Shown here: positions 1 to 64,000 of the stretch, one piece after another
How the letters are laid out: the number at the start of each line of letters is the position of its first letter
Position numbering within the stretch: the stretch's first letter is position 1
Source of the DNA: Gluconacetobacter takamatsuzukensis
GTDB lineage: Bacteria; Pseudomonadota; Alphaproteobacteria; Acetobacterales; Acetobacteraceae
Direction of reading: 5' to 3'
NCBI RefSeq assembly: GCF_014174275.1
Contig: NZ_JABEQK010000003.1
Location: 124,001-188,000 of the forward strand
Length of the DNA: 64,000 nucleotides
The notes under the pieces: generated by a model
What the model was told of the DNA's origin: nothing
What the model saw: only the letters and a program-made list of their open reading frames with translations
Database searches by the model: none
Program-made: the position numbers and the translations under genes

Positions 1-209
1 CAGCCACCGCCGACCCAGACCCAGCCGGGGCGCGGCGGCGGCACGATTTCGGCACGCGGGGGCGGCATGGGCGGCGGCGCCCAGCCGGGCGTCACCGGAC
101 CGTAGCGATAGGCCTGCGCCTGGGCCGGGGCAGCATCGCCCACCGCCATGGCGCCGCCGGCGACAACGCCCAGCGCCAGCAGGGCACCCCTGACAATCTG
201 CCTGTTCAT
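1..209 (-). CDS. Partial exported Pro/Trp-rich protein (N-terminus only)
   Basis: Only the first 69 or so residues are in the window; the gene runs off the left edge. It starts with a clear Sec signal peptide (MNRQIVRG, a hydrophobic Ala/Leu/Val stretch, then AAPAQAQA), so the mature part should be periplasmic or at the surface. It continues with a proline-rich segment and the motif GWVWVGGGW, which resembles the start of the WXXGXW repeats found in small exported proteins of unknown role. An AGGAG ribosome binding site lies about 8 bases before the ATG. The function is not known. Confidence 0.6.
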   Translation of the reverse strand, partial: MNRQIVRGALLALGVVAGGAMAVGDAAPAQAQAYRYGPVTPGWAPPPMPPPRAEIVPPPRPGWVWVGGG

Positions 210-320
210 GCGAACCAACTCCTGTTTGCACACGGGATCTTTGCGTCCCGTCAGGAGCAATATGGCCCTATCATCATGGCACTGGAATGGCGAAACCCGG
301 CGGCATGAAGCGGCGAGCCA

Positions 321-1724
321 TCACGAAGGCGCACGACCGCCCCGGCGCGGCGTGACCACGCCCAGCACCACGATCAGGATCAGCGTCAGGCTGCCCAGCT
401 CGATCTGCACCCGCGTGTCCGGCGTCAGCAGCATCGTCACCATCACCAGCATGATCGCGCCGACCGTCAGCCAGGACAGATAGGGAAACAGCAGCATCGG
501 AAAGGCCGGCTGCCGCCCCTCGCCATGCATCCGCCGGCGCAGCGCGATCTGGGCAAAGACCACCATCAGATAGTCGAACAGGATGATCGCGCCCGATGCG
601 TTGAGCAGGAAGCCGAACACCTCGCCGGGGAAGGTCGCCGCGATCACCGTCAGCACGGCGGCCACCAGGCTGCCGATCGCAATCGCGCGGCGCGGCGCCC
701 CGCTGGGCCCGGTGCGCACCAGCGCCGCCGGCGCATCGCCATGCGCTGCCATCTCGAACAGGATGCGCGAGGTGACATACAGCGTGGAATTCAGGCACGA
801 CGCAATCGCCACCAGCACCACCACCGTCATCGCGGTCTCGGCCCCCGGAATGCCGATCCGGTGCAGCACGTCGAGGAACGGCGAATGGCCGGCGCGGATC
901 TCGTTCCACGGAATCAGGCACAGGATCACGCCCAGCGAGCCCATGTAGAACAGCATGACGCGGACCACGACGGTGCGGATGGCCTGGACGATATTATAGC
1001 CCGGATTATCGGTCTCCGCCGCCGCGACGGTTGCGATCTCGGCCCCCGCGAAGGTGAACAGGATCGCCGGCATCAGCGACAGCGAGGCCCCGAATCCGTG
1101 GGGCATGAACCCGCCCTGGTCCCACAGATGCGCGATGCCGCCATGCAGCGACGAGCCGATTACCCCGAACAGCGCCAGCCCCGCGATGACCGTGAAGATG
1201 CCGATCGCCGAGATCTTCATCAGCGAGAACCAGAATTCGAACTCGCCATACCCCCGGACCGACCCCATGTTGACGGCCGTCATCAGCCCGATCAGCGCCA
1301 GCGCCACCGGCAACTGGGCCACGCCCAGCATCGGCGCCACAATCAGGGCCGCCGCCTTGGCCTCAACCGACGCCACCACCACCCAGAACAGCCAGTACGA
1401 CCAGCCGGTGACGAAGGCGGCCCGATGCCCCAGCCCGCGCCGCACATGCCCGACGAACGACCCGGCCTCCGGGCAGTCGATGGCCATCTCCCCCAGCATC
1501 CGCATGACCAGAAAGACGATCATCCCGGCCATCAGGTACGACAATAGCACCAGCGGCCCCGCCCCCTGGATCATGACCGACGTGTTGACGAACAGCCCGG
1601 CCCCCACCATGCCGCCGATCGCGATCATGGAAACGTGGCGGGTGCGCAACGAATGGGCCAGGCCGCCCCCGTTGGCGGGCGCCGCATCCGGCAGGCTGTC
1701 GTCGATCGGTGTGGGGTTCAGCAT
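321..1724 (-). CDS. APC-family amino acid permease (GabP/CycA type)
   Basis: 467-residue inner-membrane transporter with about 12 hydrophobic segments, the usual size for the amino acid-polyamine-organocation family. Near the N-terminus it has the family glycine-rich first helix (GGMVGAGLFV), followed by EMAIDCPEAGSF and an FTFAGAEIATVAAAE helix typical of the GABA/aromatic/cycloserine branch. The start was chosen at MLNPTPID because its ATG overlaps the stop of the upstream eipB gene (ATGCTGA, 7-base overlap), so the two are probably co-transcribed and translationally coupled. The substrate cannot be read from sequence; a neutral amino acid or GABA by proton symport is typical of the family. 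Confidence 0.85.
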   Translation of the reverse strand: MLNPTPIDDSLPDAAPANGGGLAHSLRTRHVSMIAIGGMVGAGLFVNTSVMIQGAGPLVLLSYLMAGMIVFLVMRMLGEMAIDCPEAGSFVGHVRRGLGHRAAFVTGWSYWLFWVVVASVEAKAAALIVAPMLGVAQLPVALALIGLMTAVNMGSVRGYGEFEFWFSLMKISAIGIFTVIAGLALFGVIGSSLHGGIAHLWDQGGFMPHGFGASLSLMPAILFTFAGAEIATVAAAETDNPGYNIVQAIRTVVVRVMLFYMGSLGVILCLIPWNEIRAGHSPFLDVLHRIGIPGAETAMTVVVLVAIASCLNSTLYVTSRILFEMAAHGDAPAALVRTGPSGAPRRAIAIGSLVAAVLTVIAATFPGEVFGFLLNASGAIILFDYLMVVFAQIALRRRMHGEGRQPAFPMLLFPYLSWLTVGAIMLVMVTMLLTPDTRVQIELGSLTLILIVVLGVVTPRRGGRAPS

Positions 1725-2554
1725 CGGTGGCCTTCCGGGGCTGGGGTGAAACTGTGCAGCGTGCCGTGCATGCGGAAATCTCCGAAATCCATGTCCAGAT
1801 CGTCGGATACGCCGTTGGCGAAATAGCGCATCCCGATCTCGTAATCGGGGCGCATGTCGTGCGACGCGGCGGTATAGAACGCCACATGCACCCGGCCGGA
1901 CGGCAGGCGGGCCAGCGCCGGAAACGGGCTGGCCGTGGGCGGCTGGTGCCACCCGAGAATCATGATGTACGTATCCTGCGGCCCATCCTCGCCGGTTCCG
2001 TCGAACAGGCTCGGCGCCAGCGAGGCCTGCCCCCGCTCGCCCGCGCTGATGATCGCCCTGGTATGGGCCATCGGGAACAGGGTTCCGGCCGGCAGGGTGA
2101 TCGTGTGCGCGCGCGGCTGGGTATAGCGGATCTCGCCGCCCGTCGGGGTCATCGTCGCCTCGCCCGTCACCCGGCTGGCCGGATGTCCGTTCGTGGTCTG
2201 GACGGTCTGGAATACCAGGTCGTGCCCGTCCTTGGCCTCCAGCGTCGCGTAATCCGACACCATCTCGGTCACGCTGCCCGAGCGCGAGACCGTCTGCAGC
2301 TTCAGTTGCTGCTGGGTCGACCATGCCGAGCAGGCGTCGCTGACCGCATAGGTCATGGTCCCGCTGGCGGAAATCGTATCGCCGCCGGTCACGGCGACCA
2401 GCGTCAGGTCATACACCGCGCGATGAGGCGCCAGCGCCACCGGCGCCTCTGCCAGGGCCGGGTCGGCCGCCCCCCACAGCACGGCCACCAGGGCCGCCGC
2501 CGGCAGCCCCCAGCCCGGCCGCGCCATGGCGGCGGATCGGATGCTTCGTTTCAT
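1718..2554 (-). CDS. eipB: Periplasmic cell-envelope integrity protein EipB (DUF1849)
   Basis: 278-residue protein with an N-terminal signal peptide (hydrophobic LPAAALVAVLWGAA, ending ADPALAEA). The body has the DUF1849/EipB pattern: APHRAVYDLTL, GTMTYAVSDACSAW, then QTTNG and FPMAHT further on. EipB folds as a beta-spiral and carries a conserved disulfide. Here Cys75 (DACSAW) and the very last residue Cys278 are well placed to form it. EipB supports envelope integrity in Alphaproteobacteria. The start at MKRSIRS was picked because signal peptides begin this way; MARPGWG nine residues later is possible, and neither has a strong ribosome binding site. The downstream permease overlaps its stop codon. 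Confidence 0.8.
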   Translation of the reverse strand: MKRSIRSAAMARPGWGLPAAALVAVLWGAADPALAEAPVALAPHRAVYDLTLVAVTGGDTISASGTMTYAVSDACSAWSTQQQLKLQTVSRSGSVTEMVSDYATLEAKDGHDLVFQTVQTTNGHPASRVTGEATMTPTGGEIRYTQPRAHTITLPAGTLFPMAHTRAIISAGERGQASLAPSLFDGTGEDGPQDTYIMILGWHQPPTASPFPALARLPSGRVHVAFYTAASHDMRPDYEIGMRYFANGVSDDLDMDFGDFRMHGTLHSFTPAPEGHRC

Positions 2555-2621
2555 GCCCGCAGCAGAGCCCATCGCGCCTTTTCGCGCAATGATGCTCCGC
2601 GGTCGACGCGGCATCTCCGGC

Positions 2622-4433
2622 CTATTCCGCCGGCTTGGTCTCCCTGGCGGCCGACGGCTTGGGCCGCGGCAGGTCGAGCGCCAGCGACAGTTCCTTCAGC
2701 CGCTCGGGCGGCACCGGCGCCGGGGCGCCCATCATCAGGTCCTCGCCCTGCTGGTTCAGCGGGAACAGGATGACCTCGCGGATGTTCGGCTCGTCGGCCA
2801 GCAGCATGACCATGCGATCCACGCCGGGCGCCGAACCGCCATGCGGCGGTGCGCCGTAGCGGAAGGCGTTCAGCATGCCGCCGAAACGGGCCTCGACCTC
2901 GCTGGCCGGATAGCCCGCCAGTTCGAACGCGCGGATCATCACATCCGGACGATGGTTGCGGATCGCGCCCGAGGACAGTTCGATGCCGTTGCACACGATA
3001 TCGTACTGATAGGCCGTGATCGTCAGCGGGTCCTGGCTGTTCAGCGCCTCCAGCCCGCCCTGCGGCATCGAGAACGGGTTGTGCGAGAAATCGATCTGCC
3101 CCGTTTCCTCGTTGCGCTCGTACATCGGGAAGTCGGTGATCCAGCAGAAGCGGAAGGCATTCTGCTCGATCAGCTCCAGCTCGGTGGCCACGCGCGTGCG
3201 CACCTGGCCCGAGAATTTCACGACCTCGTCGCCCTTGCCCGCCGCGAAGAACACGGCATCGCCCGCCTTCAGGCCGGTCGCTTCGCGGATCGCCGCCACG
3301 CGCTCGGGCTCCAGGTTCTTCGCGATCGGGCCCTTGCCGCCTTCCTCGTCGAAGATGATGTAGCCCAGGCCGCCGGCCCCGGCCTCGCGCGCCCAGGCAT
3401 TCAGCTTGTCATAGAAGGCGCGCGGACGGTCGCCCGCCCCCGGCGCGGGAATCGCGCGCACTTCGCCGCCATCGGCCACGATGCGGGCAAACAGCCCGAA
3501 TCCGGAATTGGCGAACGACTCGGTCACGTCGCTGATCAGCAGCGGGTTGCGCAGGTCTGGCTTGTCGCTGCCGTACAGCTTCATCGCCGTGGCATAGGGA
3601 ATCCGCTCGAAGGGCGCCGCGCTGACCGTGCGCCCGCCGCCGAACTCGCGGAACACGTCTTCCATCACCGGCTCCAGGGTCGCGAACACGTCTTCCTGCG
3701 TCGCGAAGGCCATCTCGAAGTCGAGCTGGTAGAACTCGCCCGGCGAGCGGTCGGCCCGCGCCGCCTCGTCGCGGAAACAGGGCGCGATCTGGAAATACCG
3801 GTCGAACCCGGCGACCATCGCCAGCTGCTTGAACTGCTGCGGGGCCTGCGGCAGGGCATAGAACTTGCCCGGATGCATGCGCGCCGGCACCAGGAAGTCG
3901 CGCGCTCCCTCGGGGGAGGACGCCGTCAGGATCGGCGTCTGGAACTCGATGAACCCCTGGTCCGTCATGCGGCGGCGCAGGCTGGCAATCACCTGCGAGC
4001 GCAGCAGGATGTTGCGATGCACCTTGTCGCGCCGCAGGTCGATATAGCGATAGGTCAGGCGCAGGTCTTCGGGATAGTTCTCATGCCCCGCGACCTGGAA
4101 GGGCAGCACGTCGGCCGCCGACTGCACGTCTACCGTCTGCGCGCGCAACTCGATATCGCCGGTCGGCAGGTTGGGGTTGCGCGTCGCATCGTCGCGCAGC
4201 ACGACCTCGCCCGTCACCGTCAGCACGCTTTCCACGCGCACGCGCTCGACCGCCTCCAGCACCGGCGAACCGGCGGGAATCACGATCTGGGTCATGCCGA
4301 AATGGTCGCGCAGGTCGATGAACAGCAGACCGCCATGATCGCGCTTGCTGTGCACCCAGCCGGAGAGGCGGGCGGTCTGCCCGGCGTCGCTGGCCCGAAG
4401 GGCGGCGCAGCTATGGGTACGGTAGGGATGCAT
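2622..4433 (-). CDS. aspS: Aspartate--tRNA(Asp/Asn) ligase
   Basis: 603-residue bacterial-type AspRS. It has an N-terminal OB-fold anticodon domain ([20 protein letters not shown]), class II motif 2 ([16 protein letters not shown]), a bacterial GAD insertion and motif 3 ([14 protein letters not shown]) near the C-terminus. It charges tRNA with aspartate. His33 in RDHGG is the residue linked to non-discriminating enzymes, which also aspartylate tRNA(Asn) for conversion by GatCAB; discriminating E. coli AspRS has Leu (RDLGS) there. The non-discriminating assignment is therefore inference from one position. The start at MHPYRTHSC follows a CAGGACC ribosome binding region. Confidence 0.95.
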
Positions 4434-4466
4434 GGTCCGGTCCTGTGTCACCAAGAAACAAGGGAC

Positions 4467-4483
4467 GGGGCGCGACGCGCCCC
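4467..4483 (-). terminator. Short GC hairpin between mtnA and aspS
   Basis: Perfect inverted repeat GGGGCGCG-A-CGCGCCCC. On the minus strand it follows the mtnA stop by about 80 bases and is followed by a moderately T-rich stretch (CCTTGTTTCTTGG). It could end or weaken mtnA transcription before aspS. There is no clean T-run and the loop is one base, so this is tentative. Confidence 0.3.
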
Positions 4484-4562
4484 GGTCGATCGAAGGCGGA
4501 GGAAGCCGGGCCGGGCCGCCCCTGTCAAGGCCTGCCTTCGCCCACCAGCCTCCGCCCCGCCG

Positions 4563-5666
<1,104 letters not shown>

Positions 5667-5729
5667 GCCGCACGGTTCCAATGGCTGGGAAAAAGGCCGC
5701 GCAGGGAAGCACCCAAACGGCGCGGCATC

Positions 5730-5803
5730 AAGCCCGCAACCGTCAGGCTGCGGGCTTCGGGCGGCAGTGTATCAGGTTCACGCGCCCGATGGGCGTGAAC
5801 CTG
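5730..5803 (-). terminator. Two strong hairpins between htpG and mtnA
   Basis: Just past the htpG stop there is an 11-bp stem (CAGGTTCACGC, 5773-5783, with GCGTGAACCTG, 5793-5803). Further on is a 9-bp stem (AAGCCCGCA, 5730-5738, with TGCGGGCTT, 5749-5757). Both stems are perfect. Neither has a clear U-run on the minus strand, so they may be a weak terminator, an mRNA-stability element or a 5' leader structure of mtnA. Confidence 0.5.
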
Positions 5804-5815
5804 TCATGGCAGGCT

Positions 5816-7699
5816 TCAGGCCGCCCCACCCTGGACATGGGTCAGGGTCGCGGTCAGCCGGCTGGCGAACGCGGTCGGGTCCTTCAGGCTCTCGCCTTCC
5901 TGGATCCGGGCGATGTCCAGCAGGATCAGCGCGGTGTCGGTCACCGATTCACCCCGCGCCACCCGTGCCGCCAGGTCGCGGATCAGCGGGTGCGCCGGAT
6001 TGACCTCCAGCACCGGCGCCTGGTCCGGCACGGCCTGGCCGCTGCGGCGCAGCAGGCGCTGCAACTGCAGGTCGGGCCCATGGCCGGCCGCCGCCAGCAC
6101 CACCGCGCTGCTCACCAGCCGCGTGCTGCCCCGCACCTCGGACACCGCATCGCCCAGCGCGTCCTTCAGCGCCGGCAGCAGCGTGTCCAGCTCCGCCTTC
6201 TCGCCTTCCGACAGCGGGGCCTCGAACTTCTCCAGGTCGGCATGGCTCTGGCTGACGCTGCGCAGGGGCTTGCCCTCGAACGTGCCCAGCCGCTCGGGCC
6301 AGAAGGAATCGACCGGATCCGTCAGCAGCAGCACCTCGATCCCGCGTGCCTTGAAGCCCTCCAGCTGCGGCGAGGCCGGCAGCGTGTCGGGATTGTCGCC
6401 CGTCAGGTAATAGATCGCCTCCTGCCCGTCCTTCATCCGCGCCACATAGTCGGCCAGCGTCGTCCAGCCCTCTTCGGTGCTGGAGCGGAACCGGGCCAGA
6501 CCCGCCAGGTCGGTGCGGTATTCCGCGTCGTCCCAGATCCCTTCCTTCACCACCGGGCCGAAATTCTCCCAGAATCCGGCATAGGATTCGGCATCCTTGG
6601 CGCGGGTACGCAGCTCGTTCAGCACGCGGTTGGTCACGGCCTTGCGGATGCGCGCCAGCACCGGCGTCGCCTGCAACATCTCGCGCGAGACGTTCAGCGG
6701 CAAATCCTCGGTATCGACCACGCCCTGCACGAAGCGCAGCCAGGGCGGCAGCAGGGCTGCGTCGTCGGTGATGAACATGCGGCGGACATGCAGCCGCACC
6801 CGGCTTTCGCGCACCTGCTCGCCGAACTCGAACGGCCGGCTGCCGGGGATGAACAGCAGGGCCGTAAAGTCGATCGTGCCTTCGGCATGCCAATGCAGCG
6901 TCGCCCAGGGCGTATCGAAATTATGGCTGACATGGCGGTAGAATTCGGTCAGCTGCTCTTCCGTCACCTCGCTGCGCGGCTTGCGCCACAGGGCGGTGCC
7001 CGCATTGGCCGCCTTGTCCTCGCCGTCGCTGTGGATCGTGATCGGCCAGGCAATATGGTCGGCCCATTTCCGCACGATCGCTTCCAGCCGCCAGGCGTCC
7101 AGGAACTCGTCGGCATCCTCCTTCATGTACAGGATGATGTCGGTGCCCGGCTGCTCGCGCGTGGCGGGACTGAGGGTGAAGCTGCCCTTGCCGTCCGACG
7201 ACCAGCGCCAGGCCTCGTCGGTCCCGGCGCGGCGCGACACCACGTCGACATGGTCCGCCACCATGAAGGCGGCATAGAAGCCGACGCCGAACTGCCCGAT
7301 CAGGCCGGAGCGCTCCTCGGGCTTGTGCTTGGCCAGTTCCTCGCCGAACGCGCGGGTGCCGGAGCGCGCGATGGTGCCCAGGTTGCGCGCCAGCTCTTCC
7401 TTGCTCATGCCCGCGCCATCATCGCTGATGGTCAGGCGCCGCGCGTCCTTGTCGGGCTCGATGCGCACCTTCGCGCCCTCGGGCAGCGCCTGGGCGGCAT
7501 CGGTCAGCGCCTCGAAGCGCCGGCGGTCGGTGGCGTCGGCGGCGTTGGCCACCAGTTCGCGCAGGAAAATCTCGCGCTCGGAATACAGCGCATGCACCAC
7601 CAAATCGAGCAGGCGCCCGACCTCCGCGCTGAAAGCATGTTCCTCGCCACCCGTGGCAGCGGGGCGGCCCGCATCGGGGCCGGCAGGCTGATCGACCAT
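5816..7699 (-). CDS. htpG: Molecular chaperone HtpG (Hsp90)
   Basis: 627-residue cytosolic Hsp90 homologue, the usual bacterial length. The N-terminal GHKL ATPase domain shows [20 protein letters not shown] (ATP-binding helix with the magnesium Asn), the [11 protein letters not shown] motif and the lid [15 protein letters not shown]. The middle domain carries the conserved arginine region ([19 protein letters not shown]). The sequence has NAADAT in place of the more common NASDA. The start at MVDQPAG was chosen because a GAGAGAGAG tract lies a suitable distance upstream; an ATG ten codons earlier lacks a good site. Confidence 0.95.
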
Positions 7700-7793
7700 G
7701 TCGGAAATCTCTCTCTCAGATAAACTCATCCAGACCCAGCATATGGGTCACGAACATCATGATTTCAACGGCCTGCGCCGCCCCGATCGTCCG

Positions 7794-8426
7794 TTACTCG
7801 AAATCGGCCGGCAGGTCCGGCTGGCGGTAATGGTCGAACATGCGCCCGATCTGCGCCGGCAGCACCCGGCCCAGCGACAGATCGGCCGGGATCTCGTCGG
7901 GGCCGAACCAGCCGATCTCCGAAGTCTCGATGCTGGTGGCGGCCTCCCCGCCCGCCAGGTCGCACAGGAAGAACAGCTTGGCGCAGGAGAACGCCTTGTG
8001 GTCGTGGCCCTGCCGGGTACGGTCCCACACCGCCGCCAGCCGGCGCACCGTGGCGATATAGCCGCTCTCCTCCAGCACTTCCTTCACCGCGTTCTCGGCC
8101 GGGGTCAGGTTCACATCCGCCCAGCCGCCCGGCAGGGTCCAGCGCCCCCCGTCCAGCACCTCGCGCACCATCAGGATCCGCCCCGCCGCGTCGAACACGG
8201 CGGCGCGCACATCGATCTTGGGCGTGGCATAGCCTTCCTGGCCGGCGAACAGGGTCTCGATCCGCGCCACGGCCTCGCCTGTGCCCGCCGCCATCATGCG
8301 GGCCGCGATCGTACGCAGCATCTCGTACCGCTCGCGATCGAACGGGTCGCGGGTAAAGGTCAGGCCGGTCTGGGCAATGGCCTGGATCTCGCGCGCCCAG
8401 ACCAGCCAGTCGGGCTCGCCGCTCAT
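7794..8426 (-). CDS. NUDIX hydrolase with family-specific N-terminal domain
   Basis: 210-residue hydrolase of the ADP-ribose/nucleoside-diphosphate-X class that carries an N-terminal helical domain (about residues 5-65) before the NUDIX fold. The NUDIX box is at residues 101-123 and keeps the metal-binding core KEVLEE (Glu116, Glu119, Glu120). The first glutamate of the consensus is Leu107 and the usual arginine is Lys115. The ATG overlaps the stop of the upstream cupin gene by four bases (ATGA), so it is the last gene of a coupled operon with a purine permease. The exact substrate is unknown. Confidence 0.8.
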   Translation of the reverse strand: MSGEPDWLVWAREIQAIAQTGLTFTRDPFDRERYEMLRTIAARMMAAGTGEAVARIETLFAGQEGYATPKIDVRAAVFDAAGRILMVREVLDGGRWTLPGGWADVNLTPAENAVKEVLEESGYIATVRRLAAVWDRTRQGHDHKAFSCAKLFFLCDLAGGEAATSIETSEIGWFGPDEIPADLSLGRVLPAQIGRMFDHYRQPDLPADFE

Positions 8427-8899
8427 GCCCCTGCTCCGTCCGGCGTCCAGCCCGGCGGGGCCAGCTCGAAACCCGCGAACTGAAACGCCGGGGCCACGAT
8501 GCAGCCCACCACGCTCCATGCCCCCAGCGATTCGGCCGCCTGCCAGCCCATCACCGGCACCACCGCCTGCTGAATCTGCCCTTCGCCGGGGCACGGCCCC
8601 AGAATCACGGCCTCCTCCACCCCGTCTCGCGCGATGCGCAGCCGCAGCGGCGCGCCGCCCTGCCAGCACCAGATTTCGGCGGCATCGACCCGGTGCCAGT
8701 GCGACCGCTCGCCCCGCGCGAGCAGGAACTGGATGGTCGTCGCCACGCCGCGCCCGCCATCCGGCGGCGTGTCGCGCCACAATTCGCGATACCACCCGCC
8801 CTCGGGGTGCGGCGACAGGGCCAGTGCCTCACGCACCGTCTCCGCCGGCAGGTCGGGATTCCGCAGATCGATTTCAGGTCGGGTCATGGCATCTCTCAT
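8423..8899 (-). CDS. DUF985 / cupin_5 family protein
   Basis: 158-residue cupin-fold protein. It opens with the family signature LSPHPEGGWYRELW, then HWHRVDAAEIWCWQGG with the conserved His/Asp/Glu of the barrel, and ends with VGCIVAPAFQFAGFEL. The family's biochemical role is not settled; some members have been discussed as sugar or nucleotide-sugar epimerase-like. Two starts are possible: ATG at 8899, overlapping the preceding stop as ATGA, or ATG at 8887, which has a GAGAG just ahead. The overlap fits the pattern of the operon. The 3' end overlaps the NUDIX start by four bases. Confidence 0.75.
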   Translation of the reverse strand: MRDAMTRPEIDLRNPDLPAETVREALALSPHPEGGWYRELWRDTPPDGGRGVATTIQFLLARGERSHWHRVDAAEIWCWQGGAPLRLRIARDGVEEAVILGPCPGEGQIQQAVVPVMGWQAAESLGAWSVVGCIVAPAFQFAGFELAPPGWTPDGAGA

Positions 8900-9570
8900 C
8901 TTGCGACAGGCGGCGGAAAATCCAGCATGGCGCCGGTATAGGTCTCCACCACCTCGCTGAACGGCAATCCGTCCGGCCGATACAGCAACGCGCGATGACG
9001 CAGGATCTCGGCGGGGATGGCGATCGTGCCTGCGCCGGCCGGCGGCAGGCCCCGATGCTCCCACCCCTCGGGCAGCGGCGCGAACAGGCGCGTACTGTCC
9101 AGGGTTCGCCGGGTAAAATGCAGGTCCGCCACCACATGGCCGAACGCGGTGTCGGTCCGCGACAACTGGTCGTTCATCGCCGGGGTCAGGCGCGCGGGCA
9201 CATACCAGTTATCCGCCACCGACAGCACGCGCCCCCCGCAGGCCAGTTCCACCCGGCGATAGGCGACCGGCTCATCGGCGCTCACCGCCAAATCCCGCCG
9301 CTGCCCTTCACTCGGCACCCGCGCAATGCCCGGCAGGCGGCGCGCCACCACATGGGCCACCGGCGCCAGGCCGTGGTCGCGGCACCAGCCCTCCAGCGTC
9401 AGGGTCGCGCTGGGGTGGGACAGCAGGCGGGCATCCAGCGTCGCGATCAGGGCTTCCAGTTCCAGCCGTGCCTGCGGCGTGTCGGGCCACATGTTCTCCC
9501 CTTCCGTCGCGGCGGCAGGCGTGGCGAAGGACAGGCCCGCGACCAGCAGGGCCGCCCACGCCGTCTTCAC
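8896..9570 (-). CDS. Exported chorismate lyase/UTRA-fold-like protein
   Basis: 224-residue protein starting at a GTG that overlaps the permease stop (GTGA). The first 21 residues form a signal peptide (KTAWAALLVAGLSFATPAAA), so it should act in the periplasm. The mature part resembles the chorismate pyruvate-lyase (UbiC)/UTRA fold: a long strand before DNWYVPARLTPAMN, then LSRTDTAFGHVVADL and LLYRPDGLPFSEVVETY. The glutamate used by UbiC for catalysis is not evident (TLDSTRLF at that place), and cytosolic UbiC has no signal peptide. A true chorismate lyase role is therefore doubtful; ligand binding is more likely. The fold call rests on pattern similarity only. Confidence 0.55.
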   Translation of the reverse strand: MKTAWAALLVAGLSFATPAAATEGENMWPDTPQARLELEALIATLDARLLSHPSATLTLEGWCRDHGLAPVAHVVARRLPGIARVPSEGQRRDLAVSADEPVAYRRVELACGGRVLSVADNWYVPARLTPAMNDQLSRTDTAFGHVVADLHFTRRTLDSTRLFAPLPEGWEHRGLPPAGAGTIAIPAEILRHRALLYRPDGLPFSEVVETYTGAMLDFPPPVAR

Positions 9571-10931
9571 TTGCCGCCCCCGATGCCACTGGCCAGGACC
9601 AGATAGAAAACGAACACCCCGTCCAGCACCAGCAGGATCGGCGTGATCTCGCTCCAGCGGCGCGCCGCCAGCGCCAGGCCGGTATAGAGCAGCAGCCCCA
9701 GGGCGAGGCTGACCATGAAATTGCCGGTCATGACCGTGACCAGCACCATCAGCAGCGGCGCCAGCACGCCCGCCACATCGTCCTGCTCCACCCGCGTCAT
9801 GTCGGCCAGCATGCCCAGCCCGACCAGGATCAGCACCGGCGCGGTGGCCACGGCCGGGACGGCGGTAATGACCGGCCACAGGACGGACGACAGCGCGAAC
9901 AGCACGGCCACCGTAACCCCGACCAGCCCCGTCCGCCCCCCGGCCTCGGCACCCACCAGCGATTCGAGATAGGCCGACACGGTGGAGGTGCCGAGGATCG
10001 ACCCCACCACGCTGGCGCTGCCATCGGCGACGAAGGCCGCCCGGCCCAGCACCGGCTGCCCGTCCTCGACCGAGAGCCCGGCCTTGCGCGTCACCGCCAT
10101 CATCGTGCCCGTCGCATCGAAGAAATCGCCGAGGAAGAAATACAGCGCCACCGGCAGCACGAGGCCGAAATGGGTGAGGAACCCGTGGAAGTCGAAGGGA
10201 AACAGCATGTGGACCGGATAATGCGGCCATTCCAGCCACGCGGACGGCCGCGACGTGACCGGATGGCCATCGGCGCCATGGACGAAGCACCCGGCCAGCG
10301 TGACCGCGACGATGCTCACCAGCATGCCGGCCGGCACACGCAGCATCCGCAGCGCCCCGGCCAGGAACAGGCCGCCAATCGCCAGCAGCACCGCCGGATC
10401 ACGCAGCGACCCGAAGGCGAAGCCCTCGGCCCCCTTCACCGCCAGTCCGCCGCTGACCATGCCGATATGCGCGATAAAAGCCCCGATCGCGCAATGGATG
10501 CCGGTGCGCACCGATGCCGGAAAGCCCATCACGATCTTCTGCCGCCAATGCGTCAGCGACAGCGCGACGAAGCACAGCCCCCCGATCAGGACCATGGTGA
10601 AGGCGACGGGCGGCGCAATCCCCATCTGCACCACCACGACCTGCGCGAAGATCAGGTTGCTGCTCATGGCCGGGGCCAGGGCGATGGGCAGGTTGGCCAG
10701 CAGCGCCATCAGCAGCGATCCGAAGACCGAGGCTGCGATGGTCGTCATGATCATGTCGTGCCGGTCCAGCCCCGCCAGGGCCAGGATCGCCGGGTTGACG
10801 ATCATGATATAGGCCATGGCCCCGAAGGTGGTCAGCCCGGCGATCAATTCCCGCGAAAGGGTCGAGCCTCGGCGCGTCACATGGAAAAAACGGTCGATCC
10901 AGCCGGTTGCCCCGGCGCCGTCATGCCTCAC
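9567..10931 (-). CDS. AzgA-type (NCS2) purine permease
   Basis: 454-residue inner-membrane transporter of the nucleobase-cation-symport-2 family, AzgA branch (adenine, guanine, hypoxanthine). It has TLSRELIAGLTTFGAMAYIMIVNP at the N-terminus, as AzgA proteins do, about 12-14 membrane segments, and a FFDATGTMMAVTRKAG motif with the family acidic residue. The substrate-contact helix reads ALAPAMSSN instead of the common ALAPGMGLN, so specificity may differ. The start is GTG, with GAGGGAAGAG upstream. It is first in a run of four genes joined by 4-base overlaps. Confidence 0.82.
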   Translation of the reverse strand: MRHDGAGATGWIDRFFHVTRRGSTLSRELIAGLTTFGAMAYIMIVNPAILALAGLDRHDMIMTTIAASVFGSLLMALLANLPIALAPAMSSNLIFAQVVVVQMGIAPPVAFTMVLIGGLCFVALSLTHWRQKIVMGFPASVRTGIHCAIGAFIAHIGMVSGGLAVKGAEGFAFGSLRDPAVLLAIGGLFLAGALRMLRVPAGMLVSIVAVTLAGCFVHGADGHPVTSRPSAWLEWPHYPVHMLFPFDFHGFLTHFGLVLPVALYFFLGDFFDATGTMMAVTRKAGLSVEDGQPVLGRAAFVADGSASVVGSILGTSTVSAYLESLVGAEAGGRTGLVGVTVAVLFALSSVLWPVITAVPAVATAPVLILVGLGMLADMTRVEQDDVAGVLAPLLMVLVTVMTGNFMVSLALGLLLYTGLALAARRWSEITPILLVLDGVFVFYLVLASGIGGGK

Positions 10932-10998
10932 TGCCAGTCTCTTCCCTCAACAAGGTCGGGGGAATGTCCTACCGCTTCCGATATGATGCAAGAGACCT

Positions 10999-11967
10999 TC
11001 AGCCGAACCTTTCGGCGAAGGCCGCAGCCGCCCCCAGCAGTCCCGGCTGCGGATGCGTGATCAGCTTCACCGGCATCCGCGCCATCATCGATTCGAATCG
11101 CCCCTTGGCCACGAATCGCTCGGCGAACCCCGATCGCGGCAGATGGTCCGCCAGCCGCTGCCCCACCCCGCCGGCGATCACCACGCCATTGGCCCCCTGC
11201 GCCAGGGCCAGGTCGCCCGCAACGCCGCCCAGCGCCAGGCAGAACCGCTCCACCGCCGCCGAGGCCATCGGGTCGCGCCCCTCCAGCCCCAGGGTCCATA
11301 ATTCCTTGTCGTCGTGGATGCGGGCCGGCTGGCCCTCCAGCTCGGCGATGGTCTCGTACAGATTGACCAGCCCAGGGCCCGAGACGATCCGTTCGGCCGA
11401 AACCCGGCGGTAACGCTGTCGCAGCCGCTGGAGAATCCGGTCGTCGACACTGTCCAGCGGCGCGAAATCGACATGCCCGCCCTCGGTCTCGCACACCAGG
11501 CAGCGCCCGTCGCGCCGCACGACATAGGCCGACCCCAGCCCGGTACCGGGGCCGACGATGGTGGTCACGCCATTGGCCGGCAGGTCGCGGTCGGGGCCGC
11601 ACAGATGGCGCAGATGGGTGGCATCGACCTGGGCCACCGCATACCCGACGGCGCCGAAATCGTTGACCAGCACATGCTCGTCCACCCCCAGCTGCGCCCC
11701 GATCTGGGCCGGCCGGATGATCCAGGGGTTGTTCGTCAGCTTCAGGATATCGCCCTGGATCGGACAGGCGACGGCAATGCCGGCGGCACGCGGCAGCGTG
11801 CGCCCGATCTGCCGGCCAAAGGCCTCCCACGCCAGCAGCAGGCTGGCATGTTCGGCGCATTTCAGGGTCAGGGCATCCCCCAGCGCGGCCACCCGCCCCG
11901 CCTCCACCGTAGCAATCGCGAAGCGGGCATGGGTTCCGCCGATATCCACGGCGACGATCTCTTTCAT
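10999..11967 (-). CDS. glk: Glucokinase
   Basis: 322-residue cytosolic glucokinase of the Glk (non-ROK) family, which phosphorylates glucose with ATP. Visible are the N-terminal phosphate-binding motif VAVDIGGTHARFA, the sugar-binding region LTNNPW and NDFGAVGYA, VGPGTGLGSAYV, and ETEGGHVDFAP with the conserved Glu and His. Length matches the family. It lies 67 bases before the purine permease and downstream of a short-chain dehydrogenase, all on the minus strand. Confidence 0.93.
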   Translation of the reverse strand: MKEIVAVDIGGTHARFAIATVEAGRVAALGDALTLKCAEHASLLLAWEAFGRQIGRTLPRAAGIAVACPIQGDILKLTNNPWIIRPAQIGAQLGVDEHVLVNDFGAVGYAVAQVDATHLRHLCGPDRDLPANGVTTIVGPGTGLGSAYVVRRDGRCLVCETEGGHVDFAPLDSVDDRILQRLRQRYRRVSAERIVSGPGLVNLYETIAELEGQPARIHDDKELWTLGLEGRDPMASAAVERFCLALGGVAGDLALAQGANGVVIAGGVGQRLADHLPRSGFAERFVAKGRFESMMARMPVKLITHPQPGLLGAAAAFAERFG

Positions 11968-12019
11968 GTCCAGTCCAGGCTCCCTGCGGTGGCATGCCGG
12001 CGCGCGGCGGCGCCGGGCT

Positions 12020-12835
12020 TCATATCGTCGGGCGCGGCGCCTGTTCCGCCTTCAGGCGCCGCAGCACGAAATCCCGTATCGGACGCGGCAGCACGATGTC
12101 CAGAAGCCGCAGCCCCGCGAAGATCCGGGGGAAGATCAGGTGCGGCCGCTCCTCCTCCACCGCCCGCGCGATCAGGCGCGCGGCCTGGGGCGCGCTTTGC
12201 AGGAACGGCTTGGTGCTGCTGACCCGGCGGCTCATGGGCGTATCGACGAATCCGGGCGAGACCAGCGTCACGCCCACGCCATGCTCCAGCAGGCCGTTGC
12301 GCAGCGCCTCGGCAAAACGCGCCAGACCGGCTTTCGATCCCGAATAGCCGGCCGCGAATGGCAGGGCATGAAAGGCCGCGACCGAGCCCAGCAGCACGAT
12401 ATGCCCGCGCCGCCGCCCCACCATCCGCTCGGCCCCGGCGGTGGCCAGCGCGGCGGGGGTCGCGAAATTCACCAGCCCCAGTTCCAGCACCGTCTCCGCC
12501 CGCTCGGTCAGCGCCGCCTGCTGGCGCATGTCGCCCAGGCCGGCGGCCAGGATCAGCAGGTCGACCGGGTACGCGTCGTCATCGGCGCGAAAGGCCGCGA
12601 TCGCGGCGGCGCCGTCGGCCAGGTTCAGCTCCCGCGTCGCGACGGTGGCGCCCATGGTCCGGCAGTCGCGCGCCACCTGCTCCAGCCGGGCCGGATCGCG
12701 CCCCCACAGGACCAGCCGGCGGCCGGACCGGGCATAGAAACGGGCCAGCTCCGCCCCGATGCCGCTGGAAGCCCCGGTAATCAGGACGGTCGCCGGATCA
12801 AAACGGATTTCGCCATCCTGATGTGTCTTGGCCAT
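12020..12835 (-). CDS. Short-chain dehydrogenase/reductase
   Basis: 271-residue classical SDR. The Rossmann motif TGASSGIGAE is near residue 20. The catalytic Ser is in LLGSVAAFHALPFAAGYSGSKAG, which also gives the Tyr-x3-Lys pair. The following VSPGFVDTPM is typical. A C-terminal extension of about 50 residues with basic patches (RDFVLRRLKAEQ) could touch the membrane. The start at MAKTHQDG was chosen for its AAAGGGG ribosome binding site. Substrate unknown; DltE-like SDRs are the closest general type. Confidence 0.8.
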   Translation of the reverse strand: MAKTHQDGEIRFDPATVLITGASSGIGAELARFYARSGRRLVLWGRDPARLEQVARDCRTMGATVATRELNLADGAAAIAAFRADDDAYPVDLLILAAGLGDMRQQAALTERAETVLELGLVNFATPAALATAGAERMVGRRRGHIVLLGSVAAFHALPFAAGYSGSKAGLARFAEALRNGLLEHGVGVTLVSPGFVDTPMSRRVSSTKPFLQSAPQAARLIARAVEEERPHLIFPRIFAGLRLLDIVLPRPIRDFVLRRLKAEQAPRPTI

Positions 12836-12991
12836 CGGGCCCCTTTCTTTGACTACCAATTCCATGTCATCAGCACAGGCTGGCCTTCGCGGCCACTCCA
12901 CTCAGCCACATGCCTGCCGCCCGGCACGGCCGGCACCCGCCACGGCGGGCGCCCGGTTCCGGCCCCACCGCAGCCAGAAAACGGAACGGTC

Positions 12992-14155
12992 ATGAACGAA
13001 GCGGATCAACTTGTCATCACTCCCATATCCGGCCTTCGTCAGTTGTCGCAGTTCATCCGCCTTCCGCGCCGGCTCTATGCCGGGCTGCCCGGCTATGTGC
13101 CGCCGCTGGACATGGAACAGAAGGATCTGCTCCACCCGCGCAAGAGCGCGTTCTTCGGCCATGGCCGTGCGCAATATTTCCTGGCCACGCGCGGCGGCCG
13201 GCCGGTCGGCCGGATTTCCGCGCAGATCGACGACCTCGCCATCGAGAGACTCGGGGAAAATATTGGCTTTTTCGGGGCGCTGGACGCCATCGACGATGCC
13301 GCCGTCGTCGCGGCCCTGCTGGACGCCGCCTGCGCCTGGCTGCGCGAGCGGGGCATGGTCACCGCCCGCGGCCCCTTCACGCTGAATTCCAACGGCGAAC
13401 TGGGCGTGATGATCGAGGGCCATGACGCCCCGCCGATGATCGCAATGCCCTGGCACCCGCGCTGGCTGCCCCCGCTGATCGAGGCCGCCGGTTTCGCCAA
13501 GGCAATGGATTTCATGGCCTACCAGATGGAAACGGGCCCCCAGGCCGAGCAGAAGCACCTGGTCCCCTCCAGCCTGCGGCTGGGCGAAGGGCGGCTGGGC
13601 AGCGTGACCACGCGCGGCATGCGCAAGGACAGGATGGCCGAGGATGGCGAGATCCTGCGCGGCCTCTACAACGATGCCTGGCGCAACAACTGGGGCTCCC
13701 TGCCCCTGACCCCGGCCGAGATGACGGCGATGGTCGCGCAGATGAAGCCGATCCTGAAACCCGAGCATTTCGTGCTGATCGAGCAGGACGGCGAACCGGT
13801 CGCCGTCGCCCTGGTGGTGCCGAACCTGTACGACGTCGCCGGCGACCTCGGCGGCGCCCCCACGCCGCTGGGATGGATCAAGCTGGCCGCGCGCCTGCTG
13901 CGCCACCAGTTCCATTCCGCGCGTGTCATCCTGCTGGGCGTCAGCTCGAAAATGGAAGGCACGGCGCTGGGCGCCATCCTGCCCGCACTGGCCATTACCG
14001 AACTGATGCGGCGCGGCCATTCCCTGCCCTACCGCATGGTCGAAATGGGCTGGATCGTCGAGAACAACATGCCGATGCGCCGCCTGATCGAGCGCCTGGC
14101 ACCCGAGCCCTGCAAGCGGTACCGCGTTTACGACCGGTCGCTGACGACCAACTAA
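12992..14155 (+). CDS. GNAT-fold protein of unknown substrate
   Basis: 387-residue cytosolic protein, alone on the plus strand between two minus-strand blocks. The N-terminal half (RLPRRLYAGLPGYVPPLDMEQKDLL, then GRAQYFLATRGGRPVGRISAQID) is the start of a GNAT-like domain; a second GNAT-like half follows (LIEQDGEPVAVALVVPNL). Homologues are common in Alphaproteobacteria and are often labelled dATP pyrophosphohydrolase, a name with no visible support in the sequence. Its stop lies 6 bases from the thiL stop (convergent). Confidence 0.7.
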   Translation: MNEADQLVITPISGLRQLSQFIRLPRRLYAGLPGYVPPLDMEQKDLLHPRKSAFFGHGRAQYFLATRGGRPVGRISAQIDDLAIERLGENIGFFGALDAIDDAAVVAALLDAACAWLRERGMVTARGPFTLNSNGELGVMIEGHDAPPMIAMPWHPRWLPPLIEAAGFAKAMDFMAYQMETGPQAEQKHLVPSSLRLGEGRLGSVTTRGMRKDRMAEDGEILRGLYNDAWRNNWGSLPLTPAEMTAMVAQMKPILKPEHFVLIEQDGEPVAVALVVPNLYDVAGDLGGAPTPLGWIKLAARLLRHQFHSARVILLGVSSKMEGTALGAILPALAITELMRRGHSLPYRMVEMGWIVENNMPMRRLIERLAPEPCKRYRVYDRSLTTN

Positions 14156-14161
14156 ACCAGC

Positions 14162-15142
14162 TTAGAGGTGGCTCCAGCCGGCGCGATCCAGCGCCAGCGT
14201 GCCACCTTCCCCGTCGCGCACCTCCACGCCCTGCAGCGCGCGGTCGAAGCGGCCGATCCGCGTGACCGCCACGCCGCCCCGGGCGGCGGCCTGCCGCAGG
14301 GCGGCTTCCTGCTCCGGCGGAACGGCCAGCAGCAATTCATAATCGTCGCCGCCGGTCAGGCAGGTGGCCAGCCAGCCCGGCCCCGCCCGACGCGCGGCAT
14401 CGGACAGGGGCACGCACGACGCGTCGAGCCATGCGCCCAGCCCGCTTTCCCGCGCCAGATGGCCCAGATCCTGTACCAGCCCGTCCGACACATCCATGGC
14501 CGCCGAGGCGATCCCCCCCAGCTCCAGCCCCAGCCGCGGCTCGGGCAGACGGTAGCGGCGCGCCAGAAAGCCCGAGGAATCCGCCAGTTCGCCGCGCAGG
14601 ACCCGGAGCCCCAGCGCCCCGTCGCCGATCGTCCCCGTCACCCAGATATCGTCCCCGTCGCGCGCCCCGCTGCGCCGCAGGGCCCCGCCGGGGCGGACAT
14701 GGCCGAGAATGGTCAGCGACAGCACCAGCGGCCCCGCCGTGGCGGTGGTGTCGCCCCCCAACAGGGTCAGCCCATACCGCGCCTGGTCGTCGCGCAGGCC
14801 CGCCGCAAAGGCAGCGAACCAGTCTTCGTCCCGCGCCTGCGGCCGAGTAAGCGACAGCAGATAGCCCAGCGGGGTGGCATCCATCGCCGCCAGGTCCGAC
14901 AGATTGCAGCGCAGCAGCTTGCGGCCGACCGTGTCGGGCGGATCGTCCGGCAGGAAATGCACCGATTCGACCATCGTATCGACCGCGATCACCAGTTCGC
15001 GGCCCTCCGGCGGATGCACCAGCGCCGCGTCGTCGGTCAGGCCCAGCGCGCCCTCGCCCGCCAGGGCGCGGAAATGCCGCCGGATGAACCGGAATTCCGA
15101 CGGCAGGGGCGTCCCCGCCGGCTCAGGCGCCGTCGGCCCCAT
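14162..15142 (-). CDS. thiL: Thiamine-monophosphate kinase
   Basis: 326-residue cytosolic kinase that makes thiamine diphosphate from thiamine monophosphate and ATP. It shows the ThiL/PurM fold signatures: EFRFIRRHFRALAGEG, LTDDAALV and DTMVESVHFLPD in the N-terminal half, LLGGDTTATAGPLVLSLTILG in the middle, and AMDVSDGLVQDLGHLA and CLTGGDDYELLLAVP in the C-terminal half. The start ATG lies inside the 3' end of nusB (20-base overlap), the usual tight nusB-thiL pairing. Confidence 0.93.
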   Translation of the reverse strand: MGPTAPEPAGTPLPSEFRFIRRHFRALAGEGALGLTDDAALVHPPEGRELVIAVDTMVESVHFLPDDPPDTVGRKLLRCNLSDLAAMDATPLGYLLSLTRPQARDEDWFAAFAAGLRDDQARYGLTLLGGDTTATAGPLVLSLTILGHVRPGGALRRSGARDGDDIWVTGTIGDGALGLRVLRGELADSSGFLARRYRLPEPRLGLELGGIASAAMDVSDGLVQDLGHLARESGLGAWLDASCVPLSDAARRAGPGWLATCLTGGDDYELLLAVPPEQEAALRQAAARGGVAVTRIGRFDRALQGVEVRDGEGGTLALDRAGWSHL

Positions 15143-15722
15143 GCGCTTCCTCGGTCGCTTCCTGGGGCGCTTCGTCGGACACGGCCGCGTCCACGCTCTC
15201 GGCCACAGGGCCCGAAGCCCCTTCCGGCGTGCGCAGCCGGCGCGCCATGGTGTCGAGCACGCCATTGACCATCTTCGGCTCGTCACCCGAGAAGAATCCG
15301 TGGGCGATGTCGAGATATTCGTTGATGACCACCCGCGTCGGCACCCCGCCGACCACCGCCAGCTCGCCGCCGGCCGCCCGCAGCAGGGCCCGCAGCACAG
15401 GGTCCAGCCGCCCGACCGGCCAGGAAGGCGGCAGCACGTCCACGATCAGCGCATCGATCTGCTCGCGCCGGGCCACCGCCGAGCGCGCAACCTGCTCGAA
15501 CAGGCGGATATCGGCCTCGGGCACGCGCCCGTCCTCATATTCGGCGCCGTGGTCGCTGCCCGGCGTCACCACCAGCCGATGGCGCAGAAACTGCTGGATC
15601 ACCGCCTCGGGCGCGTCATCGGCCTGTTCGATCTGGAAAAGGGCCTGCACCACCGCCACGCGCGATGCGGTCCGCGAGCGGGTCCGCGCATGGGTCCTGT
15701 CTTCGTCCTGCGATCCGTTCAT
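15123..15722 (-). CDS. nusB: Transcription antitermination factor NusB
   Basis: 199-residue NusB, an all-helical RNA-binding partner of NusE (S10) in rRNA antitermination. The core runs from TRSRTASRVAVVQALFQIEQ to INEYLDIAHGFFSGDEPKMVNGVLD, the C-terminal signature. An acidic tail of about 30 residues (SVDAAVSDEAPQEATEE) extends beyond the normal NusB end. The start at MNGSQDEDR has a GGAG site. It lies between nrdR (40 bases upstream) and thiL (overlapping). Confidence 0.92.
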   Translation of the reverse strand: MNGSQDEDRTHARTRSRTASRVAVVQALFQIEQADDAPEAVIQQFLRHRLVVTPGSDHGAEYEDGRVPEADIRLFEQVARSAVARREQIDALIVDVLPPSWPVGRLDPVLRALLRAAGGELAVVGGVPTRVVINEYLDIAHGFFSGDEPKMVNGVLDTMARRLRTPEGASGPVAESVDAAVSDEAPQEATEEAHGADGA

Positions 15723-15762
15723 GCGCCTGTCTCCTGCTGCCACGATTCCGCGAGAGGCGGCT

Positions 15763-16302
15763 TCATCGCCTCTTTACGCCGCCAGGTCCATAGCCCCCAT
15801 CCCCGGACGCATCGTCCTTCCGCGCCCCGGCCGCCGCGGCGCGGGCCTCGACCGTTCCGGGGATCGACTCCAGGATCGCCGCGAAATCCTTGGTTTCACG
15901 AAAATCCCAATGCACGCTCGCGAAACGAATATAGGCCACGATATCGACCTCGCGCAGCGTGTCCATCACCAGCTTGCCGATATCGGCCGACGGAATGTCG
16001 GTTTCCCCCGACGCTTCCAGCTTGCGCACCAAGCCGTTGACGATTCGCTCGATCCGCTCGTCGTCCACCGGGCGCTTGCGCAGCGCGATGCGCACCGACC
16101 GCGCCAGCTTGTCGCGCTCGAACGGCACGCGCCGCGCGTCCGCCTTGACGACATACAGGTCCCGAAGCTGCACCCGCTCGATGGTCGTAAAGCGCTGGCC
16201 GCATGACGCACAGATCCGCCGGCGCCGGATTGCCGCCCCGTCTTCATGCGGGCGGCTATCCTTGACCTGGGTATCGTCATGACCACAAAAAGGGCATCTC
16301 AT
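15763..16302 (-). CDS. nrdR: Transcriptional repressor NrdR
   Basis: 179-residue repressor of ribonucleotide reductase genes. It has an N-terminal zinc ribbon ([17 protein letters not shown], with the second pair in CASCGQRF) followed by an ATP-cone domain ([19 protein letters not shown]) that senses ATP/dATP. The C-terminal 30 residues are a low-complexity Ala/Gly/Lys tail. It heads the nrdR-nusB-thiL group. No riboflavin genes lie between nrdR and nusB, although they often do in related bacteria. Confidence 0.95.
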
Positions 16303-16403
16303 GCGGCTTCTGTCCTGAACGGCGTATTCCTGAGCGGGGAAATGCGCATGAAATCAACCGGACGCAAGCCCATGTGGACATGCCGGGCGCGCTTTGAGGC
16401 TGT

Positions 16404-16431
16404 TTGTCCTCATCCGGCATCCTGCTATTCT
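16404..16431 (+). promoter_or_regulatory. Possible sigma-70 promoter of the copper-chaperone-like gene
   Basis: TTGTCC and TATTCT separated by 16 bases, each 4 of 6 to consensus, 25 bases before the ATG of the exported PCuAC-like gene and in the nrdR divergent spacer. Judged by eye only. Confidence 0.3.
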
Positions 16432-16455
16432 TCCCGAAAGGAAGCCGAGGAGCCC

Positions 16456-16956
16456 ATGACGCGACACGCGCTGCTGATCGGATTACTGGTCCTCACGAGC
16501 CAGGCGGCCCTCCCGGCCGCCCGGGCCGCGGCCCTTGCGCCCGACGACGACCAGGCCGCCGCCAGCCAGGATATCGATATCCGCGATACCTCGATACAGA
16601 TCCTCCGCCCCGATCGCCGGATCGCGGCGGGCTATTTCACGATCGAGAACCGGGGCAAATCCGTCCATCTGCTGGCCGGCGTCTCGTCGCCCGCCTGCCC
16701 CAGGCTGTTCGCGCATCATACCGAACAGGAAAGCACGGGCGAGACCGCGAACCTGTTCATGCACCTGGCCCTCCCGGCCCAGACCACGCTGGTGTTCCCG
16801 CCGGGCGGCTATCACCTGATCTGCTCGGGCTATGACGACAACCTGCGGCCCGGCCAGCAGATCGTCGTCACCTTCCGCTTCATGGGCGGCGCGACGCGCA
16901 GCGTCCCCTTCGTCGTCCACCCCACGGCCGATACCGGGGACGCTACCACACCGTAG
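16456..16956 (+). CDS. Exported PCuAC-like copper chaperone, degenerate metal motif
   Basis: 166-residue periplasmic protein with a signal peptide ending around PAARAAALA. The fold matches the PCuAC family, which delivers Cu(I) to cytochrome oxidase: AAGYFTIENRGKS, then LPAQTTLVFPPGGYHLICSGY. The normal copper ligands follow H(M)X10MX21HXM. Here there are His87 and His88, Met102 and His120, but the last Met of HXM is Ile122 with Cys123 next to it, and the Met spacing differs. It may bind another metal or bind copper differently. GAGGAG lies before the ATG. It is divergent from nrdR and convergent with glpK. Confidence 0.7.
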   Translation: MTRHALLIGLLVLTSQAALPAARAAALAPDDDQAAASQDIDIRDTSIQILRPDRRIAAGYFTIENRGKSVHLLAGVSSPACPRLFAHHTEQESTGETANLFMHLALPAQTTLVFPPGGYHLICSGYDDNLRPGQQIVVTFRFMGGATRSVPFVVHPTADTGDATTP

Positions 16957-16963
16957 CCCCCCC

Positions 16964-16981
16964 GCCCGACCGCGATCGGGC
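16964..16981. terminator. Hairpin between convergent copper-chaperone-like gene and glpK
   Basis: GCCCGA-CCGCGA-TCGGGC, a perfect 6-bp stem in the 33-base space between the two convergent stops. It may serve both directions; no T-run is visible. Confidence 0.4.
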
Positions 16982-16989
16982 CGCCCGGC

Positions 16990-18483
16990 TCAGGCGGCCT
17001 TCGGGGTCAGCGTCCGGCGCACGGCCTGGCGCCAGCCTTCCAGCATCGTCCGGCGCTGGGCGTCCTCCATGCCGGCCTCGAACACGCGGCCCCGCGACCA
17101 GCGGGCCGCCACGTCGTCCAGGTCGGTCCAGACGCCACAGGCCAGCCCGGCCAGGAACGCCGCCCCCGTGGCCGTGGTCTCCAGATGCGTCGGTCGCTCC
17201 ACGCCGGCCTGCAAGATGTCGGCCAGGAACTGGCAGAACCAGTCATTGGCCGCCATGCCGCCATCCACGCGCAGGGTCGTCACCCGCCCGCCGCCATCCT
17301 GCGCCATCGCATCCATCAGGTCGTAGGTCTGGTAGGCCACCGATTCCAGCGCGGCGCGGGCGATATGCGCCGCCGTGGCGTCCAGCGTCAGGCCGCAGAT
17401 CAGGCCGCGCGCCTCCGGGTCCCAGTGCGGCGCGCCCAGCCCCACGAAGCCCGGCACCATATATACGCCGTGGCTGTGCGGAATGCGCGTCGCCATGTCG
17501 TCGGTCTGCGAGGCATGGGTGATCAGGTGCAGCCCGTCGCGCAGCCATTTGATCGCGGCCCCGGCGACGAAGATCGCGCCCTCCAGCGCATAGGTCGTCC
17601 TGCCGCCGATCCGGTAGCCGATCGTGGTCAGCATCCGGTTCGCCGACGTCACCGGCGCCTCGCCGGTATTCAGCAGCACGAAGCAGCCGGTGCCGTAGGT
17701 CGCCTTGGCCATGCCGGGCGTGAAGCAGGCCTGCCCGACCAGGGCCGCCTGCTGGTCGCCCGCCATGCCCGCCACCGGAATCGCGCGCCCCAGAAGCGCC
17801 GGATCGGTCTCGCCATAGATCTCGCTGTTGCCCCGCACCTCGGGCAGCAGGCTCGCGGGGATATTGAACAGACGCAGCAGATCCTCGTCCCAGCACTGGC
17901 GATGGATGTCGAACAGCAGGGTGCGCGAGGCATTGGTCACGTCGGTGGCATGCACCCGCCCGCCCGTCAGGCGCCACAGCAGAAAACTGTCGATGGTGCC
18001 GAAGGCCAGCCGCCCGGCCTCGGCATCCCGTCGCGCGCCGGCCACATTGTCCAGGATCCACGCCAGCTTGCTGGCCGAGAAATACGGGTCCAGCAGCAGC
18101 CCCGTCCGCTCGCGCACCAGCTCTTCATACCCGTCCTGCCGCATGCGGGCGCATAGCGGGGCGGTGCGCCGATCCTGCCAGACGATGGCGCGATGCACCG
18201 GCTTGCCGGTCGCGCGATCCCACACCACGATCGTCTCGCGCTGGTTGGTGATGCCGATCGCCGCCACGCCATCCCCGCCGCCGCTCTGCTCCAGCGCATC
18301 GCGCGCGGTCGACAGCACGTCGCGCCAGATCTCCTCGGCATCGTGCTCGACCCAGCCATGGTCGGGATAATGCTGCGCGAATTCGGCGCGCGCCGTCGCC
18401 AGGGGCTGCGCGTCCCGGTCGAAGACGATGCTGCGGGTCGAGGTCGTGCCCTGGTCGATCGCCAGGATGGTGTTCTTCTTCAT
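16990..18483 (-). CDS. glpK: Glycerol kinase
   Basis: 497-residue FGGY-family kinase that phosphorylates glycerol entering through GlpF. It has the N-terminal ATP motif [32 protein letters not shown] in the middle and the FGGY signature region with [13 protein letters not shown] near the C-terminus. Length is standard. The start at [10 protein letters not shown] has a strong GGGAGGAACGAGC site, very like the one before glpD, and lies 29 bases after the glpF stop. It is part of the glpD-glpF-glpK group. Confidence 0.97.
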
Positions 18484-18512
18484 GCTCGTTCCTCCCGAGT
18501 CTGCGCTCGATG

Positions 18513-19394
18513 TCATGACTGGCCGGCAATGCGGGCTTCGGCCACCGGGCCGTCGGCCAGGGGGGCATCGGCCAGCAACGGGCCGGGCTCCGCCGCCTGC
18601 CGGTCGCGCAGGCGCGGCATATAGGGGCGCACCAGGTATTCATAGGCACCGGCACCGATCACGCCGCCCGCCAGCGGGCCCGCGATGGGCACCCACCAGT
18701 AATGGCCGGGCGCCGGCAGCGCCGACGGCCCCCAGCCCGCGAAATAACAGAACAGGCGCGGCCCGAAATCGCGTGCCGGGTTGATCGCCCACGCTTCCAG
18801 ATATCCCGCGCACCCGCCGATCGCCGCCACCAGCAGGCCGATGATCAGCGCGCTAGAGTTCGCCTGCGGGGCCTGGGTATTGTATTCGCAGGTCACGGCA
18901 AAGATTCCGAACAGCAGCATCGCCGTCAGGATGGTCTCGTCCATCAGCGCATGCAGCGGCGTCACGAAATCGCCGGGATGGGTAAAGAACACCCCGGCCG
19001 CCCCGCCGTCATTCATCCGGTCCAGATGATGCGCCAGGTTGAAATGATCGATCACCGGCGCATAGAGCGCATAGACGATCGCCGCCCCCGCCATGCCGCC
19101 AAGCACCTGCACGGCGGCATAGGGCACCACCTTGCGCCACGAGAAACCGCGAAACAGTGCCAGCGCCAGCGTGACGGCCGGATTGGCATGGGTGCCCGAG
19201 ACCGCGCCGGTGACATAGATGGCGATGGTCACCCCCAGCCCCCAGACGATGCACACGCCCCAATAGGCGTTGCGATATGGGCTGGGGTCGTACAGCGAAT
19301 ACATCGCGGCCACGGAATCACCGAACAGGATGATGATAAAGACCGCGATGAATTCGGAGATCAGCTCTCCGACAAACTGCTTGTTCCTGGCCAT
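18513..19394 (-). CDS. glpF: Glycerol uptake facilitator (aquaglyceroporin)
   Basis: 293-residue inner-membrane channel of the MIP family with six membrane segments and two half-helices. Both NPA boxes are present: [13 protein letters not shown] (about residues 71-73) and [13 protein letters not shown], where Asp after the second NPAR marks a glycerol-conducting member. The C-terminus extends about 35 residues beyond the last helix. The start at [10 protein letters not shown] was chosen because the region upstream has no membrane character. Lies between glpD and glpK. Confidence 0.95.
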
Positions 19395-19502
19395 TGTCCC
19401 GCTTCTTCTCTTTATTATTGGTTTTCGGGTTATTGCTCTTGGGGTCTCTGGTCCCATGGTCGCGTCCGGCCTGGCTGGCAACCCGTCCGGACGCGCCTGG
19501 TC

Positions 19503-21068
19503 CTAGCCGGCCATGGCAGGCCGGCTGTCCCGCGACGCGACGTCGCCCCGGGTTTCGAGATAGCGTTCCAGCCGCGCCCTGCCCGCCGCGTCGACATGCA
19601 GGCCCTGGCGCGACCGCCGCCACAGAATATCCTCCGCCGTCACGGCCCATTCCTGCGCGATCAGATACTCGACCTCCCGCGCCGTCAGCCCGCCGCCGAA
19701 ATCCTCGCCCAGGTCGGCCGGGCGTTGCGCGTCCCCCAGTATCTCCCACGCCAGCGTGCCGTAATTGCGCACCAGCCGCCACGCATCGTCCGCCGACAGG
19801 AAGGGCGCATGCGCCCGTAGGCGCGCCACGGCGGAATCGAACCCGCCCGGACCCAGGTCGCCGCCCGGCAGGGGCTGGCTGGCCGTCCATCCCGGCCCAC
19901 CCAGAACCGGCAGGCTGGGGGCCAGCTTTTCCAGCGCGTGCTCGGCAAGGCGGCGATAGGTCGTGATCTTGCCGCCGAAGATCGACAGCAGCGCGCCCTC
20001 GCCCGGCGGCGCGTCGACATCCAGCACATAATCGCGCGTCACGGCCGAGGCATTCTGCGCCGCATCGTCATAAAGCGGCCGGACCCCGGCATAGGACCAC
20101 ACGACATCCTCGGGCGTGACCGGCTTGCGGAAATACCGGTTCACACTCTCGCACAGATAGCGCACCTCGTCGTCGGCGATCCGGACCTCGCCCGGATCGG
20201 CCGCCCACGGAATGTCGGTGGTGCCGATCAGGGTGAAATCCCGCTCGTACGGGATGGCGAACACGATCCGGCGATCCGGATTCTGGAAGATATAGGCCTG
20301 CTCGCCTTCGAAGCAGCGCGGCACCACGATGTGGCTGCCCTTGACCAGCCGGACCTGCTTGGAGGTCCGGATCGCCAGCGTGTCGCGCAGCACCCGCTCC
20401 ACCCACGGGCCGGCGGCATTCACCACGCCGCGCGCGCGCACGGTTCGCCGGCCGGCGGCATCCTCGATCGTCGCTTCCCACACCCCATCGACGCGACGGG
20501 CCGCAACCAGCGCGGTGCGGGTGCGGATATCGGCGCCCTTCGCCCGCGCATCCATCGCATTCAGCACGACCAGCCGGCTGTCCAGCACCCGCCCGTCGGA
20601 ATAGATGAAGGCCCGCCGATAATCCGACCGCAGCGGCTTGCCCACCGGGTCCCGGTCCAGCCGCACCCCGCGCGAGCGCGGCAGCGTCATCCGCCCGCCC
20701 AGATGGTCGTACAGGAACAGGCCCATCCGCAGCATCCACGCCGGCCGCACCAATTTCGAATGCGGCAGCACGAACGAAAGCGGCCAGATGATATGCGGCG
20801 CGATCGCCAGCAGCCGCTCGCGCTCAATCAGCGCCTCGCGCACCAGGCGGAATTCGTAATATTCCAGATACCGCAACCCGCCATGAATCAGCTTGGTGCT
20901 GGCGGACGAGGTATGGGACGCCAGGTCATGCTGTTCCACCAGCAGCACCGACGCCCCCCGCCCGGCGGCATCCCGCGCGATGCCGACGCCGTTGATACCG
21001 CCCCCGACAATCAGCAGGTCATAGGGTTGCTGCGCGGCATTCGCCCCGCGCGATGGATCGGACAACAT
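19503..21068 (-). CDS. glpD: Aerobic glycerol-3-phosphate dehydrogenase (FAD)
   Basis: 521-residue membrane-associated flavoprotein that oxidises sn-glycerol 3-phosphate to dihydroxyacetone phosphate and feeds electrons to ubiquinone. The FAD-binding motif LLIVGGGINGVGIARDAAGRG is near residue 17. LEYYEFRLVREALIERERLL and LIGTTDIPW are typical of GlpD, and a C-terminal helical domain closes the protein. The start at MLSDPSRG follows a CAGGAGGAACGAGCC site. A GlpR-type operator lies 19 bases upstream of the start codon. Confidence 0.96.
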   Translation of the reverse strand: MLSDPSRGANAAQQPYDLLIVGGGINGVGIARDAAGRGASVLLVEQHDLASHTSSASTKLIHGGLRYLEYYEFRLVREALIERERLLAIAPHIIWPLSFVLPHSKLVRPAWMLRMGLFLYDHLGGRMTLPRSRGVRLDRDPVGKPLRSDYRRAFIYSDGRVLDSRLVVLNAMDARAKGADIRTRTALVAARRVDGVWEATIEDAAGRRTVRARGVVNAAGPWVERVLRDTLAIRTSKQVRLVKGSHIVVPRCFEGEQAYIFQNPDRRIVFAIPYERDFTLIGTTDIPWAADPGEVRIADDEVRYLCESVNRYFRKPVTPEDVVWSYAGVRPLYDDAAQNASAVTRDYVLDVDAPPGEGALLSIFGGKITTYRRLAEHALEKLAPSLPVLGGPGWTASQPLPGGDLGPGGFDSAVARLRAHAPFLSADDAWRLVRNYGTLAWEILGDAQRPADLGEDFGGGLTAREVEYLIAQEWAVTAEDILWRRSRQGLHVDAAGRARLERYLETRGDVASRDSRPAMAG

Positions 21069-21086
21069 GGCTCGTTCCTCCTGGAG

Positions 21087-21104
21087 ATGTTCGTAAACGA
21101 ACAT
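21087..21104. promoter_or_regulatory. GlpR operator at glpD
   Basis: ATGTTCGTAAACGAACAT, a perfect 8-bp inverted repeat with a 2-base centre. It matches the E. coli GlpR consensus ATGTTCGWTAWCGAACAT at all but one position. It overlaps the region just upstream of the glpD ribosome binding site, where a bound repressor would block transcription. The GlpR-family gene is about 375 bases away on the same strand. Glycerol 3-phosphate is the usual inducer. Confidence 0.8.
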
Positions 21105-21191
21105 AAAAGGAGAAATCAACGCAAAACGAAGCGATCCGGCGCGGTTCGGAACCCATAAAACCTGACCACATTGTCATGAAACCAGGCCGCG

Positions 21192-21209
21192 ATGTTCGCT
21201 TTAGAACAC
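21192..21209. promoter_or_regulatory. Possible second, degenerate GlpR site
   Basis: ATGTTCGCTTTAGAACAC keeps the left half-site perfectly and most of the right (GAACA). It lies 105 bases upstream of the near-perfect operator, a spacing that would allow cooperative binding by looping. Confidence 0.35.
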
Positions 21210-21268
21210 CTTCACGCGTTCGGGAAAGGCGCCAAAAATACCGATCCCGAACACCGAAGAGCCAGAAT

Positions 21269-21287
21269 TCCGCGCGGACCGCGCGGA
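21269..21287. repeat. 19-bp palindrome in the glpD upstream region
   Basis: TCCGCGCGG-A-CCGCGCGGA, perfect 9-bp arms around one base, between the degenerate GlpR site and palindromic element copy A. No gene covers 21069-21443; the spacer holds the GlpR sites, this palindrome and copy A. Role unknown. Confidence 0.5.
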
Positions 21288-21301
21288 TTCCAAGGACATT
21301 T

Positions 21302-21450
21302 CCCCAAAAATACGCGCGAACCAGCGAGTCGGCCGCAAAGCGCCACACCCAACGCGCGTTTCCGAGCACCGAAGCGGAGCAGCCTTACGGACCGTGAGTA
21401 TCGAAGCACAGGAATCGCGCGATGGATCGCCACCAGCCCGCGTTTACGGG
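21302..21450 (-). repeat. Dispersed palindromic element, copy A (after glpR)
   Basis: About 149 bp related to the elements at 24606 and 32136, in the direction of glpR transcription. Shared core blocks (minus strand) include TTCCTGTGCTTCGATACTCA, a small hairpin CGGTC-CGTAA-GGCTG, and GCTCCGCTTCGGTGCTCGGA. The small stem pairs through two G-U wobbles where copy B has Watson-Crick pairs. The outer arms are more degenerate than in copies B and C. The glpR stop codon TAA lies inside the left arm. Short open frames through it are by-products. Confidence 0.7.
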
Positions 21451-22223
21451 CCAACACCAGCGATGTGGAGGGCGACCTGGTGCTGCTCCAGCACTGCGCG
21501 CACCGATGGCGGTGGTGGCCGGTCGGTGAACAGCGCGTGGACGTCGGACAGATGCCCCACCCGCCCCATCGGCCGCCGCCCGAACTTGGTGTGATCGGCC
21601 AGCAGGAACACGGTGCGGGCATTGCGCATGATCGCTCGCGCAAGGTCGATCTCATCGAGGTCGAAATCCAGCAGCGTGCCGTCTTCCTCGATGCCGCTGA
21701 TGCCGATCACGCCGAAATCGGCGCGATACTGGTCGATCATCGCGGTTGCGGTCGGGCCGGTAATGCCCCCGTCATACGACCGCACCGTGCCGCCCGCGAC
21801 CACGACGCGAAAGCTGGATTCGGGCGCCAGGGTCGAGGCCACGTGCAGGTTGTTGGTGATCACCCGCAACCCCTGATGGTGCCGCAGCGCGCGCGCAAAG
21901 GCCTCGGTCGTCGTGCCGATATTGATGAACAGCGACGAATGGTCCGGAATTTCGCGGGCCGCGATCTGGCCGATCACTTCCTTTTCCCGCCGGTTGAGGA
22001 TCTGCCGCTCGGCATAGGCGATGTTCTCGATCGACGAGACCAGGCCCGCCCCGCCGTGATGCCGGGTCAACTGCCCGATCCCGGCCAGATGGTTCACATC
22101 GCGGCGGATCGTCTGCACCGCCACACGCAGCCGCTGCGCCAGTTCCTCATTGGCCACATAGCCGCGCGCGCGCACCAGCGACAGGATCTCGCGATAGCGT
22201 TCGTCGGTCGGCACCCCGGCCAT
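21444..22223 (-). CDS. glpR: DeoR/GlpR-family repressor, probable glycerol-3-phosphate regulator
   Basis: 259-residue regulator with an N-terminal DeoR winged helix (RYREILSLVRARGYVANEELAQRL, then VAVQTIRRDVNHL as recognition helix) and a C-terminal sugar-phosphate sensor domain (INIGTTTEAFARAL, DFGVIGISGIEEDGTLLDFD, VFLLADHTKFGR). It starts 4 bases after the recQ stop, so it is probably in a recQ-glpR transcript. The adjacent glpD-glpF-glpK genes and a GlpR-type operator support the name. Its last codons run into palindromic element copy A. Confidence 0.88.
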   Translation of the reverse strand: MAGVPTDERYREILSLVRARGYVANEELAQRLRVAVQTIRRDVNHLAGIGQLTRHHGGAGLVSSIENIAYAERQILNRREKEVIGQIAAREIPDHSSLFINIGTTTEAFARALRHHQGLRVITNNLHVASTLAPESSFRVVVAGGTVRSYDGGITGPTATAMIDQYRADFGVIGISGIEEDGTLLDFDLDEIDLARAIMRNARTVFLLADHTKFGRRPMGRVGHLSDVHALFTDRPPPPSVRAVLEQHQVALHIAGVGP

Positions 22224-22227
22224 GGGC

Positions 22228-24093
22228 TCAGCCGGCCTCGGCCAGAACCTGCAACACGGCGTCACCGTAGCGGTCCAGCTTGGAGGCCCCCACGCCCTTG
22301 ATCCGCCCCAGTTCGTCCAGCGTCGCCGGGCGCTCGATCGCGATGTCGTGCAACACGGCATCGTGGAAGATCACATAGGGCGGAATTTCCTGCTCGCGCG
22401 CCTCGCCCAGCCGCCAGGCGCGCAGGGCGGCGAACGGCCCCTCGGCCTCGGGCGGCAGGCTGACCGCCGGTCGCGCGGTGGCCGCCCGGCCGGCACTGCC
22501 CGACCGCGCGCCGCGCGTGGTCTTCAGTTCCTCGACCGGATCGTCGCGCAGCAGCACCTTTTCCTCGCCGCGCAGGATCGGGCGGGCCACCGGCTCGTTC
22601 AGCGCCAGCGCGTTATAGTCCCCGGTCACGCGAATCGCCCCGCGCGCGATCAGCTGGCGGATCACTCCGCGCCAGAACTGCTCCGGCCGGTCCTGGCCGA
22701 TACCGAACACGCTCAGCCGGTCGTGGCTGTAGCGCGCCCCCATCTCGTTCACCTTGCCGCGCAGGATGGACGCGACATGCACGGCGCCGAATTTCTGGCC
22801 GATGCGATAGATCGTGGACAGGACCTTCTGCGCCTCGACCGTCCCGTCGAACGAGGCGACCGGATTGCGGCAATTGTCGCAATGCCCGCACGCCGTGGCC
22901 AGCGTCTCGCCGAAACAACCCAGCAGCGCCTGGGTCCGGCACCCGGTGGTCTCGGTCAGGGTGATCATCGCTTCCAGCCGGCCGCTCATGATCCGCTTCT
23001 GGGCCTCCGGCGCGGCGGATTGCTCCAGCCAGTGCCGCGCCCGCGCGATATCGTCGCCGCCATACAGCAGCACGGTCTCCGACTTCTCACCATCGCGGCC
23101 GGCACGGCCGATCTGCTGGTAATAGGCTTCGGGCGACGAGGGCATGTCCAGATGCACCACCGTCCGCACGTCCGGCCGGTCGATCCCCATGCCGAAGGCC
23201 ACGGTCGCGACGATCACCACCGGCTCGCCCGAGCGGAAGCGGGCCAGCGCCGCACGCTTTTCGATCGGCGACAGCCCGGCATGGAACGGCAGCGCCGGCC
23301 AGTCGCGCTCGGCCAGCGACCGCGCCACGCGCTCGGTCTTGTTGCGGCTGCCGCAATAGACGATCGCGGCCTCGCCCGCATGCCGCCCCAGCACCTCCAG
23401 CACCTGGCGCAGTTCCGACGTCTTCGGCCGCACCGCGATATCCAGGTTGGGCCGATGGAAACTGGCGCGCAGCACCAGCGCATCGGGCATCGCCAGCGCG
23501 TCCAGAATATCGCTTTGCGTGCGCGGGTCGGCGGTCGCCGTCAGCGCGATGCGCGGCACACCGGGAAAATGCTCGGGCAGGCTGGCCAGCGCCCGGTATT
23601 CCGGCCGGAATTCATGCCCCCAGGCCGAGATGCAATGCGCCTCGTCGATCGCGATCACCGAGATCGTCAGCCGCGACAGCCGGTCCAGCGTGCCCGGCGA
23701 CAGCAGCCGCTCGGGCGAGACATACAGGATATCCAGCCGCCCGGCCGCCAGGTCCGCCCGCACCCGCGCCGCATCATCGGGCTCCAGTTCCGAATGCAGC
23801 GCCCCGGCATTCACGCCGACCTGCCGCAACGCCGCCACCTGGTCGTCCATCAGCGCGATCAGCGGCGAAATCACCAACCCGGTGCCCGGGCGCGCCAGCG
23901 CCGGCACCTGGTAGCAGATGCTCTTGCCCCCGCCGGTCGGCATCAGCACCAGGCAGTCGCGCCCGGCCATCACCGCCTCCACCGCCTCTTCCTGAAGGCC
24001 GCGGAAATCGGGGAATCCGAACACACGGGACAGGATCGCCCGGGGCGTATCCTCCCGCTCGGGCGCCGCCATGCCGGCGGCGGGCGATACCAT
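22228..24093 (-). CDS. recQ: ATP-dependent DNA helicase RecQ
   Basis: 621-residue 3'-5' helicase of recombination and repair. Order: superfamily 2 helicase core with Walker A (PTGGGKSICYQ, about residue 53) and the DEAH box in AIDEAHCISAWGHEF; helicase C-terminal part with VATVAFGMGIDRPDVR and QIGRAGRDG; the zinc-binding cysteines (CRTQALLGCFGE, ACGHCDNCRNP); an RQC winged helix; and a C-terminal HRDC domain (LDELGRIKGVGASKLDRYG). The start ATG at MVSPAAG has only a weak ribosome site; MAAPERE seven codons on is an alternative. The gene starts within about 25 bases of the OmpA-like gene stop. Confidence 0.95.
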   Translation of the reverse strand: MVSPAAGMAAPEREDTPRAILSRVFGFPDFRGLQEEAVEAVMAGRDCLVLMPTGGGKSICYQVPALARPGTGLVISPLIALMDDQVAALRQVGVNAGALHSELEPDDAARVRADLAAGRLDILYVSPERLLSPGTLDRLSRLTISVIAIDEAHCISAWGHEFRPEYRALASLPEHFPGVPRIALTATADPRTQSDILDALAMPDALVLRASFHRPNLDIAVRPKTSELRQVLEVLGRHAGEAAIVYCGSRNKTERVARSLAERDWPALPFHAGLSPIEKRAALARFRSGEPVVIVATVAFGMGIDRPDVRTVVHLDMPSSPEAYYQQIGRAGRDGEKSETVLLYGGDDIARARHWLEQSAAPEAQKRIMSGRLEAMITLTETTGCRTQALLGCFGETLATACGHCDNCRNPVASFDGTVEAQKVLSTIYRIGQKFGAVHVASILRGKVNEMGARYSHDRLSVFGIGQDRPEQFWRGVIRQLIARGAIRVTGDYNALALNEPVARPILRGEEKVLLRDDPVEELKTTRGARSGSAGRAATARPAVSLPPEAEGPFAALRAWRLGEAREQEIPPYVIFHDAVLHDIAIERPATLDELGRIKGVGASKLDRYGDAVLQVLAEAG

Positions 24094-24115
24094 CACAGGG
24101 TCCACGAGGGGGGCG

Positions 24116-24490
24116 TCAGGGTGCTGCAATCTCGATCTCGACCCGGCGCGACCCGACGGCGCCGTCCTCGTTCGAGGGCGCGCGCGGCCGCTGCCGGATG
24201 CGCTCGGCCCTGACCCCGTCCGCCACCAATTGCCCCGAAACCTTCTTCACCCGATCGATCGCCAGCAGCGCATCGGCCGACAGGTCACCATGTGCCGAGG
24301 CATAGCCTTCGACCGTCACCACCGATTGCGGATAATGCGCCGCCTGCTCCGCCGCATGCTGCACCACCCACACGGCCGGATCTTCCAGCGCCGTGGAATC
24401 ACGGGTGAAGAAGACGACATATTTCCGCGACGGACCATCGGCGCATCCCGCCAGCAGGCACAATCCCAGGAATAGAGAGAGGCGACGCAT
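24116..24490 (-). CDS. Small OmpA-like lipoprotein
   Basis: 124-residue protein with a lipoprotein signal (LGLCLLAGC, lipidated Cys16). The mature part is a short OmpA_C-like domain: VVFFTRDSTALEDPA, VTVEGYASAHGDLSADALLAIDRVKKVSGQL, and GSRRVEIEI at the end. Such domains usually bind peptidoglycan, so it probably links the outer membrane to the wall. It starts with a good AAGGGGA site. The gene lies upstream of recQ on the same strand. Confidence 0.75.
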   Translation of the reverse strand: MRRLSLFLGLCLLAGCADGPSRKYVVFFTRDSTALEDPAVWVVQHAAEQAAHYPQSVVTVEGYASAHGDLSADALLAIDRVKKVSGQLVADGVRAERIRQRPRAPSNEDGAVGSRRVEIEIAAP

Positions 24491-24605
24491 CGGCAGATCC
24501 CCTTGCTTAACCGGCTTACGGATGAATCCGCCGCCAACAATGCGGGAAAGTCAGCGACATATGGACAGGGAACCTTGGTGCCCCCTACCCACCCCCACGT
24601 CAACT

Positions 24606-24769
24606 GTTTATGCCCCCAGACGGGTTCTGGTGGCGATCCGACGCACGTTTCCTGTGCTCCGATGCTCACGGCCCGTAAGGCCGCTCCGCTTCGGTGCTCG
24701 GAAACGCACGCCGGGCGCGGCCCGTACCGGGCCGCTCTCGCTCACCAGAACCCGTCTGGGGGCATAAAC
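24606..24769 (+). repeat. Dispersed palindromic element, copy B (between cydC and the OmpA-like gene)
   Basis: 164-bp element bounded by perfect 26-bp inverted repeats (24606-24631 and 24744-24769, starting GTTTATGCCCCCAGACGG). Inside are CGGCC-CGTAA-GGCCG (24669-24683) and GCGGCCCG-TAC-CGGGCCGC (24717-24735), so the transcript could fold into several stacked stems. It fills the 318-base gene-free space 24491-24808; the remaining flanks show nothing recognisable. Related to copies A and C. Confidence 0.85.
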
Positions 24770-24808
24770 GCCGTACGTCCCTTGATGAAATGGACGCCCT
24801 CAATGCGT

Positions 24809-26506
24809 TCACACAGAAGCCGCGACCGCCTTTCCGTCCGACAGGCGCCAGACGCGGTCCAGTTTTTCCACGCCGACCAGGCGATGCGCGATCAGGATCA
24901 CCGTGCGGCCTGCCGTCACGTCGTAGAGCGTGGTCAGGAATTCGCGCTCGGTTTCGGCATCCAGGCCGGTCGCCGGCTCGTCCAGGATCAGGATCGGCGC
25001 GTCGGAGAGCAGGGTCCGCGCCAGCGCGATCCGTCGCCCCTGACCGCCCGAGAGCGACGCCCCGCCCTCGCCCAGCCACGCATCCAGCCCCTCGGGCAGC
25101 GCGCGGACCACATCGCCCACCTGCGCGCGATCCAGCGCCGTCCACAGATCGGCCTCGGTCGCATCGGGCCGGCCCAGCAGCAGATTGGCGCGGATCGTAT
25201 CGGCAAACAGATGCGTGGCCTGCGACAGCCACGCCATCCGCTGCCGTACCGACCCACTCTCCAGCGTCGCCAGATCCTCGCCACCCAGCAGGATCCGCCC
25301 CGCATCCGGCGCCGCAACCTTCAGCAGCAGCGCCGCCAGGGTCGATTTGCCGATCCCGGACGGCCCCAGGATCGCCACCCGCGCCCCCTGCCGGATCTCC
25401 AGCGTCAAACCGTCGAACACCGCCGGACGATCCGCCTGCCAGCGGAACGAAACCTGCTCGAAGCGGATATCGGTGCCCGACGGTGCCGGCCGCGTGCCCA
25501 CGCTGACCGGCGGTCCGTCCGTCTCGCCCACCGCGACCACCCGGGCCGCCGCGCGGCTGATGCCGCCGGCCAGCGCCCCCGCCCGCGTCAGGCCGCCCGC
25601 ACTCTCGAACCCCGCGATCACCAGAAACAGCAGCCCCACCCCGCGCGCCGCCGGGATCGGCCCCAGCCCCACGCCCAGGATCGCCGCCAGCACCGCCAGC
25701 ACCGCCGCCTGCCCGCACAGATAGGATGCCCCGCCCATCATCGCGAGCAGCCGCGCCTGCCGCGCCTGCCCCCGCAACAGCGCGTCGTCGCGTGCCCGCG
25801 CGTGTGACACCATGCGCCCTTCAGCCCCGAAGGCACGGATCTCGCGCAGCCCCGTCACCAGGTCCAGCACGCCGACCCGCAGGTCCGCCAGCCGATGCGT
25901 CAGGATCGCGGCCTCGCGCCGCCCCATCAGCGCCGCCGCCAGCGGCAGCACGAAGGCCCCGACCATGAACAGCCCGTCGACGATCACCGCCAGCCCCGGA
26001 TCGACCGGCAGAACCGCCATCACCAGAAACGGCAGGACCACACACGCCCCGGCCAGCGGCACCATGATCCGCAGATACAGCCCGTCCAGCGCCTCGACAT
26101 CCGACACCAGGCGCGACAGCAGGTCCCCCGCCCGGCGGAACCCCAGCCCGGCGGCAGCCCCGCCCGCAAGCCGGCGAAAGAACCAGACGCGAATATCGGC
26201 CAGCGCCCGGAACATCGCATCGTGCGTGACCAGCCGCTCGACATAGCGCAGCACCACCCGCGCCACGCCCGAGGCGCGCAGCAGCACCAGCCCGGCGACC
26301 GCACCGCCGAAGACCAGCCCCCCGATGCGCGCACCGGCGCCGCGCATCAGCACCAGCCCGGCCATCAGCGCCAGAAGCGACAGCACGCCCCCCGCCAGCA
26401 GCCGGGGCGCGCGCACCTTCCATAATCCAAGAATGCGCAGGACCGGGGTCAGGCCATCACGATCCTCGGCCGCGCGGCCGGAGAGGGATCTCTCAGACAT
26501 GGACAT
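24809..26506 (-). CDS. cydC: Thiol/heme exporter subunit CydC (ABC transporter)
   Basis: 565-residue ABC half-transporter with six N-terminal membrane segments and a C-terminal ATPase. The ATPase shows Walker A (GPSGIGKSTLA), signature LSGGQGRRIALAR and Walker B ILILDEPATGLD. CydC pairs with CydD to export glutathione/cysteine, and binds heme, for assembly of cytochrome bd. The start overlaps the cydD end by 14 bases (MSMSERSLS; a second ATG two codons on is also possible). cydAB is not in the window. Confidence 0.88.
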   Translation of the reverse strand: MSMSERSLSGRAAEDRDGLTPVLRILGLWKVRAPRLLAGGVLSLLALMAGLVLMRGAGARIGGLVFGGAVAGLVLLRASGVARVVLRYVERLVTHDAMFRALADIRVWFFRRLAGGAAAGLGFRRAGDLLSRLVSDVEALDGLYLRIMVPLAGACVVLPFLVMAVLPVDPGLAVIVDGLFMVGAFVLPLAAALMGRREAAILTHRLADLRVGVLDLVTGLREIRAFGAEGRMVSHARARDDALLRGQARQARLLAMMGGASYLCGQAAVLAVLAAILGVGLGPIPAARGVGLLFLVIAGFESAGGLTRAGALAGGISRAAARVVAVGETDGPPVSVGTRPAPSGTDIRFEQVSFRWQADRPAVFDGLTLEIRQGARVAILGPSGIGKSTLAALLLKVAAPDAGRILLGGEDLATLESGSVRQRMAWLSQATHLFADTIRANLLLGRPDATEADLWTALDRAQVGDVVRALPEGLDAWLGEGGASLSGGQGRRIALARTLLSDAPILILDEPATGLDAETEREFLTTLYDVTAGRTVILIAHRLVGVEKLDRVWRLSDGKAVAASV

Positions 26507-28247
26507 GCCCCTCCTCGGCGGGTGCCATCTGGCCCGTCACCTGTTCCGCGCACCGCAACGCCCCCAAGTCGAGGCACGGACCGGCAAACGCCCGCACCCC
26601 GGCCGCATGGCTGGACAGGATTACCGTCCGGCCCTGTGCCAGAATGCGCAGGCTGGCAAAGATCTCGCGCTCGGTCTCGGGGTCCAGATGCGCCGTCGGC
26701 TCGTCCAGCAGCAGCAGCGGCGCGTCCTTCAGATAGGCCCGCGCGATCGCCACTCGCTGCGCCTGGCCGCCCGACAGGCCGAACCCGCCTTCACCGATCG
26801 GCGTGTCCAGCCCCTGGGGCAGGTCGGCGGCGAAGCGGTCGACCGATGCCGCGCGCAGGGCGGCGCGCAAGGCCGCCTCATCCGCATCAGGGCGGGCAAA
26901 GAGAATATTCTCGCGCAGCGTGCCGGCAAACAGCACCGGCTTCTGTCCGATCCACGAGATCAGTCCGGACTGGGTCGCGGGCGCCATGGCGGCCAGATCC
27001 ACGCCCCCCACCATCACACGGCCGCTATCCGGCACGATAAAGCCCAGCAGCATCTCGATGATCGTCGACTTGCCGGCGCCCGAGGGCCCGACCAGGGTCA
27101 GGATCTCTCCGGCCCGGACGCTGAAGCTCAGGTCGGTCAGCACCGGCCCGCGCGCGGCATCCCAGGCGAAGGTGACGTGCTCGAAATCCACCGACACCCC
27201 ATCGTCCGACAGATGGGGCACCGCATCGCCGGCCGGCGTATCCGCCGCCGTCCCCTCCGGCAGCTCGCCCATGGCCGAGGCCGCACCGGACGCATGGGCG
27301 CGGTCCTGATAGGCCAGGGCCAGCGCGCGCAGCGGGGCAAAGAATTCCGGCACCAGCAGCAACACGAACAGGCTGCGCGCCGCCGCCTCGGCCAGCGGGC
27401 CCGACGCGCCACCCTGGCGAAGCACCGCCACGATCCCGCCATCCCGCACCACGATCAGCACCAGCGCCACCACCATCGCGCAGTCGATCGACGCCGACGA
27501 CAGAAACGCCACCCGCAGCACCTTCATGGTCCGCCGACGCAGTTCGTCGGCAGCCTGCGCCAGGCGCCCCGCCTCGTCATCGGCACGGTTCAGCAGCACG
27601 ATGGTGGCAATGCCGCGCACCCGGTCGAGAAAACGGGCCTGCAAGCGCGTCATGGCCAGAAACTGGTTGCGCGACGCCACGGCCGCCCCGATGCCGAAGA
27701 CGGCCTGCCCCACCGGCACGGCCAGGCCGCACAGGATCATGATCCCCGCCGCCCCCGGCTGCACCAGCGCCGCCAGCGCCGCGATCAGCCCCGGCACCGC
27801 GACCCACAGCACCGAGGCCGGAATCCAGCGCGCGAAAAACCCGTCCAGGGCCTCGATCCGGTCCACCGCCAGGGCCGTCAGTTCCGCGCTGTGCCGCCGC
27901 CGCAACAGGGCCGGCCCGCCCCGCAGGATGGCCTCCAGCACCGCGTTGCGCAGCCGCCTGCGGGCACTACGCCCGGCCCGTGCCGCGAAGACGTCTCCGC
28001 CGGCCATGAACAGGGCGCGCAGCACCGCCAGCCCCGCCAGGGCCGCCAGAAGGCTGCCGGCGCCCGGCCATGCGGCCATGCCGGAGCCGACCAGCCCCTT
28101 CGCCAGGATTGCCGCCACGCACCATGCCTGGCCGACAGCAACCAGCCCCGCCAGCATGCCGCAGGCCATGACGGGCATTGCCTGCCTGCGCCCCAGGCGC
28201 GATTGCGCCCGTGTCCAGGCACGCATCACCATTTTGTCACCGCTCAT
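26493..28247 (-). CDS. cydD: Thiol/heme exporter subunit CydD (ABC transporter)
   Basis: 584-residue partner of CydC, with the same layout: membrane domain (about residues 20-310) and ATPase with GPSGAGKST, LSGGQAQRVAIARAYL and LLLLDEPTAHLD. The two half-transporters form the CydDC heterodimer in the inner membrane. The ATG has an AGG seven bases upstream. An isolated 16-bp palindrome lies 41 bases before the start. It follows the stress-response sensor kinase on the same strand. Confidence 0.88.
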   Translation of the reverse strand: MSGDKMVMRAWTRAQSRLGRRQAMPVMACGMLAGLVAVGQAWCVAAILAKGLVGSGMAAWPGAGSLLAALAGLAVLRALFMAGGDVFAARAGRSARRRLRNAVLEAILRGGPALLRRRHSAELTALAVDRIEALDGFFARWIPASVLWVAVPGLIAALAALVQPGAAGIMILCGLAVPVGQAVFGIGAAVASRNQFLAMTRLQARFLDRVRGIATIVLLNRADDEAGRLAQAADELRRRTMKVLRVAFLSSASIDCAMVVALVLIVVRDGGIVAVLRQGGASGPLAEAAARSLFVLLLVPEFFAPLRALALAYQDRAHASGAASAMGELPEGTAADTPAGDAVPHLSDDGVSVDFEHVTFAWDAARGPVLTDLSFSVRAGEILTLVGPSGAGKSTIIEMLLGFIVPDSGRVMVGGVDLAAMAPATQSGLISWIGQKPVLFAGTLRENILFARPDADEAALRAALRAASVDRFAADLPQGLDTPIGEGGFGLSGGQAQRVAIARAYLKDAPLLLLDEPTAHLDPETEREIFASLRILAQGRTVILSSHAAGVRAFAGPCLDLGALRCAEQVTGQMAPAEEGHVHV

Positions 28248-28287
28248 GACCGCGACCTATAATCGAAGCGCCCAGCCAGGGACACCC

Positions 28288-28303
28288 ATTCCCGATCGGG
28301 AAT
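28288..28303. promoter_or_regulatory. 16-bp perfect palindrome upstream of cydD
   Basis: ATTCCCGATCGGGAAT in the 89-base space between the kinase stop and the cydD start. It could be an operator for cydDC or a hairpin ending the kinase transcript. Confidence 0.35.
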
Positions 28304-28336
28304 CGCCCCCGCCATCCGGCCACCCGCCATGCGGAT

Positions 28337-30139
28337 TCAGCGGACGAGATCGCCCGGTTCGTCCTCGTTCAGCGGGAACAGCAGGATATAGCGCGTCCCG
28401 TCCTCCTCGACGATCTTCAGGCTGCCGGACAATTGCCGCGCGAAGCCGCGGATCAGCTGCATGCCGATCCCGCTCCGCTCTTCCTCCGGCACCCGGTATC
28501 CGCCGGCAAGCCCGATCCCGTCATCGGCGATGTCCAGCCGCGCCTGTCTGGGCTCGACCCGCTCCAGCACCACGGAAATGGTGCCGCGCCGCCCGTCGGC
28601 AAAGGCATGCTTGATGGCGTTGCTGACGATCTCGGTAATGATCAGGGCCAGCGGCACCGCCTGGTCGGGCTTCAGCTCCAGCGTCGCCGCCTGCACCGAC
28701 AGGCCCAGCCGCCCGCCGCCCGCATGTCCCGCCGCCTGCATGATCTGGCTGCATAATTCGGTGACGAAATGCTCCATGTTCATGCTGAACAGCTCGCCTT
28801 CGGCATACAGGTACCGATGCAGGGTCGCCAGCGCCCGAACCCGGTCGCGCGCCTGCGCGAACTCCTCGCGCGCCTCGGCCTGCCGAATGCGGTTTGCCTG
28901 CAGATTCAGAAGCGATGCAACGATCTGCAGGTTGTTCTTCACCCGATGATGCATCTCCTTCAGCAGCAGCTCCTGCCTGACCGCCGCGCGCGCCAGGCGC
29001 CGCTCGTCGCGGGCCAGGCTGCGGGTCGCCTGGGTAAAGGCGCGTGCCAGCTGGCGGATTTCAACGGGCATCACCCCGCTCGCCTGTGCATCGAACACGC
29101 CGCCATCGGCCTGCCACCGCTCGACCGAACCGGTCAGCCGGCGCAGGGGCGCGACCAGCAGCGCATTGGCGCTCTGGGTCACGACGATCAGGCAGCAGCC
29201 CAGCAGGCTGACGATGACAAACAGCCAGATCACGAACATGACCAGCGCATGGGTTTCGGCCGGATTGCGGCGGGTCATCGTCAGCGCCGCCACGCCGCCC
29301 TCGATCGGGCCGAAGGCAAAGGCGGCATCCCCGACGCTCAGGGTCTGCCGGGTCCCGCGCTGGACGGAGGTCATGGCCCCGATCCAGCGCAGCACATCCG
29401 GCGGCGGCGGCCCGGCCGGCGCGCAATCGTCGCACAAGGGCAGGACCGTGTAATCGCGCCCGATGATCCAGGCGTCGATCGCCCCTTCCTTCTGCATGAA
29501 ATCCAGCCGGGGATCGCCGATCTGAAGATGGTGACGGCTCCAGATCACGGGCATGACGGCGGTCAGGAAGCCCGATCGCATGGCCCCCAGAGAATCGGCG
29601 ATCGATGTGGAAACCGTGACCCGGATATAGGAACGCCGGCCCGTGTTCGCCCCCGGGATATCGAGCGGCACCACCCGCACGTCGCCGCTGAAACGCGGCA
29701 GGTCCTCGTACGGCACCTGGTCGGGCAAGGGCAGCAGCGTGTCGCCATTGACCGCCAGCAGCACCCGCCCCTGGTCGTCCAGCAAGGCCAGCCGATAGAA
29801 TTCCCCGGTCAGCGAGCGCGCCATCTGCAGGGTCCGCACAAACCCTTCCTCGTCCAGCGACATGCGACTGACCGAAGACAGCAGGGCCCCGATATGATCG
29901 ACATCGTGGCGCACTTCCAGATCGATCCGGCTGACCGCCATATCGGCCCGGAACGCCGGCGCCTCAAGCGTATGGCGATAGCTGTTCCACGCCTGGAGGC
30001 TGGCGATAACGGCCATCGGCCCGGCCGCGCACAGGATGATGGCAATCATCCGCGCGCTGACCGTCCCGAACAGCCGGAAGAGCCAGCCGCCATACGGTAT
30101 CCCGCGCCTCGACCTGTTCCGACCGCCCCCCTTGTCCAT
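28337..30139 (-). CDS. HisKA_2-type sensor histidine kinase of the general stress response
   Basis: 600-residue inner-membrane kinase. A first membrane segment at about residues 31-50, a periplasmic sensing region to about 298, a second segment at about 299-321, then a HAMP-like linker. The dimerisation/phosphoacceptor motif is KEMHHRVKNNLQ (probable phospho-His398), the HisKA_2 class that commonly serves PhyR. The ATPase has EIVSNAIKHAF and DDGIGLAGG. Its ATG directly follows the nepR stop (TAG|ATG), so it is coupled to nepR and is the likely kinase of this circuit. The signal is unknown. Confidence 0.85.
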   Translation of the reverse strand: MDKGGGRNRSRRGIPYGGWLFRLFGTVSARMIAIILCAAGPMAVIASLQAWNSYRHTLEAPAFRADMAVSRIDLEVRHDVDHIGALLSSVSRMSLDEEGFVRTLQMARSLTGEFYRLALLDDQGRVLLAVNGDTLLPLPDQVPYEDLPRFSGDVRVVPLDIPGANTGRRSYIRVTVSTSIADSLGAMRSGFLTAVMPVIWSRHHLQIGDPRLDFMQKEGAIDAWIIGRDYTVLPLCDDCAPAGPPPPDVLRWIGAMTSVQRGTRQTLSVGDAAFAFGPIEGGVAALTMTRRNPAETHALVMFVIWLFVIVSLLGCCLIVVTQSANALLVAPLRRLTGSVERWQADGGVFDAQASGVMPVEIRQLARAFTQATRSLARDERRLARAAVRQELLLKEMHHRVKNNLQIVASLLNLQANRIRQAEAREEFAQARDRVRALATLHRYLYAEGELFSMNMEHFVTELCSQIMQAAGHAGGGRLGLSVQAATLELKPDQAVPLALIITEIVSNAIKHAFADGRRGTISVVLERVEPRQARLDIADDGIGLAGGYRVPEEERSGIGMQLIRGFARQLSGSLKIVEEDGTRYILLFPLNEDEPGDLVR

Positions 30140-30325
30140 CTAACCCCTGGTCTTGCGGTCTTCTTCGATCAGCCGCAGCAACTCCTCGGGAAGAGGCTCG
30201 GAAGCAACTCCATCGAAAAGGTCATGCAGCCCACGCTTCAGCCAAAGCTCGAACGGATCGTCCCGTTGGGTGGTCTTGCTGGTTTTCGACGGCCGCGTCG
30301 GACGGGAATCCTTGCGGGACGTCAT
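30140..30325 (-). CDS. nepR: Anti-sigma factor NepR
   Basis: 61-residue helical anti-sigma factor that holds EcfG until phosphorylated PhyR takes it away. The conserved core is DPFELWLKRGLHDLFDG followed by EPLPEELLRLIEED, which is the NepR signature; the N-terminal 20 residues are basic and disordered. The start at MTSRKDSRP was chosen for the AGGGA site and because it gives the usual NepR length; ATG codons 19-20 codons upstream are possible. The gene lies between ecfG and the kinase. Confidence 0.9.
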   Translation of the reverse strand: MTSRKDSRPTRPSKTSKTTQRDDPFELWLKRGLHDLFDGVASEPLPEELLRLIEEDRKTRG

Positions 30326-30484
30326 TGATGATCCCTGAGATCCACTAATACCCCGCCAACCCTCTGAAACCTGCGTCCCCATCATGCCGATGTCGGCGGA
30401 CAGTAAAACAGCCCGTGTCCTACCGTCCAGCCGTCCGACTCAGGAATTAACCGCCAGGGAAGCGAAGGGTTGCCGAGGGATGGA

Positions 30485-31060
30485 TCAGGTGCGTGCCGCT
30501 TCGGGCTTGCGCGGGGCCGTCCGCGCCGCCAGAAGGCCGCGCAGCCGGGCCACCCGCGCCTTGACCTGCGGCGCATCGTGGTCCTCGCCGATCATCCAGC
30601 TTTCCAGCTGCCGGCGGGCACGGAAGACCCGACTCTTGGCCGTACCCACCGCGCATCCGGTCGCCTCGGCCAGGTGCTCGTAGCTCATGCCGTGCAGCAC
30701 CACCATGATCAGCGCCTCCCGCTGGTCCTCCGGCAACCGATCCAGAGCCATCGCCAGGTCCTTCAGCGCCAGCCGGTCCTCATGCGGGGCCGTGGTCGCC
30801 AGCACCGACGCGGGGATATCCTCGATATCCGTGGTCTCCCGCCGCTTGCGCAGGTCGGAAATGAAGCGATTGCGCAGGATGCGGTGCATCCAGGCGGAAA
30901 AATTGGTCCCGGGGATGAAACTGTCCTGGGCGGCCAGCGCATTGCACACGGCATCCTGCACCAGGTCTTCAGCCATCGTTCGGTTCCGGGTCAGGGCAAG
31001 CGCCTGAACGCGCAGACGCGGGAGGATCGCGATGACCTGATCATGGAAATTATGTGCCAT
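30485..31060 (-). CDS. ecfG: ECF sigma factor EcfG (general stress response)
   Basis: 191-residue sigma factor with region 2 (LALTRNRTMAEDLVQDAVCNAL and FSAWMHRILRNRFISDLRKRR) and region 4 (LPEDQREALIMVVLHGMSYEHLAEATGCAVGTAKSR). This is the EcfG type controlled by NepR and PhyR. A C-terminal Ala/Arg-rich tail of about 30 residues follows region 4. GAGGAA lies before the ATG. About 160 bases separate it from nepR, and it faces phyR across a 342-base spacer. No good GGAAC-N16/17-CGTT promoter was found upstream. Confidence 0.92.
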   Translation of the reverse strand: MAHNFHDQVIAILPRLRVQALALTRNRTMAEDLVQDAVCNALAAQDSFIPGTNFSAWMHRILRNRFISDLRKRRETTDIEDIPASVLATTAPHEDRLALKDLAMALDRLPEDQREALIMVVLHGMSYEHLAEATGCAVGTAKSRVFRARRQLESWMIGEDHDAPQVKARVARLRGLLAARTAPRKPEAART

Positions 31061-31236
31061 TATTCTGTTCCTCGCTTGCCAAAACTCGCATCAGTGTAAT
31101 GTCTGGGCTGCGTTTTAATCATGACGAAGGCGTGAGAAGCGTTTAGAAAACCCTAATCCACCGTGAAAAACCCATTATGATCATCTTTAGGGCTCATTGT
31201 GGCAGCATCTGGGCACGCGCCTCATTGATTGCATGC

Positions 31237-31251
31237 ACCGCGTCACGCGGT
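31237..31251. promoter_or_regulatory. Palindrome 1 in the ecfG/phyR spacer
   Basis: ACCGCGT-C-ACGCGGT, perfect 7-bp arms. Its centre (31244) is 50 bases from that of palindrome 2. It lies in a 342-base gene-free divergent spacer (31061-31402). Candidate regulator site; protein unknown. Confidence 0.45.
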
Positions 31252-31284
31252 CTCGCGCGGCATCCCCTGCATGGTCCCGATGTC

Positions 31285-31303
31285 GCGACCGTGACACGGT
31301 CGC
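31285..31303. promoter_or_regulatory. Palindrome 2 in the ecfG/phyR spacer
   Basis: GCGACCGTGACACGGTCGC, perfect 9-bp arms around one base, with the same outer ACCG...CGGT as palindrome 1. About 100 bases before the phyR start. The rest of the spacer shows no clear promoter. Confidence 0.5.
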
Positions 31304-31402
31304 CGGACGAAGGGCAAGCCCGGTCTCTAGTTCCTCTTGCGGACAAATCTAACGCTGTCATGATCCACAACGTAACATGTTCCCTGTGGAGTTGACCGTT
31401 CA

Positions 31403-32137
31403 ATGCCCCTCTCGCGGCGGCAGGATCTGATCCGGGCCCTTCCCTATGCCAGGCGATACGCCCGCGCCCTGACGGGCAGCCAGCCCCGCGGCGATCTTCT
31501 GGTGGCCGAAAGCCTGCGGGGACTGGCCGCGACGGAAGCCGGGCCGATGCCGGCGCGACAATCCCTGTACCAGTGGATCTCGCGGCAATTCCGGCAGGCG
31601 CCGGCCTCCGAGGCCGAAACGCTGAACGTTCTGGAGCGCAAGCTCCTGCTGCTGACGTCGCTGGAGGAACTGACGATCGCCGACGCCGCGCGGATCGTGG
31701 ACCTGGGCGAGGCCGAGGCCGCCGAGATCCTCGCCCGCGCCCATGCCGGGCTGCGCAAGGTCGCCCAGACCTCCATCCTGATCATCGAGGACGAGCCGAT
31801 CATCGCGATGGATATCGAGGACCTGGTCCGCTGGTGCGGCCACCAGGTCGCCGGCGTGGCCGCGACCGAGGCCGACGCCGTGGAACTGGCCCGCCAGACC
31901 AAACCCGGCCTGATCCTAGCGGACATCAATCTCGGCGCGGGCGGCGACGGCGCCAACGCCGTCACCAGCATCCTGCGCCACCACATGGCCCCCGTCATCT
32001 TCGTCACCGCCTACCCGGAACGCCTGCTGACGGGCGAGGCGATCGAACCCGCCTTCGTCATCACCAAGCCGTTCGAGCCGATGACCCTGGCCATCGCCAC
32101 CTACCAAGCCGTAACCGGCGGCCCCCGGATCAACTGA
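31403..32137 (+). CDS. phyR: General stress response regulator PhyR
   Basis: 244-residue response regulator made of an N-terminal sigma-like domain (about 1-118, an EcfG mimic with LLLLTSLEELTIADAARIVDLG) and a C-terminal receiver domain (SILIIEDEPIIAMDIEDL, phospho-Asp174 in ILADINLG, and Lys in FVITKPF). When phosphorylated it binds NepR and frees EcfG. It is slightly shorter than many PhyR proteins. The stop codon overlaps the first bases of palindromic element copy C. GGAG precedes the ATG. Confidence 0.93.
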   Translation: MPLSRRQDLIRALPYARRYARALTGSQPRGDLLVAESLRGLAATEAGPMPARQSLYQWISRQFRQAPASEAETLNVLERKLLLLTSLEELTIADAARIVDLGEAEAAEILARAHAGLRKVAQTSILIIEDEPIIAMDIEDLVRWCGHQVAGVAATEADAVELARQTKPGLILADINLGAGGDGANAVTSILRHHMAPVIFVTAYPERLLTGEAIEPAFVITKPFEPMTLAIATYQAVTGGPRIN

Positions 32138-32277
32138 GACCTGCCTTGAGAGGCGCGCTGGCGGCGGTCCGGCGCGCGTTCCCTGTGCGCCGGTGCTCAC
32201 GGCCATGTAGGCCACACGCCGGCCGCGGCCCTGCGGGCCGCTCCCACTCGCCAGCCCGCCTCTCTGAGGCAGGTTTC
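32136..32277 (+). repeat. Dispersed palindromic element, copy C (after phyR)
   Basis: 142-bp element with imperfect 28/29-bp outer arms (32136-32163 and 32249-32277), an inner GGCC-ATGTA-GGCC (32201-32213) and GCGGCCC-TGC-GGGCCGC (32225-32241). It has the same orientation as phyR, and the phyR stop TGA lies in the first arm. The arm sequence differs from copy B, yet both arms changed together. The block CGGTCCGG-CGCGCGTTCCC recurs with changes just past the element (from about 32284). Confidence 0.8.
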
Positions 32278-32372
32278 GCGTCACGGTCCGGCACGCGTTC
32301 CCGGCGCGCCGTCTTCTCCCGACTGGCTTTCCCCCTTGCGCGCGGGGCTAGCCATGGTCCAGAACCCGGGTC

Positions 32373-34184
32373 ATGTCGCCTCCTCTCCTTCTTCTTCAGG
32401 ATATCACCCTGACGCTCGGCGGCGCCCCGCTGCTCAACGGTGCCGGCTTCGGCGTCTCGGCCGGCGAACGGATCTGCCTCGTCGGGCGGAACGGCAGCGG
32501 GAAATCCACCCTGCTGCGCATCGCGGCCGGCGAACTGGCGTCCGACGACGGCAAGCGCTTCCTCCAGCCCGGCACCACCGTGCGCTATCTGTTGCAGGAA
32601 CCCGACCTGTCCGGCTTCGCCACCACGCTGGACTATGTCCGCTCCGGCATGCCGCCCGACGGGCCCGATCACCGCGCCGCCCTTCTGCTGGGCGAGCTGG
32701 GCCTGACGGGCGAGGAAAACCCGGCCACCCTGTCGGGCGGCGAGGCCCGCCGCTGCGCCCTCGCCTGGGCGCTGGCACCCGAACCCGACCTGCTGCTGCT
32801 GGACGAGCCCACCAACCATCTCGACATGCCGACCATCGAGTGGCTGGAACGCGAATTGCTGTCCCTGTCGTCGGCCATGGTCATCATCAGCCATGACCGC
32901 CGCCTGCTGGAAACCCTGTCCCGCAGCGTCGTCTGGCTGGATCGCGGCATAACGCGGCGCCTCGACCAGGGCTTCGCCCGCTTCGAATCCTGGCGCGAAG
33001 AGGTGCTGGAACAGGAAGAGCGCGACGCCCACAAGCTGGACCGCCAGATCGCGCGCGAAGAAGACTGGATGCGCTACGGCGTCACCGCCCGGCGCAAGCG
33101 CAACGTGCGCCGCGTCGGCGAGCTCGCGGCCCTCCGCCAGGCCCGACGCGAGGCCGTGCGCGCCCCCGGCGGGGTGAAGATGCAGGCCAGCGAGGACGGC
33201 CTGTCCGGCAAGCTGGTCGCGGTGGCGGAGGGCGTGCACAAGGCCTACGGCGCCCGCACGGTCATCGACGGGCTGGACCTGCGCGTGCTGCGCGGCGACC
33301 GGCTGGGCATCGTCGGCGCGAACGGCGCGGGCAAGAGCACCCTGCTGCGGCTGCTGACGGGCCAGGACCAGCCCGATTCGGGCGAAATCCGAATCGGCAC
33401 CGCCCTGTCCGTCGTCACCCTCGACCAGCAGCGCCGGACGCTCGACCCGGCCCGCACCCTGGCCGATACGCTGACCGGCGGCGGCGGCGACATGGTCCAG
33501 GTCGGCAATGAGAAACGCCACGTCATCGGCTACATGAAGGATTTCCTGTTCCGTCCGGAACAGGCCCGGACCCCGGTCAGCGCCCTGTCGGGCGGCGAGC
33601 GGGGCCGGCTGATGCTGGCCTGCGCCCTCGCCCGCCCCTCCAACCTGCTGGTGCTGGACGAACCGACCAACGACCTGGACCTGGAAACGCTGGACCTGTT
33701 GCAGGAGATGCTGGACGCCTATGCCGGCACCGTGCTGCTGGTCAGCCACGATCGCGACTTCCTCGACCGGGTGGCGACCTCGGTGCTGCTGGCGGAAGGC
33801 TCCGGGCGGTGGGTTGAATATGCCGGCGGCTATAGCGACATGCTGGCCCAGCGCGGGGGCATGGCTCCGGCGGGCCGGGGCGACCGGCGCGCCGAGGCCG
33901 GCGCCTCCGCACCGGCACAGAAACGCTCGGAAAAGGGCCCGGCGCGCAAACTGTCCTACAAGGACCAGCACGCGCTGGACCGCCTGCCCGGCCAGATCGC
34001 GACCCTGGAGGAACAGATCGGCCGCCTGCGGACGATCCTGTCGGATGGCGGCCTCTACGCCCGCGACCCGGCGGCCTTCACCGCGACGACCGAGAAACTG
34101 GACCGCGCCGAGGCCGACCTGACGGCGGCCGAGGAACGGTGGCTGGAACTGGAAATGCTGCGCGAGTCGCTGGGTTCGTCCTGA
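32373..34184 (+). CDS. ABC-F family ATPase (Uup/EttA type)
   Basis: 603-residue soluble protein with two ABC ATPase domains and no membrane segments. Domain 1 has GRNGSGKSTLLRIAAG, LSGGEARRCALA and LLLLDEPTNHLD. Domain 2 has GANGAGKSTLLRLLTG, LSGGERGRLMLA and LVLDEPTNDLD. A charged linker (EEVLEQEERDAHKLDRQIA) joins them and a C-terminal coiled coil (LEEQIGRLRTIL to LTAAEERWLELEMLRESL) ends the protein, which fits Uup. ABC-F proteins act on ribosomes or, for Uup, DNA. The ribosome binding site is weak. Confidence 0.88.
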   Translation: MSPPLLLLQDITLTLGGAPLLNGAGFGVSAGERICLVGRNGSGKSTLLRIAAGELASDDGKRFLQPGTTVRYLLQEPDLSGFATTLDYVRSGMPPDGPDHRAALLLGELGLTGEENPATLSGGEARRCALAWALAPEPDLLLLDEPTNHLDMPTIEWLERELLSLSSAMVIISHDRRLLETLSRSVVWLDRGITRRLDQGFARFESWREEVLEQEERDAHKLDRQIAREEDWMRYGVTARRKRNVRRVGELAALRQARREAVRAPGGVKMQASEDGLSGKLVAVAEGVHKAYGARTVIDGLDLRVLRGDRLGIVGANGAGKSTLLRLLTGQDQPDSGEIRIGTALSVVTLDQQRRTLDPARTLADTLTGGGGDMVQVGNEKRHVIGYMKDFLFRPEQARTPVSALSGGERGRLMLACALARPSNLLVLDEPTNDLDLETLDLLQEMLDAYAGTVLLVSHDRDFLDRVATSVLLAEGSGRWVEYAGGYSDMLAQRGGMAPAGRGDRRAEAGASAPAQKRSEKGPARKLSYKDQHALDRLPGQIATLEEQIGRLRTILSDGGLYARDPAAFTATTEKLDRAEADLTAAEERWLELEMLRESLGSS

Positions 34185-34241
34185 AGCCCGCCGACGTTCC
34201 GGCAGCGGCCCTTTTCAAACAGGCCTTGAAGGAACACCGCC

Positions 34242-34589
34242 ATGCCCCTGTCCGCCGCTGCCGCCCTTGCGCGTGAAGTCATCGCCCCCTGCCCCCGCAA
34301 CACGCCGGCCCTGACGCGCGCCGAGGCCGAGACCCTGCTGGCCGCGATCCCGAACTGGACCCTGTCCCCGGACGGCACGCTGCTGCTGCGCTCCTGCGTC
34401 CTGCCCGATTTCGCGAATGCCTATGCCCTGGTCGAACGCATCGCCGCACTGGCGGAAGCCGCCGACCATCATCCGGACATCGCCTTCGGCTGGGGCTATG
34501 TGCGGCTCACGCTGCAAACCCACAGTATCGGCGGCCTTCACCGCAACGATTTCATCATGGCGGCCCGAATCGAAACCCTGCCGCACTGA
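34242..34589 (+). CDS. phhB: 4a-hydroxytetrahydrobiopterin dehydratase
   Basis: 115-residue pterin-4-alpha-carbinolamine dehydratase. The signature is AEAADHHPDIAFGWGYVRLTL with the active-site His-His-Pro, followed by THSIGGLHRNDFIMAARI. It dehydrates the pterin product of aromatic amino acid hydroxylases or supports molybdopterin chemistry. No hydroxylase is nearby. It has a GAAGGAA site. The N-terminus is about 25 residues longer than the core domain. Confidence 0.88.
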   Translation: MPLSAAAALAREVIAPCPRNTPALTRAEAETLLAAIPNWTLSPDGTLLLRSCVLPDFANAYALVERIAALAEAADHHPDIAFGWGYVRLTLQTHSIGGLHRNDFIMAARIETLPH

Positions 34590-34596
34590 CCACCCG

Positions 34597-35616
34597 TCAA
34601 GCCGGGCTGACCAGCCCCGATTTCTCCCACAGGGCCCGCACCGACGTAATGCTGTCCGTCACCGCCAGCGCGGCCGCCAGCGCGCGCCGCCCGGCCTGCG
34701 CATCGACCAGCACCGGCGCGCCATCCAGGCAGGCGGCGGCAAAGGCCACATGCTCGGCAGCCAGCGTGTCATGGTCGTCCCAGCTCACCGCCTCGCGCCG
34801 AAAGCCGCCGGTGCCGGGCAAGGGCAGCCCTTTTTCCCGCCCGATCATCGTCAGCTCGCGCTTCACGAAATCGGCCGAAAGATACCCTTCTTCCGAAAAC
34901 AGGCGCATCCGCCGCTCGGTCTTCAGCGAGATCCGGCTGGCGGTGATGGTGGCCACACACCCGTTGGCAAAACGGACACGGGCATTGGCAATATCCTCGT
35001 GCTGCGAACTGACCGCCGCGCCCAGCGCATCGACATCCGCGATCTCGCTGTCCACGATCGCCAGCACCAGGTCCAGGTCATGGATCATCAGGTCCAGGAT
35101 CACCGAGACATCGGTACCGCGCGGCTTGAACGGGGCAATCCGCGTCGCCTCGATATAGAGCGGCCGGGTGATCCGCCCGGTAATCGCCCGATGCTCGGCC
35201 GAATACCGCAGCAGATGCCCCACCTGAAGCACCAGCCCGGTCTCCACCGCCAGCGCCGCCAGCCGGTCCGCCTGCTCCAGTGTCGAGGCGATGGGCTTTT
35301 CCACCAGCACATGCCGCCCGGCCCGCAGGGCCCGGTCGGCCAGGGCGAAATGATGTTCGGCCGGGGCCGCGATCACCACCGCCTCGCAACGCGCCAGCAG
35401 TTCCTCCAGCCCCAGCGCTGGCGCGCCGCCCGCCTCGGCCCCGACAAGCGTGGCCCGCGCCTGATCCGGATCATGGATGCCGACCAGGGACTCGCGCGGC
35501 GAGGCTGCGACCTTCAGCGCATGGAACCGCCCGAAATGACCGGCACCGACAACACCCACGCGCAATTGCCGCGCCGCTTCACCCCGTCCCGCTCCGCCAC
35601 CGAACAGCCCCGCCAT
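34597..35616 (-). CDS. Gfo/Idh/MocA oxidoreductase, possible UDP-GlcNAc 3-dehydrogenase
   Basis: 339-residue NAD(P)-dependent sugar oxidoreductase. The Rossmann motif is VGVVGAGHFGRFHALK (about residue 20); the family lysine is in HVLVEKPIAST and a downstream pair in LDLMIHDLDLVL. The segment RIAPFKPRGTDVSVILDLMI and NARVRFANGCVATITASR resemble GnnA-type enzymes that oxidise UDP-GlcNAc at C3 for lipid A with 2,3-diaminoglucose; this finer call is inference. No lpx gene or GnnB transaminase is adjacent. The start follows GGAGAGGA. Confidence 0.65.
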   Translation of the reverse strand: MAGLFGGGAGRGEAARQLRVGVVGAGHFGRFHALKVAASPRESLVGIHDPDQARATLVGAEAGGAPALGLEELLARCEAVVIAAPAEHHFALADRALRAGRHVLVEKPIASTLEQADRLAALAVETGLVLQVGHLLRYSAEHRAITGRITRPLYIEATRIAPFKPRGTDVSVILDLMIHDLDLVLAIVDSEIADVDALGAAVSSQHEDIANARVRFANGCVATITASRISLKTERRMRLFSEEGYLSADFVKRELTMIGREKGLPLPGTGGFRREAVSWDDHDTLAAEHVAFAAACLDGAPVLVDAQAGRRALAAALAVTDSITSVRALWEKSGLVSPA

Positions 35617-35711
35617 CGCATCCTCTCCGCATCCAGGATGACGAAGCGTTAGAGCACCCACGCCCGATCGACCAGAGGCACCGCCCGCAAGGGACAGGCG
35701 CGCGGATACAT

Positions 35712-35726
35712 GTTCCCTTTTTGTTC
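35712..35726. promoter_or_regulatory. LexA (SOS) box upstream of the radical SAM gene
   Basis: GTTC-CCTTTTT-GTTC, an exact match to the alphaproteobacterial LexA operator GTTC-N7-GTTC. It lies 69 bases before the start of the SplB-like radical SAM gene and 96 bases upstream of the divergent oxidoreductase. Confidence 0.72.
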
Positions 35727-35794
35727 TTTATGCTGCAAAATCGGCCCGCCACCATGCCGCCCGCCCACAACCGGCACCTCCCGGAGCCCCCCCC

Positions 35795-36943
35795 ATGCCC
35801 GACCCGTCCCCCATCCGCATCGGTCCCGGACAATCGACCCGCACCGCACAGCGCACGCTGGCCGGCAAATCGTCCAGCCTGGCCGGAATCCGCCACGGGC
35901 GCGGCGCCACCCTGTCGCCGCCCGACCGCTTCGCCCGCCACCAATCCGCCCCGGTCGACGATGGCTGGGACAGTCTGGCGGAGGACGAGCCTGCTCCGCG
36001 CACCGAACTGACCTTCGAGCCCGCCCGCACCATCATCACCCGCAACGACAGCCCGGACCTGGGCTTCGACCGCTCGATCAACGCCTATCGCGGGTGCGAA
36101 CATGGCTGCATCTACTGCTTCGCCCGCCCCACCCATGCCTGGATCGGCCTGTCGCCGGGTCTGGATTTCGAAACCCGCCTGACCTGCAAACCCGACGCGG
36201 CCCGCCTGCTGGAGCGGGAACTCAGCCACCCCGCCTACCGGGTGCGCCCGATCGCACTGGGCACCAACACCGACCCCTACCAGCCCGTGGAGCGCCAGAC
36301 GGGCCTGACGCGCGCCATCCTGATGGTGCTGGACCGGTTTTCCCACCCGGTCAGCATCGTCACCAAATCGGCCGGCGTGCTGCGCGACCGCGACGTGCTG
36401 GCGGCAATGGCGGCACGCAATCTGGTGCGCGTCAGCCTGTCGGTGACGACGCTGGATACCGACCTGGCCCGCAGGATGGAGCCGCGCGCCTCGACCCCGG
36501 CCCGACGGCTGGAGGCCATTGCCGCCCTCACCGAGGCCGGCATTCCCGCCTCCGTCCTGGTCGCCCCGATGATCCCGGCCCTGAACGATCACGAGCTGGA
36601 AGCGATTCTCGGCGCTGCCGCGGCAGCCGGCGCCTGCGATGCCGGCTACGCCCTGCTGCGCCTGCCGCTGGAGGTCGCACCGCTGTTTCAGGACTGGCTG
36701 GCCCGCCACTATCCCGATCGCGCGCACCATGTCCTGCAACGCATCCGCGCGGTGCGCGGCGGCGCGCTGAACGATTCGACCTTCGGCCGGCGCGGCCGGG
36801 GCCAGGGGGTGCATGCCGACCTGCTGGCCCAGCGTTTCGCGCGGGCCCGCCGGGCCCTGGGCCTCACGCGCGGCCGGTCGCTGGACTGCACGCGCTTCGC
36901 CCCGCCCCCGGCGCCGCCGGACCCGCAACTGTCCCTGTTCTGA
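35795..36943 (+). CDS. PA0069-type radical SAM protein (SplB-like)
   Basis: 382-residue radical SAM enzyme. The 4Fe-4S/SAM motif is RGCEHGCIYCFAR (Cys101, Cys105, Cys108). LGTNTDPYQPVE, HPVSIVTKSAGVLRDRDVL and VSLSVTTLD follow, as in the PA0069/Rv2578c branch related to spore photoproduct lyase (COG1533). A DNA-repair function is suspected for this group but not proven. A perfect LexA box in the upstream spacer suggests induction by DNA damage. The N-terminal 60 residues are a variable basic leader. Confidence 0.85.
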   Translation: MPDPSPIRIGPGQSTRTAQRTLAGKSSSLAGIRHGRGATLSPPDRFARHQSAPVDDGWDSLAEDEPAPRTELTFEPARTIITRNDSPDLGFDRSINAYRGCEHGCIYCFARPTHAWIGLSPGLDFETRLTCKPDAARLLERELSHPAYRVRPIALGTNTDPYQPVERQTGLTRAILMVLDRFSHPVSIVTKSAGVLRDRDVLAAMAARNLVRVSLSVTTLDTDLARRMEPRASTPARRLEAIAALTEAGIPASVLVAPMIPALNDHELEAILGAAAAAGACDAGYALLRLPLEVAPLFQDWLARHYPDRAHHVLQRIRAVRGGALNDSTFGRRGRGQGVHADLLAQRFARARRALGLTRGRSLDCTRFAPPPAPPDPQLSLF

Positions 36944-37139
36944 GGACCGCACGCCCGTCCGCCCGCCGCCATGCGGACGAATACGCGGACGAAACGGAAG
37001 GATTCGTGCGGCCGGGGCCGTCGGGCGGTTGCATCCGGCGCGCCGGCCCGGCATGTTCCCGCGTCGCCGTCCGTCCGGCGGCACCGACACGCGAACAGGG
37101 AGCCGGCTGGGCCGGGCGTAAGGAGCACCCTTTTCAGTC

Positions 37140-38699
37140 ATGATGTATTACAGCCGGCTCAAATTGGCCTCGGTCGTCGCGGTTTGCCTTCTGGGAGTGC
37201 TGCTCTGCCTTCCCAATGCCATGCGCCAGCCCGCGCCCTCGGTGCCGTGGCGCCAGATTCACCTTGGTCTCGACCTGCGGGGCGGCTCGTACCTGCTGAT
37301 GCAGGTGGACATGAACAGCGTCACCGCCGACCGCCTGCGCACGCTGGCCGACGGCACCCGCCAGGCGCTGCTGGGCGCGGGCCAGGGCTATCGCGACGTC
37401 GCGACCGACGCGCATGCCGGCACCGTGACCTTCACCCCCCGCGCACCGTCCGAGGCCGAGGCCGACCTCAAGGCCCTGCGCGCCATGCCCATGGCGGTGG
37501 CCAATGAATTCGCGGTCGCCCAGCGGCCCGACGGCAGCATCGCCATCACCCTGTCGCCCGAGGCCATGCGCCTGCGCGCAAGCGATGCCGTCACCCAGTC
37601 GATCGAGATCGTGCGCCGCCGCATCGACGCGACCGGAGCGGTCGACCCCGAGATCACCCGCCAGGGCGACGACCGCATCGTGGTCGAACTGCCCGGCATC
37701 AGCGATCCGGAGCGCGTGAAGCATCTGCTGGGCACCACGGCGAAGATGACGTTCCACATGGTGCAGGACAGCGCGCTCGGCTCCGCCATCCCGGGCCCCG
37801 GCATCAGCCTGCTGCCGATGATGAACGCGCCGGACCAGAAACTGCCGATCGCCGACCATGTCGATGTCGACGGCTCAGACCTGACCAACGCCTCGGCCGC
37901 CATCGACCAGCAGACCGGGGAATGGGCCGTCGATTTCACCTTCGATTCGGTCGGCGCGCGGGCCTTCGCCACCACCACGCAGGCCAATGTCGGCCGCCGC
38001 TTCGCCATCGTGCTCGACAACAAGGTGGTGCAGGCCCCGGTCATCCGCAGCGCCATCACCGGCGGCAACGGCCAGATCAGCGGCGGGTTCGATGCGCAAT
38101 CGGCCACCGACCTCGCGCTTCTGCTGCGCGCGGGCGCCCTGCCCGCACCGCTCTCGGTCATCGAGCAGCGCTCGATCGGCCCCTCGCTGGGCGCCGATTC
38201 CATCCGCGCCGGCATGATCAGCCTGGGCGTCGGCTTCGCGCTGGTCATCGCCTTCATGGCGCTGTTCTACGGCCGGTTCGGCTGGTACGCCAACGTGGCC
38301 CTGCTGGCCAACCTGGTGCTGATGGTCGCCATCCTGTCGCTGTTCCAGGCCACGCTGACGCTGCCCGGCATGGCCGGCATGCTGCTGACCCTGGGCATGG
38401 CGGTGGACGCCAACATCCTGATCAACGAACGCATCCGCGAGGAAGTCGCCCGTAACCGCACCCCGCTGGCGGCCATGCAGGCGGGCTTCGAGCGCGCGAC
38501 CTCCACCATCCTGGACAGCAATGCGACCGCCCTGCTGGCGCATATCATGCTGTTCGCCTTCGGCACCGGTCCGGTGCAGAACTTCGCCCTGACGATCATG
38601 ATCGGCATCGTCACGACGCTGTTCACCACGCTGCTGCTGTCGCGGATGCTGATGGTGCGCTGGTACGCCCGCACCCGTCCCACTGTCCTGCCGGTCTGA
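37140..38699 (+). CDS. secD: Protein translocase subunit SecD
   Basis: 519-residue inner-membrane protein of the SecDF complex that uses proton motive force to help pull exported proteins through SecYEG. The N-terminal segment (LASVVAVCLLGVLLCLP) is followed by HLGLDLRGGSYLLMQVD, a large periplasmic domain, and five C-terminal membrane segments with GMAVDANILINERIREE. An AAGGAG site lies upstream, somewhat distant from the double ATG. yajC, often just upstream, is not in the window. Confidence 0.95.
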   Translation: MMYYSRLKLASVVAVCLLGVLLCLPNAMRQPAPSVPWRQIHLGLDLRGGSYLLMQVDMNSVTADRLRTLADGTRQALLGAGQGYRDVATDAHAGTVTFTPRAPSEAEADLKALRAMPMAVANEFAVAQRPDGSIAITLSPEAMRLRASDAVTQSIEIVRRRIDATGAVDPEITRQGDDRIVVELPGISDPERVKHLLGTTAKMTFHMVQDSALGSAIPGPGISLLPMMNAPDQKLPIADHVDVDGSDLTNASAAIDQQTGEWAVDFTFDSVGARAFATTTQANVGRRFAIVLDNKVVQAPVIRSAITGGNGQISGGFDAQSATDLALLLRAGALPAPLSVIEQRSIGPSLGADSIRAGMISLGVGFALVIAFMALFYGRFGWYANVALLANLVLMVAILSLFQATLTLPGMAGMLLTLGMAVDANILINERIREEVARNRTPLAAMQAGFERATSTILDSNATALLAHIMLFAFGTGPVQNFALTIMIGIVTTLFTTLLLSRMLMVRWYARTRPTVLPV

Positions 38700-38710
38700 G
38701 GCGCCAAGCC

Positions 38711-39652
38711 ATGTTCTCTCGCCCCCTCCTGCGCTTCGTGCCCAACGGTACCCGGATCAATTTCATGCGCGGCCGCTTCATCGGCCTCGCCACCTCCGCC
38801 GTGCTGTCGATCGCGTCCGTGATCCTGTTCCTCCATCCGGGCCTGACGCTGGGATTGGATTTCCGCGGCGGCATCGTCGTCGAGGTCCGCACCCAGGGCT
38901 CGGCCGATTTCGGCCAGGTCCGCGCGGCACTGGCCACGCAGCATGTCGAGGCCGCGGGCGTGCAGTCCTTCGGCGCCCCCGACGACGTGCTGATCCGCCT
39001 GGACGCGCCGCCTGCCGCCAGCGCCGATCACGAGGCCCGCACCCAGGCGCTGGTCGATTCGGTCCGCCACGCGGTCGCCACCCTGCCGGGCGCACAGGTG
39101 CTGCGCGCGGATGCGGTCGGCGCCTCGGTCTCGGCCGAACTGTTCCGCGACGGCATGCTGGCGCTGGGCATCAGCCTGCTGATGATCCTGGGCTATATCT
39201 GGTTCCGCTTCGAATGGGAGTTCGCGGTCAGCGCCGTGATCACCCTGATCCTTGACCTGACCAAGGCCGTCGGCTTCCTGGTCCTGACCCATTTCGAATT
39301 CGACCTGGTGATGGTCGCCGCCATCCTGACGATCCTGGGCTATTCCACCAACGACAAGGTGGTGGTCTACGACCGCGTGCGCGAAAACCTGCGGAAATAC
39401 CGCACCATGCCGCTGGCCGAGCTGATCGACCTGTCGATCAACGAAACCCTCAGCCGCACGCTGGGCACGTCCACGACCGTCTTCCTGGCCGCGCTGCCGC
39501 TGGCCCTCTTCGGCGCCAGCCTGTCCAGCTTCGCGTGGGTGATGCTGTTCGGGATCGTGGTCGGGACCTCGTCCTCGATCTTTATCGCGGCGCCGATTCT
39601 GCTGTTGCTGGGCGAGAAGCGTCTGCGACGGGACGCGCGTCCCCCCCGCTGA
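38711..39652 (+). CDS. secF: Protein translocase subunit SecF
   Basis: 313-residue partner of SecD, 11 bases downstream. Family marks are TLGLDFRGGIVVEVRT after the first membrane segment and LTILGYSTNDKVVVYDRVRENLR near the C-terminus. The six membrane segments and length are normal. Its last 71 bases overlap, in antisense, the end of a lipoprotein gene on the other strand. Confidence 0.95.
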   Translation: MFSRPLLRFVPNGTRINFMRGRFIGLATSAVLSIASVILFLHPGLTLGLDFRGGIVVEVRTQGSADFGQVRAALATQHVEAAGVQSFGAPDDVLIRLDAPPAASADHEARTQALVDSVRHAVATLPGAQVLRADAVGASVSAELFRDGMLALGISLLMILGYIWFRFEWEFAVSAVITLILDLTKAVGFLVLTHFEFDLVMVAAILTILGYSTNDKVVVYDRVRENLRKYRTMPLAELIDLSINETLSRTLGTSTTVFLAALPLALFGASLSSFAWVMLFGIVVGTSSSIFIAAPILLLLGEKRLRRDARPPR

Positions 39653-40043
39653 CCGGCGGCGGCGGTCCCAGGCAGGCAGCGGTCGACCCGCTGTTTGCCA
39701 GTTGGACGCAATCCAGCATCATCTCGATCGCCAGTTGCACCCGGCGCTGGCCCTCCACCGTCGGGTGCAGCATGTTCTGCACGGTCAGGTCGCGGGCATA
39801 GAGGGTGCTGGCCACCAGGTCGCGCGCCTGGTCATGCATCAGCCTTCCATCCGCCAGCCGCCCCCGCACCATCCCCTGCGCGATGAAATAGGCATCGACG
39901 CTCAGATAGGCCTGCAACGGCAGCGGCAACTGGCTGACCGGGCGAATGGTCGGGTCGGGCCGCGCGCAGCCCGCCAACCCGAAAAGCCCGGCCACCAGCG
40001 CCACGCCCCATCCCTTCCCGATCCTGTTCCGGCTTTTCGTCAT
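39582..40043 (-). CDS. Putative lipoprotein of unknown function
   Basis: 153-residue protein with a lipoprotein signal (VALVAGLFGLAGC, lipidated Cys26). The mature part is mostly helical (QAYLSVDAYFIAQGMV, QRRVQLAIEMMLDCVQLANSG) with a Pro/Ala-rich C-terminal tail. No family was recognised. The 3' end overlaps the secF end by 71 bases in the opposite direction; the tail is low-complexity, so a shorter functional core is possible. Confidence 0.6.
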   Translation of the reverse strand: MTKSRNRIGKGWGVALVAGLFGLAGCARPDPTIRPVSQLPLPLQAYLSVDAYFIAQGMVRGRLADGRLMHDQARDLVASTLYARDLTVQNMLHPTVEGQRRVQLAIEMMLDCVQLANSGSTAACLGPPPPVSGGDARPVADASRPATAESAPR

Positions 40044-40105
40044 GGCAGGAGCCTAGAGCAGATCGCGCCCCAGTTCAAAAAGAGTGAAGAGCAGACGGAT
40101 CCTCT

Positions 40106-40642
40106 TCACCCCCGGCCTCTTCCCGGCCGCGCGTAATCGGCACGAGTCATGACGAACAACACGTCCGGCCCCGCCTCATGAACGGCAGCGCGCATCCCGA
40201 TCTTGCGCGCGACTTTCATCGAACCCGCATTTCCCACGGCGATGTCCGCCACGATCCGCTCCAGCCCCAACGCCACGAAAGCGTACGCAACAACCGGCAG
40301 AGTCGCCTCGGTCGCAAACCCCCGCCCCCAGGCCTGGCGGATGAACCGCCAACCGATCTCGATGTCAGGGCCGCTTCCGTCGCGGGGAATCAGCAGCACC
40401 CACCCGAGAAAGCGATGTGGCTCATGCCGGTCGAACACCGACCAATATCCCAGCCCCCGGCCGAAATCGGCCGCGATCCTCTCCCGAACGAACGCCGCAT
40501 GGCGTGCGGGATCGTCCCACGGCCCGGCCACGAAGCGCGTCACCTCGGTGTCGCGATCCATCGCCAGGCAGGCGTTCAGGTCCGCCATCGCACGGGGCCG
40601 CAGGACAAGTCGCTTCGTATGAAAGGTCGGAAGATCGGTCAT
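40106..40642 (-). CDS. GNAT-family N-acetyltransferase (RimJ/RimL type)
   Basis: 178-residue acetyltransferase. It starts TFHTKRLVLRPRAMADL, the typical opening of Acetyltransf_3 enzymes, and has the acetyl-CoA loop QAWGRGFATEAT, then VAYAFVALGLERIVADIAVGNAGSMKVARKIGM, which is the standard end of the fold. The start at MTDLPTF follows CAAGGACC. The substrate is unknown. Divergent from the SDR gene. Confidence 0.85.
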   Translation of the reverse strand: MTDLPTFHTKRLVLRPRAMADLNACLAMDRDTEVTRFVAGPWDDPARHAAFVRERIAADFGRGLGYWSVFDRHEPHRFLGWVLLIPRDGSGPDIEIGWRFIRQAWGRGFATEATLPVVAYAFVALGLERIVADIAVGNAGSMKVARKIGMRAAVHEAGPDVLFVMTRADYARPGRGRG

Positions 40643-40781
40643 GGTCCTTGCCCGATGGACGTAGCCTCCGGTCATTCTACAAGGCTCGACCGGCACACGA
40701 AACTTTACCTGTCGTGCCCACGCCGTATGGTCCATACCGACGAGCCGGCCTTGTTAACCCCAGATACCAAGGATGAAATCC

Positions 40782-41513
40782 ATGACCCAGCGTGTCGCCC
40801 TCGTGACTGGCGGAAGCCGCGGAATCGGCGCTGCCATCGCCGCGAAACTGGCTGAAGACGGTTTCGACATCGCCGTGACCTATGCCAGCAATGCCACCGC
40901 CGCCACTCAGGTCGTCACCCGGATCGAGGCCCTGGGCCGCCGGGCGGTGGCGATCCAGGCCGACGGCGCCACCACCGAAGGCAACAGCGCCGCGATCGCC
41001 CAGACCGTGGCGGCCCTGGGCCGGCTGGACGTGCTGGTCTGCAATGCCGGGATGTATCCCTACGGCCCGATCGACGAAATGAGCGTGGAGCAGATCGACC
41101 GCACGCTGCACCTGAACCTGCGCGCGGCCATGGTCGAAACCATGGAGGCCGTGAAGCATATGGGCCCCGGCGGCCGGCTGATCTATGTCGGCTCCGCCTT
41201 CGGCCAGCGCGCGCCCTTCCCGGGCATCTCGCTCTATTCCGCCACCAAGGCGGCGCTGGGCGGCTTCGCGCGCGGCGTGGCGCGCGACCTGGGCGAACGC
41301 GGCATCACCGCCAACGTGGTGGAACCCGGCCCGATCGACACCGACCTGAACCCGGCGGACGGGCATGGGGCGGACATCATCCGTCCCTTCACCGCCACCA
41401 ACAGCTACGGCAAGGTGTCCGACATCGCGGACATGGTCTCGTTCCTGGCCAGCCCCCGCGCCGGCTACATCACCGGCACCTGCCTGGCCGTCGATGGCGG
41501 CCTGACGGCCTGA
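40782..41513 (+). CDS. SDR-family oxidoreductase (FabG-like)
   Basis: 243-residue classical short-chain dehydrogenase: TGGSRGIGAAIAAKLAEDGF for NAD(P) binding, NAGMYPYG, catalytic Ser in YVGSAFGQRAPFPGISLYSATKAA with the Tyr-x3-Lys pair, and a C-terminal YITGTCLAVDGGLTA typical of 3-oxoacyl-ACP reductase-like enzymes. The start at MTQRVALV has AAGGA eight bases upstream; an ATG three codons earlier is possible. Substrate unknown. Confidence 0.85.
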   Translation: MTQRVALVTGGSRGIGAAIAAKLAEDGFDIAVTYASNATAATQVVTRIEALGRRAVAIQADGATTEGNSAAIAQTVAALGRLDVLVCNAGMYPYGPIDEMSVEQIDRTLHLNLRAAMVETMEAVKHMGPGGRLIYVGSAFGQRAPFPGISLYSATKAALGGFARGVARDLGERGITANVVEPGPIDTDLNPADGHGADIIRPFTATNSYGKVSDIADMVSFLASPRAGYITGTCLAVDGGLTA

Positions 41514-41556
41514 CCGCCATGCCGCCATCCGCGTGGGCGGATGGCGGCATCCCGTC

Positions 41557-42021
41557 TCAGGGAGCGGTCTTCTTCGCGGCCAGCAGGTCGCGAATATCTT
41601 CCAGCAGCACTTCGCTGCGCGGCGGCGGCGGCGGGGCAGCCGGTGCGGCCTCGTGCTTCACGGTCAGCTTGTTCACGGCCTTGACCACCCAGAAGATCAC
41701 GAAGCCGATGATCACGAACTGGATCAGCGCGTTCAGGAACAGTCCGACATTGATCGTCACCGCCCCCGCCTTCTGCGCATCCGCCAGGGTCGCCAGATGC
41801 GGCCCGCGCAGGGTGAAGAAGACGTTGGTGAAGTCGATACCGCCGATCAGCAGCCCGATGAACGGGGTAAAGATATCCTTGACCAGACTGTTGACGATCG
41901 CGGTGAAGGCCGCGCCGATGATGACGCCGACCGCCAGGTCGACGACGTTTCCGCGCATGAGAAAGGCGCGGAATTCCAAAACCCATCCCGGAGTATGGAT
42001 GGACGGGGCCTTGACGGACAT
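41557..42021 (-). CDS. mscL: Large-conductance mechanosensitive channel
   Basis: 154-residue inner-membrane channel that opens under membrane tension to release solutes during osmotic downshock. The first helix and pore are [20 protein letters not shown]; the second membrane segment is [18 protein letters not shown]; the C-terminal bundle is [16 protein letters not shown], preceded by a run of prolines. The N-terminus is a little longer than in E. coli. Very strong AGGAGG site. Confidence 0.95.
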
Positions 42022-42160
42022 GAAGCCTCCTAGTGCATTGCCGATAGACAGTTGATAGCAACCCGGTTGATACCGCGTGAACAGGAAAACGCAGCGCCAG
42101 CCCGCCCGTTGCGGCCGTGCCACGGCAGATCCGCAGCCTCGCCCGCCGGGCAGATAGGCG

Positions 42161-42189
42161 TTGATCCCGCGCCGGGCCTCATCTATACG
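42161..42189 (+). promoter_or_regulatory. Probable sigma-70 promoter of rpmE
   Basis: TTGATC and TATACG with a 17-base spacer, each 4 of 6 to consensus, about 50 bases before the rpmE start. The rest of the mscL-rpmE spacer shows nothing clear. Confidence 0.45.
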
Positions 42190-42242
42190 GCCATGCAAAC
42201 GCCCCCGGTCGGCATCGGCGGGCCCAGCATGAAGGTTTGACG

Positions 42243-42473
42243 ATGAAATCCGGCATTCACCCCGACTATCACGAAATCAACGTCATCATGACCGATGGCA
42301 CCGAATACAAGACCCGTTCCTGCTACGGGCAGCCCGGCGCGACGCTGCGCCTGGACATCGACCCCAAGTCGCATCCGGCGTGGACGGGCGTGCAGCGCAT
42401 GCTCGACACCGGGGGCCAGGTGGCGAAGTTCAACAAGAAGTTCGGTGGTCTGGGCCGCCGCGCCAAGGCGTAA
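42243..42473 (+). CDS. rpmE: Ribosomal protein bL31
   Basis: 76-residue ribosomal protein of the large subunit. It starts [22 protein letters not shown] and has HPAWTG and [11 protein letters not shown] near the end. It lacks the CXXC zinc motif, so it is the zinc-free form or a type common in Alphaproteobacteria. GAAGG precedes the ATG. It is divergent from mscL. Confidence 0.93.
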
Positions 42474-42569
42474 GGGCCGCGGGGGCAACGCGCCCCCGTC
42501 CGACAGATTGTCATGTTTGCAGAACCCTGCCCCTTGAACCGGGGGGCGGGGTTTCTCACATCAGGGATA

Positions 42570-42670
42570 CGGAAGCGCCATTCGGGTTTCCGCCAGTCAG
42601 GCACCGGCCCGCTCGTCGAGGGGTTATTCCATTGCCGGCTGAATCGAACCTTGCTGTCGAGGAGGTTGAC
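42570..42670 (+). promoter_or_regulatory. ROSE-like RNA thermometer in the hsp20 leader
   Basis: The last stem pairs AACCUUGCU (42647-42655) with AGGAGGUU (42660-42667) around the loop GUCG, leaving one bulged G opposite the Shine-Dalgarno sequence. This is the UYGCU/bulged-G arrangement of ROSE thermometers, which melt on heating. Upstream stems are CGGAA/TTCCG (42570-42592) and CCGGC/GCCGG (about 42604-42639). The ATG is three bases after the stem. Confidence 0.75.
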
Positions 42671-43180
42671 ATGACCTATGATTTCGCACCCCTGTTCCGC
42701 ACCGCCATCGGCTTCGACCGTCTGGCGCGCCTGGTGGACAATGCCGCCCAGAACCCGGCGGGGCCGTCCTATCCCCCCTACAATATCGAAAAGCTCAGCG
42801 AGGACAGCTACGTCCTGACCATGGCGGTCGCGGGTTTCGGCCCCGAGGATATCGAGCTGACGGTCCAGGACAATACGCTGGTGGTCGCCGGCCGTCTGGC
42901 CAGCGCCGCGCCGGCGGGCGAGGTCCTGCATCGCGGCATCGCCACGCGGGCGTTCGAACGCCGCTTCGTCCTGGCCGACCATATCGTGGTCGACAAGGCG
43001 GACATGACGAACGGCCTGCTGCGGGTCGCCGTCAGGCATTTCGTGCCTGAGGCCCTGAAGCCCCGCCGCATTCCCGTGGGCACGGGCGGTCTCGGCATCC
43101 CGGCGGAGGCCGCGCCGACAATGGCCCCGACCGTGGCCAATGACGGTGCAACCGCGCCCGCGGCCGAACACGCGGCCTGA
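42671..43180 (+). CDS. Small heat shock protein (Hsp20/IbpA type)
   Basis: 169-residue alpha-crystallin-family holdase that binds unfolding proteins. It has an N-terminal arm (MTYDFAPLFRTAIGFDRLARL), the alpha-crystallin domain with YPPYNIEKLSEDSYVLTMAV and FERRFVLADHIVVDKADMTNGLL, and a C-terminal tail containing the IPV-like motif PRRIPVG used in oligomer contacts. The GGAGG site is locked in a ROSE-like hairpin, and a strong terminator follows the gene. Confidence 0.93.
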   Translation: MTYDFAPLFRTAIGFDRLARLVDNAAQNPAGPSYPPYNIEKLSEDSYVLTMAVAGFGPEDIELTVQDNTLVVAGRLASAAPAGEVLHRGIATRAFERRFVLADHIVVDKADMTNGLLRVAVRHFVPEALKPRRIPVGTGGLGIPAEAAPTMAPTVANDGATAPAAEHAA

Positions 43181-43215
43181 TCGCCGTCACACGCGGGACC
43201 ACCGTCCACAGACAG

Positions 43216-43244
43216 GGGGCCGGACCGAAGTCTGGCCCCTTTTT
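43216..43244 (+). terminator. Rho-independent terminator of hsp20
   Basis: GGGGCCGGAC-CGAA-GTCTGGCCCC followed by TTTTT: a 10-bp stem with one G-U pair and a stable tetraloop, 36 bases after the hsp20 stop. Confidence 0.9.
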
Positions 43245-43414
43245 CATGTTCCGGACGGCCCGCCCGCCCTTGACCCCTCCCCCCGAACGGCCCCATATCG
43301 ATACTCAAGTCATTGCGCGTCTGCAGGCACGCAAGGGTGGACCGGATACCGGGCCGCTGACATGGATCGGGTGCCTGCGCGGCGCCACCCATTGCGCAGT
43401 TAGGACCCGTTATC

Positions 43415-43993
43415 ATGAATGCACTGCCCCTGATGCCGAAGGCCACCGCCGTGTGGCTGATCGAAAAGACGGCACTGACCTTCACCCAGATCGCGGAATT
43501 CTGCGGGATGCACCCGCTGGAGGTCCAGGCCATCGCCGATGGCGAAGTCGCGCAGGGCATCGTCGGCTACGACCCGGTGGCCAACCACCAAGTCCGCCCG
43601 GAAGACATCGCGCGCTGCGAGGGCAATCCCGACCTGCGGCTGAAGGTTCTGTCGACGCCCAACCCGATCCACCGCCGCGCGAAGGGTGCCCGCTACACGC
43701 CGGTCGCCAAGCGCAACGACCGCCCGGATGCGATCGCCTTCGTCCTGCGCAATTTCCCCCAGCTTTCCGAGCCGCAGATCGTCAAGCTGCTGGGCACCAC
43801 CAAGGACACGATCGCCAAGGTCCGCGACCGCCAGCATTGGAACAGTGCCAACATCAAGCCGCGCGACCCGGTGATCCTGGGCCTGTGCAGCCAGACCGAC
43901 CTCAACGCCATGGTCCAGGCCGCGAACGACCGCCTGACCCGCGAAGGCCACGCCGTGCCCGTGCCGCTGGAAATCGGCGAGGATGTCGGCTGA
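43415..43993 (+). CDS. trcR: Cell-cycle transcriptional regulator TrcR (DUF1013)
   Basis: 192-residue alphaproteobacterial DUF1013 protein. It opens MNALPLMPKATAVWLIEKTALTFTQIAEFCGMHPLEVQAIADGE, a helix-turn-helix-like half. A second helical repeat is RPDAIAFVLRNFPQLSEPQIVKLLGTTKDTIAKVRDR. In Caulobacter the family member TrcR binds promoters of cell-cycle genes with RNA polymerase. A long spacer (43245-43414) lies upstream; no clear CtrA site was seen there. A hairpin follows the stop. Confidence 0.9.
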   Translation: MNALPLMPKATAVWLIEKTALTFTQIAEFCGMHPLEVQAIADGEVAQGIVGYDPVANHQVRPEDIARCEGNPDLRLKVLSTPNPIHRRAKGARYTPVAKRNDRPDAIAFVLRNFPQLSEPQIVKLLGTTKDTIAKVRDRQHWNSANIKPRDPVILGLCSQTDLNAMVQAANDRLTREGHAVPVPLEIGEDVG

Positions 43994-44000
43994 TCCACAC

Positions 44001-44023
44001 GGGCGGGCCCATCGTGCCCGCCC
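44001..44023. terminator. Hairpin between convergent trcR and DUF465 gene
   Basis: GGGCGGGC-CCATCGT-GCCCGCCC, a perfect 8-bp stem in the 53-base space between two convergent stops. No T-run. Confidence 0.5.
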
Positions 44024-44046
44024 GCACCCGCCCAGGCCGTTCGCCC

Positions 44047-44217
44047 TCAGGCCGGATGGGAAAGCCGCTCGATCTCTTCCTTGATCCGCAGCTTTTCCAC
44101 CTTCAGCCGGCGCAGGACGCTGTGGTCCGGCAACGGGCGGTGGTCCTCATCGAAGATCCTGTCGTCGAGACGTGCATGGCGCAGGCGCAGGCTACGAATT
44201 CTGGGTTCGTGGGACAT
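44047..44217 (-). CDS. DUF465 (YdcH-like) small protein
   Basis: 56-residue helical protein: starts MSHEPRIRSLRLRHARLDDRI and ends VEKLRIKEEIERLSHPA, the usual YdcH/DUF465 pattern of two antiparallel helices. A GGAGG site lies before the ATG. Function unknown. A second DUF465 gene lies 175 bases away on the opposite strand. Confidence 0.85.
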   Translation of the reverse strand: MSHEPRIRSLRLRHARLDDRIFDEDHRPLPDHSVLRRLKVEKLRIKEEIERLSHPA

Positions 44218-44392
44218 GATGCCTCCAGCGAGTTTGCGTTTTCGACACCGGGTAGCCTAGGCCAGCCGTGCCGGCGCGGAGCATGCTAAAATTGCAGGAC
44301 TCGTCCGGCTGGCCATGCATGCCGCCAGGGATCTCGCCATCCCGGCGAGAATCGATAGAATGGGCAGCCGATCACATGCCAGACGGGGTACC

Positions 44393-44593
44393 ATGCTGAC
44401 TGACCGGGATACCGTGCTCCGCAAGCTGCACGAACTGCGCAGCGAACACCGCGACCTTGACACCGTCATCAGCCGGCTGGCGCTGCATCCGATGGATCAG
44501 CTCCAGCTCCAGCGGCTGAAGAAGCGCAAGCTGCTGCTGAAGGACGAAATCGCGTGGCTGGAAAGCCACCTGATCCCCGACAGCATCGCCTGA
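44393..44593 (+). CDS. DUF465 (YdcH-like) small protein
   Basis: 66-residue protein of the same family as its divergent neighbour: [21 protein letters not shown], then [21 protein letters not shown]. The start at MLTDRDTV has a GGGG tract ahead. It lies 50 bases upstream of purE on the same strand and may share its transcript. Function unknown. Confidence 0.85.
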
Positions 44594-44643
44594 CGCCACC
44601 CGGCCACCCATCCACCCCTCCGAAGTCCCGAAAGCCGACCAGC

Positions 44644-45171
44644 GTGACCGATACGCCTTCCCCCTCTTCTCCCCATTCCGCCTCCCAGGTGCCGCCCCGG
44701 GTCGGGCTGATCATGGGCAGCCAGTCCGACTGGGAAACGATGCGGCACGCCGTATCGGTGCTGGAGGCGCTGGACATCGCGCACGAGGTCCGGATCGTCT
44801 CCGCACACCGCACCCCCGACCGCCTGGCCGAATATGCCCGCACCGCCGCCGCACGCGGGCTGTCGGTCATCATCGCCGGCGCGGGCGGGGCCGCCCACCT
44901 GCCGGGCATGTGCGCGGCCTGGACCATCCTGCCGGTCCTGGGCGTGCCCGTGGAATCCCATGCCCTGAAGGGCATGGACAGCCTGCTGTCGATCGTCCAG
45001 ATGCCCGGCGGCGTGCCCGTCGGCACCCTGGCCATCGGCAAGGCCGGCGCGACCAATGCCGGCCTGATGGCCGCCTCGATCCTGGCCCTGAACGACCCGG
45101 CCCTGTCCGAGCGGCTGTCGGCCTGGCGTCAGGCGCAGACGGATGCGGTCGCGGACAGCCCGTCACGATGA
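44644..45171 (+). CDS. purE: N5-carboxyaminoimidazole ribonucleotide mutase
   Basis: 175-residue class I PurE of de novo purine synthesis; it rearranges N5-CAIR to CAIR. Active-site segments are [11 protein letters not shown] near the N-terminus, [14 protein letters not shown] and [13 protein letters not shown]. The start is a GTG (VTDTPSPSS); no ATG gives a complete protein. Its stop overlaps the purK start (ATGA), the usual purE-purK coupling. Confidence 0.95.
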
Positions 45172-46343
45172 GCACGCCGCCTTCCCCCGCCGCCCTGCCG
45201 CCCGGCGCCGTCCTGGGCATCGTCGGCGGCGGCCAGCTCGGCCGCATGTCCGCCATCGCCGCCGCCCGGCTGGGCTATCGGGCCCATATCCTGACGAACG
45301 AGCCGGACGGGCCGGCGGCCCAGGTCGCCCACGCCGTCACCCTCGGCGCCTATGACGACCCCGACGCCCTGCGCCGCTTCGCCCTGGCCGTCGACGTCGT
45401 CACCTTCGAATTCGAGAATATCAGCGCCGACGGGCTGGAACTGCTGGCCGCCCTGCGCCCGGTGCGCCCGTCCGGCCATATCCTGCGCATCAGCCAGGAT
45501 CGCGTGGCCGAAAAGCGCTTCCTGACCGAAGCCGGCATCCCCGTCGCGCCCTGGCATGAGGTCCGCACGCCCGACGACCTGCCGGCCGCCCGCGCCGGGC
45601 TGGGGCTGCCCTTCATCCTCAAGACCACCCGCCTGGGCTATGACGGCAAGGGGCAGAGCCGCGTCCATCGCGACGAGGACATGCAGCCCGCCTTCGACGC
45701 GCTGGCCCCCCACCCGCTGGTCGCGGAGGGCATGGTCGATTTCGCGTGTGAAGTCAGCGTGATGGTCGCAAGAGGCCTGGACGGCGCGGCAGTCACCTTC
45801 GATGTGACGGAAAACCGCCACCGGAACGGCATCCTCGATCTCAGCCTAGCCCCCGCCCGCGTGCCCGAGACGGTCAGGGACGACGCGCGCGCGATTGCCC
45901 TGCGGATCGCCGATGCGCTGGATCTGGTCGGACTGCTGGGCGTGGAGATGTTCGTCGACCGCGACGGCCAGGTGCTGGTCAACGAGATCGCGCCGCGCCC
46001 GCACAATTCCGGCCACTGGACCATGGATGCCTGCCCGGTCGACCAGTTCGCCATGCATGTGCGCGCGGTCGCCGGCCTGCCCCTGCCCCCGGCCGTCCGG
46101 CATTCCGACGCGGCGATGAAGAACCTGGTCGGCCCCGACGACATGGCGCTCTGGCCGGCCATCGTGGCAACGCCCGGCCTGCTGCCGCATCATTACGGCA
46201 AGACCGAAGCCCGGCCCGGCCGCAAGATGGGGCACGTCAACGTGCTGTTCCCCGCGGGCGGCCTGCCGGGCGAATTCGGCGTCGATGCCGCCCTGGGCCC
46301 GCTGGCCGAAGGGTACGACGTGCTGGACGAATCCGCCGGCTGA
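45168..46343 (+). CDS. purK: N5-carboxyaminoimidazole ribonucleotide synthase
   Basis: 391-residue ATP-grasp enzyme that makes N5-CAIR from AIR, bicarbonate and ATP, the substrate of PurE. The N-terminal motif is [22 protein letters not shown]; the ATP-grasp part shows [14 protein letters not shown] and [20 protein letters not shown]. The start overlaps the purE stop. The gene converges with the aco regulator, with only nine bases between the stops. Confidence 0.95.
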
Positions 46344-46352
46344 GAACTGCGC

Positions 46353-47300
46353 CTAGGATTCGGCTTCGATCGACAGGGCCCTGATCTTGCGGTGCAGGGT
46401 CGACCGGCTGATCCCCAGTTGCCGCGCCGCCGCGCTGACATTGCCCCGCGCGGAGGCCAGGGCGGCTTCGACCACGGCCTTCTCGGCGGTGCGAAAGCCA
46501 TCCCGGCCGGGGCCCCGCTCGTCCATCAGGCAGAATTGCAGCTCGTCGCCGTCCTTCAGCCCCATTTCCCGGCGCGCCGCATGGGTGGCACCCACCACGC
46601 GGCGGTCGGCATCCAGCGCCAGCAGCGGCGCCGAAATACCGTCATCCGTCCCCATCGTCACGATCATGTGCCCGCGATAGAGATCGCTGAAACAGCGCGC
46701 CTCGATCCGCCGCGCGGCCTCGGTGATCGTATTGCGGATCAGCGCCACGTCGCGGGCGTCCGGATCGGGATGGTAGGAACTGGCATCCAGCGCCCCCGCC
46801 AGCCGCCCCAGCGCGTCATAGACCGGCACCGCGGTACAGGTCAGGTAGCGCAGATTCACCCGCCAGTGCTGGTTCATATGCACCGTGACGGGCCGCTGCT
46901 CCGCCAGGCAGGTGCCGATGCCGTTGGTCCCTTCCTCGCGCTCGTTCCACCGCGCGCCGGGCCACAGATGCCAGCGCCGGCAGCCGCGCTCGGTGTCCCG
47001 CACGGTCCGGCGGGTCAGCACGGTGCCGGTCCGGTCGGCCAGCAGGACCGCATAGTCCATGTCGCGCACGATCACATGCAGCCGGTCCAGCTCGGCATCG
47101 GCAAACCGCAGCAGCGGTCCGGCCTCGTCGCAGGACTGACGCAGCTCGAAGCACGACATCAGGTCCGACAGGCCCGTCTGTGCCGGGTCCAGGGCATAAT
47201 CGCCCTCGCAGCGTTGCCAGGATGCCGCAAGCATCATGCGGGCGGCGTTGGAGGCCGGAACAGGGCCGGCAACCCATGGTGACGGTATCTGCAACATCAT
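46353..47300 (-). CDS. GAF/Fis-type regulator without AAA+ domain (AcoR-like)
   Basis: 315-residue regulator. Residues about 20-200 match the N-terminal sensory part of AcoR-type activators (ASWQRC, then EEGTNGIGTCLAEQRPVTVHMNQHW of a GAF domain). A PAS-like stretch (LLALDADRRVVGATHAARREMGL) follows, and the C-terminus is a Fis-type helix-turn-helix (ALASARGNVSAAARQLGISRSTLHRKI). The central sigma-54-activating AAA+ ATPase of AcoR is absent, so it cannot work as a classical sigma-54 activator. Divergent from acoA, which it probably regulates. Confidence 0.8.
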   Translation of the reverse strand: MMLQIPSPWVAGPVPASNAARMMLAASWQRCEGDYALDPAQTGLSDLMSCFELRQSCDEAGPLLRFADAELDRLHVIVRDMDYAVLLADRTGTVLTRRTVRDTERGCRRWHLWPGARWNEREEGTNGIGTCLAEQRPVTVHMNQHWRVNLRYLTCTAVPVYDALGRLAGALDASSYHPDPDARDVALIRNTITEAARRIEARCFSDLYRGHMIVTMGTDDGISAPLLALDADRRVVGATHAARREMGLKDGDELQFCLMDERGPGRDGFRTAEKAVVEAALASARGNVSAAARQLGISRSTLHRKIRALSIEAES

Positions 47301-47349
47301 CCGTCTCTTTCGAACGGTTATGGCCTGTGCCTGTTTAACGTGTCCGGCG

Positions 47350-47367
47350 TGTCGCAGGAACGCGACA
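47350..47367. promoter_or_regulatory. Inverted repeat 1 in the aco divergent spacer
   Basis: TGTCGC-AGGAAC-GCGACA, perfect 6-bp arms. About 50 bases before the regulator start, in the 197-base spacer. Candidate operator of the GAF/Fis regulator. Confidence 0.5.
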
Positions 47368-47388
47368 GACCGGACGGACGGCGTCACA

Positions 47389-47405
47389 TATTCGTTATGC
47401 GAATA
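47389..47405. promoter_or_regulatory. Inverted repeat 2 in the aco divergent spacer
   Basis: TATTCG-TTATG-CGAATA, perfect 6-bp arms, about midway between the two genes. Confidence 0.4.
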
Positions 47406-47452
47406 ACAGTCTTTCTTGTCGTCAGGGTCAATCGGCGTTCCCCTGTCCTCAC

Positions 47453-47473
47453 GGATATCGGGATTCGATATCC
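47453..47473. promoter_or_regulatory. Inverted repeat 3 in the aco divergent spacer
   Basis: GGATATC, 7 bases, GATATCC; perfect arms ending 24 bases before the acoA start. May be an operator or a leader hairpin. Confidence 0.45.
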
Positions 47474-47497
47474 CCGGAATAACAGGGAAGATTTCCA

Positions 47498-48463
47498 ATG
47501 CAGATCGCACGGGAAACATTGCTTCGCTCCTATCGGGCCATGCGCACGATCCGCGATTTCGAGGAGCGGCTGCATGTCGAATTCGCCACGGGTGAGATCC
47601 CCGGCTTCGTCCATCTCTATTGCGGCGAGGAAGCGTCCGGGGTCGGCGTCTGCGCCAACCTGACGGATAACGACACCATCTCCAGCACGCATCGCGGTCA
47701 CGGCCACTGCATCGCCAAGGGTGTCGAGGTCTCGGGCATGATGGCCGAGATCTATGGCAAGAGCACCGGCGTCTGCCGGGGCAAGGGCGGATCGATGCAT
47801 ATCGCCGACCTCTCGCGCGGCATGCTGGGCGCCAACGGCATCGTCGGCGGCGGCCCGCCGCTGATGTGCGGCGCGGCCCTGTCGCACAAGACGCTGAAGG
47901 ATGGCGGCGTCGCGGTCGCCTTCTACGGCGACGGCGCGTCCAACGAGGGCAGTACGCTGGAAAGCCTCAATCTCGCCACGGTGTGGAAGCTGCCGGTGGT
48001 CTTCGTGGTGGAAGATAACGGCTATGGCGAGGCCACGGGCTCGTCCTTCGCCGTGGCGGGCACGCAGAAGGCGCGCGCCGAGGGTTTTGGCATGCCCTAC
48101 ATGGAATGCGACGGCTCCGATTTCTTCGCGGTCTACCAGACCGCCGGCGAGGCCATCGCCCATGCCCGCGCCGGCAACGGCCCGGTCATGCTGCATGTGC
48201 ATCTGGCCCGCTGGTACGGCCATTTCGAAGGCGACGCCATGACCTATCGCGCCGCCGGCGAAGTCGCCGAGGCCAAGCGCGACCATGACTGTCTGGAGCT
48301 GTTCCGCAAGAAGGTGACCGAAGCCGGCCTGCTGGAACATTCGGACCTGGACGCGATCGACGAGGCCGTCCGCGACGAGATCGAAAGCTCGGTCATCGCC
48401 GCCAAGGCCGCCCCGCTGCCCGGGCCCGCCGACCTGCTGGCGGACGTCTATGTCCGCTACTGA
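47498..48463 (+). CDS. acoA: Acetoin dehydrogenase E1 component, alpha subunit
   Basis: 321-residue thiamine-diphosphate enzyme subunit. The TPP/magnesium motif is AFYGDGASNEGSTLESLNLA followed by VVEDNGYG. HRGHGHCIAKG and CRGKGGSMHI are typical of E1-alpha. With AcoB it cleaves acetoin and passes the acetyl unit to AcoC. The gene is first in acoA-acoB-acoC, divergent from a GAF/Fis regulator. AGGGAAG lies before the ATG. A pyruvate or other 2-oxo acid substrate cannot be excluded, but the AcoC type favours acetoin. Confidence 0.88.
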   Translation: MQIARETLLRSYRAMRTIRDFEERLHVEFATGEIPGFVHLYCGEEASGVGVCANLTDNDTISSTHRGHGHCIAKGVEVSGMMAEIYGKSTGVCRGKGGSMHIADLSRGMLGANGIVGGGPPLMCGAALSHKTLKDGGVAVAFYGDGASNEGSTLESLNLATVWKLPVVFVVEDNGYGEATGSSFAVAGTQKARAEGFGMPYMECDGSDFFAVYQTAGEAIAHARAGNGPVMLHVHLARWYGHFEGDAMTYRAAGEVAEAKRDHDCLELFRKKVTEAGLLEHSDLDAIDEAVRDEIESSVIAAKAAPLPGPADLLADVYVRY

Positions 48464-48505
48464 GCGCCCCGCCTCCTCCTCCCGCGAGCCAGAAAAGAGA
48501 CAATC

Positions 48506-49534
48506 ATGAGCAAGAAAAGCTTCCGGCAGGCCATCAACGAGGCCATGCGACTGGAAATGCGCCGCGATCCGCGCGTGATCATCATGGGCGAGGACGTGGC
48601 CGGCGGCCAGGGCGGCAGCTCGGGCGTCGTCGATGCCTGGGGCGGCGTGCTAGGCGTCACCAAGGGCCTGTATACGGAATTCGGCCCCGAGCGCGTGCTC
48701 GACACCCCGATCACCGAGGCCTCCTATATCGGTGCCGCTGCCGGCGCCGCCGCCACGGGCCTGCGCCCGGTGGCCGAGCTGATGTTCGTCGATTTCGTCG
48801 GGTGCTGCCTGGACCAGATCATGAACCAGGCCGCCAAGTTCCGCTACATGTTCGGCGGCAAGGCGCGCACGCCGCTGGTGATCCGCGCCATGTTCGGCGC
48901 CGGCTTCAACGCCGCCGCCCAGCACAGCCAGGCGCTCTATCCGCTGTTCACCCACATTCCGGGCCTGAAGGTCGTCATCCCCTCATCCCCCTACGAGGCC
49001 AAGGGGCTGCTGATCGAGGCGATCCGCGACGACGATCCGGTGATCTTCCTCGAACACAAGGTCATGTACGACGACGAGGAAGAAGTGCCCGACGAGGCCT
49101 ACACGATCCCCTTCGGCGAGGCGAACCTGACGCGCGAGGGCGACGACGTGACCATCGTGGCCTTCGGCCGGATGGTGAAGCTGGCCAACGAGGCCGCCGA
49201 CAAGCTGGAACGCCAGGGCATCAGCTGCACCGTGATCGACCCGCGCACGACCTCGCCGCTGGATCGCGACACCATCCTGGATTGCGTGGCCGATACCGGC
49301 CGCCTGGTGATCGTCGACGAATCCAGCCCGCGCTGCAACATGGCCGCCGATATCTCGGCCCTGGTGGCGGAAGAGGCGTTCGACGCCCTCAAGGCGCCGA
49401 TCCGGCGGGTGATTCCGCCCCACACCCCGGTGCCCTTCGCATCGGTGCTGGAATCGCTCTACCTGCCCGATGCCGCGAAGATCGAAGCCGCCGTCAAGGC
49501 CGTCATGAACCATAAAGTCACCGAGGCAGCCTGA
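48506..49534 (+). CDS. acoB: Acetoin dehydrogenase E1 component, beta subunit
   Basis: 342-residue beta subunit, 42 bases after acoA. Signatures: QAINEAMRLEMRRDPRVIIMGEDV, DTPITEASYIGAAAGAA, the cofactor-side region LMFVDFVGCCLDQIMNQAAK and the C-terminal domain CTVIDPRTTSPLDRDTIL. It forms the E1 heterotetramer with AcoA. Confidence 0.9.
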   Translation: MSKKSFRQAINEAMRLEMRRDPRVIIMGEDVAGGQGGSSGVVDAWGGVLGVTKGLYTEFGPERVLDTPITEASYIGAAAGAAATGLRPVAELMFVDFVGCCLDQIMNQAAKFRYMFGGKARTPLVIRAMFGAGFNAAAQHSQALYPLFTHIPGLKVVIPSSPYEAKGLLIEAIRDDDPVIFLEHKVMYDDEEEVPDEAYTIPFGEANLTREGDDVTIVAFGRMVKLANEAADKLERQGISCTVIDPRTTSPLDRDTILDCVADTGRLVIVDESSPRCNMAADISALVAEEAFDALKAPIRRVIPPHTPVPFASVLESLYLPDAAKIEAAVKAVMNHKVTEAA

Positions 49535-49537
49535 ACC

Positions 49538-50659
49538 ATGAACGCTTCCATCATCCCCATCACCATGCCCAAATTCGGTCTGGCGATGACCGAGGGCAAG
49601 CTGGCCGGCTGGATGGTCCGCCCGGGCGCGACCGTCCGCGCCGGTGACGACCTGGCGGATATCGAAACCAGCAAGATCACCAACGCCTACGAAAGCCCGG
49701 CCGCCGGCGTGCTGCGCCGCCAGGTGGCGCAGGAAGGCGAGATGCTGGCCGTCGGCGCGCTGATCGGCGTGCTGGCCGACGCCGATACATCTGACGCCGA
49801 CATCGATGCCTTCATCACGCAGTTCAACGCCGAATTCTCGGCCGGCGCGGCCGAGGACGCCTCCGACACCCCGCCCGAGCCCAGCGTGATCGACGTCAAG
49901 GGGCGCTCGCTGCGGGTCCTGGACATCGGGCATGGCGATGGCGACCCGGTCGTGCTGATCCATGGTTTCGGCGGCGATATCGGCAACTGGCTGTTCAATC
50001 ATGCCGCCCTGGCCTCCGACCGGCGCGTCATCGCCTTCGACCTGCCCGGCCATGGCGGATCGGGCAAGGATGTCGGCCCCGGCTCGCTGGAATTCTTCTC
50101 CTCGGTGGTCGTAGACCTGCTGGATACGCTGGGCATCGGGCGCGCCCATCTGGTGGCCCATTCGCTGGGGGGTGCCGTCGCGCTGACCACGGCCAAGACT
50201 GCCCCGTCGCGCGTGGCCTCGCTGGCCCTGCTCGCGCCCGCCGGCCTCGGTCCGGACATCAACATGGCCTTCATCGACGGCTTCATCACCGCCGACCGCC
50301 AGAAGACCCTGATCCCGGTCCTGTCCTACCTGGTCCATGACAAGGGGCTGATCGGCCGCAAGATGGCCGACGACGTGCTGCGCTACAAGCGGCTGGACGG
50401 CGCGGTCGACGCCCTGCGCCAGATCGCGGCGGCAAACTTCGCCGATGGCCGCCAGACCGACAATCTGCGCCCGGTGCTGGAACATGTTCCGCCGACGCTG
50501 GTCATCTGGGGCAAGGACGACGAAATCCTGCCGTCCAGCCACGCGGCGGACCTGCCGGACGCGATCACGGTCGAAATCCTGCCCGACACCGGCCATATGC
50601 CGCAGATGGAACGGTCGGACGCCGTCAACGGCAAGGTCCGGGCCTTCCTGGCCCACTGA
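49538..50659 (+). CDS. acoC: Acetoin dehydrogenase E2 (dihydrolipoyl acetyltransferase), alpha/beta-hydrolase type
   Basis: 373-residue two-domain protein, 3 bases after acoB. Residues 1-80 are a lipoyl domain with the lipoylated lysine in DIETSKITNAYES (Lys46). Residues about 115-373 are an alpha/beta-hydrolase with LVAHSLGGAVAL (nucleophilic Ser) and DTGHMPQM (His). This lipoyl-plus-hydrolase layout marks AcoC of acetoin complexes, unlike the usual E2 core of pyruvate dehydrogenase. No E3 (lipoamide dehydrogenase) gene follows, so one from another complex may be used. Confidence 0.9.
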   Translation: MNASIIPITMPKFGLAMTEGKLAGWMVRPGATVRAGDDLADIETSKITNAYESPAAGVLRRQVAQEGEMLAVGALIGVLADADTSDADIDAFITQFNAEFSAGAAEDASDTPPEPSVIDVKGRSLRVLDIGHGDGDPVVLIHGFGGDIGNWLFNHAALASDRRVIAFDLPGHGGSGKDVGPGSLEFFSSVVVDLLDTLGIGRAHLVAHSLGGAVALTTAKTAPSRVASLALLAPAGLGPDINMAFIDGFITADRQKTLIPVLSYLVHDKGLIGRKMADDVLRYKRLDGAVDALRQIAAANFADGRQTDNLRPVLEHVPPTLVIWGKDDEILPSSHAADLPDAITVEILPDTGHMPQMERSDAVNGKVRAFLAH

Positions 50660-50676
50660 GCCTCAGGCAGGCAGGC

Positions 50677-50708
50677 GCCCCCTCTCCTCCGCCCGGGCGA
50701 GAGGGGGC
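50677..50708. terminator. Terminator-like hairpin between acoC and glycosyltransferase
   Basis: GCCCCCTCTC (50677-50686) pairs perfectly with GAGAGGGGGC (50699-50708) between two convergent genes. No U-run; bidirectional use is plausible. Confidence 0.55.
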
Positions 50709-50714
50709 TCACCC

Positions 50715-51878
50715 TCAGCCGGGGGGAGTCACCTCCGCCTCCGGGTCGGCGACCTTGCTTTCCTCCCCCTTGCCCAGCAGCGCGGCGACGGCGTTGGCGG
50801 TCACCGTCGCTTCGTCATAGCGTGCCAGGGCACGGTAGCGCCCGGCCTCGCCCATCCGGTATCGCAGGTCCGTATCCCGCACCAGGCGCAGCAGCGCCCG
50901 GGCCAGCGGCGCGACTTCGCCGGGGGGCACCAGCAGGCCGGTGCGTCCGGCTACCACCTGCTCGCGCGGGCCGGGAATTTCGGTGGCCACGACCGGCAGG
51001 CCGCACAGCATCGCTTCGATCACCGACATCGGCAGGCCCTCGAAATGGCTGGGCAGGACGAAGATATCCGCCGCCGCCAGCAGGGCCGGAATATCGCTGC
51101 GATATCCCAGCCGGCGCAGCCGCCCGCCAAGCTCGGCCTCCGCGCGTTCGAAATTCTGGTCCAGCGACGGCCCGTGATCCGAAGCCAGGCGTTCGCCCAC
51201 CACCCAGAGTTCCGCCGCGGAGATCTGCTCCATGGCTTCCAGCAGTTCCGGATATCCTTTGTGGCGCACCAGGCGCGACACGGCGATGATCACCACCGTG
51301 TTCGGAGACACGCCCAATTCCATGCGAACCTGCCGACGCGCAACCGGGTCCGGATGAAAGACGGCCGGATCGCGGCCATTGCCCAGCGCAAGCGGCTTCG
51401 GATGGATCTTCAGGCGCTGCGCGTCCTGCGCTTCCTCCGCCGAGACGGTGAAGTACCGGTTCGTGATCCGGCCGGCCAGCCATTCCAGCCCCAGCGCCAG
51501 GCTGCGCCGCGCTGCCGGGCCGGGCTGGTTGAACAGGAAACCATGGCCGGTATAGGCCACGACCGGAACGCCGCACAGTTTCGCCGCCAGGCGCGCCAGC
51601 AGGCCACTGATCGGCATGTGCGCATGCACGATGTCCGGCTGCTCCTGCCGGATCAGCCGCATCAGCGCCGTCAGGGCCTGAAACTGCGCCAGCGGCGAAA
51701 AAGAGCGCGCCATCGGAACCGTCTCGACACGCAACCCCTCGGCCCGCACCTCGGCCAGCAAGGGCCCGTCCGCGCAGACACCGACGACCTCATGCCCCTG
51801 GGCCCGCAATTCCCGCATCAGGGGCAAAAGAAAATGCCTGAGAGAAAAATCGACGTTGGTAACTTCAAGAATCTTCAT
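50715..51878 (-). CDS. Glycosyltransferase family 4
   Basis: 387-residue GT-B enzyme. The N-terminal domain has VTNVDFSLRHFLLPLMRELRAQGHEVVGVC and DIVHAHMPISGLLARLAAKL; the C-terminal domain has VVIIAVSRLVRHKGYPELLEAM and the EX7E motif in EGLPMSVIEAMLCGLPVVAT, which is where GT4 enzymes bind the sugar nucleotide. The likely role is lipopolysaccharide or exopolysaccharide assembly. The spacer to the next gene (51879-52070) shows nothing recognisable. Confidence 0.88.
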   Translation of the reverse strand: MKILEVTNVDFSLRHFLLPLMRELRAQGHEVVGVCADGPLLAEVRAEGLRVETVPMARSFSPLAQFQALTALMRLIRQEQPDIVHAHMPISGLLARLAAKLCGVPVVAYTGHGFLFNQPGPAARRSLALGLEWLAGRITNRYFTVSAEEAQDAQRLKIHPKPLALGNGRDPAVFHPDPVARRQVRMELGVSPNTVVIIAVSRLVRHKGYPELLEAMEQISAAELWVVGERLASDHGPSLDQNFERAEAELGGRLRRLGYRSDIPALLAAADIFVLPSHFEGLPMSVIEAMLCGLPVVATEIPGPREQVVAGRTGLLVPPGEVAPLARALLRLVRDTDLRYRMGEAGRYRALARYDEATVTANAVAALLGKGEESKVADPEAEVTPPG

Positions 51879-52070
51879 CGTCGCTCACACGGACTCCGTG
51901 CCGACCATCCGAATACCGGGCATTTTTCCATTGGTCTCCACACGATGCCCGTCTCATAGCACCGAGCCACGCCATCCCGGAAATCGGCATGGGCATATCC
52001 GGGGCACGTAGTGCCGGGGCGAGGAACGGCAGACCGCGCCGTCCTTCGCAACCGCCGAGCGGAATCCGAT

Positions 52071-53861
52071 CTAGCCTTCCACCCGCATCAATCCCCAGCG
52101 AACGATCTGGCGCGTCCGCTCCTCGCCGCCCGCACGCATGGCGCGGGGTTTGGGGGCCGGAATATCCGCTGCCTTCGGCCCCGACGCGTCCTTGTCCCCC
52201 GCTTTCTTGTCGCCGACTTCCTTGTCGTCCTCCTTTTCCGGCCCTTCCCCTTCGCCGGGTTGCGGCTCCGCCGCCGTGTCCGGCTGGGTTTCCGCCTCAG
52301 CCGTCGCGTCGTCGCCCGGATGCATGTGGATGACGATCTGGCGTGTCCGTTCGGGCTTCACCCCGCCGCAATAGATGCTTTCCTCGACCGAAAGGGTGCC
52401 GCCATCGGCGCGGAATTTCCAGATCCGTCCCCCGACGTCCAGAATGACGATCTGCCCCTCCGCGTCCCATTCCGCCCCCACCGAGGGATGAAGATGAAAA
52501 CGCAGGTCGAAGGACTGCGCCCGCTCGCCCTCGATGATTTCCTCGCCACGAAGGTCTTCGCCCCCCTCGCCCAGATAGAGCCGGCGCCGCCATGAGGCAC
52601 CGAAGGGAGCGTGATAGCCGTCATGCGACAGATCCAGCCAATGCGCACCGTCCTGGCCCATCTGTTCGGCCGTCACATGCACGGGGCGACGCTGGATACC
52701 GCCCTCGGGCCCGATATCCGAGGACGACCGTCCTTCCAGCACCAGCAGCGAGTGCGCGGCGCTTTCGCGCAAGGCACGCCGCCATTCCGCCGTGGGCCCG
52801 GCACCGCAATTGACGATCACGCGCTGGCGCGCGACCGAGAATTCGAACGACAGCGTCCCGGCATGGGCCAGGGCGTCGAAACCGGCCGGCGGAGGCGCCG
52901 CCGCGTCGACCAGCAGCAGGGACCGGCCGACCTGCAAGCGGATGAAGCCCCCGTCGGGCATGGCGGTCGCCACCACCCGCGAGCGGGTCGATTGCGCCAG
53001 CACCATCTCGATCATCGCGACATTGCCGGCATGGCTGCCGTTGAACAGCGCCAGCCCCCCGTCGCCATGCCGCATCGCCCGCAGCACCGGGCTCATCCGG
53101 TCGAGCGCCAGCGCCAGCGGGTCCGGCAGCGGCAACTGGGCCGCCTGCAACATCGCCCGCATCTCGGCCAGCTCGCGTAGCGCCAGGAACTGGATTTCGG
53201 GGCTGCGCTGGATGTGGCACCCGTCCTGCAACACCTGCCGCGCCAGTTCGGCATCGAGATAGCGCATGAAGCGGGAGAGGAAGCCGGTATGTTCCGGCAT
53301 CGCGATCGCCGCCGCCAGCAGGCCCTTGAAGGCGATCAGCGCCCGCCAGTCATGCGTCTCGGGCGGCAGCAGGGCCGCGATCGTCCGCCCCTCGGCCAGC
53401 AGCCGCTGCATCAGCCGGTGGCGGAACCCGTCATCGGCCGACGCGGCAAAGAAATCGTAATGCCCCAGCCACGAAGCCAGCCGGGCGCCGGTCACGGCGC
53501 AGTCGCGCACCATCGGGTCGGTGGGCGGATGCGCCAGCCAGTCATTGACCAGCGCCCGGGCCTGGAGCCGTGCCGAATCGGTGCCCACGGCGCGCAGGTC
53601 CCGCAGCCAGGTGAAACCATGCAGATAGGCGCGGAACGAATCGGGATAGGACGGATCCTCCCACCGGCCCGGACCGATCCGCCGCGTGATCCCGGCATGG
53701 GTCAGGCTCCCCAGCGCCAATTGCGCCCCGGATGTCGGGTCGCCGGGCCACAGGTCGCGCACGGCATGGACCGGGGCCGCGGGAACGCGCCCCAGACCCG
53801 CCAGCGACGGAAGACGAGCCAGTGAAAGGCGCGCGCCCTCGCTCCAACGTCGCAGGACCAT
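52071..53861 (-). CDS. Heparinase II/III-family protein with a charged C-terminal insertion
   Basis: 596-residue protein. The N-terminal half is an alpha/alpha-toroid (SYPDSFRAYLHGFTWLRDL, PPETHDWRALIAFKGLLAAA), and the C-terminal half is the beta-sheet heparinase II/III domain (LSHDGYHAPFGASWRRRLYL, FDLRFHLHPSV). An acidic/lysine low-complexity stretch of about 80 residues (with EKEDDKEVGDKKAGDKDA) is inserted near the end and is flanked by two copies of ERTRQIV. No signal peptide is seen. Such genes lie near rsmB in many Alphaproteobacteria; here rpe and rsmB are upstream on the same strand. Substrate unknown. Confidence 0.75.
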   Translation of the reverse strand: MVLRRWSEGARLSLARLPSLAGLGRVPAAPVHAVRDLWPGDPTSGAQLALGSLTHAGITRRIGPGRWEDPSYPDSFRAYLHGFTWLRDLRAVGTDSARLQARALVNDWLAHPPTDPMVRDCAVTGARLASWLGHYDFFAASADDGFRHRLMQRLLAEGRTIAALLPPETHDWRALIAFKGLLAAAIAMPEHTGFLSRFMRYLDAELARQVLQDGCHIQRSPEIQFLALRELAEMRAMLQAAQLPLPDPLALALDRMSPVLRAMRHGDGGLALFNGSHAGNVAMIEMVLAQSTRSRVVATAMPDGGFIRLQVGRSLLLVDAAAPPPAGFDALAHAGTLSFEFSVARQRVIVNCGAGPTAEWRRALRESAAHSLLVLEGRSSSDIGPEGGIQRRPVHVTAEQMGQDGAHWLDLSHDGYHAPFGASWRRRLYLGEGGEDLRGEEIIEGERAQSFDLRFHLHPSVGAEWDAEGQIVILDVGGRIWKFRADGGTLSVEESIYCGGVKPERTRQIVIHMHPGDDATAEAETQPDTAAEPQPGEGEGPEKEDDKEVGDKKAGDKDASGPKAADIPAPKPRAMRAGGEERTRQIVRWGLMRVEG

Positions 53862-53922
53862 CAGGCCTCTCTCATTTCATGAGACTGATCCGCCCCCCCC
53901 ATGGATGACGGCCCCGTGTGGA

Positions 53923-54600
53923 TCATACGGGCCGTCTGGCCGCCCCGCGCAGGCCGGCGATCGCGCGCTCGTAATCCGGCTGGCCATAGACCGAGGTTCC
54001 GGCCACCAGCATGTCGGCTCCGGCCTCGGTCGCCAGCGCGGCGGTCTGGACATCCACGCCGCCATCGACACCGATCCGGATGTCCCGGCCGGTCGCCTCC
54101 GCCATCCGGCGCAGGGTGCGGATCTTGTCCAGCTGGCTTGTCAGGAATTTCTGGCCGCCGAACCCCGGGTTGACGGTCATGACCAGGATCACGTCCACCA
54201 AGTCCAGCACCTCGCCTATCGCCTCCGCCGGCGTCGCCGGGCACAGGGCGATGCCCGGCTTCACGCCCAGCGCGCGGATATGCTGCAAGGTCCGGTGGGT
54301 ATGCGGCCCCGCCTCGATATGCACATGAATATGGTCGGCCCCCGCCTGGGCGAACATCTCCAGATACGGATCGACCGGCGCGATCATCAGATGCACGTCG
54401 AACACCAGGCCCGATTGCGGGCGCAGCGCCTTGATCAGTTGCGGTCCGAAAGACAGATTTGGCACGAAATGGCCGTCCATCACGTCAAGATGCAGCCAGT
54501 CGGCCCCAGCCCGCTCGACGGCCGCGACCTCCTCCGCCATGCGGGAAAAATCGGCCGAAAGGACGCTGGGCGCGACAAGGGGGGGGAAATGAATGGGCAT
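53923..54600 (-). CDS. rpe: Ribulose-phosphate 3-epimerase
   Basis: 225-residue TIM-barrel enzyme interconverting ribulose 5-phosphate and xylulose 5-phosphate in the pentose phosphate pathway. It starts with VAPSVLSADFSRMAEEV and has WLHLDVMDGHFVPNLSFG with metal-binding His/Asp, and VNPGFGGQKFL in the phosphate-binding half. The ribosome binding site is poor. A perfect 32-bp palindrome lies 24 bases before the start. Confidence 0.95.
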   Translation of the reverse strand: MPIHFPPLVAPSVLSADFSRMAEEVAAVERAGADWLHLDVMDGHFVPNLSFGPQLIKALRPQSGLVFDVHLMIAPVDPYLEMFAQAGADHIHVHIEAGPHTHRTLQHIRALGVKPGIALCPATPAEAIGEVLDLVDVILVMTVNPGFGGQKFLTSQLDKIRTLRRMAEATGRDIRIGVDGGVDVQTAALATEAGADMLVAGTSVYGQPDYERAIAGLRGAARRPV

Positions 54601-54623
54601 GCAGACAGTGTAACAGGAAATCA

Positions 54624-54655
54624 CGGGCGGCATGCAAGCGCTTGCATGCCGCCCG
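54624..54655. repeat. Perfect 32-bp palindrome between rsmB and rpe
   Basis: Each half reads CGGGCGGCATGCAAGC on its own strand with no loop spacer, in the 89-base gap between the rsmB stop and the rpe start. It could form a hairpin in the rsmB transcript or a cruciform in DNA. No U-run follows on the minus strand. Confidence 0.7.
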
Positions 54656-54689
54656 CCGCGACCGTTTCCCGTCACGATCGCACGAGACG

Positions 54690-55991
54690 TCAGGCCCGGC
54701 GGAAACGCGCGGCGAAGAACCCGTCCATCCCGCCGATTCCGGCCCACAGCGCCGGGTGGGTCCGCAGCCAGCCTTCCGGGGTCCGGGCCTCGGGCAGCAT
54801 CGCCAGCTCCTCGACCGTGAACGGGTCGGGCACCAGCCCCATCGCGATCGCGGCCCGGGCGCGTTCCGGCCCTTCCTCGGGCTGGAGCGAGCATACGGCA
54901 TAGACCAGGCGGCCGCCGGGCCGCAGCATGTCGCGCGCAGCCGCCAGCAGCCGGTCCTGCCCCTCGGTCAGGGCCTGCAGATCGCGCGGGCGCTTGATCC
55001 ACAGCACATCGGGATGGCGCCGCGCGGTGCCGGTCGCCGAACAGGGCGCATCCAGCAGCACGCCGTCCAGCAGCGCGTCGGGCCGCCAGGTGGTGGCGTC
55101 GCCCAGCACGGTCGTCACCCGTTCCGTCAGGCCCAGGCGCGCCAGGTTCTCCTGCAACCGCGCCATCCGGCCGGGCTCGCGCTCGATGGCCGTGACCTCG
55201 GCGCCCGAGAAGGCCAGCTGCGCCGTCTTGCCCCCCGGCGCCGCGCACAAATCCGCAATCCGCTCGCCCGGCTGCGCCGCCAGCAGGCGCGCGGGCAGCG
55301 ACGCCGCCGCGTCCTGCACCCAGAACGCGCCCTCGGCATATCCCGGCAGCTCCGCCACCCGTGTCCCGGCCGGCAGGCGCACCGTGCCGGTCGGCAACAG
55401 CTCCGCGCCGGGCGGGCATTCGGCACCGGGGCGCATCGTCAGGTCCAGCGGGGCCTCGCGCCCCAGGGCTTCGGCGATGGGCCGCGCCAGGTCGCCCCAC
55501 GCGCCCCACAGCCAGGGCGGCACGTCCAGCCGGTCCTGGTCCAGCCCCTCCAGCGCCCCCGCGCCGGCCTGCGCGACGCGGCGCAGCACGGCATTCACCA
55601 ACCCGGCGAACGGCGTCAGCCCACGCCGGCGCGCCAGCGAGACTGCCGTGCCCACCGCCGCATGGGCCGGCGTATCCAGAAACAGGATCTGCGCCACGCC
55701 GATCAGCAGCACCGTGCGCACCGGCAGCGGCGGCTCCTTCTTCAGGAAGGGCTCCAGCACCATGCCGGCCGTCCCCATGTGGCGCAGCACGGTCGCCGCC
55801 AGCCGGTGCGCGGCGGCACGGTCGCGTGCGTCCGCATCGCGCGCCGCCGGCGAGTGGTCCAGGCTGTTTTCCAGCATGCGGCGATGTTCCAGGACGCCCT
55901 GCACGATATCGAAGGCAATATCCCGCGTCGGGTCCGCCCCGGCCCCGCGCGGTCCGCGCTTCTCCCGTCCATCTGGTGCGCCCTGGTTCAT
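54690..55991 (-). CDS. rsmB: 16S rRNA (cytosine-C5)-methyltransferase RsmB
   Basis: 433-residue methyltransferase for C967 of 16S rRNA (E. coli numbering). Residues about 25-165 form the NusB-like RNA-binding domain (DIAFDIVQGVLEHRRMLENSL). The SAM-binding domain has IADLCAAPGGKTAQLAF, and the two catalytic cysteines are in LLDAPCSATGTARRHPD and LVYAVCSLQPEE. The start at MNQGAPDG has GGGAGGAG. The frame stays open upstream but runs antisense to yggS there, so that part is not coding. Confidence 0.92.
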   Translation of the reverse strand: MNQGAPDGREKRGPRGAGADPTRDIAFDIVQGVLEHRRMLENSLDHSPAARDADARDRAAAHRLAATVLRHMGTAGMVLEPFLKKEPPLPVRTVLLIGVAQILFLDTPAHAAVGTAVSLARRRGLTPFAGLVNAVLRRVAQAGAGALEGLDQDRLDVPPWLWGAWGDLARPIAEALGREAPLDLTMRPGAECPPGAELLPTGTVRLPAGTRVAELPGYAEGAFWVQDAAASLPARLLAAQPGERIADLCAAPGGKTAQLAFSGAEVTAIEREPGRMARLQENLARLGLTERVTTVLGDATTWRPDALLDGVLLDAPCSATGTARRHPDVLWIKRPRDLQALTEGQDRLLAAARDMLRPGGRLVYAVCSLQPEEGPERARAAIAMGLVPDPFTVEELAMLPEARTPEGWLRTHPALWAGIGGMDGFFAARFRRA

Positions 55992-56129
55992 AATGCGTCC
56001 GCTCCTCCCGTCCTGTTCCATATGCCGCGTGCTGATGGCATGCCCACCTTTCAACCGCCACCCCTCCGGCCCGGGAATCTGCGTCATATTCCCCTTGACC
56101 GGCGACCGGCCGCGTCCAACCGTAACGCC

Positions 56130-56894
56130 ATGACGACCACGCTCCCCGCCGCCATGGCCGGCACCCCGCCCTGCCCGCCCACGATCGCCGCCGCCCTGGC
56201 CGACATCCGGCAGCGGATCGCGTCGGCGGCGCGCCATGCGGGCCGCGCGCCGGACGCGGTCACGCTGGTCGCGGTCTCCAAATTCCATCCGCAGTCGAGC
56301 GTGCTGGAGGCCCTGCACGCCGGCCAGGCCACCTTCGGCGAGAACCGGGTGCAGGAAGCCGCGGAGAAATTCCCGCCGCTCCGCGCGGACTGGCCCGCCA
56401 TGCGCCTGCATATCATCGGCGGCCTCCAGACCAACAAGGCTCTGGAGGCGGTGCGGATCGCCGACATGATCGAAAGCCTGGACCGCCCGTCCCTGGCCGA
56501 CGCGCTGGCCCGGGCCGCCGACCGCGCGGGGCGGCTTCCCGACCTGCTGGTACAGGTCAACACCGGCAACGAATCCCAGAAATCCGGCATCCCGCGCGCC
56601 CGGGCCGATGATTTCATTACTTCCTGCCGCCGCCGTTTCGGCGATGCCGTGCGGGGCCTGATGTGCATTCCCCCGGCCGAGGCCGACCCGGCGCCCCATT
56701 TCCGCTATCTGGCCGATCTGGCGGGCGCCCATGGCCTGCCGCTGCTGTCGATGGGCATGTCGGCGGATTTCGAGGCCGCGATCGCGGCGGGGGCCACCCA
56801 TGTCCGCGTTGGCAGCGCGATCTTCGGCCATCGACCTGCGGGCCCACCGAATAGCGCAATCCCGCCCGCTCGCCTTGCTGCCCCCAAATCATGA
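56130..56894 (+). CDS. yggS: YggS-family PLP-binding protein
   Basis: 254-residue PLP homeostasis protein with an alanine-racemase-like barrel. The PLP lysine is in LVAVSKFHP (Lys51). [37 protein letters not shown] and [13 protein letters not shown] are family signatures. The C-terminal 25 residues (Ala/Pro-rich) extend past the normal end. Start-codon choice is uncertain because no good ribosome site is seen. Confidence 0.88.
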
Positions 56895-56961
56895 CGCTAT
56901 GCCGGGAGACAACGCGGCCGGCGCGCCGTTGCCTGCCAACAGTCTTCGGAGACGTCCCGAC

Positions 56962-58962
56962 ATGACGCCAGACCCGGTCGACCATACTGCCGGATCGACG
57001 CCGCCCGCCCAGGCGGCCGCGACAGCCGCCGAAACCGGCGGCCATTCCTATACATCGTCCAAGATTACCGAATTCGGCGCCGATCAGCACGAACACGCGG
57101 CCAGCCCGGTCGGGTTCGCAGCCCTTCTGGCCGTCCTGGGCGTGGTCTTCGGCGATATCGGGACCAGCCCGCTCTACGCCCTGCGTTCGACCATCCTCGT
57201 CGTCTCGCAACATCACCAGATCGATGCGTGGGAGGTCATGGGCGTCGAAAGCCTGATCCTCTGGTCGCTGATCCTGATCGTCACCGTGAAATACGTGCTG
57301 CTGATCATGCGCGCCGACCATAATGGCGAGGGCGGGATCATCTCGCTGATGGCACTGGCGCAGAAAGTGTCGCAGGACGCCCGGCTGAAACTGGTCCTGG
57401 GCATCGCGGGCATCGCCGGGGCCTGCCTGTTCTTCGGCGACGGGCTGATCACGCCCGCCATTTCGGTCCTCTCGGCCGTCGAGGGGCTGGAGGTCAGCTT
57501 TCCCGCAGCCCGCGAACTCATCATTCCGATTGCCATCGTGGTGCTGATCGGCCTGTTCAGCGTGCAATCCTACGGCACGGGCAAGGTCGGCACGGTCTTC
57601 GGGCCGGTCATGGTGATCTGGTTCAGCATGCTCGGCATCCTGGGCCTGCTCGCCATCGTGCGCCATCCGCAGATCCTGATGGCGATCTCGCCCATCTACG
57701 CGGTGAAGTTCATCATCTTTCACGGCTGGCTGTCCTTCATCGCTCTGGGCTCGGTCGTGCTGTCCGTCACGGGGGCCGAGGCACTGTATGCCGACATGGG
57801 CCATTTCGGCCGCCAGCCCATCCGCTATGCGTGGCTGTTCTGCGTGCTGCCCTGCCTGGCGCTGAACTATATGGGCCAGGGCGCGCTGATCATTTCCGAC
57901 CCGTCGGCGATCAGCAATCCGTTCTTCCTGCTGGGGCCGCACTGGCTCCAGATCCCGATGATCATCCTGTCGACGATGGCCACCGTCATCGCCAGCCAGG
58001 CCGGCATCTCGGGCGGCTTCTCGCTCTGCCGGCAGCTCATCCAGCTCGGCTACCTGCCGCGCATGCGCATCACCCACACCAACAAGGATGAGGAAGGGCA
58101 GATCTTCCTGCCCGAATTCAACCGCTTCCTGATGGTCGGCGCGCTGCTGCTGGTCGTGTCGTTCCGCAGTTCCGATGCCCTGGCCTCCGCCTACGGCATC
58201 GCCGTCACCGGCACCTTCATGTGCACCTGCGTGCTGGCGATGGTCGTGTTCCGCCGCCAGTATCACTGGTCGCGGGCGGCGGCGGCGGCGACGTTCGGCG
58301 GCTTCTTCATCATGGACAGCGTCTTCTTCGCGTCCAACGCGCTCAAGATCCCGCAGGGCGGCTGGGTGCCGGTCCTGCTGGGCACGGCCCTGACGCTGAT
58401 GATGACGACGTGGAAGCGCGGCCGCAGCCTGATCATGGCCCGGCAGAAGCTGGACAGCCTGCCCGTCAATTCGTTCCTGGCGCGCCTGCCGCAGTCGCGC
58501 ACCATCCGCGTGCCCGGCATGGCCGTGTTCATGACCGCGACGCCGGAATTCGTGCCGACCTGCCTGCTGCACAATCTCAAGCACAACAAGGTGCTGCACG
58601 AGCACGTGCTGTTCGTCACCGTCCAGACCCTCGACCAGCCGGAAGCCACGCGCGGCCACCGTGTCGCCCTGCAACAGCTCGCCCCGAATATCTACCGGGT
58701 GATCCTGCGCTACGGCTTCATGGAAACCCCCAACCTGCCCCGCGCGCTGGAGGAACTGAAAGCCAACGGCGTCGAGTTCGATGCCATGCAGGCCTCCTAT
58801 TTCACCAGCCGCGAACTGCTGGTCCGTTCCTCGGTGCCCAAGATGTCGCGCTGGCGGATGTCGCTGTTCCTGCTGATGGCGCGCAACGCCATCCCCGCCA
58901 CCGAATTCTTCCGCATTCCGCCGGATCGCGTGGTGGAACTGGGCGTGCGGCTTGCAATCTGA
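56962..58962 (+). CDS. kup: Potassium uptake protein Kup
   Basis: 666-residue K+/H+ symporter of the KUP family, with about 12 membrane segments and a C-terminal cytosolic domain. It shows [15 protein letters not shown] at the first membrane segment, [33 protein letters not shown] and [17 protein letters not shown]. The start at MTPDPVDHT was chosen for its GGAG site; an ATG 21 codons earlier is possible. Its last 11 bases overlap hemW. Confidence 0.93.
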
Positions 58963-60154
58963 CGTACAAATACCGGCCAATGGCGGGGCGCCGCTGGCGC
59001 TCTATGTCCATTGGCCGTTCTGCCTGGCCAAATGTCCGTATTGCGATTTCAACAGCCATGTCCGCGACGCCATTCCCCAGGCCCGCTTCGCCGCCGCCCT
59101 GCGGCGCGAACTGGCGCACGAGGCCGCACGCCTGACGGCCGACGGCCCGCGCCGGCTGGGGTCGATCTTCTTCGGCGGCGGCACGCCCTCGCTGATGGCA
59201 CCGGAGACCGTGGCGTCCCTGATCACCGATGCACGGTCCCTGTTCGCGACGGCACCGGATCTGGAGATCACGCTGGAGGCAAACCCCACCAGCGTCGAGA
59301 TCGGGCGGCTGCGCGCCTTCCGCGACGCCGGGATCAACCGGGTCTCGCTGGGCATCCAGAGCCTTGATGATAAGGCCCTGCACCTGCTGGGGCGGCAGCA
59401 TTCCGCCGGCCAGGCCATCGCGGCGCTGGAAACGGCCCGGGCCCTGTTCGACCGCATCTCGTTCGACCTGATCTATGCACGGCCGGACCAGTCGCCGGCG
59501 GCCTGGCGGGCCGAGCTGAACCAGGCCCTCGTCCTGGTGTCGGACCATCTGTCGCTCTACCAGCTGACCATCGAACCCGGCACCCGTTTCGAAGGGCTGC
59601 ATCGCCAGGGGCTGCTGGTCCTGCCTGACGAGGAAGCGGGGGCACTCATGTACGAGGAAACCGCCACGGTCGCCGCCACCCACGGGCTGGCGGCGTATGA
59701 GGTCTCGAACTACGCCCGGCCGGGCGCGGAAAGCCGGCACAACCTGACCTACTGGCGCTATGACGATTATCTGGGGATCGGCCCCGGCGCCCACGGGCGG
59801 ATGACGCTGGCGGACGGGCTGCACGCCACCCGCCGCCATCGGGCCCCGGAACCGTGGGCCGAACGGGTGGAACGGACGGGCAGCGGCCTGATGCAGGACG
59901 ACATCCTGACATCGCGCGACCGCGCGCGCGAAATGCTGCTGATGGGCCTACGCCTGACCGAAGGCGTGCCCGAGGCACGATTCGCCCGGCGCACCGGCAT
60001 GCCGATGACCGAGGCGCTGGACCCGGTGATCCTGGCGGCGGCGCTGGAGGAAGGATATCTCGTCCGCGACCAGGCCCCGGGCGGCACAATCCTGCGCGCC
60101 ACGAATGCAGGCCGCCTCCGGCTGGAGGCCCTGCTCGGCGCCCTGGTGCTGTAA
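58952..60154 (+). CDS. hemW: Radical SAM heme chaperone HemW
   Basis: 400-residue radical SAM protein. The cluster motif is [10 protein letters not shown] (Cys24, Cys28, Cys31) with Phe33 where true HemN coproporphyrinogen oxidase has a fourth Cys, which marks Hem[15 protein letters not shown] and [29 protein letters not shown] follow. HemW inserts heme into respiratory enzymes. It appears to start at a TTG overlapping the kup end; there is no ATG near the N-terminus that keeps the conserved residues. Confidence 0.9.
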
Positions 60155-60281
60155 CCCCGTGTTTTCCGTGCTGCGCGACGCAAAAACGCACCCCCGGCCG
60201 CACCGCTCTTGACGGGCCGCGACAGTTTCAAAACAGTCTTCGATGCAGCCGGACACCGGGCTCTTTCACACAGGACGCAGC

Positions 60282-61433
60282 ATGAACCTTTCCTCTCCCC
60301 GGCGCCCGGTGCGCGCCGGCTCCGGCCCCCGCCGCCTCCTGCCCGCCGCGCTGCGGGCGCTCGTGCTCGGGGCGGGCCTGCTGGCCGCCACCCACCCGGC
60401 CGCCCACGCCGCCGAGCCGCGCCTGGTGATCGAGGACAATGATTTCCTCGGCCCCGGCGGCTCCGACCAGCAATCGATCATCCCCCTGCTGTTCAACCCC
60501 GCCGTCAAGGTGCTGGGCTTTACCGTCGCGACTGGCGATGGCTGGGAAAACCAGGAATCCGCCCATCTGCGCCGCTTCCTGGAGATCATCGGCCGCACCG
60601 AGGTGCCGGTTGCCGACGGCGCCGTCTACCCGCTGATCAACAGCGTGCCGCTGATGCGCCTGCGCGAAAAGCAGTTCGGCACCATTCCGTGGAAAGGCGC
60701 CTGGGGCGCGCTGGGGTCGATGGACAAGGTGCCGTCGGTGCAGCCGCCGCTGCCGGCAATGAAGGACGGCGCCCCGACCCTGAAGCCGGCGGCGGAAAGC
60801 GCGGCCCTGTTCCTGATCCGGCAGGTCCATGCCCACCCGCACCAGGTCACCATCGTCGAAGCCGGGCCGATGACCAACCTGGCATTGGCGATCCGCATCG
60901 ACCCGACCTTCGCCGCGACGGCGAAGGAACTGATCTTCATGGGCGGCCTGCTGGACACCAGCATGCGCGCCCTGACCGGGAACGTGGATTTCGCCTCCGA
61001 TTTCAACATGATCTTCGATCCGGAGGCCGCGCATATCACGCTGACCGCCCCGTGGCCGTCGATCACCGTCGTGGGCAACGTGTCCAACGACCTGATGATG
61101 ACGCGCGACTATCTGAAGCGCATCCAGCAGAAGCGCACGCCGATGACCGACTATATCGGTACCTACTACGACCCCCTGCCGATGTGGGATGAAATGGCGA
61201 CGGCGATCGCCGCCGATCCCAGCCTGGTCACCGCGTCGCTCGACGCCTATATGGACATCGATCTCGCCAACGGGCCGCATTACGGCCATGTCGTGGTCTG
61301 GCCCGACTCCACGGCGCCCCGGGAGACGGGCATCCGCAAGGTGCGGATCGTGCAGACGATCGATGCCCCGCGCTTCCTGGACACATTCCTGCACGAGGCG
61401 CAGAGCGACGTGCATCCCGCCGGTCATCCCTGA
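60282..61433 (+). CDS. Exported nucleoside hydrolase-like protein
   Basis: 383-residue protein with a Sec signal (LLPAALRALVLGAGLLAATHPAAHAAEP), so it should act in the periplasm. The nucleoside-hydrolase (IUNH) fold is seen in VEAGPMTNLALAIRIDPTF, LIFMGGLL and NVDFASDFNMIFDPEAA. The metal-binding motif DXDXXXDD is altered to EDNDFLGPGGSDQQS, so metal handling or substrate may differ from cytosolic enzymes. AGGA precedes the ATG. Confidence 0.8.
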   Translation: MNLSSPRRPVRAGSGPRRLLPAALRALVLGAGLLAATHPAAHAAEPRLVIEDNDFLGPGGSDQQSIIPLLFNPAVKVLGFTVATGDGWENQESAHLRRFLEIIGRTEVPVADGAVYPLINSVPLMRLREKQFGTIPWKGAWGALGSMDKVPSVQPPLPAMKDGAPTLKPAAESAALFLIRQVHAHPHQVTIVEAGPMTNLALAIRIDPTFAATAKELIFMGGLLDTSMRALTGNVDFASDFNMIFDPEAAHITLTAPWPSITVVGNVSNDLMMTRDYLKRIQQKRTPMTDYIGTYYDPLPMWDEMATAIAADPSLVTASLDAYMDIDLANGPHYGHVVVWPDSTAPRETGIRKVRIVQTIDAPRFLDTFLHEAQSDVHPAGHP

Positions 61434-61436
61434 TCC

Positions 61437-61883
61437 ATGCTGCATCTGGTCAAGCTCGCGGTCGGAATTTCCTCCCTCGAGGATCTGGCGCACCGGCAGC
61501 GCACAATGGCCGAAGGGGCCGGGGACGGGCTGGATGGCACCCAGCCATCCGGCCGCCCCTGGCTGCAGACCCGCATGTTTCCCCGCCGGGCGCCCGAGAT
61601 CCTCGATGGCGGCTCGCTCTACCGGGTCATCGGCGGCCTGATCCTGTGCCGCCAGCGCGTCGTCGAGATCCGGCCCGACACGCGCGAGGACGGGGTGGCC
61701 TGCGCGCTGATCGTGCTGGCGCCGGAGATCGTCCCCGTGGCACCCCGCCCGATGAGACCGTTCCAGGGCTGGCGCTACCTCTCCCCCGCCGACGCACCGC
61801 CCGACCTGGCCGTGGGCGGCGGCGATGGCGGAACGCTCCCCGAATCGCTGCGACGGGACCTGGCGGGACTATGCCTGATCTAG
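61437..61883 (+). CDS. DUF1489 family protein
   Basis: 148-residue alphaproteobacterial DUF1489 protein. It starts MLHLVKLAVGISSLEDLAHRQ and has MFPRRAPEILDGGSLYRVIGGLILCRQRVVEI and PFQGWRYL. Function unknown. It begins 3 bases after the nucleoside hydrolase stop, and its end overlaps the lytic transglycosylase start by 13 bases, so the three are probably co-transcribed. Confidence 0.82.
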   Translation: MLHLVKLAVGISSLEDLAHRQRTMAEGAGDGLDGTQPSGRPWLQTRMFPRRAPEILDGGSLYRVIGGLILCRQRVVEIRPDTREDGVACALIVLAPEIVPVAPRPMRPFQGWRYLSPADAPPDLAVGGGDGGTLPESLRRDLAGLCLI

Positions 61884-63112
61884 CCCCGCCCCGCCGCGGA
61901 CGCGGCCGCCATGCCGCCATGATCGGGCTGGCCCTGGTCGGGGCCGTCTCGCTGTCCGCATGCAGCACCACGCCCGGCTCGCGCTATTCCCGCTATTACG
62001 CCCATAACGGCGCCTATCGCGCCCCCGGCCCGCCCGAAGACCCGTGGCGGCCCTATATCGCCGATGCCTCGACCCGCTTCTCGGTTCCGCAGGCATGGGT
62101 GCGCGCGGTGATCCAGCAGGAATCGGGCGGCCACGAATATCTGAACGGACAGCCGATCACCTCGTCGGCCGGCGCCATGGGCCTGATGCAATTGATGCCG
62201 CAGACCTATGCGGACATGCAGGACCAAAATGGGCTGGGGCCGGACCCGTACGAACCGCACGACAATATCCTCGCCGGCACCGCCTATATCCGGCTGATGT
62301 ACGACCGCTACGGCGCGCCCGGCTTCCTGGCCGCCTACAATGCCGGGCCGCAGCGCCTGGACGACTATCTCCAGACCGGCCGCCCGCTGCCGAACGAGAC
62401 GGTCAACTACCTGGCCTCGATCACGCCCAATTTGGGCACGGAGGTCGCGCTCAGCGGCCCGCTGGCCGCTTACGGCAGCGACAGCCAGATGGTCTCGGCC
62501 ACGCCGGCCCCGCTGCCGGTCGTCATGGCGTCGGCGCCCCGCGCCGCCCAGCCGGTCGTCGTCACCCCCACCATCGCCGACCCGACGGGCGGCCAGCCGG
62601 TCCAGTATGCGGCCTATGTGCCGCGCCGCGCGCCCGCCGGGCAATGCGCGCGCGACCCGGATGCGGCCTACGACCCCGATGCCCCGTGCCAGCCATTGGC
62701 ACCCCCTTTGTCGTCGCCGTCGCAGCTTCCCCCGCCCATGCCGACCGTCGCGGTCCCCGCACCGCCCGTCGCCGAGCCGGTGGCCGCCGCTCCGGCCATC
62801 GCGGTACCGGCCGCCGCCCGCATCCCCCTGGCCGGCGGCGCCGCGCCCGGCGTCAATTACGGCCAATGGGCCGTCCAGGTCGGCGCGTTCACCTCGGAGG
62901 GTCAGGCCCGTTTCGCCAACACCATGGCCCGCCAGGCGGCATTTAACGCCCTGAACGGCGCGCGCAGCATCGTGCAGCCCGTCCCCTCGCCCAACGGGCA
63001 CCCGCTCTACCGCGCCCGGCTGGCCGGGCTGGCGCGCGACAGCGCCGCCGGGGCGTGTTCGTCCCTGCGCCAGCAGGGGCTGGACTGCATGATCGTCCGC
63101 CCCGGCCAATAG
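61871..63112 (+). CDS. Lytic transglycosylase lipoprotein with SPOR domain
   Basis: 413-residue envelope protein. Residues 1-31 end in a lipobox (GAVSLSACS, Cys31). The SLT domain (about 65-175) has AVIQQESGGHEY (catalytic Glu84), AMGLMQLMPQTY and FLAAYNAGP. A long Pro/Ala-rich linker follows, then a C-terminal SPOR domain (WAVQVGAFTSEGQARFANTMA to CMIVRPGQ), which binds denuded glycan at the septum. It resembles RlpA/Slt-type septal enzymes. The ATG at 61871 was chosen; a later ATG would still leave the signal peptide. Confidence 0.85.
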   Translation: MPDLAPPRRGRGRHAAMIGLALVGAVSLSACSTTPGSRYSRYYAHNGAYRAPGPPEDPWRPYIADASTRFSVPQAWVRAVIQQESGGHEYLNGQPITSSAGAMGLMQLMPQTYADMQDQNGLGPDPYEPHDNILAGTAYIRLMYDRYGAPGFLAAYNAGPQRLDDYLQTGRPLPNETVNYLASITPNLGTEVALSGPLAAYGSDSQMVSATPAPLPVVMASAPRAAQPVVVTPTIADPTGGQPVQYAAYVPRRAPAGQCARDPDAAYDPDAPCQPLAPPLSSPSQLPPPMPTVAVPAPPVAEPVAAAPAIAVPAAARIPLAGGAAPGVNYGQWAVQVGAFTSEGQARFANTMARQAAFNALNGARSIVQPVPSPNGHPLYRARLAGLARDSAAGACSSLRQQGLDCMIVRPGQ

Positions 63113-63228
63113 GGCCGCTCCACGCCGGGAGCGCAATTACGGGCCGAAGCTCCATTTGATGATGTGGCGGCACTCTCGCCCATCGGGCTGCCGCTTCCGG
63201 CAGGCACAGCGAGAGGCCGCGTCAGGAA

Positions 63229-63245
63229 CCCCGCCGGCGGCGGGG
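63229..63245 (-). terminator. GC hairpin after accA
   Basis: CCCCGCC-GGC-GGCGGGG just past the accA stop on the minus strand. The space 63113-63253 holds nothing else recognisable. Confidence 0.4.
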
Positions 63246-63253
63246 CCGACCGG

Positions 63254-64000
63254 TCAGGTCAGGCCGTCGCGCCCCATGACCAGGAATTTCTCCCGGCGCT
63301 GCGCCACCAGCATGGCGCCGCTGAGCGACAGCAGGTCGGGCAGCTCGGCGCCGATGGCATCGCCCACCGCGCGAATCGCGGCCTCCGGGTCGCGCTGCGC
63401 GCCCCCCAGCGGCTCGGGAATGATACGGTCGACCAGATGCAGTTGCAGCAGGTCCTGGGCGGTAAGCTTCAGCGCCTCGGCAGCGCTGGTCGCCAGCTTC
63501 GGGTCGCGCCACAGGATCGACGCGCAGGCTTCGGGCGAAATGACCGAATAGATCGCGTGTTCCAGCATCATCACCCGGTCGCCCGCGCCCAGCGCGATGG
63601 CACCGCCCGATCCGCCCTCGCCGATCACGGTGGCAATCACCGGCACCGGTGCCGACAGGCAGGTATCGATGGACCGCGCGATGGCCTCGGCCTGGCCGCG
63701 CGCCTCGGCATCGATGCCCGGCCACGCGCCGGCAGTATCGATAAAGGTCAGGATCGGCATGCCGAAACGGCCCGCCAGTTCCATCAGCCGCTGGGCCTTG
63801 CGGTAGCCCTCGGGGCGCGCCATGCCGAAATTATGCTCCAGCCGGCTCTCCAGCTCGGACCCGCGCTCGGTTCCGATCACCACCACCGGCAGGTCCTGGA
63901 AACGGCCGATGCCACCGATGACGGCCTTGTCCTCGCCGAACAGGCGATCGCCGGCCAGCGGCGTGAAATCCTGGATCAGGGTGCCGATATACTCGGCCGT
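63254..64000 (-). CDS. accA: Acetyl-CoA carboxylase carboxyltransferase subunit alpha (5' end outside the window)
   Basis: The last 248 residues are present; the start lies beyond the right edge. It is the alpha part of the carboxyltransferase that makes malonyl-CoA for fatty acid synthesis. Signatures: HNFGMARPEGYRKAQRLMELA, ILTFIDTAGAWPGIDAEARGQ, VIGEGGSGGAIAL, YSVISPEACASILWRD and LQLHLVDRIIPEPLGGA. The C-terminus is complete (REKFLVMGRDGLT). Confidence 0.95.
   Translation of the reverse strand, partial: TAEYIGTLIQDFTPLAGDRLFGEDKAVIGGIGRFQDLPVVVIGTERGSELESRLEHNFGMARPEGYRKAQRLMELAGRFGMPILTFIDTAGAWPGIDAEARGQAEAIARSIDTCLSAPVPVIATVIGEGGSGGAIALGAGDRVMMLEHAIYSVISPEACASILWRDPKLATSAAEALKLTAQDLLQLHLVDRIIPEPLGGAQRDPEAAIRAVGDAIGAELPDLLSLSGAMLVAQRREKFLVMGRDGLT

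Follow-up and report, generated by a model that had tools for sequence, protein, structure and literature searches.

A Gluconacetobacter MITE family at TNA targets and stop codons, very probably moved by an IS5-family (IS1031-like) transposase

Three palindromic repeats in a 64,000-nt stretch of the Gluconacetobacter takamatsuzukensis genome (the window; contig NZ_JABEQK010000003.1, positions 124,001 to 188,000) very probably belong to a MITE family of Gluconacetobacter that is moved by an IS5-family, IS1031-like transposase into TNA targets. MITEs are short non-coding elements that are moved in trans by an intact IS, and MITEs of IS5-family (IS1031-group) IS are known as a kind. The element inserts: TNA duplications and clean empty sites show insertion. 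As a MITE, the family is of an ordinary kind, and the literature searched yielded no description of it. In the mechanism that we propose, a transposase of the IS5-family, IS1031-like type would recognise the terminal repeats and insert the element at a TNA, which is thereby doubled. A TGA or TAA stop codon would offer a safe TNA in dense coding DNA, and insertions there should be harmless, as the duplication rebuilds the stop. The left TNA copy would then be kept by selection while the right copy decays. After insertion, copies would drift, lose inner pieces, form tandems, and exchange cores, and pairing between the arms would be kept largely through the descent of both repeats from a single parent copy, and some mirrored change would follow later.

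The three copies of the window and the extent of the family

The repeats were found where the preliminary description had placed them, namely at 21302-21450 on the minus strand (copy A), 24606-24769 (copy B), and 32136-32277 (copy C), and they have a core of about 120 nt in common. A full copy of the family is about 165 bp long, with a folded core of 120 bp between terminal inverted repeats of 21 bp (consensus GAGCCTGNCCGGAAATGCGCG). The features in the window are as follows:

24606..24626, plus strand: left terminal inverted repeat of copy B (GTTTATGCCCCCAGACGGGTT), diverged from the GAGCCTGNCCGG consensus
24627..24748, plus strand: conserved core of copy B, 122 nt, three-stem fold
24749..24769, plus strand: right terminal inverted repeat of copy B
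32135..32137, plus strand: TGA stop of the response-regulator gene 31403-32137, which is the TNA target left of copy C
32138..32275, plus strand: copy C, i.e., arm (GACCTGCCTTGAGAGGCGCG), core with shortened central stem, and arm
21317..21436, minus strand: core of copy A, outer arms degenerate or absent, 5' side formed by the end of a DeoR-like gene
21444-21446: TAA stop of the DeoR-like gene at copy A

The arms of copy B pair perfectly, as had been described, over 27 nt (24606-24632 with 24743-24769) rather than 26 bp, and this copy folds at -118.9 kcal/mol (z -11.5). Its flanks read ACT on the left and GCC on the right; the duplication is thus not intact. The arms of copy C indeed have another sequence than those of copy B and still pair, with small defects (fold z -5.8). 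Copy A retains the core together with the two G-U pairs seen earlier in its inner stem, whereas paired outer arms are absent, its fold is ordinary (z -0.29), and its 5' side is host coding sequence including the gene's own TAA. The right flank of copy C reads TCG, versus TGA on the left, and neither copy B nor copy C has an identical TNA on both sides. Site C is also occupied in G. asukensis, G. tumulicola, and G. aggeris, and is without the core in G. liquefaciens, G. dulcium, G. diazotrophicus, G. sacchari, and G. tumulisoli; by eye, the TGA at 32135..32137 lines up with the stop codon in relatives that lack the core (L089, L102, and L091). Site C in G. liquefaciens and G. dulcium had raised the idea that the arms arose by inverted duplication of host DNA, which was set aside, as these letters are also compatible with a decayed element. 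The CydC-like gene that neighbours copy B is present in eight species (G. asukensis, tumulicola, aggeris, liquefaciens, dulcium, diazotrophicus, sacchari, and tumulisoli). In G. tumulicola (L087) and G. asukensis (L086), the site of copy B holds a stack of several copies, full and partial; by eye, this stack lies between the CydC-like gene and an OmpA-like gene, near the apparent promoter of the latter.

The family that had been proposed from three copies extends to at least 44 element copies in its own genome. A blastn search with copy B gave 48 places there, i.e., these 44 copies and four self-arms or fragments; 43 of the copies matched over at least 115 nt and copy A over 95 nt. The number 44 is a floor, with 40 of the 130 first-look candidates scored and copy C not among the matches. 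The inner-arm pattern occurs at 80 places in the same genome versus three for the reversed control, and among 20 of these regions that were inspected several are internally deleted, one of them (L049) keeping only the small hairpin. Across 60 genomes, the element was matched in 21 at E 0.001, namely in all 14 Gluconacetobacter genomes and, with weaker E-values, in seven of the 46 others. Tandem arrays with a period of about 165 bp are found in the G. takamatsuzukensis genome (L006/L012, L018/L035, L016/L033, and L023/L028) and in the relatives G002, G005, G007, and G010. At site s3, arm types are mixed in G002 and G007, as expected from recombination in tandem arrays.

Insertion into TNA, stop codons, and the IS5-type partner

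Target preference was assessed in 163 copies from five genomes, i.e., the 43 own copies and the best 30 of the 48-50 listed in each of G005, G010, G002, and G007, a set that leans towards copies close to the query, as 40 candidates were scored per genome. At the predicted three bases, TNA stands on the left of 82 of the 163 copies and on the right of 38, while the other 19 offsets scanned per side gave 0-12 (left) and 0-15 (right). A left copy that is protected and a right copy that decays would fit these unequal numbers. Recent-looking copies show one and the same trinucleotide at either edge. The left and right 3-mers agree in 25 of the 163 copies, versus a mean of 10.7 and a maximum of 20 in 2000 shuffles, and in 21 of those copies the shared 3-mer is TNA (TGA 14, TCA 4, and TTA 3). 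Identical TNA on both sides is thus limited to 21 of the 163 copies, one of which (L246) lies in a tandem array.

Empty sites in sister species were compared for seven copies, of which two were clean, two approximate, one mixed, and two uninformative. In G005, copy L263 reads TTA[element]TTAgagacggcc, and the empty counterpart in G010 (L400) reads TTTAgagacggcc, which is letter-exact; the element is absent from this site in G002, G004, and G007 as well. A decayed family fragment lies farther downstream of the empty site in G010. The second clean case, L259 of G005, reads aattcTGA[..]TGAcatcg, and its G010 counterpart L396 reads aattcTGAtatcgg, in register with substitutions; L396, L410, L412, and L413 all have a single TGA where L259 has TGA[element]TGA, with substitutions in the flanks. 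Empty sites agree less exactly for L320 and L329. At the site of L306, G010 and G005 have no element, G007 has a remnant, and G004 has a different small hairpin. The latter (L395) is a 35-bp hairpin with 16-bp perfect arms (GAGGCTGCTTTAAAAG) around CGC and a TGA on both sides; it shares the stop codon that bears the large element in G002, as a second, tiny MITE type at a re-used landing site. The two uninformative cases were L302, with truncated copies in both relatives, and L258, the flank of which did not align. When 11 sites of the G. takamatsuzukensis genome were compared with relatives, a core match was found in 32 of 109 orthologous places, with 0/11 for s7 and s12 and with short remnants left at s7 in some relatives. 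Insertion of the core into the loops of terminator hairpins was considered as well and rejected, as there are recent copies with near-consensus arms and clean empty sites without a hairpin (by eye).

Most left arms begin at a stop codon because TGA or TAA would serve as the TNA target. Counting from the core, 24 of the 43 own copies have a stop trinucleotide at -24 and 32 have one at -24 to -22, against a background of 0-2 per position from -40 to -25; two further peaks lie inside the arm, at -16 (10 copies) and -10 (16 copies). In the 163-copy set, 102 copies have the end of an open sense frame of 100 codons or more at their left edge, six have that of an antisense frame at their right edge, and 55 have neither; moved windows gave 8 (sense) and 17 (antisense) of 652. 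By eye, the stop codon aligns between occupied and empty genomes at sites s2, s5, s6, s7, s12, and C, which marks it as part of the host gene. Three relatives occupied at site C have lost the stop codon at that point. The symmetrical TNA target does not explain the strong sense orientation. One copy (L008) begins at the last base of a tRNA-Gly (ccc) gene (1410-1483). Integron attC-like sites, an idea that arose from the position behind stop codons, were made needless by the TNA duplications.

The element is too short to encode a transposase. DUF4096 (IS5-type) transposases are present in 13 of the 14 genus genomes, with three matches in that of G. takamatsuzukensis; in G001 none was found at E 0.001, although this genome carries the element. 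Five of the 30 IS loci inspected have paired ends and a TNA duplication (TTA, TAA, or TCA), with lengths of 883-930 bp; two lie in the G. takamatsuzukensis genome (L371 and L391), two in G003 (L380 and L389), and one in G012 (L390). Three of them are:

L371, G. takamatsuzukensis genome: TTA[GAGACTGTTTGGAAAA...]TTA, 883 bp
L391, G. takamatsuzukensis genome: TAA...TAA, 897 bp
L380, G003: TTA...TTA, 930 bp

The 278-aa proteins of all three match NF033580, IS5 family transposase, at E 2e-67 to 2e-76, and no PDB relative of the L371 transposase was found by sequence at E 0.01. As described in PMC12016507, the IS1031 group prefers TNA and makes a 3-bp repeat, and the ends of one member are GAACCTGTCTAGTATCT. 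From their ends, length, and duplication, the L371-type IS probably belong to the IS1031 group, while the model match itself says IS5 family. The ends of IS5 copies (GAGCCTGTTTGGGAAA, GAGCCTGTTTGAGAAT, and GAGCCCGATCCGAAAG) resemble the MITE arms. The closest match is between MITE arm GAGCCTGTTTGGAAATG (L343 and L015) and the right end of L371, GAGCCTGTTTGGGAAAT, while the commoner MITE arm GAGCCTGACCGG clearly agrees with the L371 end only in the first seven letters (by eye). No IS was found with ends that match the commonest arm, GAGCCTGACCGGAAATGCGCG, over its whole length, and copies with GTTT-type arms, copy B included, do not start with GAG.

Paired stems and their explanation

The covariation that the preliminary description had seen in three copies holds up in a larger sample. 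In 45 aligned copies, 95.5% of the cells pair versus 86.2% in shuffles (sd 0.3), and 31 of 57 pairs have changed on both sides versus 19.3 expected, which exceeds all 500 shuffles, in a structure that was derived from the same alignment and is thereby favoured. Two-sided change affects 15 of the 17 outer-arm pairs, and pairing falls to 39-43% when the partner is slid by one column. Letters have truly changed with pairing kept, and the two outcomes that the preliminary description had named as refuting it, namely no further copies and no significant covariation, did not occur. Since the arms are terminal inverted repeats of a transposable element, their pairing is not in itself evidence of selection on RNA. 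From the proposal that kept pairing reflects selection on structure, the paired change stands, and a selected sense RNA is not supported, as G-U pairs are not commoner than A-C mismatches.

A structured RNA at mRNA 3' ends (terminator, stability hairpin, or riboregulator), with pairing kept by RNA selection, is improbable as the explanation. It would account for the sense position right behind the stop codon (102 of 163 versus 6 antisense, with backgrounds of 8 and 17 of 652), and the strong covariation, the very stable folds of copies B and C, and the start of L008 at the 3' end of the tRNA-Gly gene also count for it. These stand against the TNA duplications and clean empty sites, which mark insertion, and against the scarcity of core matches at orthologous sites in relatives (32 of 109). 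On the sense strand, G-U amounts to 140 versus 216 for A-C (162 copies, 56 pairs), or to 46 versus 51 by distinct column and type; 162 of the 163 copies were used, and as copies are related, p-values are unreliable and the ratio is no clean test. In the 43 own copies (from the 45 aligned, with A and C of the window omitted), the sense G-U:A-C counts are 25:24 in the arms and 19:31 in the core. Read on the antisense strand, the 162 copies give G-U over A-C at 216:140, which counts for RNA, and an antisense RNA at the elements is possible. In the small core hairpin, A-C prevails over G-U by 30 to 5 on the sense strand of the 162 copies and the reverse holds on the antisense strand, which may be shared ancestry. 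The suggested terminator finds no U-run behind the right arm: counted from the core in 163 copies, positions 23-30 have T fractions of 0.05-0.28, and the high values at positions 20 (0.74) and 22 (0.71) come from the arm end and the duplication. A riboregulator or other selected sense RNA is likewise not supported by the G-U and A-C counts, and no Rfam match falls on the copies: the covariance models gave a single match at E 0.86 in window positions 20000-34000, at 22840-22922, away from the copies.

The wording "REP/MITE-like" can be narrowed to its second half, given the terminal inverted repeats, TNA duplications, and empty sites. A REP/REPIN-type element moved as a single-strand hairpin by a Y1 (RAYT) transposase is highly improbable: the repeats are palindromic, intergenic, numerous, and near gene ends, as that explanation would have it, yet Y1/RAYT (PF01797) was matched in 0 of the 14 genus genomes, while five of 14 control genomes were positive, and the 3-bp duplications are not expected for this type of transposition and count against it.

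MITE origin alone does not predict the mirrored changes in inner stems, which possibly reflect a DNA-level process. On top of that origin, it is conceivable, and tentatively entertained here, that pairing of the stems is maintained mainly because one arm is copied from the other at the DNA level, whether by ectopic gene conversion or by template switching within a long palindrome; this is compatible with the MITE explanation. The missing G-U excess on the sense strand counts for such copying, and the antisense G-U excess is not predicted by it. Among eight ortholog pairs of G002-G007, nine positions changed in both arms and all nine are mirrored (1.0 expected); among nine pairs of G005-G010, four changed in both arms and three are mirrored (0.4 expected), in counts from which tandem copies, pairs whose flanks matched over a short stretch, and one G005-G010 pair lacking the right arm were omitted. 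Two mirrored changes occur with cores at least 94% identical (L250/L284, 99%; L268/L296, 95%) and seem to have happened in place. A comparison of L261, L293, and L021 shows a run of 3-4 letters that differs at first in the right arm and then in both arms (by eye). Against this, most mirrored changes are in pairs whose cores diverge as paralogs do, where replacement or tandem-array loss also fits. Moreover, in 13 sister pairs with cores at least 94% identical, 10 changes are one-sided and two mirrored (by eye), so that one-sided change is commoner at short times; independence would give about 0.16 double changes (by hand).

The wider pattern of divergence is in keeping with exchange between copies. 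Paralogs have a left-arm identity of 0.61-0.62 and a core identity of 0.87, and between G. takamatsuzukensis and the four other genomes arms differ by 15-30% and flanks by 8-10%. In 33 ortholog pairs picked by hand (five with tandem or broken arms omitted), the same-site core of G. takamatsuzukensis and G005 or G010 ranks first in 2 of 19 pairs, so that paralogs are mostly at least as close, while between the sisters G005 and G010 it ranks first in 12 of 14. Copies seem to have been often replaced, or their cores exchanged. The former comparison also weakens fast co-evolution of the arms as the sole cause of the mirrored differences. At one locus of these sister species (L262 in G005, L274 in G010), the flanks are 97% identical and the outer arms nearly alike, while the core is 82% identical; here the core has apparently been exchanged. 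Short remnants in G006 (L161) and in G004 and G007 (L201 and L200) have a core piece reversed inside the same arms (by eye), which suggests inversion between inverted repeats.

Relation to known repeats and implications

The family resembles MITEs of IS5-family (IS1031-group) IS in that it is short and non-coding, has terminal inverted repeats like those of resident IS5-like elements, makes a 3-bp TNA duplication, and is present in many dispersed copies, as far as that group is described in the source consulted. It differs from this kind in the long folded core of all full copies, in the position of most copies at stop codons in one orientation, and in arms that diverge in mirrored fashion. 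Small bacterial repeats such as Correia/NEMIS, RUP, and others are, in the account of PMC2229807, below 200 bp and mostly have terminal inverted repeats and target duplications, all of which the present element shares; those repeats mostly have TA ends and are A+T-rich, whereas the Gluconacetobacter element has GAG..CTC ends, targets TNA, and is G+C-rich. YPAL/RU-2 of Yersinia is also similar as described there, with 168 bp, no TA ends, no A+T-richness, and target duplications, but its duplications span 3-26 bp and its repeats are internal, versus a 3-bp TNA and terminal repeats here. With REP/REPIN the family has the palindromic, intergenic, and multi-copy character in common; unlike them, it has a unit of about 165 bp with terminal inverted repeats and a duplication, and the 14 Gluconacetobacter genomes are without a Y1/RAYT match.

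By its naming and its link to a resident IS type, this large Gluconacetobacter repeat family may aid annotation and typing. Covariation among genomic repeats can beat every shuffle and yet accompany transposon ends, which calls for caution in RNA discovery pipelines. A more speculative idea, and on balance an unlikely one, is that the element, having landed at a stop codon in one orientation, is retained there as a ready-made 3' end while its stems stay paired through DNA copying between the arms, leading to RNA-quality covariation without RNA selection; if true, the element would be a natural counter-example to covariation as proof of functional RNA. The stop-codon landing, the orientation, and the mirrored stems are worth specialist attention. 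Lastly, an element that lands at stop codons has a simple means of spreading through a gene-dense genome while leaving genes intact, and the orientation bias thereby becomes a question that experiments can address cleanly.
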